This document shows positions 1-64,000 of a stretch of 64,000 nt of DNA, in pieces (the stretch's first letter is position 1; each line of letters starts with the position of its first letter). The notes below the pieces were generated by a model. The model had not been told where the DNA came from, searched no databases, and was given only the letters and a program-made list of their open reading frames with translations. A program made the position numbers and the translations under genes. Source of the DNA: Sorex araneus (taxonomy: Eukaryota; Chordata; Mammalia; Eulipotyphla; Soricidae). The DNA lies in the NCBI RefSeq assembly GCF_027595985.1, contig NC_073302.1, positions 393,752,403 through 393,816,402 on the forward strand, read 5' to 3'.

Positions 1-357
1 TGTGGTGTGAGATGATATCTCATTATTGTTTTGATCTGCATCTCCCTGATCATTAGTAATGAAGAGCATTTTTTCATGAGCATTTTGGCCATTCAGATTT
101 CTTCTTTGAGGAAATTTCTGTTCATTTCATCGCTGCATTTTCTGATGTGATTGGATGTTTCTTCTTGTAGAGTTCAAACTTGTATATCCTTGATATCAAC
201 CCCTTATCAGATGGGTATTGGGTAAATATCCTTTCCCATTCTATAGACTGTCTTTGTATTGTGGTCACTGTTTCTTTTGAGATACAGAAGCTTCTTAATT
301 TAAGATAGTCCCATTTGTTCATCTCTGTTTCCACTTGCTTGGTCAGTGGCATGCCAT

Positions 358-520
358 TTTTTTTTTGCTTTTTGGCGATGCATAGGGGTTACTCCTGGCT
401 CTGAACTCAGGAATTACTCCTGGCGGTGCTCAGGGGACCATATGGGATGCTGGGATTTGAACCCAGGTCGGCCGCGTGCAAGGCAAACGCCCTACCAGCT
501 GTGCTATCACTCCAGCCCCC
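358..520 (-). mobile_element. SINE-A (SOR-like tRNA SINE) inside L1 ORF2
   Basis: It is minus-oriented, with its A-tail seen as T9 at 357-365 and the tRNA-like head ending CTCCAGCCCCC at 520. It is flanked by a perfect 13-bp target-site duplication AGTGGCATGCCAT at 345-357 and 521-533. It inserted after the L1. Confidence 0.95.
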
Positions 521-1407
521 AGTGGCATGCCATCTTTGAGATACCTTTAGCTTCAATGCTGTGGAGGGTTTTGTGGACCTTTTCTTTAGTGTATCTTATG
601 AACTCTGATCTGATGTTGAGGTCTTTAATCCATTTTGATCTGAATTTTATGCATAGTGTTTGGTAGAGGTCTGAGTTCATATTTTCGCATGTAGCTGTCC
701 AGTGTTGCAAGCACATTTGATAAAGAGGCTTTCCTTGCTCTACTACACATTTCTTGTTCCCTTATCAAAGATTAGATGATCGATCATATATTTGAGGGTG
801 TGTGTAAGGATATTCAACACTGTTCCATTGGTCCACAGCTTTGCATTTGTTCCAATACGATGCTGTTTTAATTATTACCACTTTGTAGTAGAGTTTGAGG
901 TTGGGGAAGGTGATGCCTCCCATTTTCTTTTCCCCCAAAATTTCTTTAGATATTTGTGGGGGTTTGTTGTTCCATATGAATTTCAGGAGTGTTTGATCAA
1001 TTTGTTTGAAGAATATCATGGGTATCCTTATAGGGATTGCATTAAACCTGTATAATGTTTTGGGTGTAATGGCATTTTGACAATGTTAATTCTCCCAATA
1101 CATGAGCAGGGGATGTGTTTACATTTCCTCATGTCCTCTTTTATTTCTTCAAGTAGCGTTTTGTAGTTTTATTTTGTATAGGTCCTTTACCTCCTTAGTT
1201 ACGCTGATTGAAGGTATTTGATTTTCTGATGCATGATTGTGAACGGGATTGCTTTTCTCATATAGTTTTCTTCTCTCTCATTATTTGTGTATAGGAATGC
1301 CATGGACTTTTGGGTATTGATTTTATAGCTTGCGACTTTACCATACAAGTCTATGGTTTCTAGGATCTTCTAGGTAGAGCCTTTAGGGTTCTTTAAATAT
1401 AGTACCA

Positions 1408-1657
1408 TGGTCACTGTCACTGTTCACTGTCATCCTGTTGCTCATCGATTTGTTCGAGCAGGCACCAGTAACGTCTCTCATTGAGAGACTTATTGTTAAT
1501 GTTTTTGGTATATCCAATACACACAAGTAGCTTGCCAGGCTCTGCCGTGCAGGCTCGATACTCTCAGTAGCTTGCCGGGCTCTCCGAGAGGGGTGGAGGA
1601 ATTGAACACGGATTGGCCAAGCGAAAGCCCAACCGCTGTGCTATCACTCCAGCCCCC
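1408..1657 (-). mobile_element. SINE-B (tRNA head plus RTE-derived body) inside L1 ORF2
   Basis: It is minus-oriented. The 3' tail (CACTGTCACTGTTCACTGTC) is at the left and the head (GCTATCACTCCAGCCCCC) at the right. The flanking duplication is AATATAGTACCA (1396-1407) and AATATAGTATCA (1658-1669), with one mismatch. The body carries the RTE-like GCTTGCCAGGCTCTGCCGTG segment. Confidence 0.93.
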
Positions 1658-3859
1658 AATATAGTATCATATCTTCTGAAAATAGTGAGAGCTTGTTTTC
1701 TTCCTTTCCTATCTGGATGCCCTTAATATCTTTCCCTTGCCTAATCGCTACTGCAAGTACTTCCAGTACTATATTGAATAGAAGTGGAGAGAGTGGTCAT
1801 TCTTGTCTTGTCCTTGATCTTACAGGGAAGACTCTTAGTTTTTCCCCATTGAGGATAATGCTTGCCATAGACTTGTGGTAGATGGCTTTGAATATATTGA
1901 GGAAAGTTTCTTTAATACCCATTTTAGTGAGAAATTTCATCATAAATAAGTGCTGGATCTTGCCAAATGCTTTCTCTGCATCTATTGATATGATCATATG
2001 GTTTTTATCTTTACTTTTATTGATATGATGGAACTATGTTGATTGATTTCCGAATGTTAAACCATCATTGCATCCCCGGGATGAATCCCACTTGATCATG
2101 GTGTATGACCTTTTTGATGAGTTGTTGGATGATAGTTGTTTTGATGAGTTGTCTATTTGCTAATATTTTGTTGAGGGTCTTCGTAACCGTATTTATCAGA
2201 GATTTTGGACTATAATTTTCTTTTTTTTGTGTGGTTTTTCTCTTTGTTTTTGGCATTAGGATAATATGTACTTCATAGAAACTGTTTGAGAGTGTTTCTG
2301 TTTCTTCAGTTTCCTGGAAAAGCTTTGAAAGAAATGGCAATAAATTCTATTTAAATGTTTGTAAGAATTCCTTAGTGAATCCATCTGAACCTGGGCTTTT
2401 GTTTTTGGGAAGAATTTTGATTACAGTTTCAATTTCCTTGATAGTAGTAGGTCTATTCAGGTATTCCAAATCTTCTTGGTTCAGCCTTGGGAAGTTATAG
2501 AAATTCAGGAATTTATCCATTTCTTCTAGGTTCTCTTGTTTCTTGACATACAGACTTCCAAAGTAATCTCTGATGATCTTTTGAATTTCTTTTGTTTCTG
2601 TTGTGATGTCCCCCTTTTCTTTTCTGATTCGATTTATTAGGGTTCTTTCTCTCTCTTTCTTTGTGAGTCTTGTTAGTGGTTTATCAATCTTGTTTATTTT
2701 CTCAAAGAACCAGCTTTTGGTTTCATTGATGTTTTGAATTATTCTTTAGGTTTCTATATCATTAATTTTTTTCTCTAAGTTGTTATTTCTTTCCTTCTGC
2801 CTGGTTTGGTCTCCTCTTGTTGGTCCTTTTCTAAGATCTTGAGCTGTGAAGTCAAGTTATCTATGTAGGCCCCTTCTTCCTTCTTGATAAATCCTTGCAG
2901 AGCTATAAATTTTCCCCTTAACACTGCTTAAGCTCTGTCCCAGAGTTTCTGGTAGCACATGTCTTCATTTTCTTTTGTTTCCAGGTATCTTTTGATTTGT
3001 TCCTTTATTTTCTCCCTGACTCACTCATTCTTCAACATTGAGTTGTTTAATTTCCAGGTGTTTGATTTGATTCTCCATGCCAGTGTGTGATTAACTTTTA
3101 TATTCAGTACATTGTGGTCTGAAAAGATAGTTGATACAATTTCTATCTTCATCATTATATTTGAAGTATGGTTTTGTGACCCAGAATATGGTCAATCTTG
3201 GAAAATTTTCCATGTGCACTGGAAAAAAATGTGTATTTGTTTTTGGGGGAGATGGTAGGCCCTGTATATATCAATTAGCTTTCTGTCTTCTATTTCTTCC
3301 TTCAAATCCAGTACTTAATGTCCTGGTTTTAATCTTGCTAATATATCCAGAGGTGATAAGATGGTGTTGAATTCTCCAGCTACTATCGTTTTGCTACCAA
3401 AGTCCTCCTTGAAGTATATTAGCAGGTGTTTTAAGTATTTAGCTAGTCCCTCAGTGGCGTGTATATGTTTAGGAGTATGATTTCTTCCTGCTGTACATAT
3501 CTGTTGATTATTAAAAATGGTCTTTTCTGTCCCTTCTAATATTCTTCAGCTGAAATCTATGTTGTCGAATACTAGTATGGCCACTCCAGCTTTTTTGAAG
3601 AAGTTGTTTGCTTGAAGGATTGTTTTCCATTCTTTGACTTTGAGTCTGTGTTTGCTCTGACTGTTCAGATGTGTTTCTTGTAGGCAACAGAAAGTTGGGT
3701 TCAGTTTTTTAATACATTTTGCCACTCCGTGTCTCTTAATTGTTGCATTTACACCATTGACATTGAGAGAGATTATTGTCATTGGGTTTTGTGCCATCTT
3801 TCTGTAGAATTTTGTTGTGCTTGTAGGGTTTTTTCTTGTCTTACAGTAGCCCCTTTAGT

Positions 3860-4806
3860 CTATCTTTTAAGTTTGGTTTTGAGTCTATGAAGTTCCTGAG
3901 CTGTTTTTTTATCTATAAAAAGGTGTATCATTCCATCGAGTTTGAGTGAGAGTTTAGCTGGATAAAGTATTCTTGGTGAGGCGTTCATTTCATTAAGTTT
4001 TTTCACTATATCCCACCATTGTCTTCGTGCTTAGAAGGCTTCCTCTGATAAGTCTGCTGTAAATCTAAGGGGTGCTCCTTTGTATGTGATTTCCTTCTTT
4101 GATCTTGCTGCTTGCAGTATTGTGTCTCTATCCGGGATATCCATAATTCTGATCATGATATGTCTTGAAGTCTTTTATTAGGGTCTCTTATAGCTGGTAC
4201 CCTTTGGGCTCCTTGGATCTGGATGCCTGCATTCTCCAGCTCTGGGAACTTCTCAGCAATGATATCTTTAACTGTGGCTTTTTCACTGGGGTTGCCTCCC
4301 TGTCCTTCTGGTACTCTGATGATTCTTATGTTGTTCCTCTTGAGTTCATTACCTAGGTCTCTAACTCACCCTAAAACTATTTTGAGGTCTTTTCCCACTG
4401 TATGTTGTTGCCAGTATGCTTTCTGCAGCTCATCTTCAAGCTCACTGATTCTGCCTTCAGCTATTGTCATTTTACTGTTGAGGGCACCCACTGACTTTCT
4501 TATTTCATCTACTGAATCCGTTATTTGTGACACTTGTTTGTAGCTTTCTTATATCTGCTCTCATTTCTTCATGTATTTTCTTGGCTGTCTGTTCCACTGT
4601 TTTTTTCATGTCCTCTTTTAATTTACTGGATGTGTGTTCCACCGCTTCTTTGAGTTCATTGATTATCCTTAGCATGTCATCTCTGAATTCTTTATCAGAG
4701 AGATCGTATTTGTGGGTCATTCCTGTTGAGGCTTCTGGACTCTTTTCTTCATCCACTCCTTGTGGTGGGTATTTGCGCTGTTTCTTTGTGTTGTTGTGGT
4801 AGTATG
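3860..4806 (-). pseudogene. L1 ORF1 (RNA-binding chaperone), broken
   Basis: ORF1p is the trimeric RNA-binding partner of ORF2p in the L1 RNP. The acidic, coiled-coil-forming N-terminal part (SDKEFRDDMLRIINELKEAV) lies at 4505-4756. Next comes the RRM-like part with NNIRIIRVPEGQGGNPSEKA and AGIQIQGAQRVP near 4240-4310. The C-terminus (LHRLKTKLKR) ends at a stop at 3860-3862. In-frame stops break it near 4500 and 4370. The expected ATG near 4804 reads ATA, so the start appears lost. It lies 62 bp upstream of ORF2. Confidence 0.88.
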
Positions 4807-5440
4807 GAGGTGGGACCCTCTAGTTCACTATCACTGTACCACTATCACTGCAAGAAAGGATTTTGGATGAGCTCGTTGATGGTGGCCACCTTTCCCCCCT
4901 TCTACATTACTATTTTCCTCTATGGTGCTTCTCTGTGACTTATGTGAGGCCTCTACTAAAGCTTCAGAGGATGTGTTCTTTTATATTAGGGTTGCTCAGT
5001 TTCTGGTGTTCACCATTATTTTAATGAGATTGGAATAGGCTACTGGAGTATTGGCCTACTGTGATGGAAATAACCAGGATGTTTTCCTCAGAATTAGGTA
5101 ATGGAGATTGAGATGCAAACCTGGAGTACTGGGAAGAGGGAAATAACTGCAGTCATGTGAGTACTGCCGCCCTGAAGGGCACATCCCCCACCACATTGTA
5201 CCTGTAACTGAGTTGGTCACACAGTGCCTGAGCAGAATTAAAGTCCCACGTCTGATTAAGTCCTAACCTTGCTGGGGAACCCCTTGGTCCAGGTGCTGGG
5301 GGGGGTGCACCTTGGCCAAGGGAGGGTGTTCTTGCAGTTCCCTGGGTCTGTTTTCTGGGCATGCCACCCAGGAAACCAAGAAGCACTGTTTGTCCTCATT
5401 TCAGGACATCAGTATCAAGAGCAAGCAAAGCAGAAGTCCA
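4807..5440 (-). other. Probable L1 5' untranslated region
   Basis: This sequence lies directly upstream of L1 ORF1 and is more GC-rich at 5150-5400 than the AT-rich flank that follows 5460. That position fits an L1 5' UTR with promoter, but I recognise no promoter motif. The outer edge near 5440 is a guess from the composition change. Confidence 0.5.
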
Positions 5441-5492
5441 TGAGGATGGTAATTATTTAGCTCAACCAACATTACTGAGGAAAAAAAAATCT

Positions 5493-5512
5493 TTGTGTGT
5501 GTGTGTGTGTGG
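5493..5512. repeat. (TG)n microsatellite
   Basis: A run of nine TG units sits at the edge of a G-rich stretch. Confidence 0.9.
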
Positions 5513-5620
5513 CGGGGTGGTGGTGGGGGAAGCGGGGGAGAGGGCAGGGAATGAACCCAAAGCCTCAAAATGGCAAAGCAAACTATTTATTACTGAGCCT
5601 TATCCTTGTCCCTTCTTAAG
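5513..5620 (-). mobile_element. Old, degraded tRNA-type SINE
   Basis: The minus strand carries a decayed tRNA-like head: GAATGAACCCAAAGCC in the B-box region, then GCAAAGCAAAC and ACTGAGCC. It is too diverged to assign to a family. Confidence 0.5.
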
Positions 5621-5639
5621 CTGCAGTTTTAAAACCTAA

Positions 5640-7180
5640 AAAGAAGCAGTAGATATAGCTAATGAGGCAGAGGACTGAAAATGCCTATTACTACACATTA
5701 TGGAGATCGTATCATTAAACAGTGCTGCTGACAATTTCAACACTGGGGTGTGAGAAACAGAGAGCTCAGAGAAGTAATGGAAATGAAGAGCTTCAAATAT
5801 ATGTGTTGAAAAAAAATAAAGGCACCTAAAATGGCCTTCTGTTCCTATTTGCAATTATTCATATAATGCAAACTCTCAGGAAAAAGAAGTTAGAAATAAG
5901 GATGATATAACTGAATGATTTCCTGCCACACATACCTGCCCATTAAGTTACAGTTATCTATCTTTTTGGTAAACTGAGCTTCATCTCAAGGTTGAGGATG
6001 ATTTTTAGCACCTCTCAGCTCTACTGGACTGTTGGCTAGGCTGATATTAAGATTTTTCTCTTTCAACTGTACTTCCCTCAGACCCTGAGTGTCTATTCTG
6101 ACACATGGCATTAATGAGTACTGAGTTTGGAAGCACAATTGTGCCTGTGATCTTTTAGGGCATGGGTTACAATTTGTTTGAAAAATTGTATGGATACAGT
6201 GATACTGTGATATTCTTGTATGTCCTATTAATTTTTTAGTCCCTGTAACAAGACAGTTCATGAGAGACTTCGTGTGAATAAATGTTTTCCATCTTCCCAA
6301 AGAATTAGCAAAACTGAAATTTGGGAAACCTGTGTTTTTCTCAGCATGATGAATTTACCATGTTCAGATTGAGCAAAATAAGAAATTGAGCAGAATTCAT
6401 TTTGGATTTATGCATATTTTAGAAATTTTAATTCAGTGGGAAATATAATTTAATTTTTTTGATTGAAACTTGTAAGATAATTCCTTTTAACTCTAAATTA
6501 TTATTAATAAAACTTAATGGAAATTATTTGGAACTTGAGAAATATCTAAACTTGTAATTTATAGTTAGGTAATATTAATATTGTCATTTATTATAATTGT
6601 ATATCTTTGATGAGAAAAGTACTAAATACTATGGATATAATTTGAGATAGGGAATTTAGAGGAACGTGTCAACTATTTCTTATAACATGGCAGAACAATT
6701 TGATATTAATTTAATTACTAAATTATTAAGATATACTTAAGGTATATCTTAATAATTAATAAAAAAGTATATACCATTTTTCAAAATGACTTCAAAATGA
6801 AAGATGTTGTTTCATTTCTTTTATAAATTTGGTTAATGAAATTTTTCCAAAACCAAAATAAATGATGAGCTCATTTACATGATTAATTTTTATATTATGG
6901 TGGTAGATTCTCCTATAATATATATTTGGGATAGTAGAGAATTACTCCAGAAATAGGCATAATAAAAATCAATCCAAAATATTGATACTACTCATAACCT
7001 CAGAAATCTAAAAATTGTTATGTTTTTATTTATAAAAAAGAATATTTTCACTCATCTATATTTATAGTATGTCACAACTCTTGATATGATATATTTAATC
7101 TAAAATTAGTTATTTTAGTCATCTATTTCTACTCATAAAAACCTCTCTAATGCTTTTTTGAGTCATCCATCTCTCATTAA
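5640..7180. other. AT-rich stretch without a recognised gene
   Basis: There is no convincing reading frame, repeat or RNA gene apart from the hairpin at 6723-6755. Confidence 0.6.
6723..6755. repeat. Perfect 14-bp inverted repeat
   Basis: Arms TTATTAAGATATAC and GTATATCTTAATAA flank a 5-base loop (TTAAG). No transposon terminal signature was recognised. Confidence 0.75.
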
Positions 7181-7199
7181 AGAGCTTCCTTTTTTCTTT

Positions 7200-8027
7200 T
7201 CTTCTTTTTTTTAGGGTTAAAATATCAATTTTATTCTCATGAGATTTGTTCAGCTTTTAAAACATTTATTTATTTAATTACCATAAGAACAGATAAAAAG
7301 CTTTTATGTTTGAGTCTCAGTCATACAATGATCGAATAGCCATTCCTTCACCAGTGCACATTTTCCATCACCAAAAATCCCAGTATACGCCCCCCCCATC
7401 CCAATGCTACCCCTGCCTGTGTGGCAAGAGAATTTCCACATTTCTTTCTTTCTACTTTGATTACATTCAATATTTTGTCACAAGTCCCACCATTATTATT
7501 TGGAATTTTTCCCCAACATTCAGACCTACCAAAAAGGCAACGCTAGACAATTTGTTTTGTATTATGAATAGCATATGACACTCTTGCAGCCGTGCAGTCT
7601 TGGAATTCTAAAATTTCATAATTATGGTCTGGAGAGATCTCTGCTAAGAGCCACTCCGTTCCAAGATTTGTTTGTGTGTCTCGTGGATCATGGCCATTGA
7701 GGGGCTTAATAAGTAGTCAGGTGGCCATTTATGGGTGTCATCTCAGGGTCCCATTGGGGTGGGAGAGATGGGCCAGCTCCTTCCCTATCCCTTGAGGCCT
7801 GGCATTTGCCATTACTGCTGCTCCATACCTGGGTTTTCCAATGACTTCTGGAAGATGGCGGCCACCAGGATTCCTGGAGAACAGGCAGAGGGATGGCACC
7901 TGCTCCCGTCTGGAGAGAGCAGGAGGCCTGGTGAAAGTGGCCTAATGCAGAGTCCAGAGGCATTTCTGCCAAGAGCTGCCAAGAGCTGCTCGGTTCCGAG
8001 ATTCATATGTGTGTCTTTATAACTTCC
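7200..8027 (-). mobile_element. Composite retroelement C: L1-like 3' end plus ~335-bp repeated 5' unit
   Basis: The 3' end is at the left. The segment from about 7262 (CACCAGTGCACATTTTCC, CCCAGTATACG, CTGTGTGGCAAG) matches the 3' segments of the elements at 39580 and 48711, and more weakly the L1 3' end at 21544. GC-rich sequence follows, with a direct repeat of GTTCCAAGATTTG (7658) and GTTCCGAGATTCA (7993), offset 335 bp. A YY1-like AAGATGGCGGCC lies at 7852-7863. No ORF of known type is present. The edges are uncertain; AGCTTCCTTTTTT-like sequence near 7185 and 8015 may be a target-site duplication. Confidence 0.65.
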
Positions 8028-8324
8028 TTTTTTTTTCCCATTGTTAACCTTAAATATTAATATGACGCTTTTCCTTTCATTTTCTCCTATTAGCTCTACT
8101 TTCAGAGTGCAACCAGAATTTATCAACTTTTCTCCATCACCACATTTCTCCTGCTTCTGCTTTTGTACACTTTTAGGTATCAATTCAGTGACTGATATGA
8201 GCATAGAATGCAATTCTTCTGCTCAAAATTCTTTCTTCAGTGTCTTTTCTCCCTTTGGAACAATGTCTTAACTCTATCTAAGCCACCAGGCTCTATCGAA
8301 TCTATTTATCCAATTCCAGTAACA

Positions 8325-8885
8325 CGACAATCACAATCACGATCACGAAATCACGTTAATCGTTGGTTTCTCGAGCGGGCTCAGTAACCTCTCCATTCGT
8401 CCTTTCCCTGAGATCTTAGAAGTCTCTCTCGACTGGACCCTCCTAAAGATGTCACACTGGAGGCTCGTTCAGGGTCAGGGGAATGAGATCCAGCTTGCTA
8501 CTGGATTTAGCATATGAATACACAATGGAAAGCTGTCCTATGTGAGCAGGAAAGTCTCAGAAGCTTTCTAGTTTCTCCCAGAGGGAGAAGTAGGCTACAA
8601 GATATCGCTTCTGGGAGCTTGCTTTTAAGTCTCTCTCTGGATGTTGGCCATTGATGGGATTACACACACCTGGGTTCCTCTGCCAGTACCTTCATGCGTG
8701 AGGCCTGTTCGATCGATCGTGTGGAGAGGGGCCTCGAGCATGGCTGTAGCTAGATTCCCATGGTTTTCGGCCTCCGGGAGCTCTGCTTGGGGTGGGGAGG
8801 GAAGCTGGAGCCCATTCCCTTCGAGGGGCCCCGTGGTAGACAGACGTGTGGGCAAGAGACTGCAACACGGCATCCACTTGATATC
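8325..8885 (-). mobile_element. Long RTE-related non-autonomous element without a SINE tRNA head
   Basis: On the minus strand it shares the SINE-B/RTE layout: TCTCGAGCGGGCTCAGTAAC near 8371, TTAGCATATGAATA near 8509 and TCTCCCAGAGGG near 8574. It adds a module (CCTGAGATCTTAGAAG and CAGGGTCAGGGGAATGAGA) also seen at 47396-47642. The region 8590-8885 is a different, GC-rich head with GTTCGATCGATCGTG and no A/B boxes that I can see. The tail contains ATCAC repeats. It could be a decayed RTE LINE 5' end joined to its tail. Confidence 0.6.
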
Positions 8886-9164
8886 ACAGAGAATTTCTAA
8901 ATAATGCGCCTCAGACCATTATATTCTAGCAGTACCAAGTCCATCAAAATCTCCTATCCTCAAGGTCCTTGTAGGAGTGATTCCCTTTGCCTTAGATGTC
9001 CACATGACCACCTGGTTTATTTCCTCCATTCTTTGAAACAAAGTCCCTAAATGCACTATCCACACATTATCTTCTAATTCTATCTTCTCCTTCCATATTT
9101 ATAGTTGCTTAGTATATTTAAAGTTGCCTAGTATATAAAATAATTATACCTCCCCCTCATTCCT

Positions 9165-9285
9165 CAAAAAGGGACAGGATGATATATAGCAGGTAGGGCG
9201 CTTGCCTTGCATGTGATCAAACTAGTTTCAATTCCTGGCACCCATATGATTGCAGCTGTAAGACCCAAAAGTAGAATCCATTTAC
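9165..9285 (+). mobile_element. Diverged tRNA-type SINE, 5' part
   Basis: The head is AGCAGGTAGGGCGCTTGCCTTGCA, with a decayed B box (AGTTTCAATTCC) followed by GGCACCCATATGAT. The 3' half is lost after about 9280. Confidence 0.7.
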
Positions 9286-9689
9286 AAAACTATAATACAC
9301 ATTAGCTTTATTTTTGAAGCATGATTGATTTTCACAATTGGCAGAACTGCTCAGATTTTACTGACACAGAAACAGTTTATCAGAGAATGTTTTTTATAGT
9401 GGAGACTGGGAGAAACTACTCTTGAGATCTTGTGGCTTTGATGTTTGTAGTGTCTATGCTGTCTTTGGTAGGTGAACAGATACTCAGTTCATATATGGGG
9501 TCTGGATTCTCTGGACATTTCACACAGAAGAAAAGGGGTTTTTCTTTTTTTAGGGAGGAAATACCAACTTTACCAGTGATATTTCTTAATGTTATAATTC
9601 AGTGGTTTATAGATTCTACTTTTAGTTATCTACACAGTTTCACAACCAGTTAAATGTTTTTTTTTAAAGGCTTTTTTGATTTAGAATAT

Positions 9690-9850
9690 TTTTAAATCCT
9701 GGGTCACACCCAGTTGAACTCAGAACTACTACTTGCTCAGTCCTCTGGGTAGCTTTGGTAGTTCTCAGGACCGTCCATTGCCAGCGATCAAACTCAGGAA
9801 TCCTGTATGCAAAGCACATGATCAACCACTGAGCTATCTCTTTTACCCCT
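9690..9850 (-). mobile_element. Diverged SINE-A-like element
   Basis: The minus-strand SINE-A order is kept: GGGTCACACCCAG (tail side), GGTAGTTCTCAGGACC, GATCAAACTCAGGAATCCTG and ACTGAGCTATCTC. It is highly diverged, so it is an old copy. Confidence 0.7.
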
Positions 9851-9904
9851 ATTTTTGAATTTTTAACACACTCCAAATCTTATTTTGTCAGCAATAGTTG
9901 TCTT

Positions 9905-10058
9905 TCTACTTTGGGGGCCACACCCAGCTGTGATCAGAGCTAATTCCTGACCCTGTGTTCAAGGATGACTACTGGCAGGTCTCAGTGGTGTTAGATGTTG
10001 AACTGGTTCAGCCAAGTGCAAGGTAAGCACCTTACTCCCTGTACTATCCAGTCTCATA
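9905..10058 (-). mobile_element. Diverged SINE-A-like element
   Basis: It starts GGGGGCCACACCCAGC, runs through TGGCAGGTCTCAGTGGTG, and ends with head sequence GCCAAGTGCAAGGTAAGCAC and CTGTACTATCCAG. Confidence 0.75.
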
Positions 10059-10439
10059 AATGGATTTCTTTTATAAAAAAATATAGGACTATATTATATC
10101 TATAACTCAAACACATTCGTTTTAAAACAATTTTATATTTTTGCAGTTGTTTAGGTTAACATGTTAAAGTAGTGGACATGTTTGTATTGCTTATGTACAA
10201 TAATACTATACCTTGTCATCACTAAGGTGTAGGAAATTTTCTTTTAAAAAAAATTCCCTGCCTCTTCACTCTTTGCCCCTAAATTTCTATGATTTTCTGG
10301 AATGCCAGACCATAATTTGGCTCATATAGTCCTTCTCAGAAATAATACTGAACCTACATCCTTATACTATTGGGAATATTTTCCCTTTATGTACTTATTG
10401 CTTGTGTACAGTTTAAGTTCCACTGGAAATATTTCAGGT

Positions 10440-10880
10440 GTGCATTGAAAATCAAAATGCATATGAACTAACTTAAGTTCACCTCTGAAAGTTCATTCAC
10501 CATACAACTCTCCTTTTATTTGATTTACCCACCTACTGTTCACCTCCATTCCCTATGGTAACTGCTATTATAGTGTACACATTTTTGTTTGTTTTTCTAT
10601 ATTCCATGTGAAATCATATGGCATGTGTACTTCTCTGTCTGACTTATTTCATTTTGCATAATACCCTCTAGATTAATTCATATTGTTGCAATTGAAAAGA
10701 TCGCATCTGTTTTAAATAGCTAAGAACTGTGTAAATATACCACATCTTCATACATTCATCTGTCAATGTTAATCTTAGGTTACTTCCAATAATATTATTT
10801 CAATATTAATCTTAGGTTGCTTTTGGTTTTTGTAAAGCATGCAATGAATAAGGACTATCTATTTCTATTTGTATATTTTA
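10440..10880 (-). mobile_element. Ancient L1 3' end (L1M-type)
   Basis: Read antisense, it follows the order of old mammalian L1 3' ends: GTGAAATCATATGGCATG, CTGTCTGACTTATTTCATTT, GCATAATACCCTCTAG, then ATGTTGCAAT-like and ATACATTCATCTGTCAATG segments. Heavy divergence makes it an old copy. The subfamily name is from memory. Confidence 0.7.
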
Positions 10881-10989
10881 AGTTAGCATTTTGGTATTTT
10901 TTAGGTAAATTCACAACAGGAAGTTAATGAAATCACATGGAAGTTCTATTAACTGTTGAAGGAATTCCATGTTGCTGTATTAATTTTAA

Positions 10990-11160
10990 AAAGGAGAGCT
11001 AGTACAATAGGTATGGCATTTGTATGGCACTGAGGCAGATGGGGTTTGATCCCCAGCATGCCATATAGACCCCCATGCCATCCTAGGAGTGATCCCTGAG
11101 CACAGCATCAAGAGTAAGCCCTGAGGACCACCAGGTGTGACTCAAACATCAAAATAAATG
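10990..11160 (+). mobile_element. Diverged SINE-A-like element
   Basis: Head GAGAGCTAGTACAATAGGTA, B box GGTTTGATCCCC at 11042-11053, body AGGAGTGATCCCTGAGCACAG, and tail AGGTGTGACTCAAACATCAAAA. Confidence 0.8.
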
Positions 11161-12717
11161 AAAAGAAATCAAATTAGTTTATGCAAATGTCTAAAAGATC
11201 AAATTTAAAACAGCTATATGAATTCATGCTGCTCAGAAGGGCAAACCCTTTAAATTGCTTTCTTGTTGGGGGTCTTTTAGTATCTCAAAACAGCATGTTT
11301 TTACTGCAATTTCTTCATTTCTCAGTTACAGGAATAATTCTTTCCGTTTATGGTAGAAGAGAATGAATTCTATCATTTTCTACTTGCTGACACTCCAATT
11401 GTTGTATTATTATTTAAAATTTATTTCTTGATGAAATTTCTAATTATAATATATAGAATATCTGTGGCATAGGTAATTCTTTCAGCTATGGACAGTTCTA
11501 CACTTTAAAAAAATGATAAGTCCATTATTATTTCTGTTTTATCAAGTATCAGTTTTCCCCATTTCTGTCTACCAACTTTTTACTTTTGTATTATCAAAGG
11601 TTGGTAACACTCAGATCCTTTTTATTTTTAAATGTGATGTGTTGTCTATTAGTTATTGCTAAAAGTAGAAAACTAATGAAATATTTGCTTATGATTATGC
11701 AAATATTGTTTAGTGAAAAGAACATTAATTTGCTAAACATAACTTGTTCTCTTGACTCCTAAAGATAGACCCCTATTTAATATAAAATTTAATGTATTCT
11801 TCCTTTTTTGAATCCTGCCATGACACATTTTAATTTACATTATAATAGGAAAGCAATATTTTTTTGCACTTGTTATCTTTTGGAATTTCTGATTGCCTTT
11901 TTTTATTTTTGGAAGAACAACCATATGTCATCACTGTTTCCTTTTTATCTTTCAACATCTCAACATGTTGTCTATGTCTTGCAGTATATTTTGTTTTATA
12001 TCTTAAAACTCATTTTATCTAATTTGAAGTTATTTCCTTATATTTGCTTATATTTAGATTATCTTTCACATAATAGTTGCTCATTCTTGGAATTTCTAAT
12101 GGCTTTTTCTTACTCTGAATCTTTTGTATCATTTCCCACTTAAAAACTCAAGTATTCTATGGAGTTATTCTTCATCACACCTTATCTTAGTGGAGAATTA
12201 CCTTTTTAGTGCACTTCCTCTCTGATACTTATATTCTCTTGTAACTAAAGATAGTAAACAAGATAAAGGCATTTTGTAGATTTTTATATGTTGGTTCTAG
12301 TTAGTATCAGGGAGAGAAACATGTCGGAAATAAGAAGTCTTAGCTGCCACTATAGCAGATGATGCAATCTCAAATTCAAAGTTAAAATTCTGTCATTCAT
12401 TTATCTACAAAAGTAATTGAAGTACCTCAAATTAAATCAATATTTTAAAATTAATATTTAAAGCAAGATATTTAAAAACAAATATTTAACTTTAAATATT
12501 TAAAATATTTTTGCAATTAATGCTTACCACAAGGGAAGGGGAAAAACAAGTATATAAATCTGAACCAAAGTAAGTCAAGAATAAAATTAGACTTTAGGAG
12601 GTGAGTTTAATATGCTATACAAACATTTATTTTCTATGATGTTTTCTTGAAATATAATTTCTTAGTATTTTATTATTTTATAAAATGGTTATAGTGTGTT
12701 AATATTTAATTTTAGTT
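11161..12717. other. AT-rich stretch without a recognised gene
   Basis: It is strongly AT-rich. A leucine/phenylalanine-rich open frame at 11808-12143 is of the kind AT-rich DNA gives by chance. No repeat family was recognised. Confidence 0.6.
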
Positions 12718-12729
12718 GTCTAGTACTAT

Positions 12730-12980
12730 GGGATAGAGTGATAGCACAGCAGGTAGGATGTTTGCCTTGCACACTGGCTGACCTGGGTTCGATTCCTCCA
12801 CTCCTCTAGGAGAGCCTGGCAAGCTACCGAGAGTATCTCACCTGTATGGCAGAGCCTGGCAAGATACCTGTGGTGTGTTCCATATGCCAAAAACAGTAAC
12901 AATAAGTCTCACTATGGAGATGTTGCTGGTGCTTACTCTAGCAAATCGATGAGCAATGGGATGACAGTGACAGTGACAGT
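12730..12980 (+). mobile_element. SINE-B (tRNA head plus RTE-derived body)
   Basis: The pol III A box TAGCACAGCAG (12742-12752) and B box GGTTCGATTCC (12786-12796) are well kept. The body (CTGGCAAGCTACCGAGAGTA, ATGCCAAAAACAGTAACAA) matches the RTE 5' region at 38260-38370. The tail GCAAATCGATGAGCAATGGG, then GATGACAGTGACAGTGACAG, matches the RTE 3' tail. The flanking duplication is TCTAGTACTAT/TCTACTACTAT. It is the best copy for defining the family. Confidence 0.95.
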
Positions 12981-12999
12981 GATCTACTACTATCTTTAT

Positions 13000-13533
13000 T
13001 TCACTTTTAGTCTACCTTTTTCCCCCTCACTCAACCACTTGATAATTTCAGTTCTGTTCTATGAGTCCAAGAATTTGTTTCCACTTGATACTGTCTGTTC
13101 CTTTCAACTGCTTCATTATGTACCAATTATGTGTGATATCACCCTGCTATTGTCTTCCATCTGATTTTATTTATTTAGCATGGCTCTCATTAGTTCCATT
13201 CAAGGTGTAGCAAAAAGGTAGGATTTAAGTTTTTCCTATACTTGAATATATGTCTTTGTGTATATACCTCAACTTTTTTATGCTCTCATCTGTCTTTAAA
13301 AATTGGATTATTCATAAATATTGGTTGTTAAAACTAATAAAGAAGGTATAATGCAAGGTTAAAGTTACTTCAGGTGAAAAAAGGTAGTCAGAAAAAAATG
13401 TGCTATTCTTTACTACTCATAAGGTATCTACATGTATACACTACCTAGGTGTTAGTTGCTTGTGTCGAATTAAAACTATCATTGTTTGTAAGCAGAGAAA
13501 TTAAATTTTTTTCAATTACTAAACAAGAAGATT
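13000..13533. other. AT-rich stretch without a recognised gene
   Basis: No repeat, RNA gene or exon signal was recognised. Confidence 0.5.
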
Positions 13534-13543
13534 TGAAAATGAA

Positions 13544-13721
13544 TTTTTTTTTTTTGCTTTTTGGGTTCACACCCCGCGATGCACAGGGGTTACTCCTGGT
13601 TCTACACTCAGGAATTACTCCTGGTGGTGCTCAGGGGACCATATGGGTTGCTGGGATTCAAACCCAGGTTGACCGCGTGCAAGGCAAATGCCCTACCCGC
13701 TGTGCTATCGCTCCAGCCCCC
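13544..13721 (-). mobile_element. SINE-A with clear target-site duplication
   Basis: It is flanked by a perfect TGAAAATGAA duplication at 13534-13543 and 13722-13731. It runs from the T-run, GCTTTTTGGGTTCACACC, to TGTGCTATCGCTCCAGCCCC. It is little diverged. Confidence 0.95.
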
Positions 13722-13922
13722 TGAAAATGAACTTTGAGAACATAATGTCTCTGTTACAATTTATTAATTAAATTCAGTTGATTATGCTGCATTTTTTCAA
13801 AGTGAAAGATAATTTCTTTAATTGTTTGTCTATGCAGAAATTTTAAATTCTTTTATTTCCTTTATGGTGTGTTGGTATTAAAAAACTCAGTATTAACTTA
13901 TAACAATTAAAAACTGGTTAAA

Positions 13923-14095
13923 CTGGGCCTGGAGCGATAACACAGCAGGTAGAGTGTTTGCCTTGCACTTGGCCAACTGGGATTGATCCCCGGCATCCCA
14001 TATGGTCCCCCGAGCACCACCAGGAGTAATTCCTGAGCGCAGAGCCAGGAATAACTCCTGAGCATCGCTGGGTGTGACCCAAAAAGAAAAAAAAA
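13923..14095 (+). mobile_element. SINE-A with clear target-site duplication
   Basis: Head GGCCTGGAGCGATAACACAG, B box GGGATTGATCCCC, tail GGGTGTGACCCAAAAAG then A9. TGGTTAAA flanks it at 13915-13922 and 14096-14103. Confidence 0.95.
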
Positions 14096-14103
14096 TGGTT
14101 AAA

Positions 14104-15070
14104 TGCTAAGGCATTTTAACTGTTGGTTATTTAGATATGTAAGGAATCTATTGTGTTTTTAAAGTGACCAACATACAAAAAAGTTCAATTTGAAGTTATT
14201 TTTAGTAACATGTCTCAGAACCATATTTTGGTAATTACTTCTTTTTTTGGTCTGCTGCATACCAAATAGAGATAATTTTTTAAAATCAATACCTAAGTGT
14301 TCTCATTAATTCAAGGTGTGAGGTTCCCTGGAAAGAAATGCAATTATACCCTAGAGGCAGCCAGATTTCTGAGCCTTAAATTTGCACTTTGGCTGTTATA
14401 GCTATTTTATTCTGTTTACTTCAGATTTCACTCACACAGAGAATCCATCTGTATATACATATAGCATGGTCTAAATATTTAACCAAGATTTTTTATTTAC
14501 ACTAATTGAAATGAAAGACTGATTTTGTAAGTAGATTTAGTTCATGATTATTTTTACTTTTGCTTTGATTTACTTGGTATACAGACTTTTCTTCAATCTT
14601 AATATTGCATATATTTATATTATTATTTTATGACATTCGCTATATTATATCATACTGTACATATTATACTATTAGATTTAAGAAGTTAATACTAAAACTG
14701 AACTATTAAACAGCAATCTTAGCTAAGCAAATATTGTTCCTATTGCAATAAGGCTTAGAATAAAAATAATCCTCTACTTAATAAAATGCAAATAAAGATA
14801 AAAAGTAAATAGCTGAATATATAAATTGAATAGTTCATATTTAAGAATATTTATTTAAATAACTTAAGGGTCAAATTAATACTTTTTATTGCGCATATCT
14901 GAAGAAGATGTATATTGAATATCTATCAATACTTATTGACTTTTTAGGTTTTGAATATTTCATAGATGCACACTTAATACATATTAAAGTGCATGCATCT
15001 GAGGTATACATTTGGTAGGAGAACAAGGATGTATTTCTTAAAAACATCCTTAAAATCAAGAAAGTGAATA
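14104..15070. other. AT-rich stretch without a recognised gene
   Basis: No convincing frame or repeat was seen. Confidence 0.55.
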
Positions 15071-15071
15071 T

Positions 15072-15245
15072 AAGGGTGGGAGAGATAGTACAGCAGGTAA
15101 GGTGCTTGCCTTGCACATGGCCTACCCATGTTTATTTTCTGGCACCACATATGATTCCCTCAGCCCCACCAGGGTGATTCCTCCTCTGACTGCCAAGCCA
15201 GGACTAAGCCATGAGCACTGCTAGGTGTGACACAAAAACTAAAAA
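15072..15245 (+). mobile_element. SINE-A, moderately diverged
   Basis: Head GGTGGGAGAGATAGTACAGC and GTGCTTGCCTTGCACATGG; the B box is decayed (TGTTTATTTTC). Tail TAGGTGTGACACAAAAACT with an A-rich end. Confidence 0.85.
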
Positions 15246-16892
15246 CAAAAGCATAAAAGGAAAGTAAATATTTAGTTCACCAAAAAATTTAATTTCTAAT
15301 CCTTTGCTCTTTCCATAATCAGCAGCCCAAGTCAGAACGGTATTGTTTGGGTTCAACCTTTATGTATAAAATTTTTCTTAAAATTTTATACAAAAATATA
15401 TAGGCTCTTATTTCACACATATTTTAATATTGAAAATATCAACATGTCTATGATATACTTTTTATTTATGAGTACTATTCACTAAATTGAGATAATAATG
15501 TTTGTTTATCCATTTACCTGGTGATGGGCATTTGGTTGATGTCCAATATGCAGTAGTTATTGATCAAACAGCTTTGAAGCATTGGCTCAAGTCTTTGTGT
15601 GGACATATGCTCTTCTTATTCCTCTTAGGTAAACATATAAAAGTGGACTGTCATAAGGCAGATCAAGGTATGATTTCCAATATATGTTCAAATAATTTTC
15701 TAAAATAGTTTCTAGCTATTCTTTCATACCCTGAATTTCTTTTTTATTAATCAACACTTTAAATTTTAGAATCCAATTGGTGTGGATTTTAGTTGCTTCC
15801 CTAATCATATTTAGCCTTTTTCCATGTGCTTTCTCATGTGCAAATTCTTTGATAAACACATATTCACATCTTTTAGAGTTAACTAATATTTTACATTAAA
15901 AAATGTTTCTGTGATTTTACTTGAGATGATGCTGAATTTGTACTTCAATTTTGAGCCAGCAGACATTAATAATATTAAAATTTTCTAATTATTAAATATC
16001 ACATATATTACAATTTGTTTAGGATTTCTTTATTTTTGATAATGATTTTGTAGTTTTATTATATAAGCTTTAAACATCTTTGTCAGATTTATAAAATGTT
16101 TCCAAATTTTGATGCAATCATGTTGTATTCTTTTACTTGCAATTTCTAATTTTCGTGGACGCATATAAAAACAGCACTTTTAGATATTATGCTTGCCAAA
16201 TAGCCCTTTCAGAATAAATTTTGTAGGGTTTTGCAAATAGATAATTAAGTGACCTGTTAATCTGAGCAGTATGATTTATTCTTATCAATATGTATGCTTT
16301 TGATTATACCTTTCATTTTATTGTCCAGACTAGTTAGTGAGTTTCCTTGTCCTGTTCATAATCTTAGGAGAGAAGATTTAACAACTTCCACATGAGAAAA
16401 CCATAACTTTTGTATGCAATTTATCATCATGAAGGAAGTTTTTCTTACCACATTTCACTGAGTGTTTTAAGGAGACTCTTTGTTAAACTTTGTCAATTTT
16501 TTCTCTTTGTTTACTTATGATTAAATCTGTTTTTTCTCTTTAAGACTTTTAATATGGTAAGATATATTGATCACATTTCAAATGTTAAACACAGTTTACT
16601 CCTGGGACATATAGAACTTGGTCATGCGGCATTAATTAATTAAATGTACTTGATGGGAATATTGGCATTAGTTTTTATTTTGAATTTAGATGAAGATTAA
16701 TTTTATTTTTGTGGTCCTAGGGGTCAAACTGAGAGCCTCACATAACATAGATTTGGAATGAGGATAACACTATACTTTAAAGTGATCTATGTAATTTCCA
16801 ATTTTGTAATAGTTTCTTCCTTCCCCCACAAAATTTTGTTATTATTTCCCAGTTAACTCCTCTGAGTTGTAAAGTGTTTTTGTTTGTTTGTT

Positions 16893-17092
16893 TGTTTGTT
16901 TTTTGGGGTTTTTTTTTGTTTGTTTGCTTTTTGGGTCACACCCGGCAATGCTCAGGACTTACTCCTGGCTTTGCACTCAGGAATCATTCCTGGCGGTGCT
17001 CAGGAGACCATATGCGATTCTGGGAATCGAACCTGGGTTGGCCAAGTGCAAGGGAAACACCCTACCCTCTGTGCTATCACTCCAATTTGCTT
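16893..17092 (-). mobile_element. SINE-A within old L1
   Basis: T-rich tail (16874-16930), GCTTTTTGGGTCACACCCGG, GGGAATCGAACCTGGG (B box) and CTGTGCTATCACTCC (head). It inserted into an older antisense L1 remnant. Confidence 0.92.
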
Positions 17093-17165
17093 TAAATTGT
17101 GTTTTAATGGGAACACATTAAAATAAACACATTAAAATAAAACACAATAGTGTTTTAATGGGAAG
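17093..17165. repeat. Short local direct repeats
   Basis: GTGTTTTAATGGGA occurs twice (about 17099 and 17151), with ACACATTAAAATAA twice between them. It looks like a local duplication near the SINE insertion point. Confidence 0.65.
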
Positions 17166-17754
17166 ATTTTCCTTGCAGATTAAAATATTTTAGTACTATT
17201 TACCCTTTCGAGTTGTGTAAACAATCTTGATTTCTCTTTACAAATCTTTTAGTGATTTTTACCATTTCACAAACATCATGTTTTTCAAATATAAAATTAC
17301 AATATTTGATAATTCCTTTGTAATTTCTATTAAATCTGTATTACTATTGTTTTTGTTCCTGATATTGGTCAATTGTGCTTTCTCTTTTTGCCAGAATTAC
17401 TTTCACTAGCTCTATCACGTTTGTTATGTTCTCAAATACTACCTTTTGACTTAAAGAACTTTTTATGTTCTTTTGTTTTCATTTATTGATTTCCACTCCG
17501 ATCTTCATTTTTACTTTCTTTTGTATGATTGTGCATTTTTCCATTTTTAAATATCTTTTGTTTTATTATGGAGGTAAGGTTAGTTCAAGAAAATAATTGT
17601 ATGGCTTAGGGATGCAATCTAAACACATTACCGATCCCCTCAGTGTGAATTTCCCTCCACTCTAGTTTATAGAATCCATCTGTGTACTTTCAACTTCCCT
17701 ATGACTTTAGTGCTGTCATCAGAGTGCATATCCTCACTGGGCCTTCCTGAATTG

Positions 17755-17937
17755 ATTTTGTTTGTTTGGTCTGTTTTGGGATGGAAGTTAGTCATGCCAT
17801 GGTGCTCAGGGTTTTCTCGTCTTTGTGCTCCTTGAGGTGCTTGAAGAACCATACCTGGTGGCAGGGATGGAAACCTAGTAAACGGCTTTTAAGGCAAGCT
17901 TTTTACCCACTGTATTCTCACTCTAGTCCAACAATCT
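17755..17937 (-). mobile_element. Old SINE-A-like element
   Basis: The minus-strand SINE order is recognisable but decayed: GGTGCTCAGGGTTTTCTCG, GCTCCTTGAGGTGCTTGAAG, GGATGGAAACCTAG and CACTGTATTCTCACTC. Confidence 0.55.
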
Positions 17938-18059
17938 AATTTCTGAAAAACTTCCTTTTTAATTTAGTGAATGTTAAGGTTATTGCTAGTCTTAAGAAAA
18001 TTCAAATATATGTAAATATCTAAGAGTGTGTGTACTGTAGCTTTATTTTTAAAAGCTAG

Positions 18060-18138
18060 AAAGAGACAGAGAGAGACAGAAAGACAGAGAGACAGAAGGA
18101 ACAGGCAAGAGGGAAAGAGAGAGAGAGAGAGAGAGAGA
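18060..18138. repeat. Purine-rich (GA)n tract
   Basis: An imperfect AGAGACAG/GACAGAAAG array leads into a pure (GA) run at 18116-18138. Confidence 0.9.
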
Positions 18139-18209
18139 ATTGGAGGAATGCCTGTCATAGAGGCAGACTGGGGTCAGAGATGGGAAAAATGTTCACAGGT
18201 GGAGGGATG

Positions 18210-20392
18210 AATGTTGGAACAATGTATGATGAAATCTGATCATAAACATATTTGTAACTATTTCAAAAGGATCAATTAAAAATTAAATTAAATTCATATA
18301 ACAAATCATGGAAATTACCAGATGTTTAAGTAAGTTATGGTATAGTACCATGATGAAATATCCAACTAGTGAAACTTTTGTTGCAGAATATGTTGCTAGA
18401 GCTAAGAAAATGCTAAAATAAAAGTATGTATGACATAAAATAACTTTAAAAATAATGTCAAATTTAGCAAGTCTTTTTCTTTTTTTGAGATATATGTGCT
18501 TATGTATGTGTGTGTATGTTTGTACACTTTTCTGCACTATGTTAGATCAAATGTTTTCATTATCCAAGGAATAATTATAAAAAATAGTAGGAAATATTAT
18601 ATATACTATAGAATGAAATACTACTAAGAAAGTACTTACTGGCCTTTGGAGTCTAGTTAATCTTCCAGAAGGTAAAGACTTTTTGCTTAAAGGGTCAACA
18701 ATTAAATAATTTAATTTGTTTTATTTTTCTCTTTTCCTGCCTAATAAATGAGTCATGGTAAAGAGACACAAGTTTAATTGAGAAAGATATAGAAACAACA
18801 TAGTGTAATTCTCAATAAAAATGAAAGTGTCTTTAAATTTTATAGCATTAATAAACATATTGACATATCTTTGCAATTTTCAAAATTAATTTGAAGGCTT
18901 TATTTTATGGTTGCAATTTTTTATGATTATTTACAGTTTAAAAACATAGATACTGGGACTCTTTAGCTTGCTGACCAAAACCAGTTACTTTGTTCTGGAC
19001 TATTTGACCTACCAGGCAAATAGTAATGAAGATAAGAGAGTGTTTCAATTCACTTTCTATTTTTATCTATGCACACATGCATTATCTTAAGAAGTGATGT
19101 GCTATTGTGCATTTTAAGATAATGAAGTATAGCAAATTGGAATTTATATCCTCTGACAATATACTAATTGTCACTGAAATACACAGCAAAATTATATTTG
19201 AAAGAATTGTTCAAGCTGCTAATCTTTCTTTAATATATTTTGATATTTGAAATACTATTGAAATGTTAAATCATTTTGTCTGTGTTATAATAGTTTAATG
19301 ATATTACTTTGGTTTTTAGTAGGAAAAATAAAATAATTTACATTAGACCTGAAAAGAATTTATAGAAAAATAAATAGGCTTATATGTGGATAGATATTTT
19401 ATATCCTCTCACTAACCACTTTATTATTGTGAATATTATCTACAACAATAGTATTGGCAAAAACGTATTTTTGTGGAAAAATAACCCTTTAGAAAAGGAA
19501 AATTTATCCACTTCCCCAGGGCATTTTATCACAAGTCTATATGAATTTTAAGGAAGTTTTATAAAATTCTCTAAATGATAATTCAGGAAATTATAACAAC
19601 GTTTTACCCAAAGTAATTTTTTTGTCTCTGATTACATATGCTTTTCCTAAGCAAATGCTTTTTCACACTTATTATATGAAATATAAATCATATAGACTAT
19701 TATGCTAAAATTTTTTCCCACCAGAAGATTTAAGTAAGTAATATTTATTATAGAAGGTAAAGTTTACATGTAAATAAAAAAATAAGAAGCAACAACCAAA
19801 TAAACCACAATAAAATTATCTGATCTTTCCAAGTAACAGTTTACTAATCTGGAAAATGTAGGTAATTACTTCATTCTTTTAGGTTAGAGTCATTATGAGA
19901 TTTAAATTAGATAATTTAAGTGAGAGCTATTACAAAACCAAGGAGAAAGGAGTGTTCAAAAGGTGTTTCCTTTTCATCCTTTTTTAGAGACAAAGGCAGT
20001 ACAAACATTTAACTTTCTTTTAGTTAACATACTTGCTGTAAAGTGAAACCATTCTGAAACTATCCTAAATAGATGATAGCCTAATAGTACCCATATCTTG
20101 CTATTTTAAATTAAGCAACTTTATATACAAAAATCATTTAAAATGCTAATGAGATACAATATCCTTAACTTTCAAACGACTGTTTAAGTATCAGTTAGTA
20201 AAGTTTGTCTTTACTACCAAATAGGATAACTATTTTTGGCAGTACAATTTTATAATGTATTAACATTATGACTATACAAACAATATTTTATACTAAGGGA
20301 ATAAGATGTTTTACATTTTCATTGAGAAAATAAAAAATAAAAATGTTAGAAAGAAAACTTCAGGTTCTGTCCTAAATAATAATATATTATGT
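18210..20392. other. AT-rich stretch without a recognised gene
   Basis: About 2.2 kb with no family-level repeat, no RNA gene and no convincing exon that I can see. Confidence 0.6.
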
Positions 20393-20403
20393 ACAATAAA
20401 ATT

Positions 20404-20640
20404 GGGCTGGAGCCATAGCACAGCGTCAGGGCGTTTGCCTTCCACGCGGCCAACCCAGGTTCAATTTCTCCGCCCCTCTTGGAGAACCTGGCAAGCTACC
20501 GAGAGTATCTCGCCCTCATGGCAGAGCCTGGCAAGCTACCCGTGGCGCATTTGATATGCCAAAAACAGTAATAACAAGTCTCAAAATGGAGATGTTATGG
20601 GGCCTACTCGAGCAAATCGATGAGCAATGGGATGACAGTG
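20404..20640 (+). mobile_element. SINE-B with perfect 11-bp target-site duplication
   Basis: ACAATAAAATT flanks it at 20393-20403 and 20641-20651. The order is tRNA head, RTE 5'-type body (GGCAAGCTACCGAGAGTATC) and RTE tail (CGAGCAAATCGATGAGCAAT). It has no A-tail. Confidence 0.96.
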
Positions 20641-20719
20641 ACAATAAAATTATTATTAATAAAATGTAAATAAATTCATGGATATACTTATGAATAAGAT
20701 GAGTAAGCTATTACAATGG

Positions 20720-20950
20720 GGTGAACTGGAGTCATCTGAATACAAGGCAAGTGCCTTACCTTCTGTACTATCTTACTTTCTATACTACCTAATTTTCTTT
20801 TCTTTTCTTGTTTTAGACCTATACTCAGCAGTGCTATGGAATTACTCCTAAAAGTTCTGTGGGGTACCATGTGCAATTCTGGGTATCTAACTTGGCTTGT
20901 CCATGTGCAAGGAAAACAAACACTTTAACCCTTGTACTATATGTCTAGCT
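20720..20950 (-). mobile_element. Two diverged SINE fragments
   Basis: A head-only fragment (CAAGGCAAGTGCCTTACC, TGTACTATC) lies at 20725-20775. A fuller decayed copy lies at about 20810-20950 (GGAATTACTCCTAAAAG, CATGTGCAAGGAAAAC, TGTACTATATGTCTAGCTCC). Confidence 0.65.
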
Positions 20951-21271
20951 CCAATTTCTAATTTTCTTTTTAAGAATAAAGGGAAGAAGAGAATTGCCTG
21001 AAGAAATTTGAAAAAAAGAAAAAATAGAGAAGGAAATTTGGATTATTTTCAAGTCCGTGTTCTATCTTTAACATGCTTCTTCCTTGCTTACCTCTATGTG
21101 ACTGTTTGCTAACTTGCTCATTATTTCCTCTTGAAAATATATTACACTTTATGTTCCCTACAAAAAAGTTGCATTTGTCAAATTGAAAGAGAGAGAAAAT
21201 GGGAGGAAAAGTGATTATGAGATCCTTTAAAGTGGTAGAAATTTTTCATTTTTAGAAAAGGAATGAGTTGA

Positions 21272-21440
21272 GGGCCGGAGCAATAGTATAGAGGGTAGGG
21301 TGTTTGCCTTGCACTCGGCCTACCTGGGTTCAATCCCAGCATCCCATATGGTTCCCATAGTACCTCCAGGAGTAATTCCTGAGTGCAGAGCCAGGAATAT
21401 CCCCTGAGCATCACTGGGTGTTGCCCAAAAAGAAAAAAAA
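21272..21440 (+). mobile_element. SINE-A
   Basis: Head AGGGCCGGAGCAATAGTATA, B box GGGTTCAATCCC, body AGGAGTAATTCCTGAGTGCA, tail TGCCCAAAAAG then an A-rich run. Confidence 0.93.
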
Positions 21441-21494
21441 AAGAGATATAATGGAAGATATAATAGTAATAGCATTATTCATTATAACCAGCAT

Positions 21495-22212
21495 AGTTTT
21501 GTTTGTTTTTGAGCCATACTGATGATGCTCATGAGTTATTCTTTTTTTAATATAATTTATTTATTTTTTTAATTGGTGAGTCACAGTGAGGGTACAGTTA
21601 CAGATTCACACATTTTCGTGCTTGTTTTTCCTTCATGCAATGTTCAAGAGCCCATCCCTCCACGAGTGTCCATTCTCCACCACTTATGAACCCAGTATCC
21701 CTCCCAGCCCCCTATCCCATCCTCCCCACCCCGCTCCGCCTCTGTGGCAAAGCATTCTAATTTGTTCTCTCTCTCTCTCCTTTTGGGAGTTGTGGTTTGC
21801 AGTAGGGGTATTGAGTGGCCATCATATTCAGTCTCTAGTCTACTTTCAGCGTGCATCTCCCTCCCCTCTCAGGATTTCCAATCACATTTTACTTGGTGTT
21901 CCCTTCTCTATCTGGGATGACTTTCAAACCCCAGCGTGTGAAGCTAGCTTCCAAGCCATGGAGACAGCCTCCTGGTATTATAAACTACTATTCTTGGGTA
22001 TTAGTCTCCTACTCTGCCATTTTATATTCCACAGATAAGTGCAATCTTTCTATGTCTATCCCTCTCTTTCTGGGCTCATGAGTTATTCTTGTCTCTGCAC
22101 TCAGGAATTACTCCTGGAGGTGCTTGAGGGACAGTATGAGATGCCAGGGATTGAACCTGGGTCTGTCGTGTGCAAGGTAAATGCCGTACAAGATGTACTA
22201 TTGCTCCAGCCA
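21495..22212 (-). mobile_element. Older SINE-A split by an L1 insertion
   Basis: The SINE tail side (GAGCCATACTGATGATGC) lies left of 21543. Its remainder (CAGGAATTACTCCTGGAGG, GATTGAACCTGGG, TGTACTATTGCTCCAGCC) follows 22074. The two parts join at the duplicated site of the L1 insertion. Confidence 0.9.
21544..22073 (-). mobile_element. 5'-truncated L1 3' end, inserted in a SINE
   Basis: It is flanked by a perfect 17-bp duplication GCTCATGAGTTATTCTT at 21527-21543 and 22074-22090. Read antisense, it holds the last codons of ORF2 (near 22035-22073), a 3' UTR with a G-rich purine tract (C/T-rich here, about 21690-21780) and an A-rich 3' end (AATTAAAAAAATAAATAAAT as reverse complement). A 150-codon open frame at 21586-22038 is incidental. 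Confidence 0.93.
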
Positions 22213-22214
22213 TA

Positions 22215-22590
22215 GCATGCATATTTATTAAGACTGCTAAATTTAATGCCTTTAAACAGTACTATAATTGTGATCTCAATTTGATGAGCTCTTGTAAATA
22301 ACCTAGCAATTATGTTTCATTACTTCATTTTCTCTATTGACATGCATTATTTAAGTATGCACAATAGAGAAGCAGATCTCACAATTTTGTTTTCCTAAAA
22401 TATAATTTATCTTTTATCTTAAATTATATTCCTAAAATATAATTTATCTTGTAGTTTTAAAAAATAAAATGCTTGCTAAAATAAATTTTGCTTAATCATA
22501 CAAATTTAGTTAATAAATTAGAATCTGAAATAATGAGTATAATTTTATTTGATTTCAAAACAATTTGTACATTAGTTGTGATTAAAAATA
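22215..22590. other. AT-rich stretch without a recognised gene
   Basis: A short direct repeat (CCTAAAATATAATTTATCTT, near 22393 and 22431) is the only structure seen. Confidence 0.5.
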
Positions 22591-22596
22591 TTATCA

Positions 22597-22740
22597 TTGG
22601 GCCTGAGTGATATTACAGAGGGTAAGGCACCTGATTTGCATTGTTCAATCCAGATTCAATCTGTGGCACCATATATGATCTTCCAAGTCTGCAAGGAGTG
22701 CTCCTTAATCGATACAGAATCACACTGCTGCAAGCATTCT
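22597..22740 (+). mobile_element. Diverged SINE-A-like element, 3' end lost
   Basis: Head GGGCCTGAGTGATATTACAG, B box GATTCAATCTGTGG, then GCACCATATATGATC and AAGGAGTGCTCC. It runs into a pyrimidine-rich tract after 22735. Confidence 0.65.
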
Positions 22741-22879
22741 CTTTGTCTCTGTCTCAGTCTCTATTTCTGTTTCTCTCTCCTCCTTTTCTAAAAAAACATA
22801 TTGAGGTAATATTAGAGAATAAAGCATAAAAGTCTATTATGTTACCATCACATTTACCATTTAAAGTGCTAACATCCCA

Positions 22880-23640
22880 ACTGAGGAAGTTCAGTGTTGT
22901 CCATGGTCCTGTGCTTTACTCAGGGTTGCTATTTTGTCCCCCAGGTCAGGATTCCTCCTGCTTGAGAAGCCACACGTTTCTTCACTCTCCATAACTCACC
23001 ATGAACATACAAAGAAATTCTAACGGCAGCCACCTAAACACAAAATAACACACAAGAAAAGAACTTCAGACTGCAAGAGAACCCACCAGACTTACTGAGT
23101 GAAGGAATGAAGGCGCTAGCCCTTCAGAAGACTCTGCCAGTAATAATGAGCTACATAAAGTCTATGATACGGAATTTAGAGAGGAATTGTTGAGGGGGTA
23201 TAAGGAGCTCAAAGAAAATGAAATAGACTGCCAGTAAAACACAAGGTGATGTGCGATCAGAAGTGAGCAAACTACAAACAGAAATGACAGATCTGAAAAA
23301 CTTGGTTGGTGAAATGAGAAATCCCGGAAAGGCATCGGCAGCAGAGGAACAATTGCTAAAGAAAGATCAGTGTGCTGCAAGAGGAGATACAACACCAGAA
23401 GATGGAAAAAGGCCTCAAAATAAACCAACAGCTGACAAGAGAACTTTGGGATAAATACAAGAAGAACAACATAACAGTCATTGGGGTTCCAGTGGAACAC
23501 TATGTAGCTGTTAGGAAAAATGAAATCATGAAATTTGATTGAAAGTGGATACACATGGAGAGTATCATGCTGAGCAAAGTGAATCAGACGAAGAGGGACA
23601 AACAGGATGTTTGTCCATAGCGTTCTTTCTGTACACATGC
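22880..23640 (+). pseudogene. L1 with ORF1 fused to the ORF2 C-terminus by internal deletion
   Basis: An ORF1-like start (MNIQRNSNGSH) is at 22998. The coiled-coil region follows at about 23120-23240 (YDTEFREELLRGYKELKENE) and 23251-23380. After a frameshift near 23395, one frame reads DKYKKNNITVIGVPVE (the usual L1 ORF1 RRM opening). It then runs straight into EHYVAVRKNEIMKFD and ESIMLSKVNQTKRDKQD, the normal ORF2 C-terminus. The middle of ORF1 and nearly all of ORF2 are missing. The layout resembles HAL1 (half-L1) elements, or a one-off deletion. Confidence 0.75.
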
Positions 23641-23940
23641 TTGCCTCTTAGGTAACTTCAGTTCTGTGAATGGTATATGAGTTTATTGTGGGGCAGCTGG
23701 GTTGTTTTCAGTGCTGGGTTGTTGTCTAATATAACTAGCATTTAAATGAACAAAAATGTACACAACTTTTCAAATCAGTGTTTTTTGGAATAGATACCTA
23801 GGTACAAATTGCTAAATAATATAGTAATTTATCAAAAAATTACTAGAGTTAATACAGTGAATGAGGGTTCTTCTAAGTTGTTTCTGGCCTTTTAGATTTT
23901 CATTGATGTGAGCTGATAGCTCAGTGTTTTATAGTTTTTT

Positions 23941-24108
23941 TTTTTCTTTTTGGGTCACACCTGGCGTTGCACAGGGGTTACTTCTGGCTTTGTACTCAGG
24001 AATTACTCATGGCGGTGCTCAGGGGACCATATGGGATGCTGGGAATTGAACCCGGGTCAGCTACATACAAAGCAAACGCCTTACCCGCTGTACTATCACT
24101 CCAGCCCA
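23941..24108 (-). mobile_element. SINE-A
   Basis: It runs from CTTTTTGGGTCACACC to TGTACTATCACTCCAGCCC. TTATAGTTTTTT flanks it near 23929 and 24109. Confidence 0.94.
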
Positions 24109-24109
24109 T

Positions 24110-24538
24110 TATAGTTTTTTTTTAAATGTAGAATACATATAATATCTGAGGTGGAGAGAATATTCAGAAATGAGTAACAAATATTTTTGGTGGTTTAATG
24201 AGATCTACTGCCTGCTTTTGTATGGCCCAAAGAAAAATGTTCTTATATATTTAAATATTTGAAAATTTAAAACTAAAATTTTGAGTCATGGAAATTATTT
24301 TAGTAAATATATAAAATTGCTTTGGACTGCAACGATGCTACTGTTTATATATTATCTAAGCTACTTTCCCCCAACTGAGATAGTTGCAAGAGATTTTATT
24401 TGATATAAAAGGTTAAAAAATTTAAATGCTTGCTTTCTGGTCTTTTATAGAAGTTTTTGCTAATTCTTATTCTGGGTTGCAGACAAAGTGATTTCTGTCT
24501 CTTGGAAAAAGTATTAAAAATCAATTGTGTATTATTTT
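24110..24538. other. AT-rich stretch without a recognised gene
   Basis: No repeat or exon signal was recognised. Confidence 0.5.
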
Positions 24539-24539
24539 T

Positions 24540-24722
24540 CTTTCTGGGGGTTGGCATTCAGGGCTACACCCATACTCAGGGGTGCTTTGGATTTACTCCT
24601 GGCTCTGCTGTCAGGAATAACTCCTGGTGAGCTTCTGGAATGACCTGTGGTGCAGGGGATAGAACCAAAGTTGACCCCGACAAGGCAAGTGCCCTACCTG
24701 CTCTACTATTGCTCCATATCCT
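24540..24722 (-). mobile_element. Diverged SINE-A-like element
   Basis: Order GGCTACACCCATACTCAGG, CTGTCAGGAATAACTCCTGG, GGGGATAGAACC (B box), GGCAAGTGCCCTACC, ACTATTGCTCC. Confidence 0.8.
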
Positions 24723-24729
24723 GCATGTC

Positions 24730-25271
24730 ATCTTTAAAGTAAAAAGTGCTAGAGAAACAAGTGAGGATTATACATTAACGGTGAATATACAGAGTGACAG
24801 TAATTTCCTTGGTCTGCAATTACTTTTGATTTCATTGAGATTAATTTCCCTGGGAAACCATTTCTTAAGGTGCTGCTTTGACGTGTCCCTCAATTTGGTG
24901 TCTCATTAGTCAGGGAAAAATCAATAGCTAGATACTTGCCAGGGTTAGGGGTTGGGTGGGGGGTGGAGGTGGTGAAGAATCCTGCTTTATCTAAAGCTGT
25001 TTACAGAAACTTAAAGCTGGTAACCTCACATCAAATACAATCCATAGACTATTTCTCATCTTTAAAGTTGATTATACTTGGAATTTTTGAAATAGGTGAT
25101 GATGTACAAAATTATGAAAATTTTACCCCAAATTTTGCCTACGTTCTAAAAATACTGAACATGCTTCCCCATGTGAAAGTACAAGTTACAGAGCCACTGC
25201 ACATTTCGCAGGAGACAGGAACTGTCCAGAAACCTCGGTTCTTTGCTCTGTGCTTTTACTTACTTTCGTAG
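24730..25271. other. Unique sequence upstream of a candidate exon
   Basis: No repeat was recognised. The last 30 bases form a pyrimidine-rich tract ending CTTTCGTAG, a good splice acceptor. The open frame at 24936-25271 ends exactly in that TAG and is not taken as coding. Confidence 0.45.
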
Positions 25272-25379
25272 CCATCTGGTCCAGGGAAGATCAGTAGTAG
25301 AGTTACTACTGATCCCAAGGCCCTTCGAAGTTACTTATTTGATGGAGAAAGGTGGATAGAGGCTTTTGTGACTGCTGAG
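25272..25379 (+). CDS. Candidate internal coding exon of an unidentified host gene
   Basis: An acceptor (pyrimidine tract GCTTTTACTTACTTTCGTAG, cut after 25271) and a donor (GAG then GTGAGC, cut after 25379) bound exactly 108 bases. Only one forward frame is open across it. It gives 36 residues starting PSGPGKISSRV, including ALRSYLFDGERW and ending EAFVTAE. Length divisible by three fits a phase 0-0 exon. The composition is higher in GC and more protein-like than the surroundings, and no repeat overlaps it. I do not recognise the protein. It is the only exon-like segment I can defend in this window, and it would make the neighbouring DNA intronic. A chance pairing of splice-like signals cannot be excluded. 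Confidence 0.5.
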
Positions 25380-25940
25380 GTGAGCATATATTTGGCAAAT
25401 AGAAAGAGCAATATTTTCAGAGATCTGGGAAAAGGACCTAAAATCCACACTGTAGTACTTTACAAGACGATGAGTGGGTAGAAATATCATGAAGCCGGAA
25501 GATAATGTCATCTCCTAACAATTTAATAATGAACATTACTCTCATTCGTAGTAAATACATAAAATTACTTTTTCATTATGTTATCTCAGCATAATTTGGA
25601 TTATGTTGCTGCAGTCTTATACTAATAGAAAAGATTTTATCATTGATCTTATATGAAATTGAGTGACTTGTGATTCTACAATGCAATTAGAAAGATAGTA
25701 GGGATTTATATAAAATATTTAATACAAGGCATCATTGAATGATAAGCTGGCTAAGCAACTCAGTTTATTATGAGCTTCCTATTGGTAGTGGTGTTAAAAA
25801 TAAAATGGATTAACTTCATAGATAATTTTCTTAGATATATGTAATCAGCACTTGAATTGTTGGATTATGTGGTGTCCATCTCATTCAGAGAAGCTTTTGT
25901 TTCTTGTGATTATTTATTATATATTATGTTATAAATCAGT
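25380..25940. other. Unique AT-rich sequence downstream of the candidate exon
   Basis: No repeat or further exon signal was recognised. Confidence 0.45.
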
Positions 25941-25944
25941 GAAA

Positions 25945-26187
25945 TATAGCACTGTAGCACTGTCATCCTGTTGTTCATCGATTTTGCTTGAGCGAGCACC
26001 AGTAACGTCTCCATCATGAGACTTGTTGTTACTGTTTTTGGCATATCGAATACGCCATGGGTAGCTTACCAGGCTCTGCCGTGTGAGTGGGATATTCTCA
26101 GTAGCTTGTCGGGCTCTCTGAGAGGGATGGAGGAATCGAACCCGGGTTGGCCGCATGCCCTACCTGCTGTGCTATTGCTCTACTTTT
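25945..26187 (-). mobile_element. SINE-B
   Basis: Tail side GCACTGTCATCCTGTTGTTC, RTE-like body GTTTTTGGCATATCGAATAC, head GGAATCGAACCCGGGTTGGC and TGTGCTATTGCTC. Confidence 0.94.
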
Positions 26188-26255
26188 TACACAACTTATT
26201 TGATTTTACACAACCTTATGTTTAAGGCACACACATATAAGCTTTGTATTTTTCT

Positions 26256-26456
26256 TTATGTTTTTAGCATCAACAACTTTATTGAAGAGGGAAGAAGCTT
26301 CAGACTCAGCTCGGACACCAGGGCCATGCTGTGACCTGTCAGGGCCTGGCTTCTTCCTCCCTGCACTGGACTGGGCGGTGATCTGAGGTTGCCGTGGCTC
26401 TGGCTGCTGAAACTCACCCATGAACACGGGCAAAGCCATGGGTAATTTCCAACCAA
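26256..26456 (-). pseudogene. Possible processed pseudogene or mRNA 3' end fragment
   Basis: On the minus strand the sequence is GC-rich and ends TTCAATAAAGTTGTTGATGC, then AAAAACATAAAGAAAAA. That is a canonical AATAAA about 14 bases ahead of a decayed A-tail. This is how a reverse-transcribed mRNA looks. Two overlapping frames are open (MALPVFMGEFQQPE and MVGNYPWLCPCSW), so the coding frame is not certain and it may be all 3' UTR. I do not recognise the parent gene. No target-site duplication was identified. Confidence 0.5.
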
Positions 26457-26629
26457 CGCTGGTTGTTATGTATTTTTACATGCAAGTAAACTGCCAACTG
26501 ATACAGTTATTTGTATCTCAACATAATTGAACATCAAAATTCATGATGCTGAATGGGGATAAAAGGAGGCATAAATTTTTATATATTATATAACACCTGG
26601 AAATACTTTGAGTGAAAAAGTAACAGGAG

Positions 26630-26790
26630 GGGGCTGAGGAGAGAGTTTATACGGGTTAGGGCTTATCTGTGCACGTGGGAGGCCCAGGTTTAATACCTGG
26701 GACCACACAGTCCCAAGCTCCACAGAGGGCAACATACGCATACACAAGGAGTGGGCCCCAAGATCTTCAGAATCGAAAAGAAAAGGAGGA
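26630..26790 (+). mobile_element. Diverged tRNA-type SINE
   Basis: Decayed head GGGGCTGAGGAGAGAGTTTA, B-box remnant CCAGGTTTAATACCTGG, then a SINE-like body with CACAGAGGGCAAC. Assigned on order only. Confidence 0.5.
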
Positions 26791-26889
26791 TTCATTTCAG
26801 GCCATGCAATTAATGTCTAAACACTAAAAATTAGTACTAGAAAGCTAAGTTCAAATCTCTGTAATTTTGACTCTTGGTATATAATCTGT

Positions 26890-27775
26890 CAGTGCGCAAG
26901 TGAGCAGAACGGACATGGTATTTCATTTGTTCGTTCATCAGGAAGAACCATCATGGACCACTGATTCTCAACAGCCAACGGCCTGACACATCCCCTCCCC
27001 AGGTAACCTGCCGTCACCGTCACAGGCTCTCTATAGTGTTCGGGTTCTGTCCCTTCCCGTTGATGTGTCTGTGGTGCCAGGGTTCGCACACATGATGCAG
27101 CTTCCCTGGAGTCACACCTATTGGTCGTGCTCTCACACTCCGGGTGTGTGGTGTGAGGACTCCCAACAACCGTGCGAGGGATCAAACCGGGACTAAGAGG
27201 CTCCATTCTAGCAAGTCAGGCAGTTCAGCGCTCATGCCTTCTAGGCCCAGAGGGAACGTGTTTAAGGCACAGCTCTGTGCGTGATGAGCATGTGTGAGGC
27301 TGTGGGTCTGCTCCCTGAGCAACACAGGGTGCGACCCTAGATGCCACCATCTGCTGCCACAATACAAGGAGCTCTGTGCTACAGAGGCTTTGACCAGGAG
27401 GCAGGAAGGAATTAGGGTGCATGCCCAGCAGGTCTGTGCCCATACCCATCATAGGTTCTATTCCCAGCACCTCGGAGTTCCCTGAGCACAGACCAAGTAC
27501 TCTAAAGACCCTTGAGTCCTGCCAGGAAGTCTATGTATCCCTGGCACCACAGGGCCCAAGTGGCATTGCATCCTCAGGCCACACAGAGCAATGTGTAGGT
27601 CCCAGTTGGCTGAGAGTCACTGGCGGGGAGAGGGGCGGGCAGGGGGCAGCAGGCTCGCGGTGCTCAGGGCGTATTCCTTCTACACGCAGTCATCTCTCCT
27701 TCCAGAGCTCACACCAGAGCTGGCCGCATGCAAGGCAAGTGCCTTATCCGCAGTACTATCTCCAGCCTCTAATCA
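26890..27775. other. GC-rich block of stacked old SINE-like pieces
   Basis: This ~0.9-kb block stands out from the AT-rich flanks. Pieces with tRNA-SINE features occur on both strands: AGGGATCAAACCGGGACTAA near 27179 (minus), GGTTCTATTCCCAGCACC near 27452 (plus) and CGCATGCAAGGCAAGTGCC near 27725 (minus). Much of the rest is unassigned. Open frames of 60-150 codons here are incidental to high GC. An old composite repeat or a remnant of unique GC-rich sequence are both possible. Confidence 0.5.
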
Positions 27776-28049
27776 GAGTTGTCTTCAATACTGGACGGGA
27801 GACTGTGGAAAGGGAACTCACTGGAAGCCACATATTCTGTTATCTCCATGTCATTCTTCATATTCTTTGATTTTGAAATTTATTATTTCTTGTTTGCTGA
27901 CAAAGTTAATTATGTAAAAATCTTTACAAATTTAAAAAAGCTAGTTTAATTTTAGATTTACCAAAAATGATAAATTAATCAGCTTAATTATGGGGTATTT
28001 ACCAAGACAAAGCTTATGTATCAATGAGACATTTTAAAAGTCTGAATAA

Positions 28050-28160
28050 TGTGCCAGAGAGAAACTGAAGTATTAAGCACATCGGGACTCTGGAGTTCTA
28101 TCCCCAGGACCACTGCCCTGAGCAGGAGTGATTCCTGATAATTCAGTCAAAAAAAAAAAT
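28050..28160 (+). mobile_element. SINE fragment, diverged
   Basis: GGAGTTCTATCCCCAGGACC (B-box region) and GCAGGAGTGATTCCTGATAA, followed by A10. Confidence 0.65.
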
Positions 28161-28450
28161 GTCTGAGTAGACTATAGACCGAACATGAAGGCCACTCAAT
28201 ACCTCTACTGCAAACTACAACACCCAAAAGGAGAGAGAACAAAAGGGAATGCCCTTCCGCAGAGGCAGGGTGGGGTGGTGGGGGATGGGGTGGGGGTGGT
28301 GAGAGGGATACTGGGATCATTGGTGGAGGTGAATGGGCACTGGTGGAGGGATGGGTAAACGACCACTGTATGAGTGAAATGCAAACACAAAAGATCATAA
28401 GTTTGTAACTGTACATCATAGTGATTCTCTAATAAAAAATAAGAAAAAAA
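28160..28450 (+). mobile_element. 5'-truncated L1 3' UTR
   Basis: On the plus strand it matches the reverse complement of 21544-22073: ACCGAACATGAAGGCCACTC, ACACCCAAAAGGAGAGAGAA, a G-rich tract (28262-28305), GAGGTGAATGGGCACTGG, and a 3' end TGATTCTCTAATAAAAAAT. Confidence 0.9.
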
Positions 28451-28639
28451 TCGCTACGTTTTATAGTTATTCCTTAGATAGCTTTGTTACTAAGTTTTTT
28501 CCTCTATTATCTAAAAAATACTATCTTTTAGAATTATTATTATCTAAATTATTTATTATTTTTATGATAATAAAATCATTTTTACAATAACAATAGTTTC
28601 ATAATAATATAAAATATTTTATATTATTGTATTATAAAT

Positions 28640-28886
28640 ATAGCAATCACTGTCACTGTTATCCCATTGCTCATCAATTTGTTCTAGCGGGCACCAGTAA
28701 CGTCTCTCATTGAGAGACTTATTGTTACTGTTTTTGGCATATCCAATACGCATGGGTAGCCAGGCTCTGCCGTGAGGGGGTCCATACCCTCTGTAGCTTG
28801 CCCGGCTCTCCGAGAGGGGCGGAGGAATCAAACACGGGTTGGCCGCATGAAAGGCAAAAGCCCAACCGCTGTGCTATCGCTCCAGT
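28640..28886 (-). mobile_element. SINE-B
   Basis: Tail CACTGTCACTGTTATCCC, body with GTTTTTGGCATATCCAATAC, head GGCGGAGGAATC and GCTGTGCTATCGCTCCAG. Repeated TATTTTATA on both sides may be the target duplication. Confidence 0.94.
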
Positions 28887-28889
28887 ATT

Positions 28890-30795
28890 TTATAATAATA
28901 ATAAATTATTTATAGCTATTTATTTATTATTATAATAAATAAAATATTTATTAGTATATTATTGCTACTACTTTATAGATACTATTACTATCTATGAAGT
29001 GATTTATATGTAATCCTTTAAAATTTTACAGCAGTTTTATAATTTTCATTTTATGAGTAAACTAAGATACAGAATGGTTAAGCTCTTTTCTAAAAACACT
29101 CCTCTAATTGTGGAATAAGAATGCAAATTTAGTACTTTGGATTTGTCATTATTAAGAACTACTCTTATCACTGTTAATATTAAACATCCATCCTTTTGGT
29201 TGAATCAAGAAATGGAAAGGAAAGAAAGGGAGGAAAGTAGTAACAAAAATAGCTTCTCTCAACTTCACTTTCCCCAATTCTTATTATTTATTCCTTTTGA
29301 AGAAAGTCCAGCTCAATTAATTTAGGTATTAAATGGTTTTGAGTTGATACTTAAATATGATAACAAATTACCTAGCAGATTTTATCAAGCTTTCAAATTG
29401 GTGTGCCTTAGAAAAAAGAAATTACAAATGTACTCCCTAAAGACTTCTTCTTTCCTCTTTACACAGGATAATACTATGGGTAAAATTTCTTACATTTTTA
29501 AATATTCTTTGTTCTTAGCATTTTCCTTTGCCTATGATTTTTGCTAAGATTATGGATTCCTAATGAAGGCATTGACTGATAAACTGATAAAATCCTCTTA
29601 TAGCCAAGGCTCCTGCAATTGTTATTGTCAACATAAATTTAGATTGTCAGTCAACCTTTTTTGATTTGCAAAAACAAACAAAATTTTGTTATTTTAAATT
29701 TCCATTTGCATTCTTAAAGTATTTGAAAGGGACAAATTTTCCTTAATGAATCTGGAGCTTTTTTGAGTTTAAATACTATTGATGCAGGGCAGGTGACAAT
29801 GGGTGTCTATATTGGTCCACAATTCTGGTCCATCAGTATTTTAATTAATGTTGTTCAATATTTTAATTCATAAAAGTATTGAGTACATAAGATTATCAGG
29901 CTAGAAAGTTATATTGAAAAGTACATGGGAAAGAACAAGAAACTTCTCAGCATAGAGGGATTTAGTATAGAGCTAAATTGAATATGACTCATTTTGTGGA
30001 GTTTTTGATAGGAAAATAGGGTCACTGTGTTAGTTATCAAGTGATAGAACAATTTATGGAACTTGCAGGGATTATATAAGATGGTCTGGCTAGTTGGAGT
30101 TCGTTATCTTTATGGTCATTGACCTTTTAGGTTATCTAGCTGGCCATTGGTCTTATATAGTATCCTTTGTCTCTTAATCTCCTTAAACATAAGTAAGGTC
30201 TGGAATGGAAAACATTGATCAGGAAGAACCCAGAAATTCACCATAGTGAATTTCAAAGTATGATGAAGGCTGTCAAAAATGACAAAAGGAACTGAGACTC
30301 CTTCTTTCACTCTAGAATCTGATTTGTTGTTATTGCTCTTGACATCAGCTCTGGTACAAGGCACTGGTACATTTGGTGCAGGTACATGTGTTGATATTTT
30401 TTGCCTAATGCTTCTATGGTCCTCTTATACCTATAACATGTTAATATGTTGAAAATGGAATTAGTGCTCTAAATGATAAAAGTAAAAAACAAAGTAAAAT
30501 AAAACAACAACTTGAGTCCCAGAGTAGAAACACACCCTCTTTGTAATTATAGTAGAGAGAGGTTGCATTTTGCTTTTATAGTGTTGGAAAGGAAGATTAA
30601 ATGAAGTAATTGTAACAAGAATTATTCTAACAAAGATGAAAACATACATGTTGAGTGCCTGTTCTTAACTTTTCTTTCTGTTATGAGTTAATCTGCACTA
30701 TTAACAACAATATTAATAATAAAATCCATTGATTATATAGTATTAATTAAATTAGTATCAAGTTCATTTTATGTGTCTTACTCATTCATTATTTA
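28890..30795. other. AT-rich stretch without a recognised gene
   Basis: About 1.9 kb. An 80-90-residue open frame on the minus strand at 30116-30364 has no recognised similarity and no good splice signals. Confidence 0.55.
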
Positions 30796-30796
30796 T

Positions 30797-30890
30797 TTAT
30801 TTGGTAGTGACAGGAATTAATCCTCAGGCCTTACACATAGAAGGCAAGTGCTTTACCACAGAACTGATGTTGTGTCCTTGACCCATGCAT
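30797..30890 (-). mobile_element. Old tRNA-type SINE head
   Basis: GACAGGAATTAATCCTCAGG, GAAGGCAAGTGCTTTACC and CAGAACTGATGTTGTGTCC fit the head of an old tRNA-derived SINE. Confidence 0.5.
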
Positions 30891-30894
30891 TTTC

Positions 30895-32294
30895 TTTCTT
30901 AATTCTTATAAAAATCCAATGGGTCTTTTATGGGGGTAAAAAGTGATTTCATAATTATTAATACTCAGTCAGTACCTGCTATTGAGTACAATATGTCAAG
31001 AGTTATATATTTTTCTTCCCTTGTTAAAACTGTGCCATATCAGTGATACAAATTTTTGTCATATATCTTTAATTATTGGATAAGATAATATTTTGTAATT
31101 GTATGACTGAGACTGAGAAACAAATTATTGTAGGTCATCAACAAATGGTGCAAATTCCTTTTTATCTTGCCCCTCCTATATTTGCTCACTAATATCTATG
31201 CATAGATTAAACAGAAGAAAGTACTTTTCCTGTTCAACGTTTTATTTATGAAATTTTTCTTTAGAATAAAAACTCAATAATCTATGCATTTAGATACAAA
31301 TTCTATTTGCTTATATTTTAACTGGAATATATCATCCAGGCCAGTAATAACTGTATTCTTGCACATGGGAAATCACAAGTTAGAAAGTTATAGAGAAACA
31401 ATGTAATACCCCTATAGAGAATAAAGAAAACAAACATATCAGAAAGAATAATAATTTCTATATCATAAAAGGTTTTGTTCTAATAAATAAAATACTCAAT
31501 TACATTATAGATTCTAAAATTTATGACTCACTGGGTCTGCTTTTATTCATGCTAAAGTGGGTTACCATTAGAACTTTGTAAAATAATGGTGGTTATAAGT
31601 TAATTTTAGTACAAATAATAAAATTTTGTCATTCATTATTAATGAAAGAAACCAAACAATAAATGGAAAAAAAAGTCACAAATGCAAACTTTTAATTAAG
31701 AGTAATAGAGTATCGGCATCTTTTGTATCAAGGATTATGTAAATATGCACAAAGTTAATTGTGTTTAAATAAAAAGTATTACAGAAAAAGTTTTATTTCT
31801 ACCACTACAGAGATACTAGAACATTATTTAAAATAGCCATTTTTGCTGTTATTTTCTTGCAGTTATTTTGGATAAATTAACTAAACAATGAAAAAGCTAG
31901 ATTATCTAAATGTTTCAATTCAGGACAATACTCGTTTACTTATTTAGAAATGATCTGATTTGAAGAAAAGCATGTTATTATTACAGTTAATCATTTAAAA
32001 TTAAGAAAGTTACTCCTTTTGTATTAATTGAATGTTATTCATTTCAGAAGTTTGAATAAATTTAAAACTGTATTTACCAATGTCAGCATGCATCAGATTT
32101 TTAATTTATAAGTAATTCGACAAAATAATTTCAGTGAAAAATTCTGTATTTTTATGTATCAACTTATGCTATAAAATTTGTTATAACATTGTTTGATATC
32201 ACAAAAATCTTACTTCAGTATAAATTTATGTAATTCTCTATCAAGTTCATAAAATTATTTTTTCATGCAACTTCAGAGTTAACTCACTAGTATG
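30895..32294. other. AT-rich stretch without a recognised gene
   Basis: No repeat, RNA gene or exon signal was recognised. Confidence 0.55.
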
Positions 32295-32307
32295 CAATAT
32301 GGTATCA

Positions 32308-32541
32308 CTGTAGCATTGTCCTCCCATTGTTCATCAATTTGCTCGAGCAGGCACCAGTAATGTGTCCATCATGAGATTTGTTACTGTTTTTGGCATATGC
32401 CATGGGTAGCTTGCCAGGATCTGTCTTGCGGGCGGGATACTCTCGGTAGCTTGCTGGGCTCTCCGAGAGGGACAGAGGAATCAAACTCAGGTTGGCCTCA
32501 TGCAAGGCAAGCGCCCTAACCACTGTGCTATCACTCCAGCC
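32308..32541 (-). mobile_element. SINE-B with target-site duplication
   Basis: CAATATGGTATCA (32295-32307) and CAATATGATATCA (32542-32554) flank it. Body CTCGGTAGCTTGCTGGGCTC, head CTGTGCTATCACTCCAGC. Confidence 0.96.
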
Positions 32542-32724
32542 CAATATGATATCATAAGATATCATAAGAAATTAATAGCCTGCTAGGTTTCTTCCCATTA
32601 GTGTTTTTATTGGTGATGATGTTTTTGTTTTTAAAAAACCATAAAATGAAAATATCGAAGAGAACAACTCTGTAAAACTTATTAAAAACTCAACCAATGA
32701 GCAGCGGTAAAAGTGATAAGACTA

Positions 32725-33090
32725 CAGGGTTGGGGAGATAGTGCAGCAGATAGGGTGTTTACCTTCCAAAAATAAAGGAAAAAGAAATTCCTAAGCAGAT
32801 GATGATCACACTGGGTAAATTGAGAATTGAAATTCATACAGGAAAAAAATATCACAGGGTAAAATGGGTAAAAAGCAGGATTTAGAAAATCACCATATAA
32901 TGGAAATAGTCATTGGTACATGGGACATAACAATGTGTTATATTGTTACATATGCGATATTGAAGCTGACCCAGGTCAATTCCCAGTATCTATACATGAC
33001 AATGCATAAGAGTAATTTCTGAGTGCAGAACTAGAGTATTGCTGGGTGATTTGGCTATCCCATCAAAAAGCAAACATACAAACAAAAAAC
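32725..33090 (+). mobile_element. SINE-A split or two fragments
   Basis: A head fragment (GGGGAGATAGTGCAGCAGAT) at 32735-32765 and a body/tail fragment (GAGTAATTTCTGAGTGCAGA, TATTGCTGGGTGATTTGGC) at about 32950-33065 lie in the same orientation. Unrelated sequence separates them. Confidence 0.55.
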
Positions 33091-33120
33091 ACTCCCCAAC
33101 CCCCAAAAATGATAAGTTCA

Positions 33121-33285
33121 TAGGATTGAAGAGATAGTACAGCAAATAAGGTGCTTGTCTTGAATACAACCAGGTTTGTTCCTCAGCACCACATAGGTTC
33201 CCTAGCACATGGGAGTGAAAAGTGAACACAGAGCCAGTAATCATCCATGAGCTCTGCCAGGTGTGATCCCCCAAACAAAAAATAG
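33121..33285 (+). mobile_element. Diverged SINE-A
   Basis: Head GGATTGAAGAGATAGTACAG, then GCACCACATAGGTTCCC, then tail GCCAGGTGTGATCCCCCAAA. Confidence 0.75.
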
Positions 33286-33353
33286 AGTGCACTGAAAACA
33301 AGATCATTAATTTTATTAATTTTTATATATTTCCATAGTTTTATATGATGGCA

Positions 33354-33601
33354 GGATTGGAGCCATAGCACAGTGGGTAGGGTATTTGTCTTGCACACAG
33401 CCAACCCAGGTTCAATTCCTTTGTCCCTCTCGGAGAGCCCGGCAAGCTACCGAGAGTATCCCACCCGCATGGCAGAGCCTGGCAAGTTACCTATGGCGTA
33501 TTTGACATGCCAAAAACAATAACAACAAGTATCACAATGGAGACTTAACTGGTGCCTGCTCGAGCAAATTGATGAACAATGGGACGACAGTGCTACAGTG
33601 C
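33354..33601 (+). mobile_element. SINE-B with perfect 12-bp target-site duplication
   Basis: TATATGATGGCA flanks it at 33342-33353 and 33602-33613. Head TTGGAGCCATAGCACAGTGG, B box GGTTCAATTCC, body GAGAGCCCGGCAAGCTACCG, tail CTCGAGCAAATTGATGAACA. Confidence 0.97.
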
Positions 33602-33865
33602 TATATGATGGCAATTACAGCATTTTTTGCATGTACACTCATTCTAAATGTATAAACTAAAATTCTAGAAGAAACTTAAAAAATAAGCACAAAATGCTAG
33701 TGGGCATAACAAAATAAGTAATAAAGGAAGTATTAGTTTGTTGAGTTTAAATTCTAATAAAAAACATTTTTATCCTAGTATAACTGGAATAACATTTGTC
33801 ATGATAACAATGGACATTTTCATGTTCAATTATAATTCCCATTTGATAGATTAAAATATTAAAAA

Positions 33866-34045
33866 TCAGAGCCAGAGTGATAGTACAGTGGGTAAGGCAC
33901 TTGCCTTGCAAAGACCCAATTATGGTTCAATCCCTGGCATCCCATATGTTCTCTTGAGCACTGCCAGGAATGATCCCTGAGTGCAGAGCGAGGAGTAATC
34001 CCTGAGCATTGCTAGGTGTGATCACTGTTGAGCAAAAATCCCTAA
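33866..34045 (+). mobile_element. SINE-A
   Basis: Head CAGAGTGATAGTACAGTGGG, B box GGTTCAATCCC, body GAGTAATCCCTGAGCATTGC, tail TAGGTGTGATCACTG. The A-tail is mostly lost. Confidence 0.88.
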
Positions 34046-34049
34046 AGTA

Positions 34050-34590
34050 CTCCAACTTATCTAAGCCATTTTGTTCTTTTTTAAGATATTTATTGATAAC
34101 CTTAGAATTCATTATAAACCATTTTAGATAAACCGGCTTAGAGTATTTATCAGTTTGATTCATATTGCATAACTCAAAAAAGCCAAAGAAAAGTATTAAT
34201 AAATTTTACAAAGTTTAAACTATTGGCGTCTAGTTAAGTGGTAACTTAAAGATCTTTTTCTTTTGTGAAATAGCCTATTAAGTCTTATAATTTCCTTATG
34301 CAACAACAAAATAACAATTTAGTTAACATATCTCACCACATATACGGTTTATTTTGCAACAATTCAAAACATTGAATATGTTATCAGAATTATAAGCCCA
34401 AAATTTATTTGATGTCATTTAGGTGTTTTTGACACCCAATTCTGATATTAATCACTAATTTTATGGCGACCACGAAGATGAAATTTCTTATCAAATTATG
34501 TATTTGCTGAGTATATGTCTTAATATTGTCTAATTTGTTATGCTTATTTTTGCATAATAGCACTTTTAAAAATTTTGATACAGTAAACTT
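34050..34590. other. AT-rich stretch without a recognised gene
   Basis: No repeat or exon was recognised up to the RTE boundary near 34592. Confidence 0.5.
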
Positions 34591-34591
34591 C

Positions 34592-35836
34592 AAAGCTTTC
34601 AAGCTCATTGAGGTTTCGCGAGAGTTCAAGATGCTGCTCTGTCTAACATTCATCGACTTAAAGAAGGCCTTTGATTCTGTTGAGACTGAAGCGGTCATCG
34701 AAGCCCTAGCCAAACAAGGCATGCAAACTCAGTACATCAGGATCCTCCTCGAGCTGTATTACGGATTCACCACCAGGATCTCACCATTCTACAAGGAAGT
34801 GATCATTGACGTAAAGAGAGGCATTTGGCAGGGCGATACCATTTCAACGAAATTCTCAGTGTCACCCATGAGAATGTCATGCAACGACTGGAATGGGAAA
34901 GAATGGGAGTGAAGATAGACGGTCAGCAACTACACCACCTCTGCTTCTTTGATGACATTGTTCTCATAACACCAAACATTAGCCAAGTGGCATGAATACT
35001 GGCCGACTTAGACTGTGAGTGTGGAAAGGTCGGACTGCAGCTGAATCTCACGAAGACAATGTTCATGAGAAATGAACTAGTTCCTAACGTTCCTTTTGCT
35101 CTCAAAGTAATGAACATCTTGGATGCAGCAGTTATGTGTACCTGGGTTGAGAACTCAATATGAAGAAAAACTTGGCACCAGAACTGCACAGGAGGAAGAG
35201 AGTGGTGTGGAACGCCTTTAAGAGTATCGAAGAATGTTAAGAGGATGAAGAACCTCCAGCTCCAGGCACATCTTTTCGACTGCACCATTCTTCCTGCACT
35301 AACATACGCCTCACAGACCTGGACCCTACGAAAATTAAAATAAAATTATATAAATTGAATTAATTGATAGCATCATAATTTTTCTAATCAATATATAGAT
35401 AGACAGATTTTTATTTTGGAATTATATGTTACAATAGGAATTGAAAGCTATGCTTGGAGTATCATATTTCACTCAAGTCAAAAAAGGAATCCAGAGTTCT
35501 GACCTCCATCAATGATCGAGAATCAGGGATGCTGTATCGTTTGCCAAGGTGTTGAAAATAAGATGGGCTGGACATGTAATGCGATTTGGAGACCACTGCT
35601 GGACTAGAGCTGTTGCTGACTGGATTCCACAGTACGTCAAAAGAACACATGGAAGCCCACCTATGAGATAGCCAGACTTCTTTGTCAAGACCCTGAACAA
35701 ACGGTTTGAGGCTCTTCCTTTTCCTGGACTAAGCAGATGCCATTGGGCTACACTAGCATGAGACAGGGTCAAATGGAGACATTACTGCTGCCCGCTCGAG
35801 CAAATTAATGAGCAACAGGATGTGAAGTGATACAAA
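34592..35836 (+). pseudogene. 5'-truncated RTE-clade LINE, RT domain to 3' tail (copy 2)
   Basis: RTE LINEs encode one protein with an APE endonuclease and a reverse transcriptase. This copy starts inside the RT. It shows CLTFIDLKKAFDSVETEAVI (34640-34700), RISPFYKEVIIDVKRGIWQG (34777-34836) and the catalytic box at 34945-34956. There FADD is changed to FFDD. Next come LNLTKTMFMRNEL and, after 35455, the C-terminal IRSSDLHQ-type region. Stops and frameshifts break it. An AT-rich ~105-bp stretch (about 35333-35438) interrupts it after WTLRK. The 3' tail at 35768-35833 (CGAGCAAATTAATGAGCAAC, GTGAAGTGATACAAATGA) matches the other RTE copy and the SINE-B tail. Confidence 0.9.
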
Positions 35837-35839
35837 TGA

Positions 35840-36230
35840 AACTTCAAACAATATTTATATGAGATGTCTAACATACCTTTTACCTTTTTTTAAAAACTAT
35901 TTTTATGATATGGTTATCTTCTAAATCCTGCTTTTTACCCCATCCAGTGGGATTATTATTTGAGATTTATCTCTACTTAGGAATCTCTTTTTATTCATCA
36001 ATCACTGGCTTACAATTATTAATTAACATTGCAAATTACTTCCAATTCTTATTCTATAGCAAGAGACAGTGGCATAGAGGTAGTAGTGAAAACACTCAAG
36101 GCAAATAAAAAATATTATTCTTTACTCCAGAATTGAAAGAATTTCTGAGAAATTTAGAAACATTATTATGCTTTATTTACATACTTGATAACTGAATATT
36201 CATTATTTTTATTAGAATTTAATTGTTAAG
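35840..36230. other. AT-rich stretch without a recognised gene
   Basis: No repeat or exon signal was recognised. Confidence 0.5.
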
Positions 36231-36233
36231 AGG

Positions 36234-36300
36234 TAGAGAGAGAGAGAGAGAGAGGAGAGAGGGGCAGAAGCAGAGATTGATACAGAAAGAGAGACATGGA
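36234..36300. repeat. (GA)n microsatellite and purine tract
   Basis: A pure GA run at 36235-36255 leads into a decayed purine-rich extension. Confidence 0.9.
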
Positions 36301-36839
36301 CAGAGGTGAAAAGTAGAAAGAGGAGGTGAGCTATTAACAGAAAAGAGAAAGATATAGTTAAGAAGACTGAGACCCATAGATCCTTATTTTTGTTTGTTTG
36401 TTTTCTGTACATTTACTTGAATATGCTTACAAATGAAGATTAGCCAGGGACACATTATAATGGAATATTTTTTCTGCTTCTGAAAATTTATAGTTTCCAT
36501 CCCGACTTTTTCATTTTTCACTCAATGGTTTCTAAACTTTGTGCTGTAGGAACTATAAAGAATAATCATTTAGTCAAGGGCTCCTTATTTAGTGCCCTCC
36601 AGGGTGCCTGGAGCTGAACCAGGAAAATTAATAGCATTAAACCCTCAAGCTTTGATGCTGGCTCTGAAATACAGAACTGTTTGACACATATTTCCAAAGG
36701 GATATTTATGCCTCTTTTTTAACATGCGTTAAGAGCAAAAAAATGACCAGCTTATTAACATAACTTTAAAGTCTGATGCACTGTTTTTGAAGTCAGATAT
36801 CTAAGATATATTGACAGATTGCAAATTTACTTGTCTAAG

Positions 36840-37335
36840 TGTTTGGTTTGATTTGTTTGATAAATGTATATATTCTTGTTGCCACCACTGCAATTAAGAT
36901 AAAAGAACAATTCCACCCCCCTTAAATATTTATGCTTCTTCACTATTAACCCTTCCCTCATTACTAGTATTGACTACCACTAATCTGAATAAAGTTCTTA
37001 AAATTTTCCTATGCCATAATACCATATAAATGTATTATTTGCTATATGGACTTTGAAATCAGTTTCCTTTCACTTAGTACAACAATTTAAATATGGTTAG
37101 CATGGTTGTCCCTTGTGTGAATCACAAGTTCACTTCTTTATTAATATAACTAAATTATGCTTCATGTATAAATATATTAATTTATTGATTGTTACAGGAA
37201 CATTTGTGTCTTTTCCAGTTTAGAATGATCATAAAAATAGGCACTTAAGTTATTTCAACTCTTTTTAGATAAGTTTTTATATGTTTATCTAAAAAGATTT
37301 TTACCATATTTTAAGTTTAATTTACTTAGATATTT
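36840..37335 (-). mobile_element. Ancient L1M-type 3' end, antisense
   Basis: The order follows old mammalian L1 3' ends read antisense: TTGCCACCACTGCAATTAAG, AGAACAATTCCACCCCCC, TCAGTTTCCTTTCACTTAG and a late GATTGTTACAGGAACATTTG. Assigned by order and wording of segments. The subfamily is uncertain. Confidence 0.65.
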
Positions 37336-37399
37336 TTGTCTACTTATTTCAATTTATCTTTTAATTTCTAAAAAAAATAACTTATTTTTATTATTGTTT

Positions 37400-37858
37400 T
37401 TGTAGCATAGTTAAAATACTGTTAGTGCTTATGTTTTTGATGACAAAGTTACTGCACCTTCACCATTACCAAAGTGTTCAGACCTTCCACCACTATTTTA
37501 TATCACCACTAATCTGTTTGTTCCTTCCTCTCAAGCCTTCTCCCAAGGTTAGGTCTCCTTTTTATAGTAAGAGTCTAAAGGCTTGTCGTGATTTCATTTT
37601 GTCTATTCCTTTACATTATTTCTCTGTATGCCATAGATTAGAGACCACAGTGAATTTATCCTTCTCCCTCTGACTAGTTCTGCTTATCATGATATACTCC
37701 AATTCTATCAAAGTTGTAGCAAACTGCAAGTTTTTATATTTCTTATAGTTTAGTAGCATTCTTTCAAAACTATATCCAAAAACTTCTTTCTCCATTCATC
37801 TATGGCTGGAATTTTTGTTGTTTCCATATTCTGGCTATTGTTCTTGGTCTGCAAAAAA
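37400..37858 (-). mobile_element. L1 3' end, left part, interrupted by the RTE insertion
   Basis: Read antisense it holds the L1 3' UTR (CCACCACTATTTTATATCAC) and the ORF2 end. The 37670-37858 part follows the usual wording CTTTCTCCATTCATCTATGG, then TATTCTGGCTATTGTTCTTG. The RTE begins at about 37859. The L1 resumes at 42183. Confidence 0.75.
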
Positions 37859-38482
37859 CATGATATAGCTATATCCGGACCGCTTTCCAGAGACTTAGGT
37901 CGAACCTCACGCATGAGTGGAGCCCCACAGAACCAGGTAAAGCAGAACTTTGTGACCTTGGACTCCAGGCTCAACAAGACCCTGAAACAAGATCCTCTGT
38001 CTAAGTCCTCCAATCTCCGCCGCCCATGGATCAAACCCAGATGATGCAACCTACGTGTGCCAGATAAATACCTCATTGACCAAAATCCATTACTTCTACT
38101 ACCCAACCACTGCCACACTCCAGGCCACTTTCCAAACACACCATATAGCACTTAATACCCATTTTCCATAATTTCTGTACCATATTTGATGGGTTCAAAT
38201 ATGGTGTGAACCATGGGAACACCTGTAAGGGCAAATGGAAGCCACCCTAAAAGTCTCCATCCCTCTTGGAAAGCCCGGCAAGCTACCAAGAGTACCTTGC
38301 ATGCATGGCAGAGCCTGGCAACCTAGCCATGGTGTATTCAATATGCCAAAACTAGTAACAACAATGGGCCTCATTTGCCTGACACTGAAGGAGCCCCCAA
38401 TATGGCAACGTTAAGAAGGATGAGCAAGGAGAGGCTGATAAAATCTCAGGGACAAACTAGACTACCAAAACGAAGGACTAAA

Positions 38483-41400
38483 ATGACTATCTATACTTTC
38501 AATGCACGTATGTTGCATTGGAAGCATCCATTGAGGACCTGATGATGCAAACTCAGAAGATCAAGTATGACATCATTGGTCTGACTGAAATGAGAAGGCA
38601 TGGATCACGTCACGCCATTTTCGACACTGGAGAACTGTGCCTCGGAACATGCAAGAACAGAGGCATTGGTGACACAGATGTTCTTGTCAACACAAACTTG
38701 GTCATAAACATTGATTCATTCAAATGCCTAACAACCCAAATCGGATGATTAAGCTTGAATAGATGTGGCTCACTGCTGGCAATTTCTATCTTCGTCGTCT
38801 ACGCACAAACATCCAACTACTATGAAGAAGAAATTGAGAAGTTCTACATGGATCTGAAGAAGTTTTAGAAAGAAGACCACACCTTCTACAAGATCATTGT
38901 CGGTGATTTTAATGCCAAGATAGGACCAAGAAGGTTGCCCAAAGAACTCCACATTGGGACCCATGGCCTAGAATGGAATGAACAGGGTGAGAGACTGTCT
39001 GAGTTCATCATGTCAACCAAGATCATCAATGGTAACTCGCAGTTCCAGAAAGCCAAATCTAAACGTTGGACATAGGAGTCTCCCGCTGGACAGTTCCACA
39101 ACAAAATTGACCACATCATATTCAATCGAAGGTTTTGCTTGCTGTTGTCCAAAAATTCTAAATGCGATCAAACCACCATCTCCTCCGTCCAAAATTCTAC
39201 TTCACAGAGCGGGCGGAAAGGTCTGCGAAGTTTAAATTTAAGAAGAGAACTCCCAGAATGACCACCAACTAGGAGCTCTTTGGCACTATTGGCAATGTGG
39301 GAAGATACCCTCGTTGACAACATCGACAAGGAATACAATCGACTGGTTCAGCACCTCCATGACTGCACAAGGAATGCCAAGAGTAGGAAAGCCACAAACA
39401 GATGCCTGTCTTCGGAAACTCTCGAGCTCATTCGCCAACATGGTTTGGCACGAGCCTCAAGCAATCACATGCTAACATCAGAGCTCACAAAGCTGTGCAG
39501 AGAAGCGATAAAGGAAGACCTCAAAGAGAGAAGCACAGCAGTGTTGGCCGATGGGGTAGAAGTCAGGAAAAGTATTCTCTCTTTTTTTAAAATTTATTTT
39601 ATTGAATCACCATGTGGAAAGTTACAAAGTTCTCAGGCTTATGTCTCAGTTATACAATGCTCAAACACCCATCCTTTCACCAGTGCCCATATTCCACCAC
39701 CCAAAAAAAAAAACCCCAGTATACATCCCACCCCTCACCCCCAACTCCCCCCCCCGCCGCGTAACTGATTAATTTCACTTCCTTTTCTCTTTACCTTAAT
39801 TACATTCCATATTTCAACAAAAAACTCACTATTGTTGTTAGAGTTTTAACACAGAACTCACTATTCTTATTGGAATTTATCCCCCAAGAATACAGCCCTA
39901 TTGACAAGGAAATATTTGATAATTAGTTTTCCACTGATGAGAATGAAGAGATAAAAAGTTGCGCGGCTGCAGTAGTGACCGAGCAGTTTACAATTTCTGT
40001 ATTTTAGTAATTAAGTCCAGGGAGATTTAATTTGGAAATTGAATCATTTCCCTTTCTGGAGCAGCATGGAACAAAAGCTTAGTTCACAGTCTGGATACAT
40101 GGTTGCAAGCACTCGCTGGAACCCTAAGTCATATAGCTGGCTCTGGATCCTGCTCGTTCTGCAGCCAAGCCTCTGTGCAAAGGCATGGCCACCCAGGTCA
40201 AATCTCAGCGGGAGCCTGAGCTCCGGCCCCGGCCTGAGACTGCCAAGGCGTCCCAGTGTTTCAAGTTCAAAGCACTTTTTTTTTTCCGTGCCACAAAGTT
40301 CATACCTGCTCAAAGGTCCCATAAAATGTTGGACACCACACCTCCTCCTCCCGGAGGGAAGAGAGACCAAGGAAGAAGGATATTTCCTCCCTTGGCTGGC
40401 GTGGGGCAAAAGCTTAGTTCTTAGTCTGGATACATGGTTGCAAGCACTCGCTGGAACCCCAAGTCATATAGCTGGCTCTGGATCCTGCTCGTTCCGCAGC
40501 CAAGCCGCTGTGCAAAGGCATGGCAACCCGGGTCGAATCTCGGCCGGAGCCCGAGCTCCAGCCCTGGGCCGAGACTAGGAAACGTATTCTCAGTGCTCGC
40601 CTGTCCTTCGCCAACTTCAAGACCAAGATGACTGTCCTCCAATGTCCTGATAGGTCTGTCTCATCTTCCATAAGGGCAATGGAGAGGATTATTTACGACT
40701 TCTACTCGTATCTCTTCAATAGCTACGTCCACCTGCCCACATACCAAATTCTACAAGATGAATATGTCGTTCCCAACGTCCTCCCTTCTGAAATCCGACA
40801 CGCCATTTTATCTGTAAAGATACATACAGCACCCTGTCCAGTCAAAGTCAGACCTGAACACCTGAAGAATCTTCTGCCAGTATTTGTCAATACACTGGCT
40901 CGGCTCTTCACACGCTACCTGTCCGAATGCAAGATTCCCTCCTAATGGAAAACCAGCAGGATCATTTTGTTGTACAAGAAGGGAGACATCCATGGCAACT
41001 ATTGCCCAATCTGCTTGTTGTCTGTCGTCTACAAGTTGTTCACTCGAGTCATCCTGAATAGAATAGGCAGAACACTAGATGAAGGACAACCATGTGAGCA
41101 AGCTGGGTTCTGAAAAGGATTCAGCACGATTGACCATATCTACACTATGATGACCATATCTACACTGTGACCATGCTCATTGAAATTTTGTGAGAATTCA
41201 AGATGCCGCTCTGTCTATCATTCATCGATTTAAAGAAGGCCTTTGATTCTCTGAGACTGAAGTGGTCATTGAAGCCCTAGCCAAACAGGGCATTCAAACT
41301 CAGTACATCAAGATCCTCTATGAGCTGTATTATGGATTGACCAGCAGGATCTCACCATTCTACAAGGAAGTGATCGTTGTTGTAAAGTGAGGGATTCAGC

Positions 41401-42107
41401 AGGGCAGTACCATTTCACTGAAATTCTTCAGTGCTACCCTCGAGAAAGTCATGTGATGACTGGAATGGGAAGAAATGGGAGTGAAGATAAACGGCAGCAA
41501 CTACACCACCTCCACTTTGCTGATGACATCATTCTAATAACAGCAAACATTAGCCAAGGGGCATAAATGCTGGCTGACTTCGACTGCGAGTGTGGAAAGG
41601 TCAGACTGCAGCTGAATCTCACAAAAACTATGTTCATCAAAAACAAACTAGGCACTGACATTCTATTTGCTCTCAACGAAATGAATATCTCCGAATGCAG
41701 CAGCTATGTGTACCTGGATCTAGAACTCAACATGAGGAACGTCTTGGTGAAAGAACTGCGCAGGAGAAAGAGAGCAGTGTGGAATGCCTTCAAGAGCTAT
41801 GCTTGGAGTATCACATTTCACCCAAGTGAGAGAAGGAATCAGGAGTTCTGACCTCCATCAAAGATCAAGAATCAGGGACACTATCTCTATTGGCAAGGTG
41901 TCAAAAATCAGATGGGCTCGACCCATAATTCGATTTAGAGACCACTGCTGGACTAGAGCTGTTACCAACTGGATTCCACAGGATGTCAAAAGACCGAGTG
42001 GCCACCCACCTATGAGATGGTCAGACTTCTTTGTCAAAACCCTGGATGAAAGTTTTGCGGCTTCATGTTTCTTGAGTGAGCAGATACTATTGAGCTACTC
42101 TAGCACA
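38483..42107 (+). pseudogene. RTE endonuclease-reverse transcriptase, broken
   Basis: Starts MTIYTFNARML. Endonuclease motifs: DIIGLTEMRRHGS (38566-38604), GDFNAKIGP (38902-38928) and IDHIIFNRR (39106-39132). The linker reads LTSELTKLCREAIKEDLKER (39475-39534). After the nested element come VLPSEIRHAI, RPEHLKNLLPVF and LARLFTRYLSECK (40780-40932), then LYKKGDIHGNY, LSVVYKLFTRVILNR and EGQPCEQAGF (40970-41112). Next are the catalytic FADD box (41516-41527), LNLTKTMFIKNK, and the C-terminal IRSSDLHQRSRIRDTISIGK and RWSDFFVKTLDE regions. Many stops and shifts occur. The wording is closer to RTE-1-type proteins of nematodes and arthropods, as I remember them, than to BovB. Confidence 0.88.
39580..40577 (-). 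mobile_element. Composite retroelement A: L1-like 3' end plus tandem ~335-bp units
   Basis: It is inserted in the RTE ORF with duplication GGAAAAGTATTCTC (39566-39579) and GGAAACGTATTCTC (40578-40591). The 3' end is at the left: A-tail seen as T's, AATAAA as reverse complement of TTTATTGAATCACC, then CACCAGTGCCCATATTCCACC. From 40072 a GC-rich unit (CAAAAGCTTAGTTC, TGGATACATGGTTGCAAGCA) recurs at 40407, a 335-bp period, giving almost two units at the 5' end. Open frames there (for example 40039-40578) change with strand and look incidental. Confidence 0.85.
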
Positions 42108-42182
42108 TGAAAGGGACAAATGTAGATGTTACTGGTGCCTGCTCAAGCAAATCAAAGATCAATGGGATGACAAGTGATACAA

Positions 42183-42500
42183 GAATGATGGTTATATAAC
42201 TTTGAATTAATGCTTTTGTGTTTGTGGAGGTAGATAATAAGAAGTAGAATTGCTGCCTATGAATATTCTATAGTGACATTTTTTGGTTTATTTTTGATGT
42301 ATGTCATTTTCACTGGTGTGAGATAATATCTCATTGCCATTTGATTTTCACATTACTGATAATGAGTGATGATGAATACCTTCTTATATGCTTATTGATC
42401 ATCTATATGTCTTCTTTAGGAAGGGTCTATTCATCTCCTCTTTCCATTTTTGGATGGGGTTGTTAACCTATTTCTTTGCATTTAATGTAAATTCCTGTGA
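42183..42500 (-). mobile_element. L1 3' end, right part, after the RTE insertion
   Basis: Continues the L1 broken at 37858. The antisense ORF2 end includes GTAGAATTGCTGCC, CACTGGTGTGAGATAATATC, CTTCTTTAGGAAGGGTCTAT and TTTTTGGATGGGGTTGTTAA. Confidence 0.75.
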
Positions 42501-42890
42501 CAGCATAGAATTGGATCTACTTTGCAGCAAAATTTCTGATATAATGATTTATTTTTTGTAACCATCATTTCTAGACCACTGGTATTTTATGCACTTATTT
42601 ATATACTTTAATAACTTTCGTGTTTTCTCTAAATATCTTTAAATTTTATAAATGTATTTTATTTGCATTAATTATATATTTTGCATTTTCTCCCTAATTC
42701 CTTTCTTAATAAACCTACCTCTTCTTATTTTTAGGGATTTTTTTTCAACATACCTTTTCACTTTACTACCTTGAGCCTTCAAAATATGTTTTATCATTTT
42801 AATTCGTCTAACATACCATGACAATCTATTTCCATTTAATCAGTTCTGTTACTATTATAAATTATATGCTAATATATTTTTGTATCACAG
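42500..42890. other. AT-rich stretch without a recognised gene
   Basis: No repeat was recognised. The left edge may hold more decayed L1. Confidence 0.4.
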
Positions 42891-43095
42891 TGTATATATT
42901 GCATTATACAATTCTTTTTTAAAATTAAAATTTATTGAATGTCATATTTCTCCTTATTTTAATTAATTTTTAAATTTTAATCACCATGATTTACTATCAG
43001 TACTACCAGTGATAGGGTTTCATGCATGCAATGTTCAACACCAGACACTCCCACAAAAATGTTCATATTCCTCCACTCTAATGGGATAAAGTCAT
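42890..43095 (-). mobile_element. Decayed L1-like 3' UTR remnant
   Basis: Shares AGTGATAGGGTTTCATGCAT, a CAATGTTCAACACCAGACAC-type run and CATATTCCTCCACTC with the L1 3' UTR plan (TCAAACACCCATCC, CATTCTCCACC). A related remnant lies at 57520-57650. Confidence 0.5.
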
Positions 43096-43099
43096 TGCA

Positions 43100-43680
43100 T
43101 AGTTTTTAAATAGATTGTGTATTACCATTTTATATTATTTTGAACAAACATAGATGCCACTTTTTTGCTTGTTTCTTTTCATTAATGGAATTAAGGTTGT
43201 ACTCTTTTACTAGTTTTCAACAAAATTGTAATGATCAAAATCTTATAATCTAAGTTTATCAAAAAGTTGATAACCTTGCAAATAGTCCCACACATTCATC
43301 TGAACTTGTAATAACACTCTAAGGGTGTGGCACTGGGAGATAGAAAACTTTCTCTCCTTTTTCGTATCAATCTTATCCAAAATAACAAATTATGCATGCA
43401 TATAGAAAAATATATATAAATTTTAATTTAGAGTGACAAGTTAAAATGAAAGGTGCAAATACTCAGGAGCCATTTTGTTTTATTTTGTTTGAGCAATGTT
43501 TTCTATAACATTGTCAAATATTGAATTAAATTCATGACCTAAGAGCATAATTTTAGTGAGGCACTTGCTCTTTTTTGTTTTGAATTTTTTATGTATTTTG
43601 ATAAGACCAATGTCTAGCTTCTAGAATTTAGAAATTATAGATCAACATTATTTTATTATATTGTGGAATAAGGAAGGAAT
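43100..43680. other. AT-rich stretch without a recognised gene
   Basis: No repeat or exon signal was recognised. Confidence 0.5.
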
Positions 43681-43684
43681 TTGG

Positions 43685-43855
43685 GGTGGGATATATAGAA
43701 CAGTGGGTAGAGCCTTGCACTAGACTGATCTTGTTTTGATCCCTAGTACACTGCATGTTATTTTGAGCCCAGCTACCTGGGATTCCTGAGCACAGAGTTA
43801 GAAGTAAGCCCTTTGTATTGTAGGGCATGGCTTCCAAACAATAATAATAAGCCCC
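43685..43855 (+). mobile_element. Diverged SINE-A
   Basis: Head GATATATAGAACAGTGGGTA, B box GTTTTGATCCC, body GATTCCTGAGCACAGAG, and an ACAATAATAATA tail. Confidence 0.75.
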
Positions 43856-44100
43856 CAGCAGCTCCCCTCCCGCAAGGATTTGGAAGGCAGTTTTCAAATT
43901 ATTACTTAAAGATATTTAGGATTAGCTAAGTATGGTTAAAGTATAGTTACATGGTGCTAGGAATGTTTTGATGTGGAGAAAGGCTTTGCAGAGGAGAAAT
44001 GACATTTAGACTGAATACCACTGATAGTAATTATTAGAGAAGAAGTTTGGAGAAGAACCTATTATGAAATACTTCATGAATATATTTTCATCATCTTATG

Positions 44101-44283
44101 TAATGTATAGAGATTATATTTTCCCAAAAGGCAACTGGTACTGTTCACAGTTCAAAATGACAAAATGATGTCATTTTGGTTTAGAAAATGTATATAATGT
44201 ATAGAGATTATATTTCCCCAAAAGGCAACTGGTACTGTTCACTGTTCAAAATGACAAAATGGTGTCATTTTGGTTTAGAAAAT
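44101..44283. repeat. 94-bp tandem duplication
   Basis: Units 44101-44194 and 44195-44283 (start TAATGTATAGAGATTATATT) differ at only a few bases, so the duplication is recent. Each contains the near-palindrome CAAAATGATGTCATTTTG or CAAAATGGTGTCATTTTG, with a CRE-like core in the first. Confidence 0.95.
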
Positions 44284-44289
44284 GGTATT

Positions 44290-45220
44290 CAATTTGTTTA
44301 TAAACACTATCATATCTGATTCCAAACTTTATATTATTTTCATTTATATAGCAATAAATATATGGATATATACCTATTTTGGATGTAAAGTGTCAAAATA
44401 GCGATGGGACTTGATACATAAAGATAAATATTATATTGGTCCTAACTCTAAATGATTTACAGCCACTTAAAGAGAGCAAGCAGGTAAATTTATAATAGAA
44501 GAAATGTTTAAAGCTATTATAGAAACATCAGCTTCCCTGTAAGTTCCCAAAGGATGGAATAATCAATCTTCCATGAAGAAATTGTCTAAGAGCAGAGTTG
44601 ATGTGATGTACAAGGTGATTTTGAACCACAAACCTATGTTCAACAGTCCCCCAAATGATAAGAGAGATAAGAAAGGTTATTACAACATATTGTGCAGCAT
44701 GAACAAATGCATAGAGGTGAGACTTATGTCTTAAAACAGATTAATTCATTTCAACATAATTGTGCAATTAGAGAACAGGCATAGACAAGACTCTTCCATT
44801 ATCTGACTTATTACAGAGTACTTAGATAAAATAGTTTTGGTATTCTGCAGAAATGGTGAAAGCAGAACTAGGTGATGTACCCAGAAAGCTGATGTCTTTT
44901 TGGCGTTTTAGGTGAAAGAGGGGCATTTCATTGTATATAGTGTTCAGGAAAAGATAAAAACTAGAGAGTATATTTTCTTCTGAATTTTATAAAATAATAA
45001 AAAAATGGCAACTTGGGCATGGAAAATAATGTTTCACCTGTTAGTAAGGTTTTAAAGAACTATATATTATAGTATGAAAGCTTATATAAAAGCTGATGAC
45101 TTTCACTTTCCAAATAAGATAAGTATTCACACAGTTGCAGTCTTGTTTATAAAGTAAAACTTTAGTTAAGACTAGTCAGCATCTAACAGACAGATGAGAT
45201 GAGATAGAGCAATTATTTAG
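44290..45220. other. AT-rich stretch without a recognised gene
   Basis: No repeat or exon signal was recognised. Confidence 0.5.
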
Positions 45221-45225
45221 GGTAG

Positions 45226-45345
45226 TGGTTCTCAAATGTGACTACATATTAGTACAATAAAGAAATCTTTAACATTTCAAATACTTACACTGCACTTCTT
45301 TTCAACTAGCTCATATCTGAAGGTACAAATCAGATATCAGTTTTT
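45226..45345 (+). mobile_element. Possible MER5A-like hAT DNA transposon fragment
   Basis: GGTAGTGGTTCTCAAATGTG resembles the terminal CAGTGGTTCTCAAA of MER5/Charlie hAT elements. The following bases are too decayed to confirm. No 8-bp duplication was checked. Confidence 0.4.
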
Positions 45346-45424
45346 GTTTGTATTTTACTGTCTTTCAGTTCTCTTAAATTTTAATTAAGAGTATTTATTG
45401 ATTCAATTATTCCAAATAATTTAT

Positions 45425-45650
45425 TTATTCCAAGCAGTGCTTAGGAGCTCCAGGCAAAATCTTGGTAATTCTTGACCAACTGGGTTGGAGATTCTATGGT
45501 TCTTAGGTTGTGATGTGTCTCCGCCCTGCAGTGTTGGGAAGAAGCTGAGCTGCCTAGTGGTGCCTAGTGGCCAACAGGGCTATATTTACTAAAATCATGG
45601 AACCATATGGTGCTGGGGATCAAACAGATTAGCTGCACAAAAATAATAAA
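45425..45650 (-). mobile_element. Possible old SINE with internal insertion
   Basis: GCAGTGCTTAGGAGCTCCAG resembles a SINE body, and ATATGGTGCTGGGGATCAAA resembles a SINE B-box region, both minus-oriented. They are separated by unrelated sequence with a short TGCCTAGTGG direct repeat. Confidence 0.35.
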
Positions 45651-46002
45651 TATCAGTAGTCATGCAAAGTATTGTTTATGTGGCACACTTTCCAGTATAC
45701 TAAGTCACAAGAATATTCTGTTATCATTTCTCACTTTATTTTGTGAATTGGTTAGGACAAGAACCTTGCTATTACTTCTGGAGAAAGAGAAAAAGTACAT
45801 TATAAGCAGAATCTAGGTTTATTGATTTTCATACCTAGATTGCATCTATTGTCCTTGAAATACCTGCAAGATATGGTGAAAATTGAACACACACATGAAG
45901 TGTTCATTATAATTCTTAAGATCAAAAGCAGCCAGGTGAAATTTTTTCTTTAAAGTCAATATATTTAGCCCAGGGTAGTTTTATATTTCTAATAGAACTC
46001 CT

Positions 46003-46125
46003 GGAACCTGTGGCGTATTCGATATGCCCAAAACAGTAAAAACAATTCTCACCATAGGGATGTTACTGGTGCCCGCTCAAGCAAATTGATGAACAACGGG
46101 GCAGCAGTGCTACAGTGCGACAGTG
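46003..46125 (+). mobile_element. 5'-truncated SINE-B or RTE tail
   Basis: Starts inside the RTE-like body (GTGGCGTATTCGATATGCCC) and includes the full tail (CTCAAGCAAATTGATGAACA, CAGTGCTACAGTGCGACAGTG). The tRNA head is absent. Confidence 0.85.
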
Positions 46126-47395
46126 TTACAATGGAAGTGCTAGAAATTAAGATATAAGAGTCAAAGCTTAAATCCTGGTCTAATGAAAAAGTTATTTCTG
46201 ACAATAATTATGGATTTATTGTTTTAGTTTGGGCTGTAAAAACTAAATACCACAGACTAAGGGGTACAAAAAGACTGAATATTCAGACAAGAAAATCAAA
46301 GATATCAAAATTGGAAAAGAAGTCAAATTATTACTATTTGCAGAGGACATGATAATGTACATAAAAATCCCCAATGAGTCCACACACAAAAAGCTTTTAG
46401 GATAAATAGACCAATACAGCAAAGCATCTGGCTACAAAGTCAATACACAAAAATTGGTTGCAATCTTATATACAATGAATGAATCAGAGGATAAAGCAAT
46501 CAAGGAGGCTATCCTATTTTAAAAAGTGTCCAAAAATATCAAGTACCTAGAAATCAACTCAACAAAAGACGTAGGAGATTTATACCATGAAAAATGCATA
46601 TTACTTAAGAAAATGATAGACTTGGGAAATTGAAAAAAATGTCCATGTTCAAATATCAGAAGAATCCATGTTGTTAAAAATGACTATCCTACCTAAGCAA
46701 TTATATAGATTCAAAGCAATGTCCACCCAAATTCAGATGGTATTCTTTAAGATGGTATTCCTTTTCTTTTAGAAAATTTTGTAACTCAGTTTATATGGAA
46801 CCAGAGACTCCAAATAGAAAAAGCCATACTCAAAAATAAGAAATTGGGAAGTCATCTGCTTTTATATAAGCTTTCATACTGTAATATATAATGGATATCA
46901 AAATGCATGGTACTGGAATAAAGACAGGCTCTCTGATCAATGGATCAGAACATAACACCCAACCACAAAACCCCCCATTTATGGGCTGTTAATTTTAGGT
47001 GAAGAACATGAGTGAAGATAGCCTCTTCAAAAAATGGTGCTGGGAAAACTGGATAACCACATGTAAAAAATAAATAAAGCTGGACATATATCTCACATCA
47101 ATTCAAAGCAGATCAAAGGCCTTGAGATTTAACATAAAACTATAAAGTAAATCAAGGGAAACATAGGCACAATACTCCAAGATTTAAACTTCAAAGACAC
47201 CTTCAATGATCCGCTGGCAAAGTAAACAGAAGAATAAATAATCAAATGGGAGTACATCAAATTAGAGTTTCCAAATGGTGAAAGAAATACATGTTAAAAG
47301 AAAACAGCTAATTGAATGGGGAAAAATGTTCTCATTCAACTCATCAATTAAAGGGTTGATATCCAGGATATAAAAAGTACTCATGGAAATCACTG

Positions 47396-47642
47396 TATCA
47401 CTGTCATCTGTTGTTCATCGATTTACTGAGCGGACACCAGTGTAATCTCTATTATTCCCAGACCTGAGATTTTAGAGGCCTCTCCTTATTTGTCTTTCCC
47501 AACGATTGGAGGCTCTTTCAGGGTCAGGGCGATGAGACCTATCATTACTGTTTTTAGCATATCAAATACACCATGGGTAGCTTGCTGGGCTCTGCCTGTG
47601 CGGGCAGGATACTTCTGGTAGCTTGACGTGCTCTCTGAGAAG
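47396..47642 (-). mobile_element. RTE-related SINE variant with extra module
   Basis: It has the SINE-B tail and body. Between them lies CCTGAGATTTTAGAGGCCTC and CAGGGTCAGGGCGATGAGAC, a module absent from SINE-B but present at 8325-8885. The tRNA head is missing; the copy runs into a TA/CA microsatellite instead. Confidence 0.8.
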
Positions 47643-47702
47643 TATATATATGTATATGTACATATACATATATATACACACACACATATATACATATATA
47701 TA
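47643..47702. repeat. (TA)n/(CA)n microsatellite
   Basis: An alternating TATATG, CATATA and ACACAC array has replaced the expected 5' end of the adjacent SINE. Confidence 0.9.
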
Positions 47703-48710
47703 CTACTCTCTATGATTTGTTGCCTACTGTCTGAAATGCATCCAATATGGTGTAGTAATTATGGAAAATGGGTCTGGAAGTGTCTTATAATGTGTTGAAA
47801 ATCAACCCCCCAAAATTAAAAACCCTATCAAAAAATGGGGAGAGGAGATGAACATATTCTTTTCAGAGAAAGACAAGTAGATGGCCAATAAGCACAAAAG
47901 AAAATGCTCAGCATCAGTTATTGGTTATAGAAATCCAAATCAAGAAGACAATGAGATATCATCTCACACCATTTAGAATGCTACATATCAGAAATAGTAA
48001 GGACAATTTGTGTTGGTGGGATGTGGTGAAAAGGAACTCTCATCCACTGCTAGTGGGAATGTTTTCTGGTTCAAGCCCTGTGAAATTGTATGGAGTCCTC
48101 AAGAAACTTAGAGTTAAACTGCCATCTGACCCAGCAATTCCACTTTGGGGCATCTACCCACAGGACATAAAAACATACATTCAAAAGGACATATGCACAC
48201 CACCATTATTGCATTGCTACACTAAGTATAGTAGCTAAGATATTTCATCAGAAGAAATGAAGATCAAAAAAATACCCCATCAAAATATAAAACAGGAAAA
48301 ATTTTTGCAGAGAACAGATGAGATAAATATATACTAACTTGTAAAATTATAGGTCAAGCATTATTATATCAATAATCACAATAAAAGGATCTTTCGGAAA
48401 ATGTTTGGTATTAATTATATAGTAAAATAATAAAATAAGTGCAAACCAGCATGGGTAGTTGGAGTGGGGGGTGGTTGGAGTGAAGAAATGGGAGTGGAGG
48501 GCAAAGTGGGAAGATCTAGGTTTAAAACCTGAAATGGGTCTCATAGTTCTCAAACATTATTTGGTGATTCAGATCAAAAGGGATGTGACTATTATGTCTA
48601 AAAGGCATAGGTTTGCACAAGTCTATGGAATAACAACATAGAAAGTTTTCATTTTAGATGGCAGTTACACACTAGGTCTAAAAGAAGTATTAAATTCTTG
48701 TAGTTTGTTT

Positions 48711-49897
48711 GTTTGGGTTTTTTTTTTTTTGCTTTTTTTAAAAAAATTTTTTATTGAATCACCATGTGGAAAGTTACATAGTTCTCAGGGTTATGTCAGT
48801 TATACAATACTCAAACACGCTTCCCTTCGCCCTAGTCCCCGCCCTTGTAAGTGATAAGTTTCACTTTGTTTACTCTTTATCTTGATTACATTCCATGTTT
48901 CAACTCGTAACTCCCTATTGTTGCTGGAGTTCTCCCCCCAAAAAAGACAGTCCTACTGCCAAGGAAGCATTGATAGTTTTCTATTGCTGAGAATGTAGAG
49001 ATATTAAGTCCTGCTGTTTGTTACATAACTTTTTTTTTCTTTTTTTCCCCCCTCCTTCCCGCGCCACTGAGTTCATGCCTACTTAGTAATCCTCATAGTA
49101 CGATTTGACGCCACGCTGCCTGACAAAGGGAAAAGAACCGAGAAAGATGGTTATTTCCCGTCATCAGCCGGTGTGGGGCTATAGCTTAGTTGATAGTCTA
49201 GCAGCATGCCTGCAAGCAGTTTCTGGAACCAAAAGTAGTGCGCTGGTATCGGCCCTGGCTCGAGACTCCACCAGCATCCCGCTGTTCCATGTACATAGTA
49301 ATTTTTTTCCCCTTATATCCCGTTCCCACGCCACCAGGTTCATGTCTGCTTAATGGACATCATAATACGTCTATCGCCACTCTGCCTTTCAGCGGGTCTC
49401 ACAGGAGATCCCAGGGGGCGGGGAAGTACCGGTCCCTGCCCCCCCCCCCCCCGCCGACACTTAAGCACAGTGGACCCACGTGCGCTACCCTTTCGCCACT
49501 GCTGCCGCTCCAGCATGAACGAGGAGCCCCAAAGAGCTACTTTGGACACCAGCAGCCCAATGAAATACTTCCAGAATGTGAACTGAGCATCTATGCCAGG
49601 CTGCTATAGCGGGGGTAGGGTAACTCTCTTTTTTTTTTAATCTCTCTCTCTCAACCCCTCCCTCCTGGGCACAGCAAATCTTTCACCACTTTTCCTTGAG
49701 CACAAAATGGAGACACCAATCCAGCAGCAGCCGGTCTCGCGGGAGATCCCAGGAGGCGGGGAAGTACCAGTACCGCCCCCCGCCGACACTTAAGCACAGT
49801 GGACCCACGTGCGCTCCCCTTTTGCCGCTGCTGCCACTCCAGCATGAACGAGGAGCCCCAAAGGGCTACTTTGGACACCAGCAGCCCAATGAAATAC
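48711..49897 (-). mobile_element. Composite retroelement B: L1-like 3' end plus repeated GC-rich units
   Basis: The 3' end at the left (TTTATTGAATCACCATGTGG, GATTACATTCCATG) matches composite A at 39590-39810. GC-rich unit sequence follows (CGCGCCACTGAGTTCATGCC, GGCTATAGCTTAGTTGATAG, GCAAGCAGTTTCTGGAAC), matching the composite A unit. GTTCATG recurs at 49071 and 49338. Further up, GGTCTCACAGGAGATCCC (49395) recurs as GGTCTCGCGGGAGATCCC (49733), a 338-bp offset. A C14 run lies near 49440. At the right it meets a SINE-A. Confidence 0.8.
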
Positions 49898-50066
49898 TGT
49901 TTTGCTTTTTGAATCACACCTGGCGATGCACAGGGCTTACTCCTGGCTCTGCACTGAGGAATTACTCCTGGCAGTGCTCAGGGGACCATATGGGATGCTG
50001 GGAATCAAACCCGGGTCGACCTCGGGCAAGGCAAACGCCCTACCCGCTGTGCTATTGCTCCAGCCC
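49898..50066 (-). mobile_element. SINE-A joined to the 5' end of composite B
   Basis: Runs from GCTTTTTGAATCACACC to TGCTATTGCTCCAGCCCC. I see no target duplication on its own boundaries. TCTTGTAGTTT (48696) and TCTTCCTAGTTT (50069) could flank composite B and the SINE together. Confidence 0.9.
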
Positions 50067-50079
50067 CCTCTTCCTAGTT

Positions 50080-50594
50080 TTTATTGACCCATCAGGGTTT
50101 TTGAAATCCTCAAAACAAATTTTAAACAAATTTAAAACAATTTAGGTTGGATTTTTATAACAGTATCTTTTATTTCCTCAAGACCTCATATGTTTTAATA
50201 AATGAGAAAAGCTTTTTTAAAAATAAAATCTAGCAAGAAACATTTGTCATTTTAATACTTTTGAGCGGTAATTCTGTTTGAAAACAGGCATTGTTTTGAC
50301 AACTAAACAGGTTTTGGTGGGGTAGGGGGTATCAGGTAGGAAACCACACACAAATAAAAACAATTTATTCTCTACTTTCTCAAGATGTATCACAAGATGC
50401 AGTTTTAGCAAATTATCTGGGATTGAAAGGTCTAGAAAGTATTCCTGGAGGTAAATTGGTATTACCTTATATTCCTGAGCGATAGCTATTCAACTGAGTA
50501 AAACCATCAGTTTGAAAATCAACCTGGCAAAGGGAGTTGATTACATTTCATTTTCTAAGTGAAAATATACTCTTGCAGAAAAGAAATACTTAGC
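50080..50594. other. AT-rich stretch without a recognised gene
   Basis: No repeat or exon signal was recognised. Confidence 0.5.
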
Positions 50595-50605
50595 AATAAT
50601 ACAAT

Positions 50606-50858
50606 CACTGTATCACTGTCATCCCGTTGCTCATCGATTTGCTCAAGCGGGTACCAATAACATCTCCATTGTGAGACTTCGATTGTTTTCACTGTCTTTG
50701 GCATATTGAATAGGCCACGGGTAGCTTGCCAGCCTCTGCCGTGAGGGCGAGATACTCTCAGTAGCTTGCTGGGCTCTCTGAGAGGGAAGGAGGAATTAAA
50801 CCTGGGTCCGTCTCGTGCAAGGTGAATGCCCTACCTGCTGTGCTTATTGCTCCATCCC
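50606..50858 (-). mobile_element. SINE-B with perfect 11-bp target-site duplication
   Basis: AATAATACAAT flanks it at 50595-50605 and 50859-50869. Tail CACTGTATCACTGTCATCCC, body GCCACGGGTAGCTTGCCAGC, head GAATTAAACCTGGG (B-box complement). Confidence 0.96.
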
Positions 50859-50949
50859 AATAATACAATAACATATTAAATTGAATTAGTTAACAACAAC
50901 AAAAAGACTGTTTTAAAACATAGACCTGAAAAACAGATCAAATAACTTT

Positions 50950-51110
50950 TTATTTTTTCTTTTTGGGTCACACCCAGTGATGTGCAGGGGTTAATCCTAG
51001 CTCTACACTCAGGAATTACTCCTGGCAGTGCTCATCGAACCATATAGGATCCTGGGAATCGAATCCAGGTAGGCCGCCAGGAGGCAAATGCCCTACCTAC
51101 TGTGCCCCTC
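50950..51110 (-). mobile_element. SINE-A
   Basis: Runs from TTCTTTTTGGGTCACACCC through GGGAATCGAATCCAGG to GCCCTACCTACTGTGCCCC. The last bases of the head are lost. Confidence 0.9.
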
Positions 51111-51114
51111 AAAT

Positions 51115-53430
51115 ACATTTTTTTAAACCTTGAAAGTGTTAAATCTATATTCAACAATGGACCCATTAAAGATTATTTTTATAATTAACACACCTACAGA
51201 AAAATGTAGTGCAATTTTATTCAAACTGAATTTTCAGTGAAATCCTTAGATATTACAATGTGGCTAGTTAGTCAGTAGCCTGGGAAGAAAAATACTAAGG
51301 AGTTTGACATTTCAGATGAAGTGTTTTGTAGGAGTGGCTCACCTGTGCTGTGGTAAGATACTTGGGTCTAGGTATTAAGTCACTCCTAGTTGCTCACTAT
51401 GGGAGTGGGCTCAAAGCTTGCGTAAGAAAAATATTAATATTTTCTTAGAGCAATGTCTGTTTTACAGCTTTCACTAGAGAGGGGCATTGATCAACCAGCA
51501 AAATTTGGTTATATTTCCAGCCTCTGTGTTTGTATAAAAGTGTTTGTCTTGTAGGATGATAAATATAGTGATTTTTGTTGTGAAGTGGAATTTTTGCCTA
51601 ATCCCCTGAAACATGGACATCATATTACACTTGAATGTTGGATCTGTTAGTTGCAAAGAGATCAGCCAGGCCTACATTATAAGCAGATTCTTCTAAGGCT
51701 CTTTCTACTTTAGAAACAGTTATTTGCCATTTTGTTTGTTAAGAATTCAAGATATACCTTTGCTTTTCTGTCTACATTTTCTCAACTAGCACCACTATCA
51801 GAGAGCTCAGACATTCTTAATGTTTACGTTATTATTTTGGGTCCCATATGACATTGCTTAAGTTCAATTGGCTCGCTTCATGATGAAGATTAATAGATGT
51901 ATTACTATAGCCATCTAAGCTGCAAGTTTTGGAATTGCATTCATGTCGCAATGATCTCTTAAAAATATAAATTAGGATACAATTTAGGCATATACTTTGA
52001 ATGGCAGCCAGATATGGTGCTGTGCCTCTTATTGGTTCCAAGTCACTTCTAGTGACTAATAGAGAAATTTGCATTTTACCTACCTGAAAATTTAGGCTCA
52101 GTCTGACAAAGGGTTCCATGGAAGAAAGTGCTTTTGACAGAAGATACAGTAAGTTAGAATTGCACCAGCCAGTCAACAAAAATAAATAGAAAAGGCAAAA
52201 AGCTCAAATTATAATATTAATAACTGCAATTCTAAATTAAGATAAAATATAAGTATATAGTATAAATGTTGGATATGTAATTAATATATACCAGAAAAGA
52301 TAGAAACTATAGACTCACTATTATAGAAAAAATTTAATACTTTATTTTAAAAATCTTTTATGTATCTGATTGGTTTGAAAATAAAGACTAGTTTTGCCTC
52401 TAGGTTTACATGAAAATGGTTTTGAAAAAACTGAAACAAATAATTTTCAACTTTGAAATTTTAATAAAATGTATTTAAGTTAAATAATAAAATCTGCAAT
52501 TGCAACAGATTTTAACCCATACAATGATTTGATTTTGTTAGTTCTTTCTGGGTATATTAATTAATTTAGGTGACTCAAAGAAGAATGTATGATGCATTTG
52601 ATTAATAGACATTTGATTAATCCTTATCTGATGACAGTACCACTCATCAGAAATTGAGGCAACAATGGACTCATGCCTGGAGAACAATTATTTTATTCTA
52701 CTTGTACTTTGTTCATAACTTTTATAAATAAGGAATTTTCCTCAGTATTTGTGGCCTATCAAGGCATAGATACTCAGGTACATGATACAACAACATAGGT
52801 TTAAGTTTGTAATTGAAAGAGGATAAGCAGAATCAAGCATTTATTATCTACCTCATCTCTCTTTCTCAATTTAAAATAAGGTTTAAAAGGTTTATTAATA
52901 TAAATATTTAAAATAGATTTTAAAGAAAATACATGAATATAAGTTTTACTATTTATAATTTTTATCGCTAAATGTTTTGAATATTTTGAAAATACTGCAA
53001 TAAGATAACCATACTTCACAAATGTTTAAAAGCCTTGTATATTGAAAAGTTGATTTTTGAATTAAGATTGTTTTTCAGGTTAGATAAATGTTAGATTAAA
53101 TCCCTAATTTTGTAGATAAGTATATATTATATATATGTTTCATAACTATCAAATAAAATTATTCCTTTAACCCATATATTATTTTATGCTTTGTAAAACA
53201 AGCCAGATGTAGGAAGACAAACATTGTGTGATTACTACTATCAATATTTGGTCCGCAAAGAAACCAAACAAATGAATTAACCAAAAAAAGTGTTCAGACT
53301 ATAAGATCAAGTTAGTAGTTATAGAATGTTAATAGGATAGAATTGTGGGGTAAATTGGACAAAAGGGACTTAAGGTATGGAGAAGAATAATGGAACTTTG
53401 TATAATCTGATACTGACTTTTATATATTTA
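51115..53430. other. Long unique AT-rich stretch
   Basis: No repeat family was recognised in 2.3 kb. A 115-codon open frame on the minus strand (51832-52179) contains TTTTCAGGTAGGT, which could be a splice site, but no exon can be argued. Confidence 0.5.
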
Positions 53431-53431
53431 G

Positions 53432-53660
53432 TAATAGCACAGCGGTACGGTGTTTGCCTTGCACATGACCAACCTGGGTTCGATTCCTCTGCCCCTCTCG
53501 AAGAGCTTGGCAAGCTACCGAGAGTATCTCGCCCACACTGCAGAGCCTGGCAAGCTACCCATGGTGTATTCAATATGACAAAAACAGTAATAAGTCTCAA
53601 ATTGAGACATTACTGGTGCCCGCTTGAGCAAATCAATGAGCAATGGGATGACATTGACAG
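53432..53660 (+). mobile_element. SINE-B
   Basis: Slightly shortened head (AATAGCACAGCGGTACGG), B box GGTTCGATTCC at 53478-53488, body GGCAAGCTACCGAGAGTATC, tail GAGCAAATCAATGAGCAATG and GACATTGACAGTG. Confidence 0.95.
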
Positions 53661-53661
53661 T

Positions 53662-53826
53662 GATTTATTTAGCCACACTCAGTCTTACTCAAGGCTTATT
53701 CCTGGCACTGTGCTCGGGGATTACTCCTCACAGCTGTGGGGGGCCATCTGTGGTTCTGGGACCTAATCTGGGTCTATGGCATGCCAAGCAATTGGCTCAC
53801 CCACTACAGTATCTCTCTTGCTCAGA
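53662..53826 (-). mobile_element. Diverged SINE-A next to a SINE-B
   Basis: TTAGCCACACTCAGTC, GGGGATTACTCCTCACAG and GGCATGCCAAGCAATTGG follow SINE-A order on the minus strand. The SINE-B at 53432 probably inserted in its tail. Confidence 0.75.
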
Positions 53827-53829
53827 CAT

Positions 53830-55840
53830 TTTAAATGATGCACATCTCAAAATGCATAACATAAAACACTAAAATTAAAAATTCATATCAGTGATGCACC
53901 CCATTATATCTTGAGGTAGTTGTTTTCTGGAATGTTTATATAGGTAAATTTAATGGAATCTGGTATTGAACTATGAAAGGTACTCTAATATAGATAATAA
54001 TAACTTTGAAGAAGTAAAAATTAGTCAACCATTTCAACTTATTCTATAGAATTTACTTTTCATATTAAGGGCAAAAAAACTTACTTTCTACTCTACATGC
54101 TTCCAATGGGAAGCAGAATGATTTCCTTTTTTATTCCTCAAGACAGGTATGTGGAGGAAAAATGATTCCTGCTTCTTGCAGCTCCTTCTTTTACTGTTTG
54201 CCAGAGATGGCAGTAATATTTTTTGTTGATGACTTGAAAAAAAAGACTGAAATGCTTAGATGGCCACTTCTTCTCATTTTGTGTCTGTTGCAGTTTGTCA
54301 TTATGCTTTGATAGCATATTCTTATCTGCTCTCTACTTTAAGATAAATTGTTGTTCTCCCTGGGGTTATCAGGCTTATTTTAGTGAATTGACAGTGAATC
54401 ATTAGCAAACCAGTAATAAATATTACACATGACTGCTTCTTTTTTCTTCTTGGGACATCTATATTTTTCTGTTTCCAAAACCTGGGAGGGAAGTTACATG
54501 TAATTTATTGACCTTGACTCCTTCATTATGTATATTGCCTAACTCTAGCAATAAAAACACGAAGTTCCTCATGAAATTAGTGAAATCTGTATCTTAAATC
54601 CCATATATGTAGCAAATTAGTGGGTAGCAGTTCTAATGTAGCCTTAAGTTTGATTTTTATGTTTATTCTCTACTTATAAGATAATCAATTAATTTTGGTA
54701 ATTGGAGAATTTGATATATGATTCAGCAATTAATATCTGGTAAAGGGGGATAAAATAGAGGAAAATCTTGCTTCTAATGGAAAAGTTCTTCATAACTTAC
54801 TCAGAAGAATCAATGGTGTCTTTTTCAGAAACTAGGTAACACATTACTATTGCATTTGCAGCTCTACCTCAGGTTAGAGAAATGGATAACCTGCTTTCTT
54901 AAGATAATTTTTTAGCCCTTTCTAATTGAGTAAAAATGACATTTGTATTCATTTCATTTTCTAATAATTGACAATATGACTTTGGATTTTCTTGTTCCTA
55001 CTGTTTCTAACAGATTTTAGGCCAAAGGTGACAAGTTACACAGTAGATCACTAAATATTAATTTTGAGAGTTAAATAATCTGGTGTATATTCTCCAGTCA
55101 AATAGCTAAACCTAATTTGTAGAGTAAATTAAATATCATAACTTTTAGTTATGATAAAACTAGAAAAACTACTATTTTTCTTTCTTTAGTGAAAAGAAGA
55201 ATTCATCAAGTTACTAAGATAGAAGAGCTTATTATTCAGTTCTCTGAATCAATTTGTGTACAATATTTTGTAAAAAATTTTTAATCATGTAATGTTCTAA
55301 AGAGTATATTAGAAAATAGGATATTGTCATGGAAGTGATAAGTGTGAAGAAGATATAATGTAATGTCTTAAGTTAGTTTAGAGAAAGTCAAACTGTAGAG
55401 GGATATGATATGCTATACCCTGGGTTCAAGAATTGTGAATGCATGAATTCCTTTGATAAATAAGTGACTCTATTTTTTTATGCTTTAGAATGACAATTAT
55501 GATTTTATAGATGTTATGTTCAGAATTTAGGCATTTCCAGTTATGTCAATTATGGCAATAATGGGGTACACTTACTCAAGGCTCATTTCAATAGGACTAA
55601 AGATATTTCTTTTTTTTCCCACCCCCAGGACTAAAGATATTTCAAAGAATTTGTGCCAAGAAAAGAGATCTGAACCCCATGAACTTGAATTTAGTAATGT
55701 AATTTAAAATTTGGAGAAAAAGGTAGAGCAATATATTGAATACACTATATCATTCAGATTGTTATGCTGTGAAATTACATTCTAACTCTGAAGAGAAGAC
55801 AGCATAAACATATTAAAGAAGCAAAGAGTTTGAAAAAGAA
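53830..55840. other. Long unique AT-rich stretch
   Basis: Apart from the micro-insertion at 55593-55643, no repeat, RNA gene or convincing exon was recognised. Confidence 0.5.
55593..55643 (-). repeat. 17-bp direct repeat flanking a 17-base poly(T)/C-rich insert
   Basis: AGGACTAAAGATATTTC at 55593-55609 is repeated exactly at 55627-55643. Between them lies only T8 then CCCACCCCC. It fits a target-site duplication around an extremely 5'-truncated, minus-oriented retroelement. Confidence 0.85.
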
Positions 55841-55847
55841 GAAGCTG

Positions 55848-55910
55848 AGTGTAGAGCCAGGAGTAACCCCTGAGCATTGCTGGGTGTGACCCAAAAAGCA
55901 AAGAATAAAT
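55848..55910 (+). mobile_element. 5'-truncated SINE-A
   Basis: GAGTGTAGAGCCAGGAGTAA through CTGGGTGTGACCCAAAAAGC, then an A-rich tail. The tRNA head is missing. Confidence 0.9.
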
Positions 55911-56310
55911 AAGTAAATAAACATTTGTAAAAAAAAAAAGAATCTTGGAGAGGGCAGCTATTAAATAAAAGATATAGTGGTAGAACCACAAGTTAAAAAA
56001 GAGCATTACATGCAAGAGCACATGTGAAATATGTCCTGAGGACTTTAGAAATAGCTAATATTTAAAGAGGGCTTCAGAAATCCTATCATGTGAATGATGA
56101 TCTCAGGTTAACAAGAGAAGGAGATAAGTGACATATAAAGTAAAATTCTTCCCATTGCTCTTACCTGAAATATTCTCTTCCTTAATTTTGATTTAGATCT
56201 GAAACATTTCGACAGTGTCTAATCATGCCATGTAGGGTTCAGCCTTGTAATTTCCCAGCTCTCTGCTTAGTGACTGTTCTTAGAAAACTGTGATAAAGAC
56301 ACAACTTAGT

Positions 56311-56343
56311 TTATATATATATGTATATATATACATATATATT
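56311..56343. repeat. (TA)n palindromic microsatellite
   Basis: An alternating TA run with single G and C changes makes it nearly self-complementary. Confidence 0.85.
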
Positions 56344-56399
56344 CTAAGTTACATTTAATACTCTTAAAAGGGTGGCAGATACCTAATTCCTTATTTTTT

Positions 56400-56545
56400 A
56401 TAGTATGAGGGAGAAGATGGTTGGACAACATCCAATAATGCTCAAGGCTATGTTCAGGAACCATATTAAGTGTCAGAGATAGAATCAGTGCTGGTCACGT
56501 GCATGGGTCACCTGAATCTTTATACAATCTCTCTGGTCTAGTTTA
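56400..56545 (-). mobile_element. Old SINE-A-like element
   Basis: ATGCTCAAGGCTATGTTCAG, GAACCATATTAAGTGTCAG, GATAGAATCAGTGC and CAATCTCTCTGGTC follow minus-strand SINE order. Confidence 0.6.
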
Positions 56546-56549
56546 CTAT

Positions 56550-57520
56550 CATTTTGGTAAATTATACTAGTCAGTTATTTTAGAACATCTGCCTTTCTCT
56601 TAAAGTCCCCTATAGTCTCCCCTGAAGCATTATTTCAATGCTTTCCTTAGTTTATATTTAATATAAAACATATGAAATATGCTTTAAGTGGTATGACTAA
56701 CCATTTAGTAGTATGATAGGTAAGTTAATGGTAACATATTTGTTAGTTTAATGACAGGAAAACTGAGTTAAGTGCAGTGAAATACGTGTGAGAAAATTTC
56801 TTTATTCTTAGAAACTTTGATTAAACGTGCATAAAAGGAAAGACTGTAAGTGTATATATTTTTAGAAAATCATTCTGAGAGTCAGAGACCCTTTCTAATA
56901 TGATAAACAACTTCACTACTAAACTTAGTCAAATATTTCTTGCCAGATTAAGAAAATTATTCTTACAAATGTATAGTGTGAAATGATAGATGGGATGGTG
57001 TATTCCATTAGAGAGAGTAAATTAACCACGATGAAATTGCAGTCATAGATTAAGGTACGTATTTAATGAATGTTCATCTTTAATGAATGTTCAGTTTACA
57101 AAATCATAATGTTAATGACCTTCTTAATCAGAGGATATGTCAGCTCATATGAGTACTAACTATGTTTCTTATAACCATCACAAAGAATAGTTATTTATAA
57201 TTTCTAGGAGAATTTGAAATTTCTAATGATATTTTCTGCTTAATTCAAAAGAATCATTAGCAAATATATTTATTCAACAACCAAATAGGCTGATTTGCTT
57301 TGCTAACTTGTGAACTTATCTTTAGCCACAGGATGTACCCTTAAACTTAATTTTTAAATTGTTATTAAAAATATATTTTTTCCTAAATCTTCAGAAGTCT
57401 GACTCCATCATTTAACTCAAACATAAGATTTTCTAGAAGGCCTTAATAATTCTATTACAATTTACTGTCTTGTTTTATTTTTTCTGATAATTACTACTTC
57501 AAAAATATATAAGCACTGTG
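56550..57520. other. AT-rich stretch without a recognised gene
   Basis: A small tandem repeat, TTTAATGAATGTTCA, occurs twice near 57062-57092. Nothing else was recognised. Confidence 0.5.
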
Positions 57521-57650
57521 ATTTAAAATACTGTTAGTGATAGGGTTTCACACATGTGATATTCCAACAGCACATCCTTACCAAAGAGTCTGTTCCCTTT
57601 ACTGATGCTCCACCCTATGTTAAATTCAATTCTATACACCAGTTTCAATA
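57520..57650 (-). mobile_element. Decayed L1-like 3' UTR remnant
   Basis: AGTGATAGGGTTTCACACAT, GATATTCCAACAGCACATCC and GATGCTCCACCCTATG parallel the remnant at 42890-43095. Confidence 0.45.
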
Positions 57651-57834
57651 CTTTTGACTATTTTTAACAATAATTTATTTCCTCAGAAATATATTTTGAA
57701 TATCTTCAATAGGAAGGCACTGTTAAAGGATTTCAAAATATTGCGGTAGTGAAAGCAGATACATTCATTCTTTCCCAGAATTTATAATTTTCAGATCTTT
57801 CTTTATTTACTTTTTAAGTATACTTTTCACCCTA

Positions 57835-57998
57835 TTATTTTTGTCACACCTAGCAGTTCTTAGGGATACTCCTGTCTATGTCCTCAGGGATCTTTAATGG
57901 CAGGTTCACAGTGGCCATCTGGGGTGCCAGGGCTTGAACCCGGATCAACCATGTGCAAGGCAAATGCCCTACCTGCAGTACTATTACTCCAGTCCTTT
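57835..57998 (-). mobile_element. SINE-A, moderately diverged
   Basis: TTTGTCACACCTAGCAGTTC, GGCTTGAACCCGGATC (B-box complement), GTGCAAGGCAAATGCCCTAC, ACTATTACTCCAG. Confidence 0.87.
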
Positions 57999-58339
57999 AC
58001 ATTACTACTATAAGAATGTGCACTCCAAGTGACCAGAGATGTCCTATTTCTAGAAAGTTTCAGTTAATTTCTAGGAGCATAAAATTCATAGGTAACTGGT
58101 ATATTGTTGAATAAATGAAATCATTTTGTCTCTAAAACTTTCAATATTCCTCATCTTTACTGGCACACTAAATTTAATGTCAATTCTTTCTGTACAAAAT
58201 AAAAATTAGTAGAGAACTCTGGAAGCACTATGATAAAGAATTGGCTATTCCTTAGCAAATCTCAGTATTGACTGTGCCACTATTGCTTGAATTTATGTAG
58301 ATTAATTTTTCATTTCTCCCAAATTTGCTTATGGAAAGT

Positions 58340-58690
58340 ATGTTAGATTTTCACTTTGGTGTGTAACAAATCACCATAAATGTAATGACAAAATAACACA
58401 TGATTGTTAACCTAAAGCTTTGTGTGTACTAAGTTCCCTGTCGGTGTAGTGGATGCATAACCCAGCCCTTTCAGTGGCTCTCAGAGGCTACAGGAATTAG
58501 CCAGGGATTCAGTCTTTTACTAAAGGCTATTTTGGAAGAATGTGCACCAAATTCATGTGAGTTATATAAGAATTTATTTCCTTGAGAATTATGCCTGTGA
58601 AGGTTTCAGATGTTAGCTGTCTATTGGTTGGAAACAACCCTCAATCATTGCAATAATCACTTTTCAAACATAGCAACTTTTTCCATCAAA
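58340..58690. mobile_element. Possible ancient mammalian repeat
   Basis: GTGTGTAACAAATCACCATA followed by AATGTAATGACAAAATAACA resembles the opening of a common ancient mammalian interspersed repeat that I cannot name with confidence. A similar short piece, GGGCTGTAAAAACTAAATAC, lies at 46230 next to an L1. Confidence 0.35.
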
Positions 58691-59019
58691 GCATGTTTGT
58701 GAAGATGATAACAGAATCTGACGGCAAGAGAGAAGTCACAGCTTTTTGTACGTTATTCACATAAATGGCATATTATTTGTCACAAAATTGATTAGAAATC
58801 ACTTTAAATAATCCCCACTCAAGGGGAATGAAGCATATAAGCGAATATTCAAACTTTAGAAAAACTGAGGACTTTCTGAAGTCTTCTTTCTATCATACAT
58901 ACATTATTTTAATAATTTTGGTTTATTTAATAATGAAAATCATTAATATGTGAGTTGGAAAAGAGAGTTCTCTTTGCCGGAAAAGAGAGTTACTGGCATA
59001 AAAACGATCTGGTGTTGTT

Positions 59020-59150
59020 GGTTCTGTTTTATTTTCGGGGGTGATGGTGGGATGGGGCTTTCTCTGGGCTCAGTGTTCAGGGATCACTTCTTGCAGTGCT
59101 GAGGGGACCTGGTGAGGGAAGGTGCCAAATCAGTCCTGGGTAGATGCCTT
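59020..59150 (-). mobile_element. Old SINE-A-like fragment
   Basis: CAGTGTTCAGGGATCACTTC, GCAGTGCTGAGGGGACC and GCCAAATCAGTCCTGGG fit a decayed minus-oriented SINE. Confidence 0.5.
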
Positions 59151-59284
59151 TAAGAGAAATGTACCTCCACAGCTGGCATAGAGAGTATTGTATCCTTTGT
59201 TGTGATATGTTAAAAACCATTTTTCTAAATAAAATGGTTTTGAATTACACATATAGCAAAAGAATATAAAAATAAGGCTACCTT

Positions 59285-59450
59285 TGTTGGAGAGATAATA
59301 CAGAAGGTAATATGCTTTCTTACATATGACCAGCAGGGTTTAACCCCAGCACTCCATATAGTACCCCAAGCACCCCTCAGGACTGATTACTCCAGACAGA
59401 GCCAGGTGTAAGGCCTGAGCACTGTCATGTGTAGCCAAAATCCAATAACA
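59285..59450 (+). mobile_element. SINE-A, diverged
   Basis: Head TTGGAGAGATAATACAGAAG, B box GGGTTTAACCCC, GCACTCCATATAGTACCCC, tail TGTGTAGCCAAAATCC. Confidence 0.8.
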
Positions 59451-59454
59451 AACA

Positions 59455-60210
59455 AAAACAGAAAACAATGACTATCTGCAATTTTATAGTTTTTTTACAA
59501 GTATCTAATTTCATGTCCTATATTAGAAATACAATATCAAGTTATAAATGATAGCTGCCCTGTTAACGATGTATTATAGAAACATTGTAAAAATAGCTTC
59601 AGTCTTATTCAAAAAGTTCTTGCTTGACATTTTATCAAATATATGTATGGCCTAAATGTTTTTTAGCAAACTGATTGGTGTAGTCGGAAAAAAAATAATT
59701 ATGGGACACACATATTGAATGCCAACTGGAAGAAATTGACTGCTGATACACATGCTACTCACAGACAACAGAAACTTTAAAGTCATTTATCAATAGAGAA
59801 AATTGGTTTAGAAAGCAAATCTACAAAACTGGAGAAACAGATCTAAATGGGAATATGTCAAATTAGCATATAAAAAATAATGACATAAAAATCTGAGCAT
59901 GCAGCATGTAGAAATAGAAATTCAATGAGAATACAGCAATTACTTGTAGCAATGCGCTTATATTCAAATTGCTCTAAAAGTATGCAAATTCTGGAGCTTT
60001 AAAAACATAAATATTTTATCTTTATAAGTTTAGTGAAACTCACAAATATCAGCATGAATGGATGGTAAAATATTCAAAGAAATAACTTGTGGAATATATA
60101 AAAATCGTTACATGAAATAGGGCATTCTTTTTGTATAACAGTTTTTTAATTTATTATGAAAAACTTAAGGGACTATAAGGATATTACTTTTCTCTCAAAG
60201 TGATATTCGT
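59455..60210. other. AT-rich stretch without a recognised gene
   Basis: No repeat or exon signal was recognised. Confidence 0.5.
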
Positions 60211-60214
60211 TTTT

Positions 60215-60302
60215 TGGTGTAGTGTGGGGGATGGGGAGCCCGGTTAAGATTACCCCTGGTGCTATGTTTAAATCTACCTTCTATACTTTCTCTCTGGTCC
60301 TC
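60215..60302 (-). mobile_element. SINE-like fragment
   Basis: AGATTACCCCTGGTGCTATG and CTTTCTCTCTGGTCC resemble decayed minus-oriented SINE body and head. Confidence 0.35.
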
Positions 60303-60349
60303 CATAATATTCTTGATTCAGCCTATTAATGAATTCTAGAATATTTTTT

Positions 60350-63268
60350 AAAGATTATGCAGGTATATTTGACTTGCATGTAGGGATATTCCACTCTGTT
60401 CAATTGATCGACGGCTCTGCCTTTGTTCCAGTACCATGCTGTTTTAATTGTTATCACTTTGTAGTAAAGTTTGAAGTTGGGGAGGATAATGCCTCCCATA
60501 GTCTTTTTCCCAAGAATTGCTTTAGCTATTCGTGGGCATTAATTTTTCCTTATGAATTTCAGGAGTGTTTGATCAATTTCTTTGAAGAATTTCATGGGTA
60601 TTCTTATAGGGATCGCATTGAATCTGTATAGTGCTTTGGAGAGTATTGCCATTTTGACAATGTTGTCTTCCTATCCATGAGCAGGGAATATGCTTCCATT
60701 TCCTCATGTTCTCTTTTATTTCATAGTGTAGTGTTTTGTAGTTTTTCTTGTGGAGATCCTTTTTCCTCCTTAGCTAGACTGTTTCCGAAGTACTTGATTT
60801 TCTGGGGCACAATTATGAATGGGATTTTTTTTAATGTCACTTTCCTCTTTCTCACTATTTATGTATAGGAAGGCCATGGATTTTTGGGTATTGATTTTAT
60901 AGCTTGCAACTTGGCTGTACAAGTCTATTGTATCTAGGAGTTTTCGGTGGAGGTTTTAGGATTCTCTAGGTATAGAATCATGTCATCTGCAAATAGTGAG
61001 AGCTTGATTTCTTCCTTTCCTATCTGAATAAACTTAATGTCTTTTTCTTGAATAATTGGTATTGCAATTACTTCCAGTACTATGTTGAACAGAAGTGTGA
61101 GAGTGGACATCCTTGTCTTGTCCCTGATCATAGAGGGAAGGCCCTTAGTGTTTCTCCATTGAGGATAATGCTTGCCATGGGTTTGTGATAGATGGCTGAG
61201 AATATCTTGAAGAAAGTTCCTTCAAAGCCCATTCTGGTGAGCGTTTTCATTATAAATGGGTGTTTGATCTTGTCAAATGCTTTCTCTGAATCTATTGAAA
61301 TGATCATATGGCTTTTATTTTTACTTTTGTTGATATGATTGATTATGTTGATTGATTTCCAAATGTTAAACCATCCTTGCATCCCCGGGATGAATCCTAC
61401 TTGGTTGTGATGTATGCTTTTTTTGATGAGTTGTTGGATTCTATTTGCTAATGTTTTGTTGAGAATCTTCACATCAGTGTTCATCAGGGATATTGGCCTG
61501 TAGTTTTCTTTGTTAGTGGTATCTTTGCTTTTGGTATTAGGGAGATATGAGCTTCATAGAAACTGTTTGGTAGAGTCCCTGTTTCTTCAATTTCCTTGAA
61601 AAGCTTGAAGAGAACTGGCAACAGGTCCTCTTTAAATATTTGGAAGAATTCGCTAGTGAATCCATCTGGATCTGAGCTTTTGTCTTTACGAAGACATTTG
61701 ATAACTGTTTCAATTTTCTTGATATTAATGGGTCTATTCAGGTATTCCAAGTCATCTTGATTCAATCTTTGGAGATTCTAGGAATCAAGGAATTTGTCCA
61801 TTTCTTTTAGGTTCTCCTGTTTTGTGGCATAGAGATTTTCAAAGTAGTCTCTGATGATCTTCTGAATTTCATTGGTTTTTGTTGTGATATTCCCCCTTTC
61901 ATTTCTGATTTGGTTTTTTAGGATTCTGTCTCTTTCTTTCTTTTTGAGTCTTGCTAGTGGTTTATCAATCTTGTTTATTTTCTTAAAGAACCAGCTCTTT
62001 GTTTCATTGATCTTTCGGATTATTTTTTGGGTTTCCATATCGTTGATTTCTGCTCTAAGTTGTATTATTTCTTTCCTTCGGTCTGGCTTGGGTTCCTTTT
62101 GCTGGTCCTTTTCTAAGATCTTGAGCTGTGAAGTCAAGCTCTCTATGTAGGCCCTTTCTTCCCTCCTGAGGAATGCTTGCAGGGCTATAAATTTTCTCCT
62201 TAAAACAGCTTTAGCCGCGTCCCATAGGTTCTGGTAGCTTGTGTCTTCATTCTCATTTGTTTTGAGGTATCTTTTGATCTCTTCCTTTATTTTCATCTTG
62301 ACCCACTCGTTGTTCAACAGGGAGTTGTTTAATTTCTAGGTGTTCAATTTGGTGCTACATGTCTGTGTGTGCTTAGCTTCTATTTTCAGTACATCATGGT
62401 CTGAAAAGATGGTTGATGCAATTTCTATCTTGCTGATTCTGTTGTGGTATGTTTTACGACCCAGCACGTAGTCTATTTTGGAGAATTTTCTCTGTGCACT
62501 GGAGAAAAATGTGTATTCTTTCTGTTTGGGGTGTAAAGTCCTGTATAGGCCTAGTAGCCCTCTCTCTTCTGTTTCTTCCTTAAGGGCCATTGTTTCCTTG
62601 CTGAGTTTTGTTCTTGTCGATCTATCCAGAGGTGATAAGGTAGTGTTGACGCCTCCGACTACTATTGTGGTGCTAGTGATGTCTTCCTTAAAGTCTATTA
62701 GGAGTTGTTTTGAATATTTAGCTGGTCGCTTATTATTTAGCTGGTCGCTTATTAGGTGCGACCTAATAAGTGTGATTTCTTCCTGTTGTACATATCCCTT
62801 GATGAATAGAAAATGACCTTTGCTGTCCCTTCTTATCTTTTTCAATCTGAAATCTATGTTTTTAGATACTAGTATGGCCACCCCAGCTTTTTTGAGGGAG
62901 TTGTTTGCTTGTAGGAATGTTTTCCATCCTTTGACTTTGAACCTGTGTTTGCTCTTACTGCTCAGGTGTATTTCTTGTAGGCAGCAGAAAGCCAGAAAGC
63001 TGGGTTTAGTTTGAAAATCCATTTTGCTACTTTGTGTCTCTTGATTGGTGCACTTATACCATTGACATTGAGAGAGATTACTGTCATGGGAATATGTGCC
63101 ATCTTTCTGTAGGGTTTGTTGTTCTTGTTAGGGTTTTTCTTTGTCTTATAGCAGCCCCTTTAGTCATTCTTTTAAGTTTGGTTTTGAGTTTAGTTCCTGA
63201 GTTGTTCTTTATATTTGAAATGGTGTATGGTTCCTTTGAGTTTAAGTGAGAGTTTAGCCAGATATAGT
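60350..63268 (-). mobile_element. Inverted 5' segment of a twin-primed L1
   Basis: Minus-strand L1 from the end of ORF1 (right) to ORF2 just before the point where the plus-strand part begins. Its left end corresponds to position ~795 of the L1 at 1-5440. The plus-strand segment at 63269 starts at the equivalent of ~770, so the two segments abut in the element. ORF1 sequence stops at 63268, so the copy is 5'-truncated. It is less diverged than the other L1 copies. Confidence 0.9.
60375..63102 (-). pseudogene. L1 ORF2, endonuclease and RT part, frameshifted
   Basis: Start MAHIPMTVISLNVNGISA at 63102. The endonuclease continues in another frame from 63022 after a small AGAAAGC duplication, with LSSKSKHRFKVKGWKTFLQ and, later, VGGVNTTLSPLDRS and KIDYVLGRKTYHNRI. 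Next are a coiled-coil linker (61778-62317) and RT segments KCLRKDKSSDPDGFTSEFF (61640-61720), [20 protein letters not shown] and [19 protein letters not shown]. The catalytic FADD is intact at 60982-60993 ([13 protein letters not shown] context). Several frameshifts prevent function. Confidence 0.92.
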
Positions 63269-64000
63269 AATCTGATCTTTGATAAGGGAGCAAGAACTGT
63301 GAAGTGGAGCAAGGAAAGCCTCTTCAACAAATAGTGCTGGCATATCTGGACAACCACATGCAAAAAATTGGGCTTTGACCTGATCTTTGATAAGGGAGCA
63401 AGAAATGTGAAGTGGAGCAAGGAAAGCCCCTTCAACAAATAGTGCTGGCATAACTGGACAACCACATGCAAAAAAATGGGCTTAGATCTTGACCTAACAC
63501 CATGCATAAAAGTCAGATCAAAATGGATTAAAGACCTCAGCATCATACCACAATCCATAAGACACATGGAAGACAAGGTGGTCAAAACCCTTCACAATAT
63601 TGAAGCTAACAGTATCTTCAAAGATGACATGCAACTGACCAACCAAGCAGTAACAGAGATAAACAAATGGGTCTAAGAAGCTTCTGCACTGCAAAAGATA
63701 CAGTCACCAGAATACAAAGGCAATCTACAGAATGGGAAAGGATATTCATCCAATACCCATCTGATAAGGGGTTGATATCAAAGATATACAAGGCACTGGT
63801 TGACCTCTACAAGAAGGAAACATCGAACCACATCAAAAAATGGGGTGAATAAATGAACAGAAACTTTCTCAAGGAAGAAATACGAATGGCTAAAAGGCAC
63901 ATGAAAAAGTGCTTTACATCACTAATCATCAGGGAGATGCAGATCAAAACAACTGTGGAATACCACCTCACACCACAGAGACTGGCTCACATCCAAAAGA
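63269..64000 (+). pseudogene. Plus-strand 3' segment of the twin-primed L1, runs off the window
   Basis: Starts DLIFDKGARTVKWSKESLF. A 108-bp tandem duplication (63273-63380 and 63381-63488) repeats this start. Then follow KVRSKWIKDLSIIPQSIRHM, a frameshift near 63666, and [19 protein letters not shown] (63745-63800). The order is that of the L1 ORF2 C-terminal half. The 3' UTR, A-tail and target duplication lie outside the window. Confidence 0.92.

Follow-up and report, generated by a model that had tools for sequence, protein, structure and literature searches.

A tRNA-headed SINE of Sorex araneus with a two-part body shared with a nearby RTE-clade LINE, its probable means of mobilisation

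The LINE copies and their headless, internally deleted forms

The window, a stretch of 64,000 nucleotides of Sorex araneus DNA (contig NC_073302.1), contains two copies of a LINE (RTE1 and RTE2), two headless mini-RTEs (C and D) and two kinds of SINE, here called SINE-A and SINE-B, and all that follows refers to this one window. The LINE-related features are as follows.

37877..42182, plus strand: RTE1 (RTE LINE copy 1), decayed, 5' boundary approximate; weak endonuclease match and likeness to RTE2
38255..38364, plus strand: RTE1 5' module common to SINE-B; 84.5% to SINE-B consensus
38448..38456, plus strand: upstream member of the 9-nt repeat pair AGGGACAAA; alignments place it at the C/D junction
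42112..42120, plus strand: downstream member of the same 9-nt pair AGGGACAAA, in RTE1
42119..42181, plus strand: RTE1 3' end common to SINE-B; C-terminal codons RDKCRCYWCLLKQIKDQWDDK, then stop
34595..35838, plus strand: RTE2 (RTE LINE copy 2), 5'-truncated; RVT_1 match
34585-34594 and 35839-35848: RTE2 TSD AAACTTCAAA, score 10
35772..35834, plus strand: RTE2 3' end common to SINE-B; codons DRVKWRHYCCPLEQINEQQDVK, then stop; 82.5%
47389..47796, minus strand: mini-RTE C, a headless, internally deleted RTE; from alignment to RTE1
8340..8586, minus strand: mini-RTE D, a headless, internally deleted RTE; from alignment to RTE1, 5' extent may be longer

Both LINE copies presumably belong to the RTE clade, to judge by their ORF layout. 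They are 83.9% identical across 627 nt of the reverse transcriptase region, and RTE1 is split by an L1-type insertion at 39590-40580. When the RTE1 endonuclease frame was read through its stops it matched Exo_endo_phos (E 0.0015) and Exo_endo_phos_2 (E 0.008), both under the Pfam cut-offs; one of three read-through stretches gave a weak endonuclease match and the other two none, and no endonuclease or reverse transcriptase match was found in Pfam for seven single frames of RTE1. RTE2 matched RVT_1 (E 5.9e-05, under the Pfam gathering score), and its reverse transcriptase piece had no confirmed relative in collections of viral contigs, phages, plasmids or genome contigs. The 5' limit of RTE1 appears to lie at about 37877, roughly 380 bp upstream of 38255, a boundary that is uncertain because no clear TSD was found for this copy. 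The 3' piece shared with SINE-B is coding in both LINEs, where it forms the last ~20 codons at the C-terminal end of the RTE ORF. An open frame from 38327 runs into the endonuclease domain, and C and D repeat its PDPE-like peptides, all of these copies being dead. The idea that the 5' piece holds an HDV-like ribozyme was dropped; Rfam returned three sub-threshold matches on 37700-42300, none of them a ribozyme, which were judged to be chance.

The two mini-RTEs have closely similar structures. C matches RTE1 at 76.4% (gap-free columns) up to ~38450 and then at 77.3% from ~42113 to the 3' end; D does so at 74.0% (gap-free columns) up to ~38452 and at 76.8% from ~42106 to the 3' end, so that the junction is common to both within a few nucleotides. 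It coincides with the 9-nt direct repeat in RTE1, a repeat equalled by 32 of 2000 shuffles and seen in RTE1 alone, the RTE2 3' end having no match there above 5 nt. No tRNA head was seen in either. The sequence upstream in D gave an alignment to the RTE1 5' region that 3 of 300 shuffles equalled, and had no similarity to that upstream in C (262 of 300 shuffles as good); where D and RTE1 begin is therefore uncertain. A K2P value of 0.54 for D was discarded, as the stretches compared were badly matched.

Anatomy of SINE-B and its relationship to SINE-A

A dozen SINE-B copies had been put forward in a sequence-only reading of the same DNA; ten were counted, nine of them near full length and one 5'-truncated. 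They are listed below with their TSDs, together with the copy of SINE-A that was most informative as to its identity.

1417..1655, minus strand: SINE-B c1655m; TSD score 10
12730..12983, plus strand: SINE-B c12735; TSD score 8
20404..20643, plus strand: SINE-B c20403; TSD ACAATAAAATT
25950..26180, minus strand: SINE-B c26182m; credible TSD not found
28646..28885, minus strand: SINE-B c28882m; TSD score 9, 3' TSD copy begins 22 nt beyond assumed end
32304..32542, minus strand: SINE-B c32543m; TSD score 10
33358..33600, plus strand: SINE-B c33355; TSD TATATGATGGCA
50604..50858, minus strand: SINE-B c50886m; TSD ATTGTATTATTG
53434..53664, plus strand: SINE-B c53430; weak TSD, score 7
46006..46117, plus strand: SINE-B c46006, 5'-truncated; TSD not found
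49929..50066, minus strand: SINE-A (putatively Sor) copy; published forward primer and reverse-primer core match exactly, related head, A-rich tail

SINE-B consists, in order, of a 66-nt tRNA-like head, a ~110-nt RTE 5' piece and a ~63-nt RTE 3' piece. A majority consensus of 249 nt, built from the nine near-full copies, aligned to RTE1 at 38255-38364 with 84.5% identity (110 nt, 111 bits, E 5e-27), in agreement with the earlier proposal of a match near 38260-38370, and to the 3' tails of both LINE copies, as had also been proposed, with 87.3% identity at 42119-42181 in RTE1 (67 bits) and 82.5% at 35772-35834 in RTE2 (58 bits). The top score among 20 dinucleotide-shuffled windows was 25.4 bits. 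BLASTN in the opposite direction, with RTE1 DNA from 37871-38480 as query, matched the nine near-full copies at 73-81% over 101-126 nt and the truncated copy, at 46011, at 83% over 36 nt, and the RTE 3' ends (42001-42200 and 35701-35860) matched all ten. The breakpoints within RTE sequence lie at about AAGTCTCA / CAATGGAGAC, and the element terminates in GACAGT/GATACAGT/GCTACAGT repeats, without poly-A. The alignments thus support the description of SINE-B as an internally deleted RTE provided with a SINE-A-type head; the accompanying statement that it unites both ends of the LINE holds for the 3' end, but the 5' piece is not from the extreme 5' end, RTE1 appearing to reach about 37877. Non-CpG K2P distances are 0.050-0.083 for SINE-B copies; for the two RTE1 modules, measured against the SINE-B consensus, they are 0.095 and 0.075, so that the ages overlap. 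A putative hairpin was noted at the junction; folding of the last 75 nt of SINE-B gave a z of about -2.3, and the RTE tails gave -0.2 and +0.7 (mono-shuffle control). A pattern for the SINE-B body had no matches in viral contigs and one for the tail had none in a genome contigs collection.

A shared segment does not in itself indicate the direction of sharing. The segment is common to both elements and RTE1 is the sole copy in the window that spans the LINE 5' region at length, and it might be supposed that the RTE gained it when a SINE-B inserted there, sharing having run from SINE to LINE. This is extremely improbable. No head was seen by eye upstream of 38255 in RTE1 and no SINE tail after 38364, and matches to RTE1 flank the segment on both sides in C (38135-38191 and 38367-38450) and on the 3' side in D (38370-38452), again without a tRNA head. 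Because C and D continue as RTE past its 3' side, and C upstream of it too, the segment at 38255-38364 is, on the evidence of these alignments, native to the LINE. Insertion of SINE-B into the RTE 5' end, which the sequence-only reading had named as evidence that would count against it, was thus not borne out.

A likely source of the head is SINE-A. The SINE-B consensus gave 17 SINE-A-type matches, the best at 92%, of which 12 stop at position 66-67, with a weak run-on to position 129 in two; the similarity extends through the B box. A and B boxes were recognised by eye in the 66-nt tRNA-derived head, in which a pol III promoter is predicted. ARAGORN called two SINE-A heads as tRNA-Ala(tgc) and one as tRNA-Thr(tgt) and made no tRNA call for any SINE-B head. 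A Soricidae SINE probe found seven sites with no more than three mismatches on SINE-A, compared with none in 100 shuffles, and the forward primer matched exactly at 49987 (primers and probe are given in Table 1 of PMC8608897). From the primers and the tail we infer that SINE-A is Sor. SINE-B was considered as a form of Sor and rejected, the likeness to SINE-A being confined to the head apart from the weak run-on in 2/17, and the tail being GACAGT-type rather than A-rich; Sor has an A-rich tail, its own body and L1-like duplications, whereas SINE-B has an RTE body.

Insertion sites and the probable mobilising enzyme

TSDs were scored against 3000 random flank pairs, in which scores of at least 9 occurred in 1.8% and of at least 7 in 17%; the near-full SINE-B copies reached at least 9 in 6/9 cases and at least 7 in 8/9. 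The insertion signature reported for the RTE clade is a run of T about 10 nt before the TSD (PMC13295347). At six of nine sites (5/8 SINE-B and RTE2; local null P 0.0006) a TTT had its centre 8-12 nt before the TSD, an interval chosen following that paper, though some flanks had already been glanced at and the numbers are small. In four other intervals the counts were 6/9, 5/9, 7/9 and 2/9, the last (-7 to -3) showing no excess (P 0.41). None of six SINE-A sites carried the signature, one of them (copy 17088) being doubtful because its TSD falls inside the element's own tail. SINE-B alone compared with SINE-A gave a Fisher value of 0.028, or 0.044 without the doubtful site, with TSD cut-offs that differed (at least 7 for SINE-B, at least 8 for SINE-A); with a cut-off of at least 8 for both the figures were 5/7 and 0/6 (Fisher 0.016).

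Mammalian L1 is generally known to mobilise many RNAs, and it has to be asked whether L1 moves SINE-B, as it probably does its head relative SINE-A, the RTE tail being a passenger. The pol III head related to that of SINE-A and the L1-like sequence seen by eye in the window would fit, but SINE-B ends in GACAGT-type repeats rather than poly-A, and the insertion sites of the two SINEs differ both in the presence of TTT (5/8 against 0/6) and in that five of the six SINE-A duplications begin with AAA; mobilisation by L1 is therefore very unlikely. SINE-B probably borrows the copying machinery of the nearby RTE. Given related heads, and TTT at SINE-B but not SINE-A sites, the same type of head seems to be carried by two different LINE machineries. 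The coding nature of the tail, the existence of headless deleted forms and the insertion signature that separates SINE-B from SINE-A all go beyond what had been noted before.

Origin of SINE-B and comparison with known systems

With high confidence, SINE-B can be regarded as a SINE that carries a tRNA head on a body of two LINE-derived parts and is moved by a LINE of the RTE clade, which is probably RTE1_Sar. Its formation might have begun with an internal deletion of the RTE at the 9-nt direct repeat, yielding a headless mini-RTE such as C or D, after which a shorter fusion would arise out of the mini-RTE or the full LINE. During target-primed reverse transcription the enzyme would then switch to Sor (SINE-A) RNA just 3' of the B box, and the template switch would supply a pol III promoter from which pol III could transcribe the chimera, whose 3' end would be recognised by the RTE protein and copied in trans. 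Template-switch chimeras are documented for the RTE clade (PMC4476161).

C and D are possible candidate intermediates towards SINE-B. Their junction is ~90 nt from that of SINE-B, however, and they are thus not necessarily ancestors. It is a tangible, though slightly disfavoured, possibility that SINE-B was fused directly from a full-length RTE and that the mini-RTEs are a separate side product. Its breakpoints are unlike those of C and D, and interconversion would require a second deletion of ~90 nt and a loss of ~5 nt, but the 3' breakpoint is nearly identical in SINE-B and the mini-RTEs, and ruminants likewise pair a headless element, Bov-A2, with the headed Bov-tA (PMC3747384 Table 1).

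The tail sharing that the sequence-only reading had described as known, including for BovB-derived SINEs, is indeed so, and the architecture of SINE-B is already known from Bov-tA and AfroSINE. Bov-tA itself is said to have been described by Gogolevsky et al. in 2008 as containing pieces from both BovB ends, and in AfroSINE, Ped-1, Ped-2 and Mar-1 the LINE body is in two parts. Bov-tA, whose partner is Bov-B, resembles SINE-B in joining a tRNA head to an RTE-clade tail and in occurring alongside a headless form, but the LINE and the breakpoints are other than those of SINE-B and the head is from tRNA-Glu (PMC3747384), whereas the shrew SINE-A heads were called as tRNA-Ala or tRNA-Thr. The body of one ruminant Bov-tA-like copy was compared post hoc with the 5' module of SINE-B, RTE1 and C (1/1000, 14/1000 and 11/1000 shuffles as good), and the weak likeness serves as a lead alone because it is post hoc and from a single copy. 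AfroSINE, Ped-1, Ped-2 and Mar-1 also have a pol III head and an RTE-clade tail, in other hosts and with other RTE/Bov-B partners, the head of Ped-1 being 5S rRNA; Bov-A2 (which begins with the BovB 5' end), RTESINE1, MAR4 and RTE1-N1_LA are headless and combine an RTE 5' end with an RTE tail, as do C and D, which differ in their shrew host and in having a common junction in two decayed copies. Among the rows examined of Table 1 of PMC3747384, the source for these elements, no shrew SINE/LINE pair was found. An RTE-tailed shrew SINE was not found described in the literature listings and passages searched, and SINE-B may already be catalogued (Repbase, Dfam, Borodulina & Kramerov 2001).

RTE1_Sar is an RTE in Sorex araneus that is reported to occur in parasitic nematodes too (PMC6542046); "SINE" occurs 0 times in the main text of that paper. 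As the host is a member of the Soricidae and the clade agrees, the partner LINE of SINE-B is probably RTE1_Sar. The chances seem evenly balanced that a successful mammalian SINE has been made, by the two-piece recipe, from a LINE common to the shrew and its parasitic worms. If so, the recipe, in which a pol III promoter is followed by a 5' and a 3' piece, would be the one that ruminants, afrotherians and springhares applied to Bov-B-type RTEs. Recurrent use of the 5' piece would imply that it serves RTE mobilisation in some way, and a minimum date for the LINE transfer would follow from how old the SINE-B copies are; were RTE1_Sar the donor, SINE-B would be a dated consequence of transposon transfer between parasite and host.

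One window holds copies of the donor LINE, its internally deleted forms, the SINE that combines a head with RTE pieces, and another SINE whose head is related but whose tail and insertion signature differ. Since they occur side by side, two questions become testable in one genome: whether the tail alone determines the LINE by which a SINE is mobilised, and for what reason RTE-dependent SINEs retain part of the LINE 5' region. As the tail is coding in the LINE, an RNA signal for the RTE enzyme would overlap the C-terminal codons.

Composition of the SINE-B repeat

The sequence-only reading had taken SINE-B to be a tRNA head fused to the two ends of the local RTE LINE (38255-42182), and this was borne out by BLASTN and by consensus scores, although the copies found by BLASTN in the window numbered ten and not a dozen. 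The 5' DNA of RTE1, the first LINE copy (about 37877-42182, plus strand), matched nine copies at 73-81% over 101-126 nt and a truncated tenth over 36 nt, and the same ten were matched by the 3' ends of RTE1 and of RTE2, a 5'-truncated LINE copy (34595-35838, plus strand). Against a 249-nt majority consensus of nine copies, the truncated one being excluded, RTE1 38255-38364 scored 111 bits and the 3' ends of RTE1 and RTE2 scored 67 and 58 bits, compared with a top score of 25.4 bits in 20 dinucleotide-shuffled windows.

Parts of SINE-B
(i) head, 66 nt, ending directly 3' of the B box as judged by eye
(ii) 5' LINE module, about 110 nt
(iii) 3' LINE module, about 63 nt, with short repeats at its end

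SINE-A, a second SINE with a related head, gave 17 matches to the SINE-B consensus (highest identity 92%), of which 12 stopped at position 66-67, three stopped sooner and two extended weakly to position 129. By sequence, SINE-A is very probably Sor, the T-minus SINE of shrews (PMC11240701, PMC8466645), and the window shrew DNA, because the published Soricidae SINE probe and primers (PMC8608897, Table 1) match SINE-A. The probe fits seven sites with 3 mismatches or fewer (0 in 100 shuffles), an exact copy of the forward primer lies at 49987, and the core of the reverse primer is found at 49937. The 3' end of SINE-A is poly-A. ARAGORN read SINE-A heads as tRNA-Ala(tgc) twice and tRNA-Thr(tgt) once and called no SINE-B head as a tRNA; its tRNA genes at 442-514, 13643-13715 and 24031-24103 (all minus strand) were rejected since they coincide with SINE-A heads.

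In both LINE copies the frame is open through the 3' module to the terminal stop (RDKCRCYWCLLKQIKDQWDDK-stop and DRVKWRHYCCPLEQINEQQDVK-stop), and the SINE-B tail is therefore C-terminal coding sequence of the LINE, whose 3' UTR is almost absent. The tails fall into two linked types. In four copies GATGAACAA is paired with an end of the GCTACAGT type, and in the other six ATGAGCAA goes with an end of the GACAGT/GATACAGT type (Fisher 0.005 for the ten), the end of c32543m being mixed (GCTACAGTGATAC). Among the relatives, ATGAGCAA occurs in RTE2 and GATGAACAA in the deleted copy C described below. The fusion point of the LINE pieces reads GTCTC-loop-GAGAC, each piece giving one arm.

SINE-B junction hairpins (approximate positions)
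1474-1492, minus strand
28703-28721, minus strand
53592-53608, plus strand

The junction sequences (GTCTCTCAATGAGAGAC in c1655m and c28882m, GTCTCAAATTGAGAC in c53430) are perfect palindromes about their centre, and in these few copies could represent a constrained stem or quasi-palindrome correction.

Headless deleted forms and the LINE copies

Two further copies, C and D, are internally deleted.

Mini-RTE copies
C, 47796-47389, minus strand, deleted RTE, no tRNA head seen
D, about 8586-8340, minus strand, deleted RTE, no tRNA head seen

C is RTE1-like through the 5' module to 38450 and continues with the RTE 3' end from 42113, D does so to 38452 and from 42106, and the junctions coincide to within a few nucleotides. 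In RTE1, AGGGACAAA is common to both sides of the jump (38448-38456 and 42112-42120), an equally long match between the two neighbourhoods arising in 32 of 2000 shuffles, and this direct repeat rests on one copy because the 3' end of RTE2 lacks it (longest match 5 nt). C is also similar to RTE1 upstream of the 5' module (0 of 300 shuffles as good). C and D show that the 5' module is native to the LINE and was not placed there by SINE-B. Both resemble Bov-A2 and other "5'-end of RTE" SINEs (PMC3747384, Table 1). Since the internal deletion of SINE-B is about 90 nt longer, a second deletion in a mini-RTE may have produced SINE-B, or the two may be separate in origin. By eye, C seems nested in L1-like sequence (flanks 47800-47860 and 47330-47390, minus strand).

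RTE1 and RTE2, which we take from their layout to belong to the RTE clade, are 83.9% identical over 627 nt. Each gave a domain match that stayed below the Pfam cut-offs, RVT_1 in RTE2 (E 5.9e-05) and, with stops read through, Exo_endo_phos in RTE1 (E 0.0015). RTE2 has AAACTTCAAA on either side; no clear duplication was found in the RTE1 flanks, so that the 5' end of RTE1 is placed only provisionally near 37877. An open frame (38327-38542) extends from inside the 5' module as far as the endonuclease domain and, with its peptides PDTEGAPN (RTE1), PDPERASN (C) and PDPERASS (D), suggests that the ORF may start upstream of the ATG near 38488. RTE1 is broken by an insertion of about 1 kb (39590-40580), L1-type by eye and with a T-rich 5' end denoting reverse orientation, which carries two direct copies of a 178-nt unit (40064-40241 and 40399-40576, 89.9%), has flanks that look alike (AAAAGTATTCTC and GAAACGTATTCTC) and has relatives elsewhere in the window (e.g. 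48744-49285, 7264-7522).

Non-CpG K2P distances to the SINE-B consensus were 0.050-0.083 (mean 0.072) for nine copies, 0.095 and 0.075 for the RTE1 5' module and tail, 0.139 for the RTE2 tail and 0.153 for C; the RTE1-RTE2 value of 0.18-0.22 includes CpG sites and is thus not directly comparable. The ages of SINE-B and the LINE look to overlap. For SINE-A, non-CpG K2P to consensus was 0.054-0.129 in seven copies and at least 0.21 in ten, some of them aligned poorly; some Sor copies look older, consistent with Sor as the source of the SINE-B head. D may be older, its BLAST identity to RTE1 being 66% (74% with gaps uncounted) against 73-81% for SINE-B copies.

Insertion sites and mobilisation

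Target-site duplications (TSDs) reached a score of at least 9 in six of the nine near-full SINE-B copies (1.8% of 3000 random flank pairs) and at least 7 in eight (17% of random pairs), with no credible TSD in the flanks of c26182m or the truncated c46006. According to PMC13295347, LINEs of the RTE clade and their SINEs insert where a run of thymines precedes the duplication by about 10 nt. At 5/8 SINE-B sites and at RTE2 a TTT had its centre 8-12 nt upstream of the duplication, hence 6/9 (null frequency 0.153, binomial P 0.0007; P 0.0006 with same-flank frequencies; P 0.003 for SINE-B alone), c26182m, c46006, RTE1, C and D being outside the count as they have no TSD; these statistics are supportive rather than final, since the interval was fixed after that paper and some flanks had been viewed. 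For SINE-B with RTE2, other intervals gave 6/9 (-13 to -7, P 0.003), 5/9 (-11 to -9, P 0.0009) and 7/9 (-15 to -3, P 0.005), and the control interval (-7 to -3) 2/9 (P 0.41). Among 17 aligned SINE-A copies 13 were tried and six had a TSD; TTT was at 0/6 of these, in the 8-12 nt interval and in every alternative tried, and five of the six duplications start with AAA. SINE-B and SINE-A differed at Fisher 0.028, or 0.044 without the doubtful site of copy 17088, whose TSD lies inside its own A-rich tail, and at an equal TSD cut-off of 8 (5/7 against 0/6) at 0.016.

Target-primed reverse transcription would have begun at the 3' end of the RTE RNA, the 5' module would have been brought in by internal deletion or template jumping, and the pol III promoter would have been gained through a further switch to Sor RNA; template switching by RTE-clade LINEs is described as yielding small-RNA chimeras (PMC4476161). 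The chimera would then be transcribed by pol III, with the RTE enzyme acting in trans.

Relation to known elements

Headed RTE-tailed SINEs reportedly carry two LINE pieces, as Gogolevsky et al. are said to have found in 2008. SINEs with an RTE tail, whether headed by a tRNA or headless, have been described before (Bov-tA, AfroSINE, Ped, Bov-A2; PMC3747384), the rows covered of Table 1 in that paper hold no shrew SINE/RTE pair, and SINE-B may already be in Repbase or Dfam. RTE1_Sar is a LINE reported from Sorex araneus and nine nematode species; its identity to the consensus from Heligmosomoides polygyrus is 80.1%, it was not found in hedgehog, solenodon or mole reads, copy ages gave no confirmation of the direction of transfer, and the main text of that report does not contain the word 'SINE' (PMC6542046). 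The partner of SINE-B is probably RTE1_Sar, judging by host and clade. The IMG/VR "viral" contig IMGVR_UViG_3300023220_000993 holds at 3380-3620 what we take to be a ruminant Bov-tA-like SINE copy, probably reflecting host contamination or a chimeric contig. Its body (3440-3520) and the SINE-B 5' module have GAGCCTGGCAAGCTAC in common, with flanking similarity, and 1 of 1000 shuffles scored as high in this post hoc comparison of one copy; if real, the likeness would point to two captures of one and the same 5' segment of an RTE.
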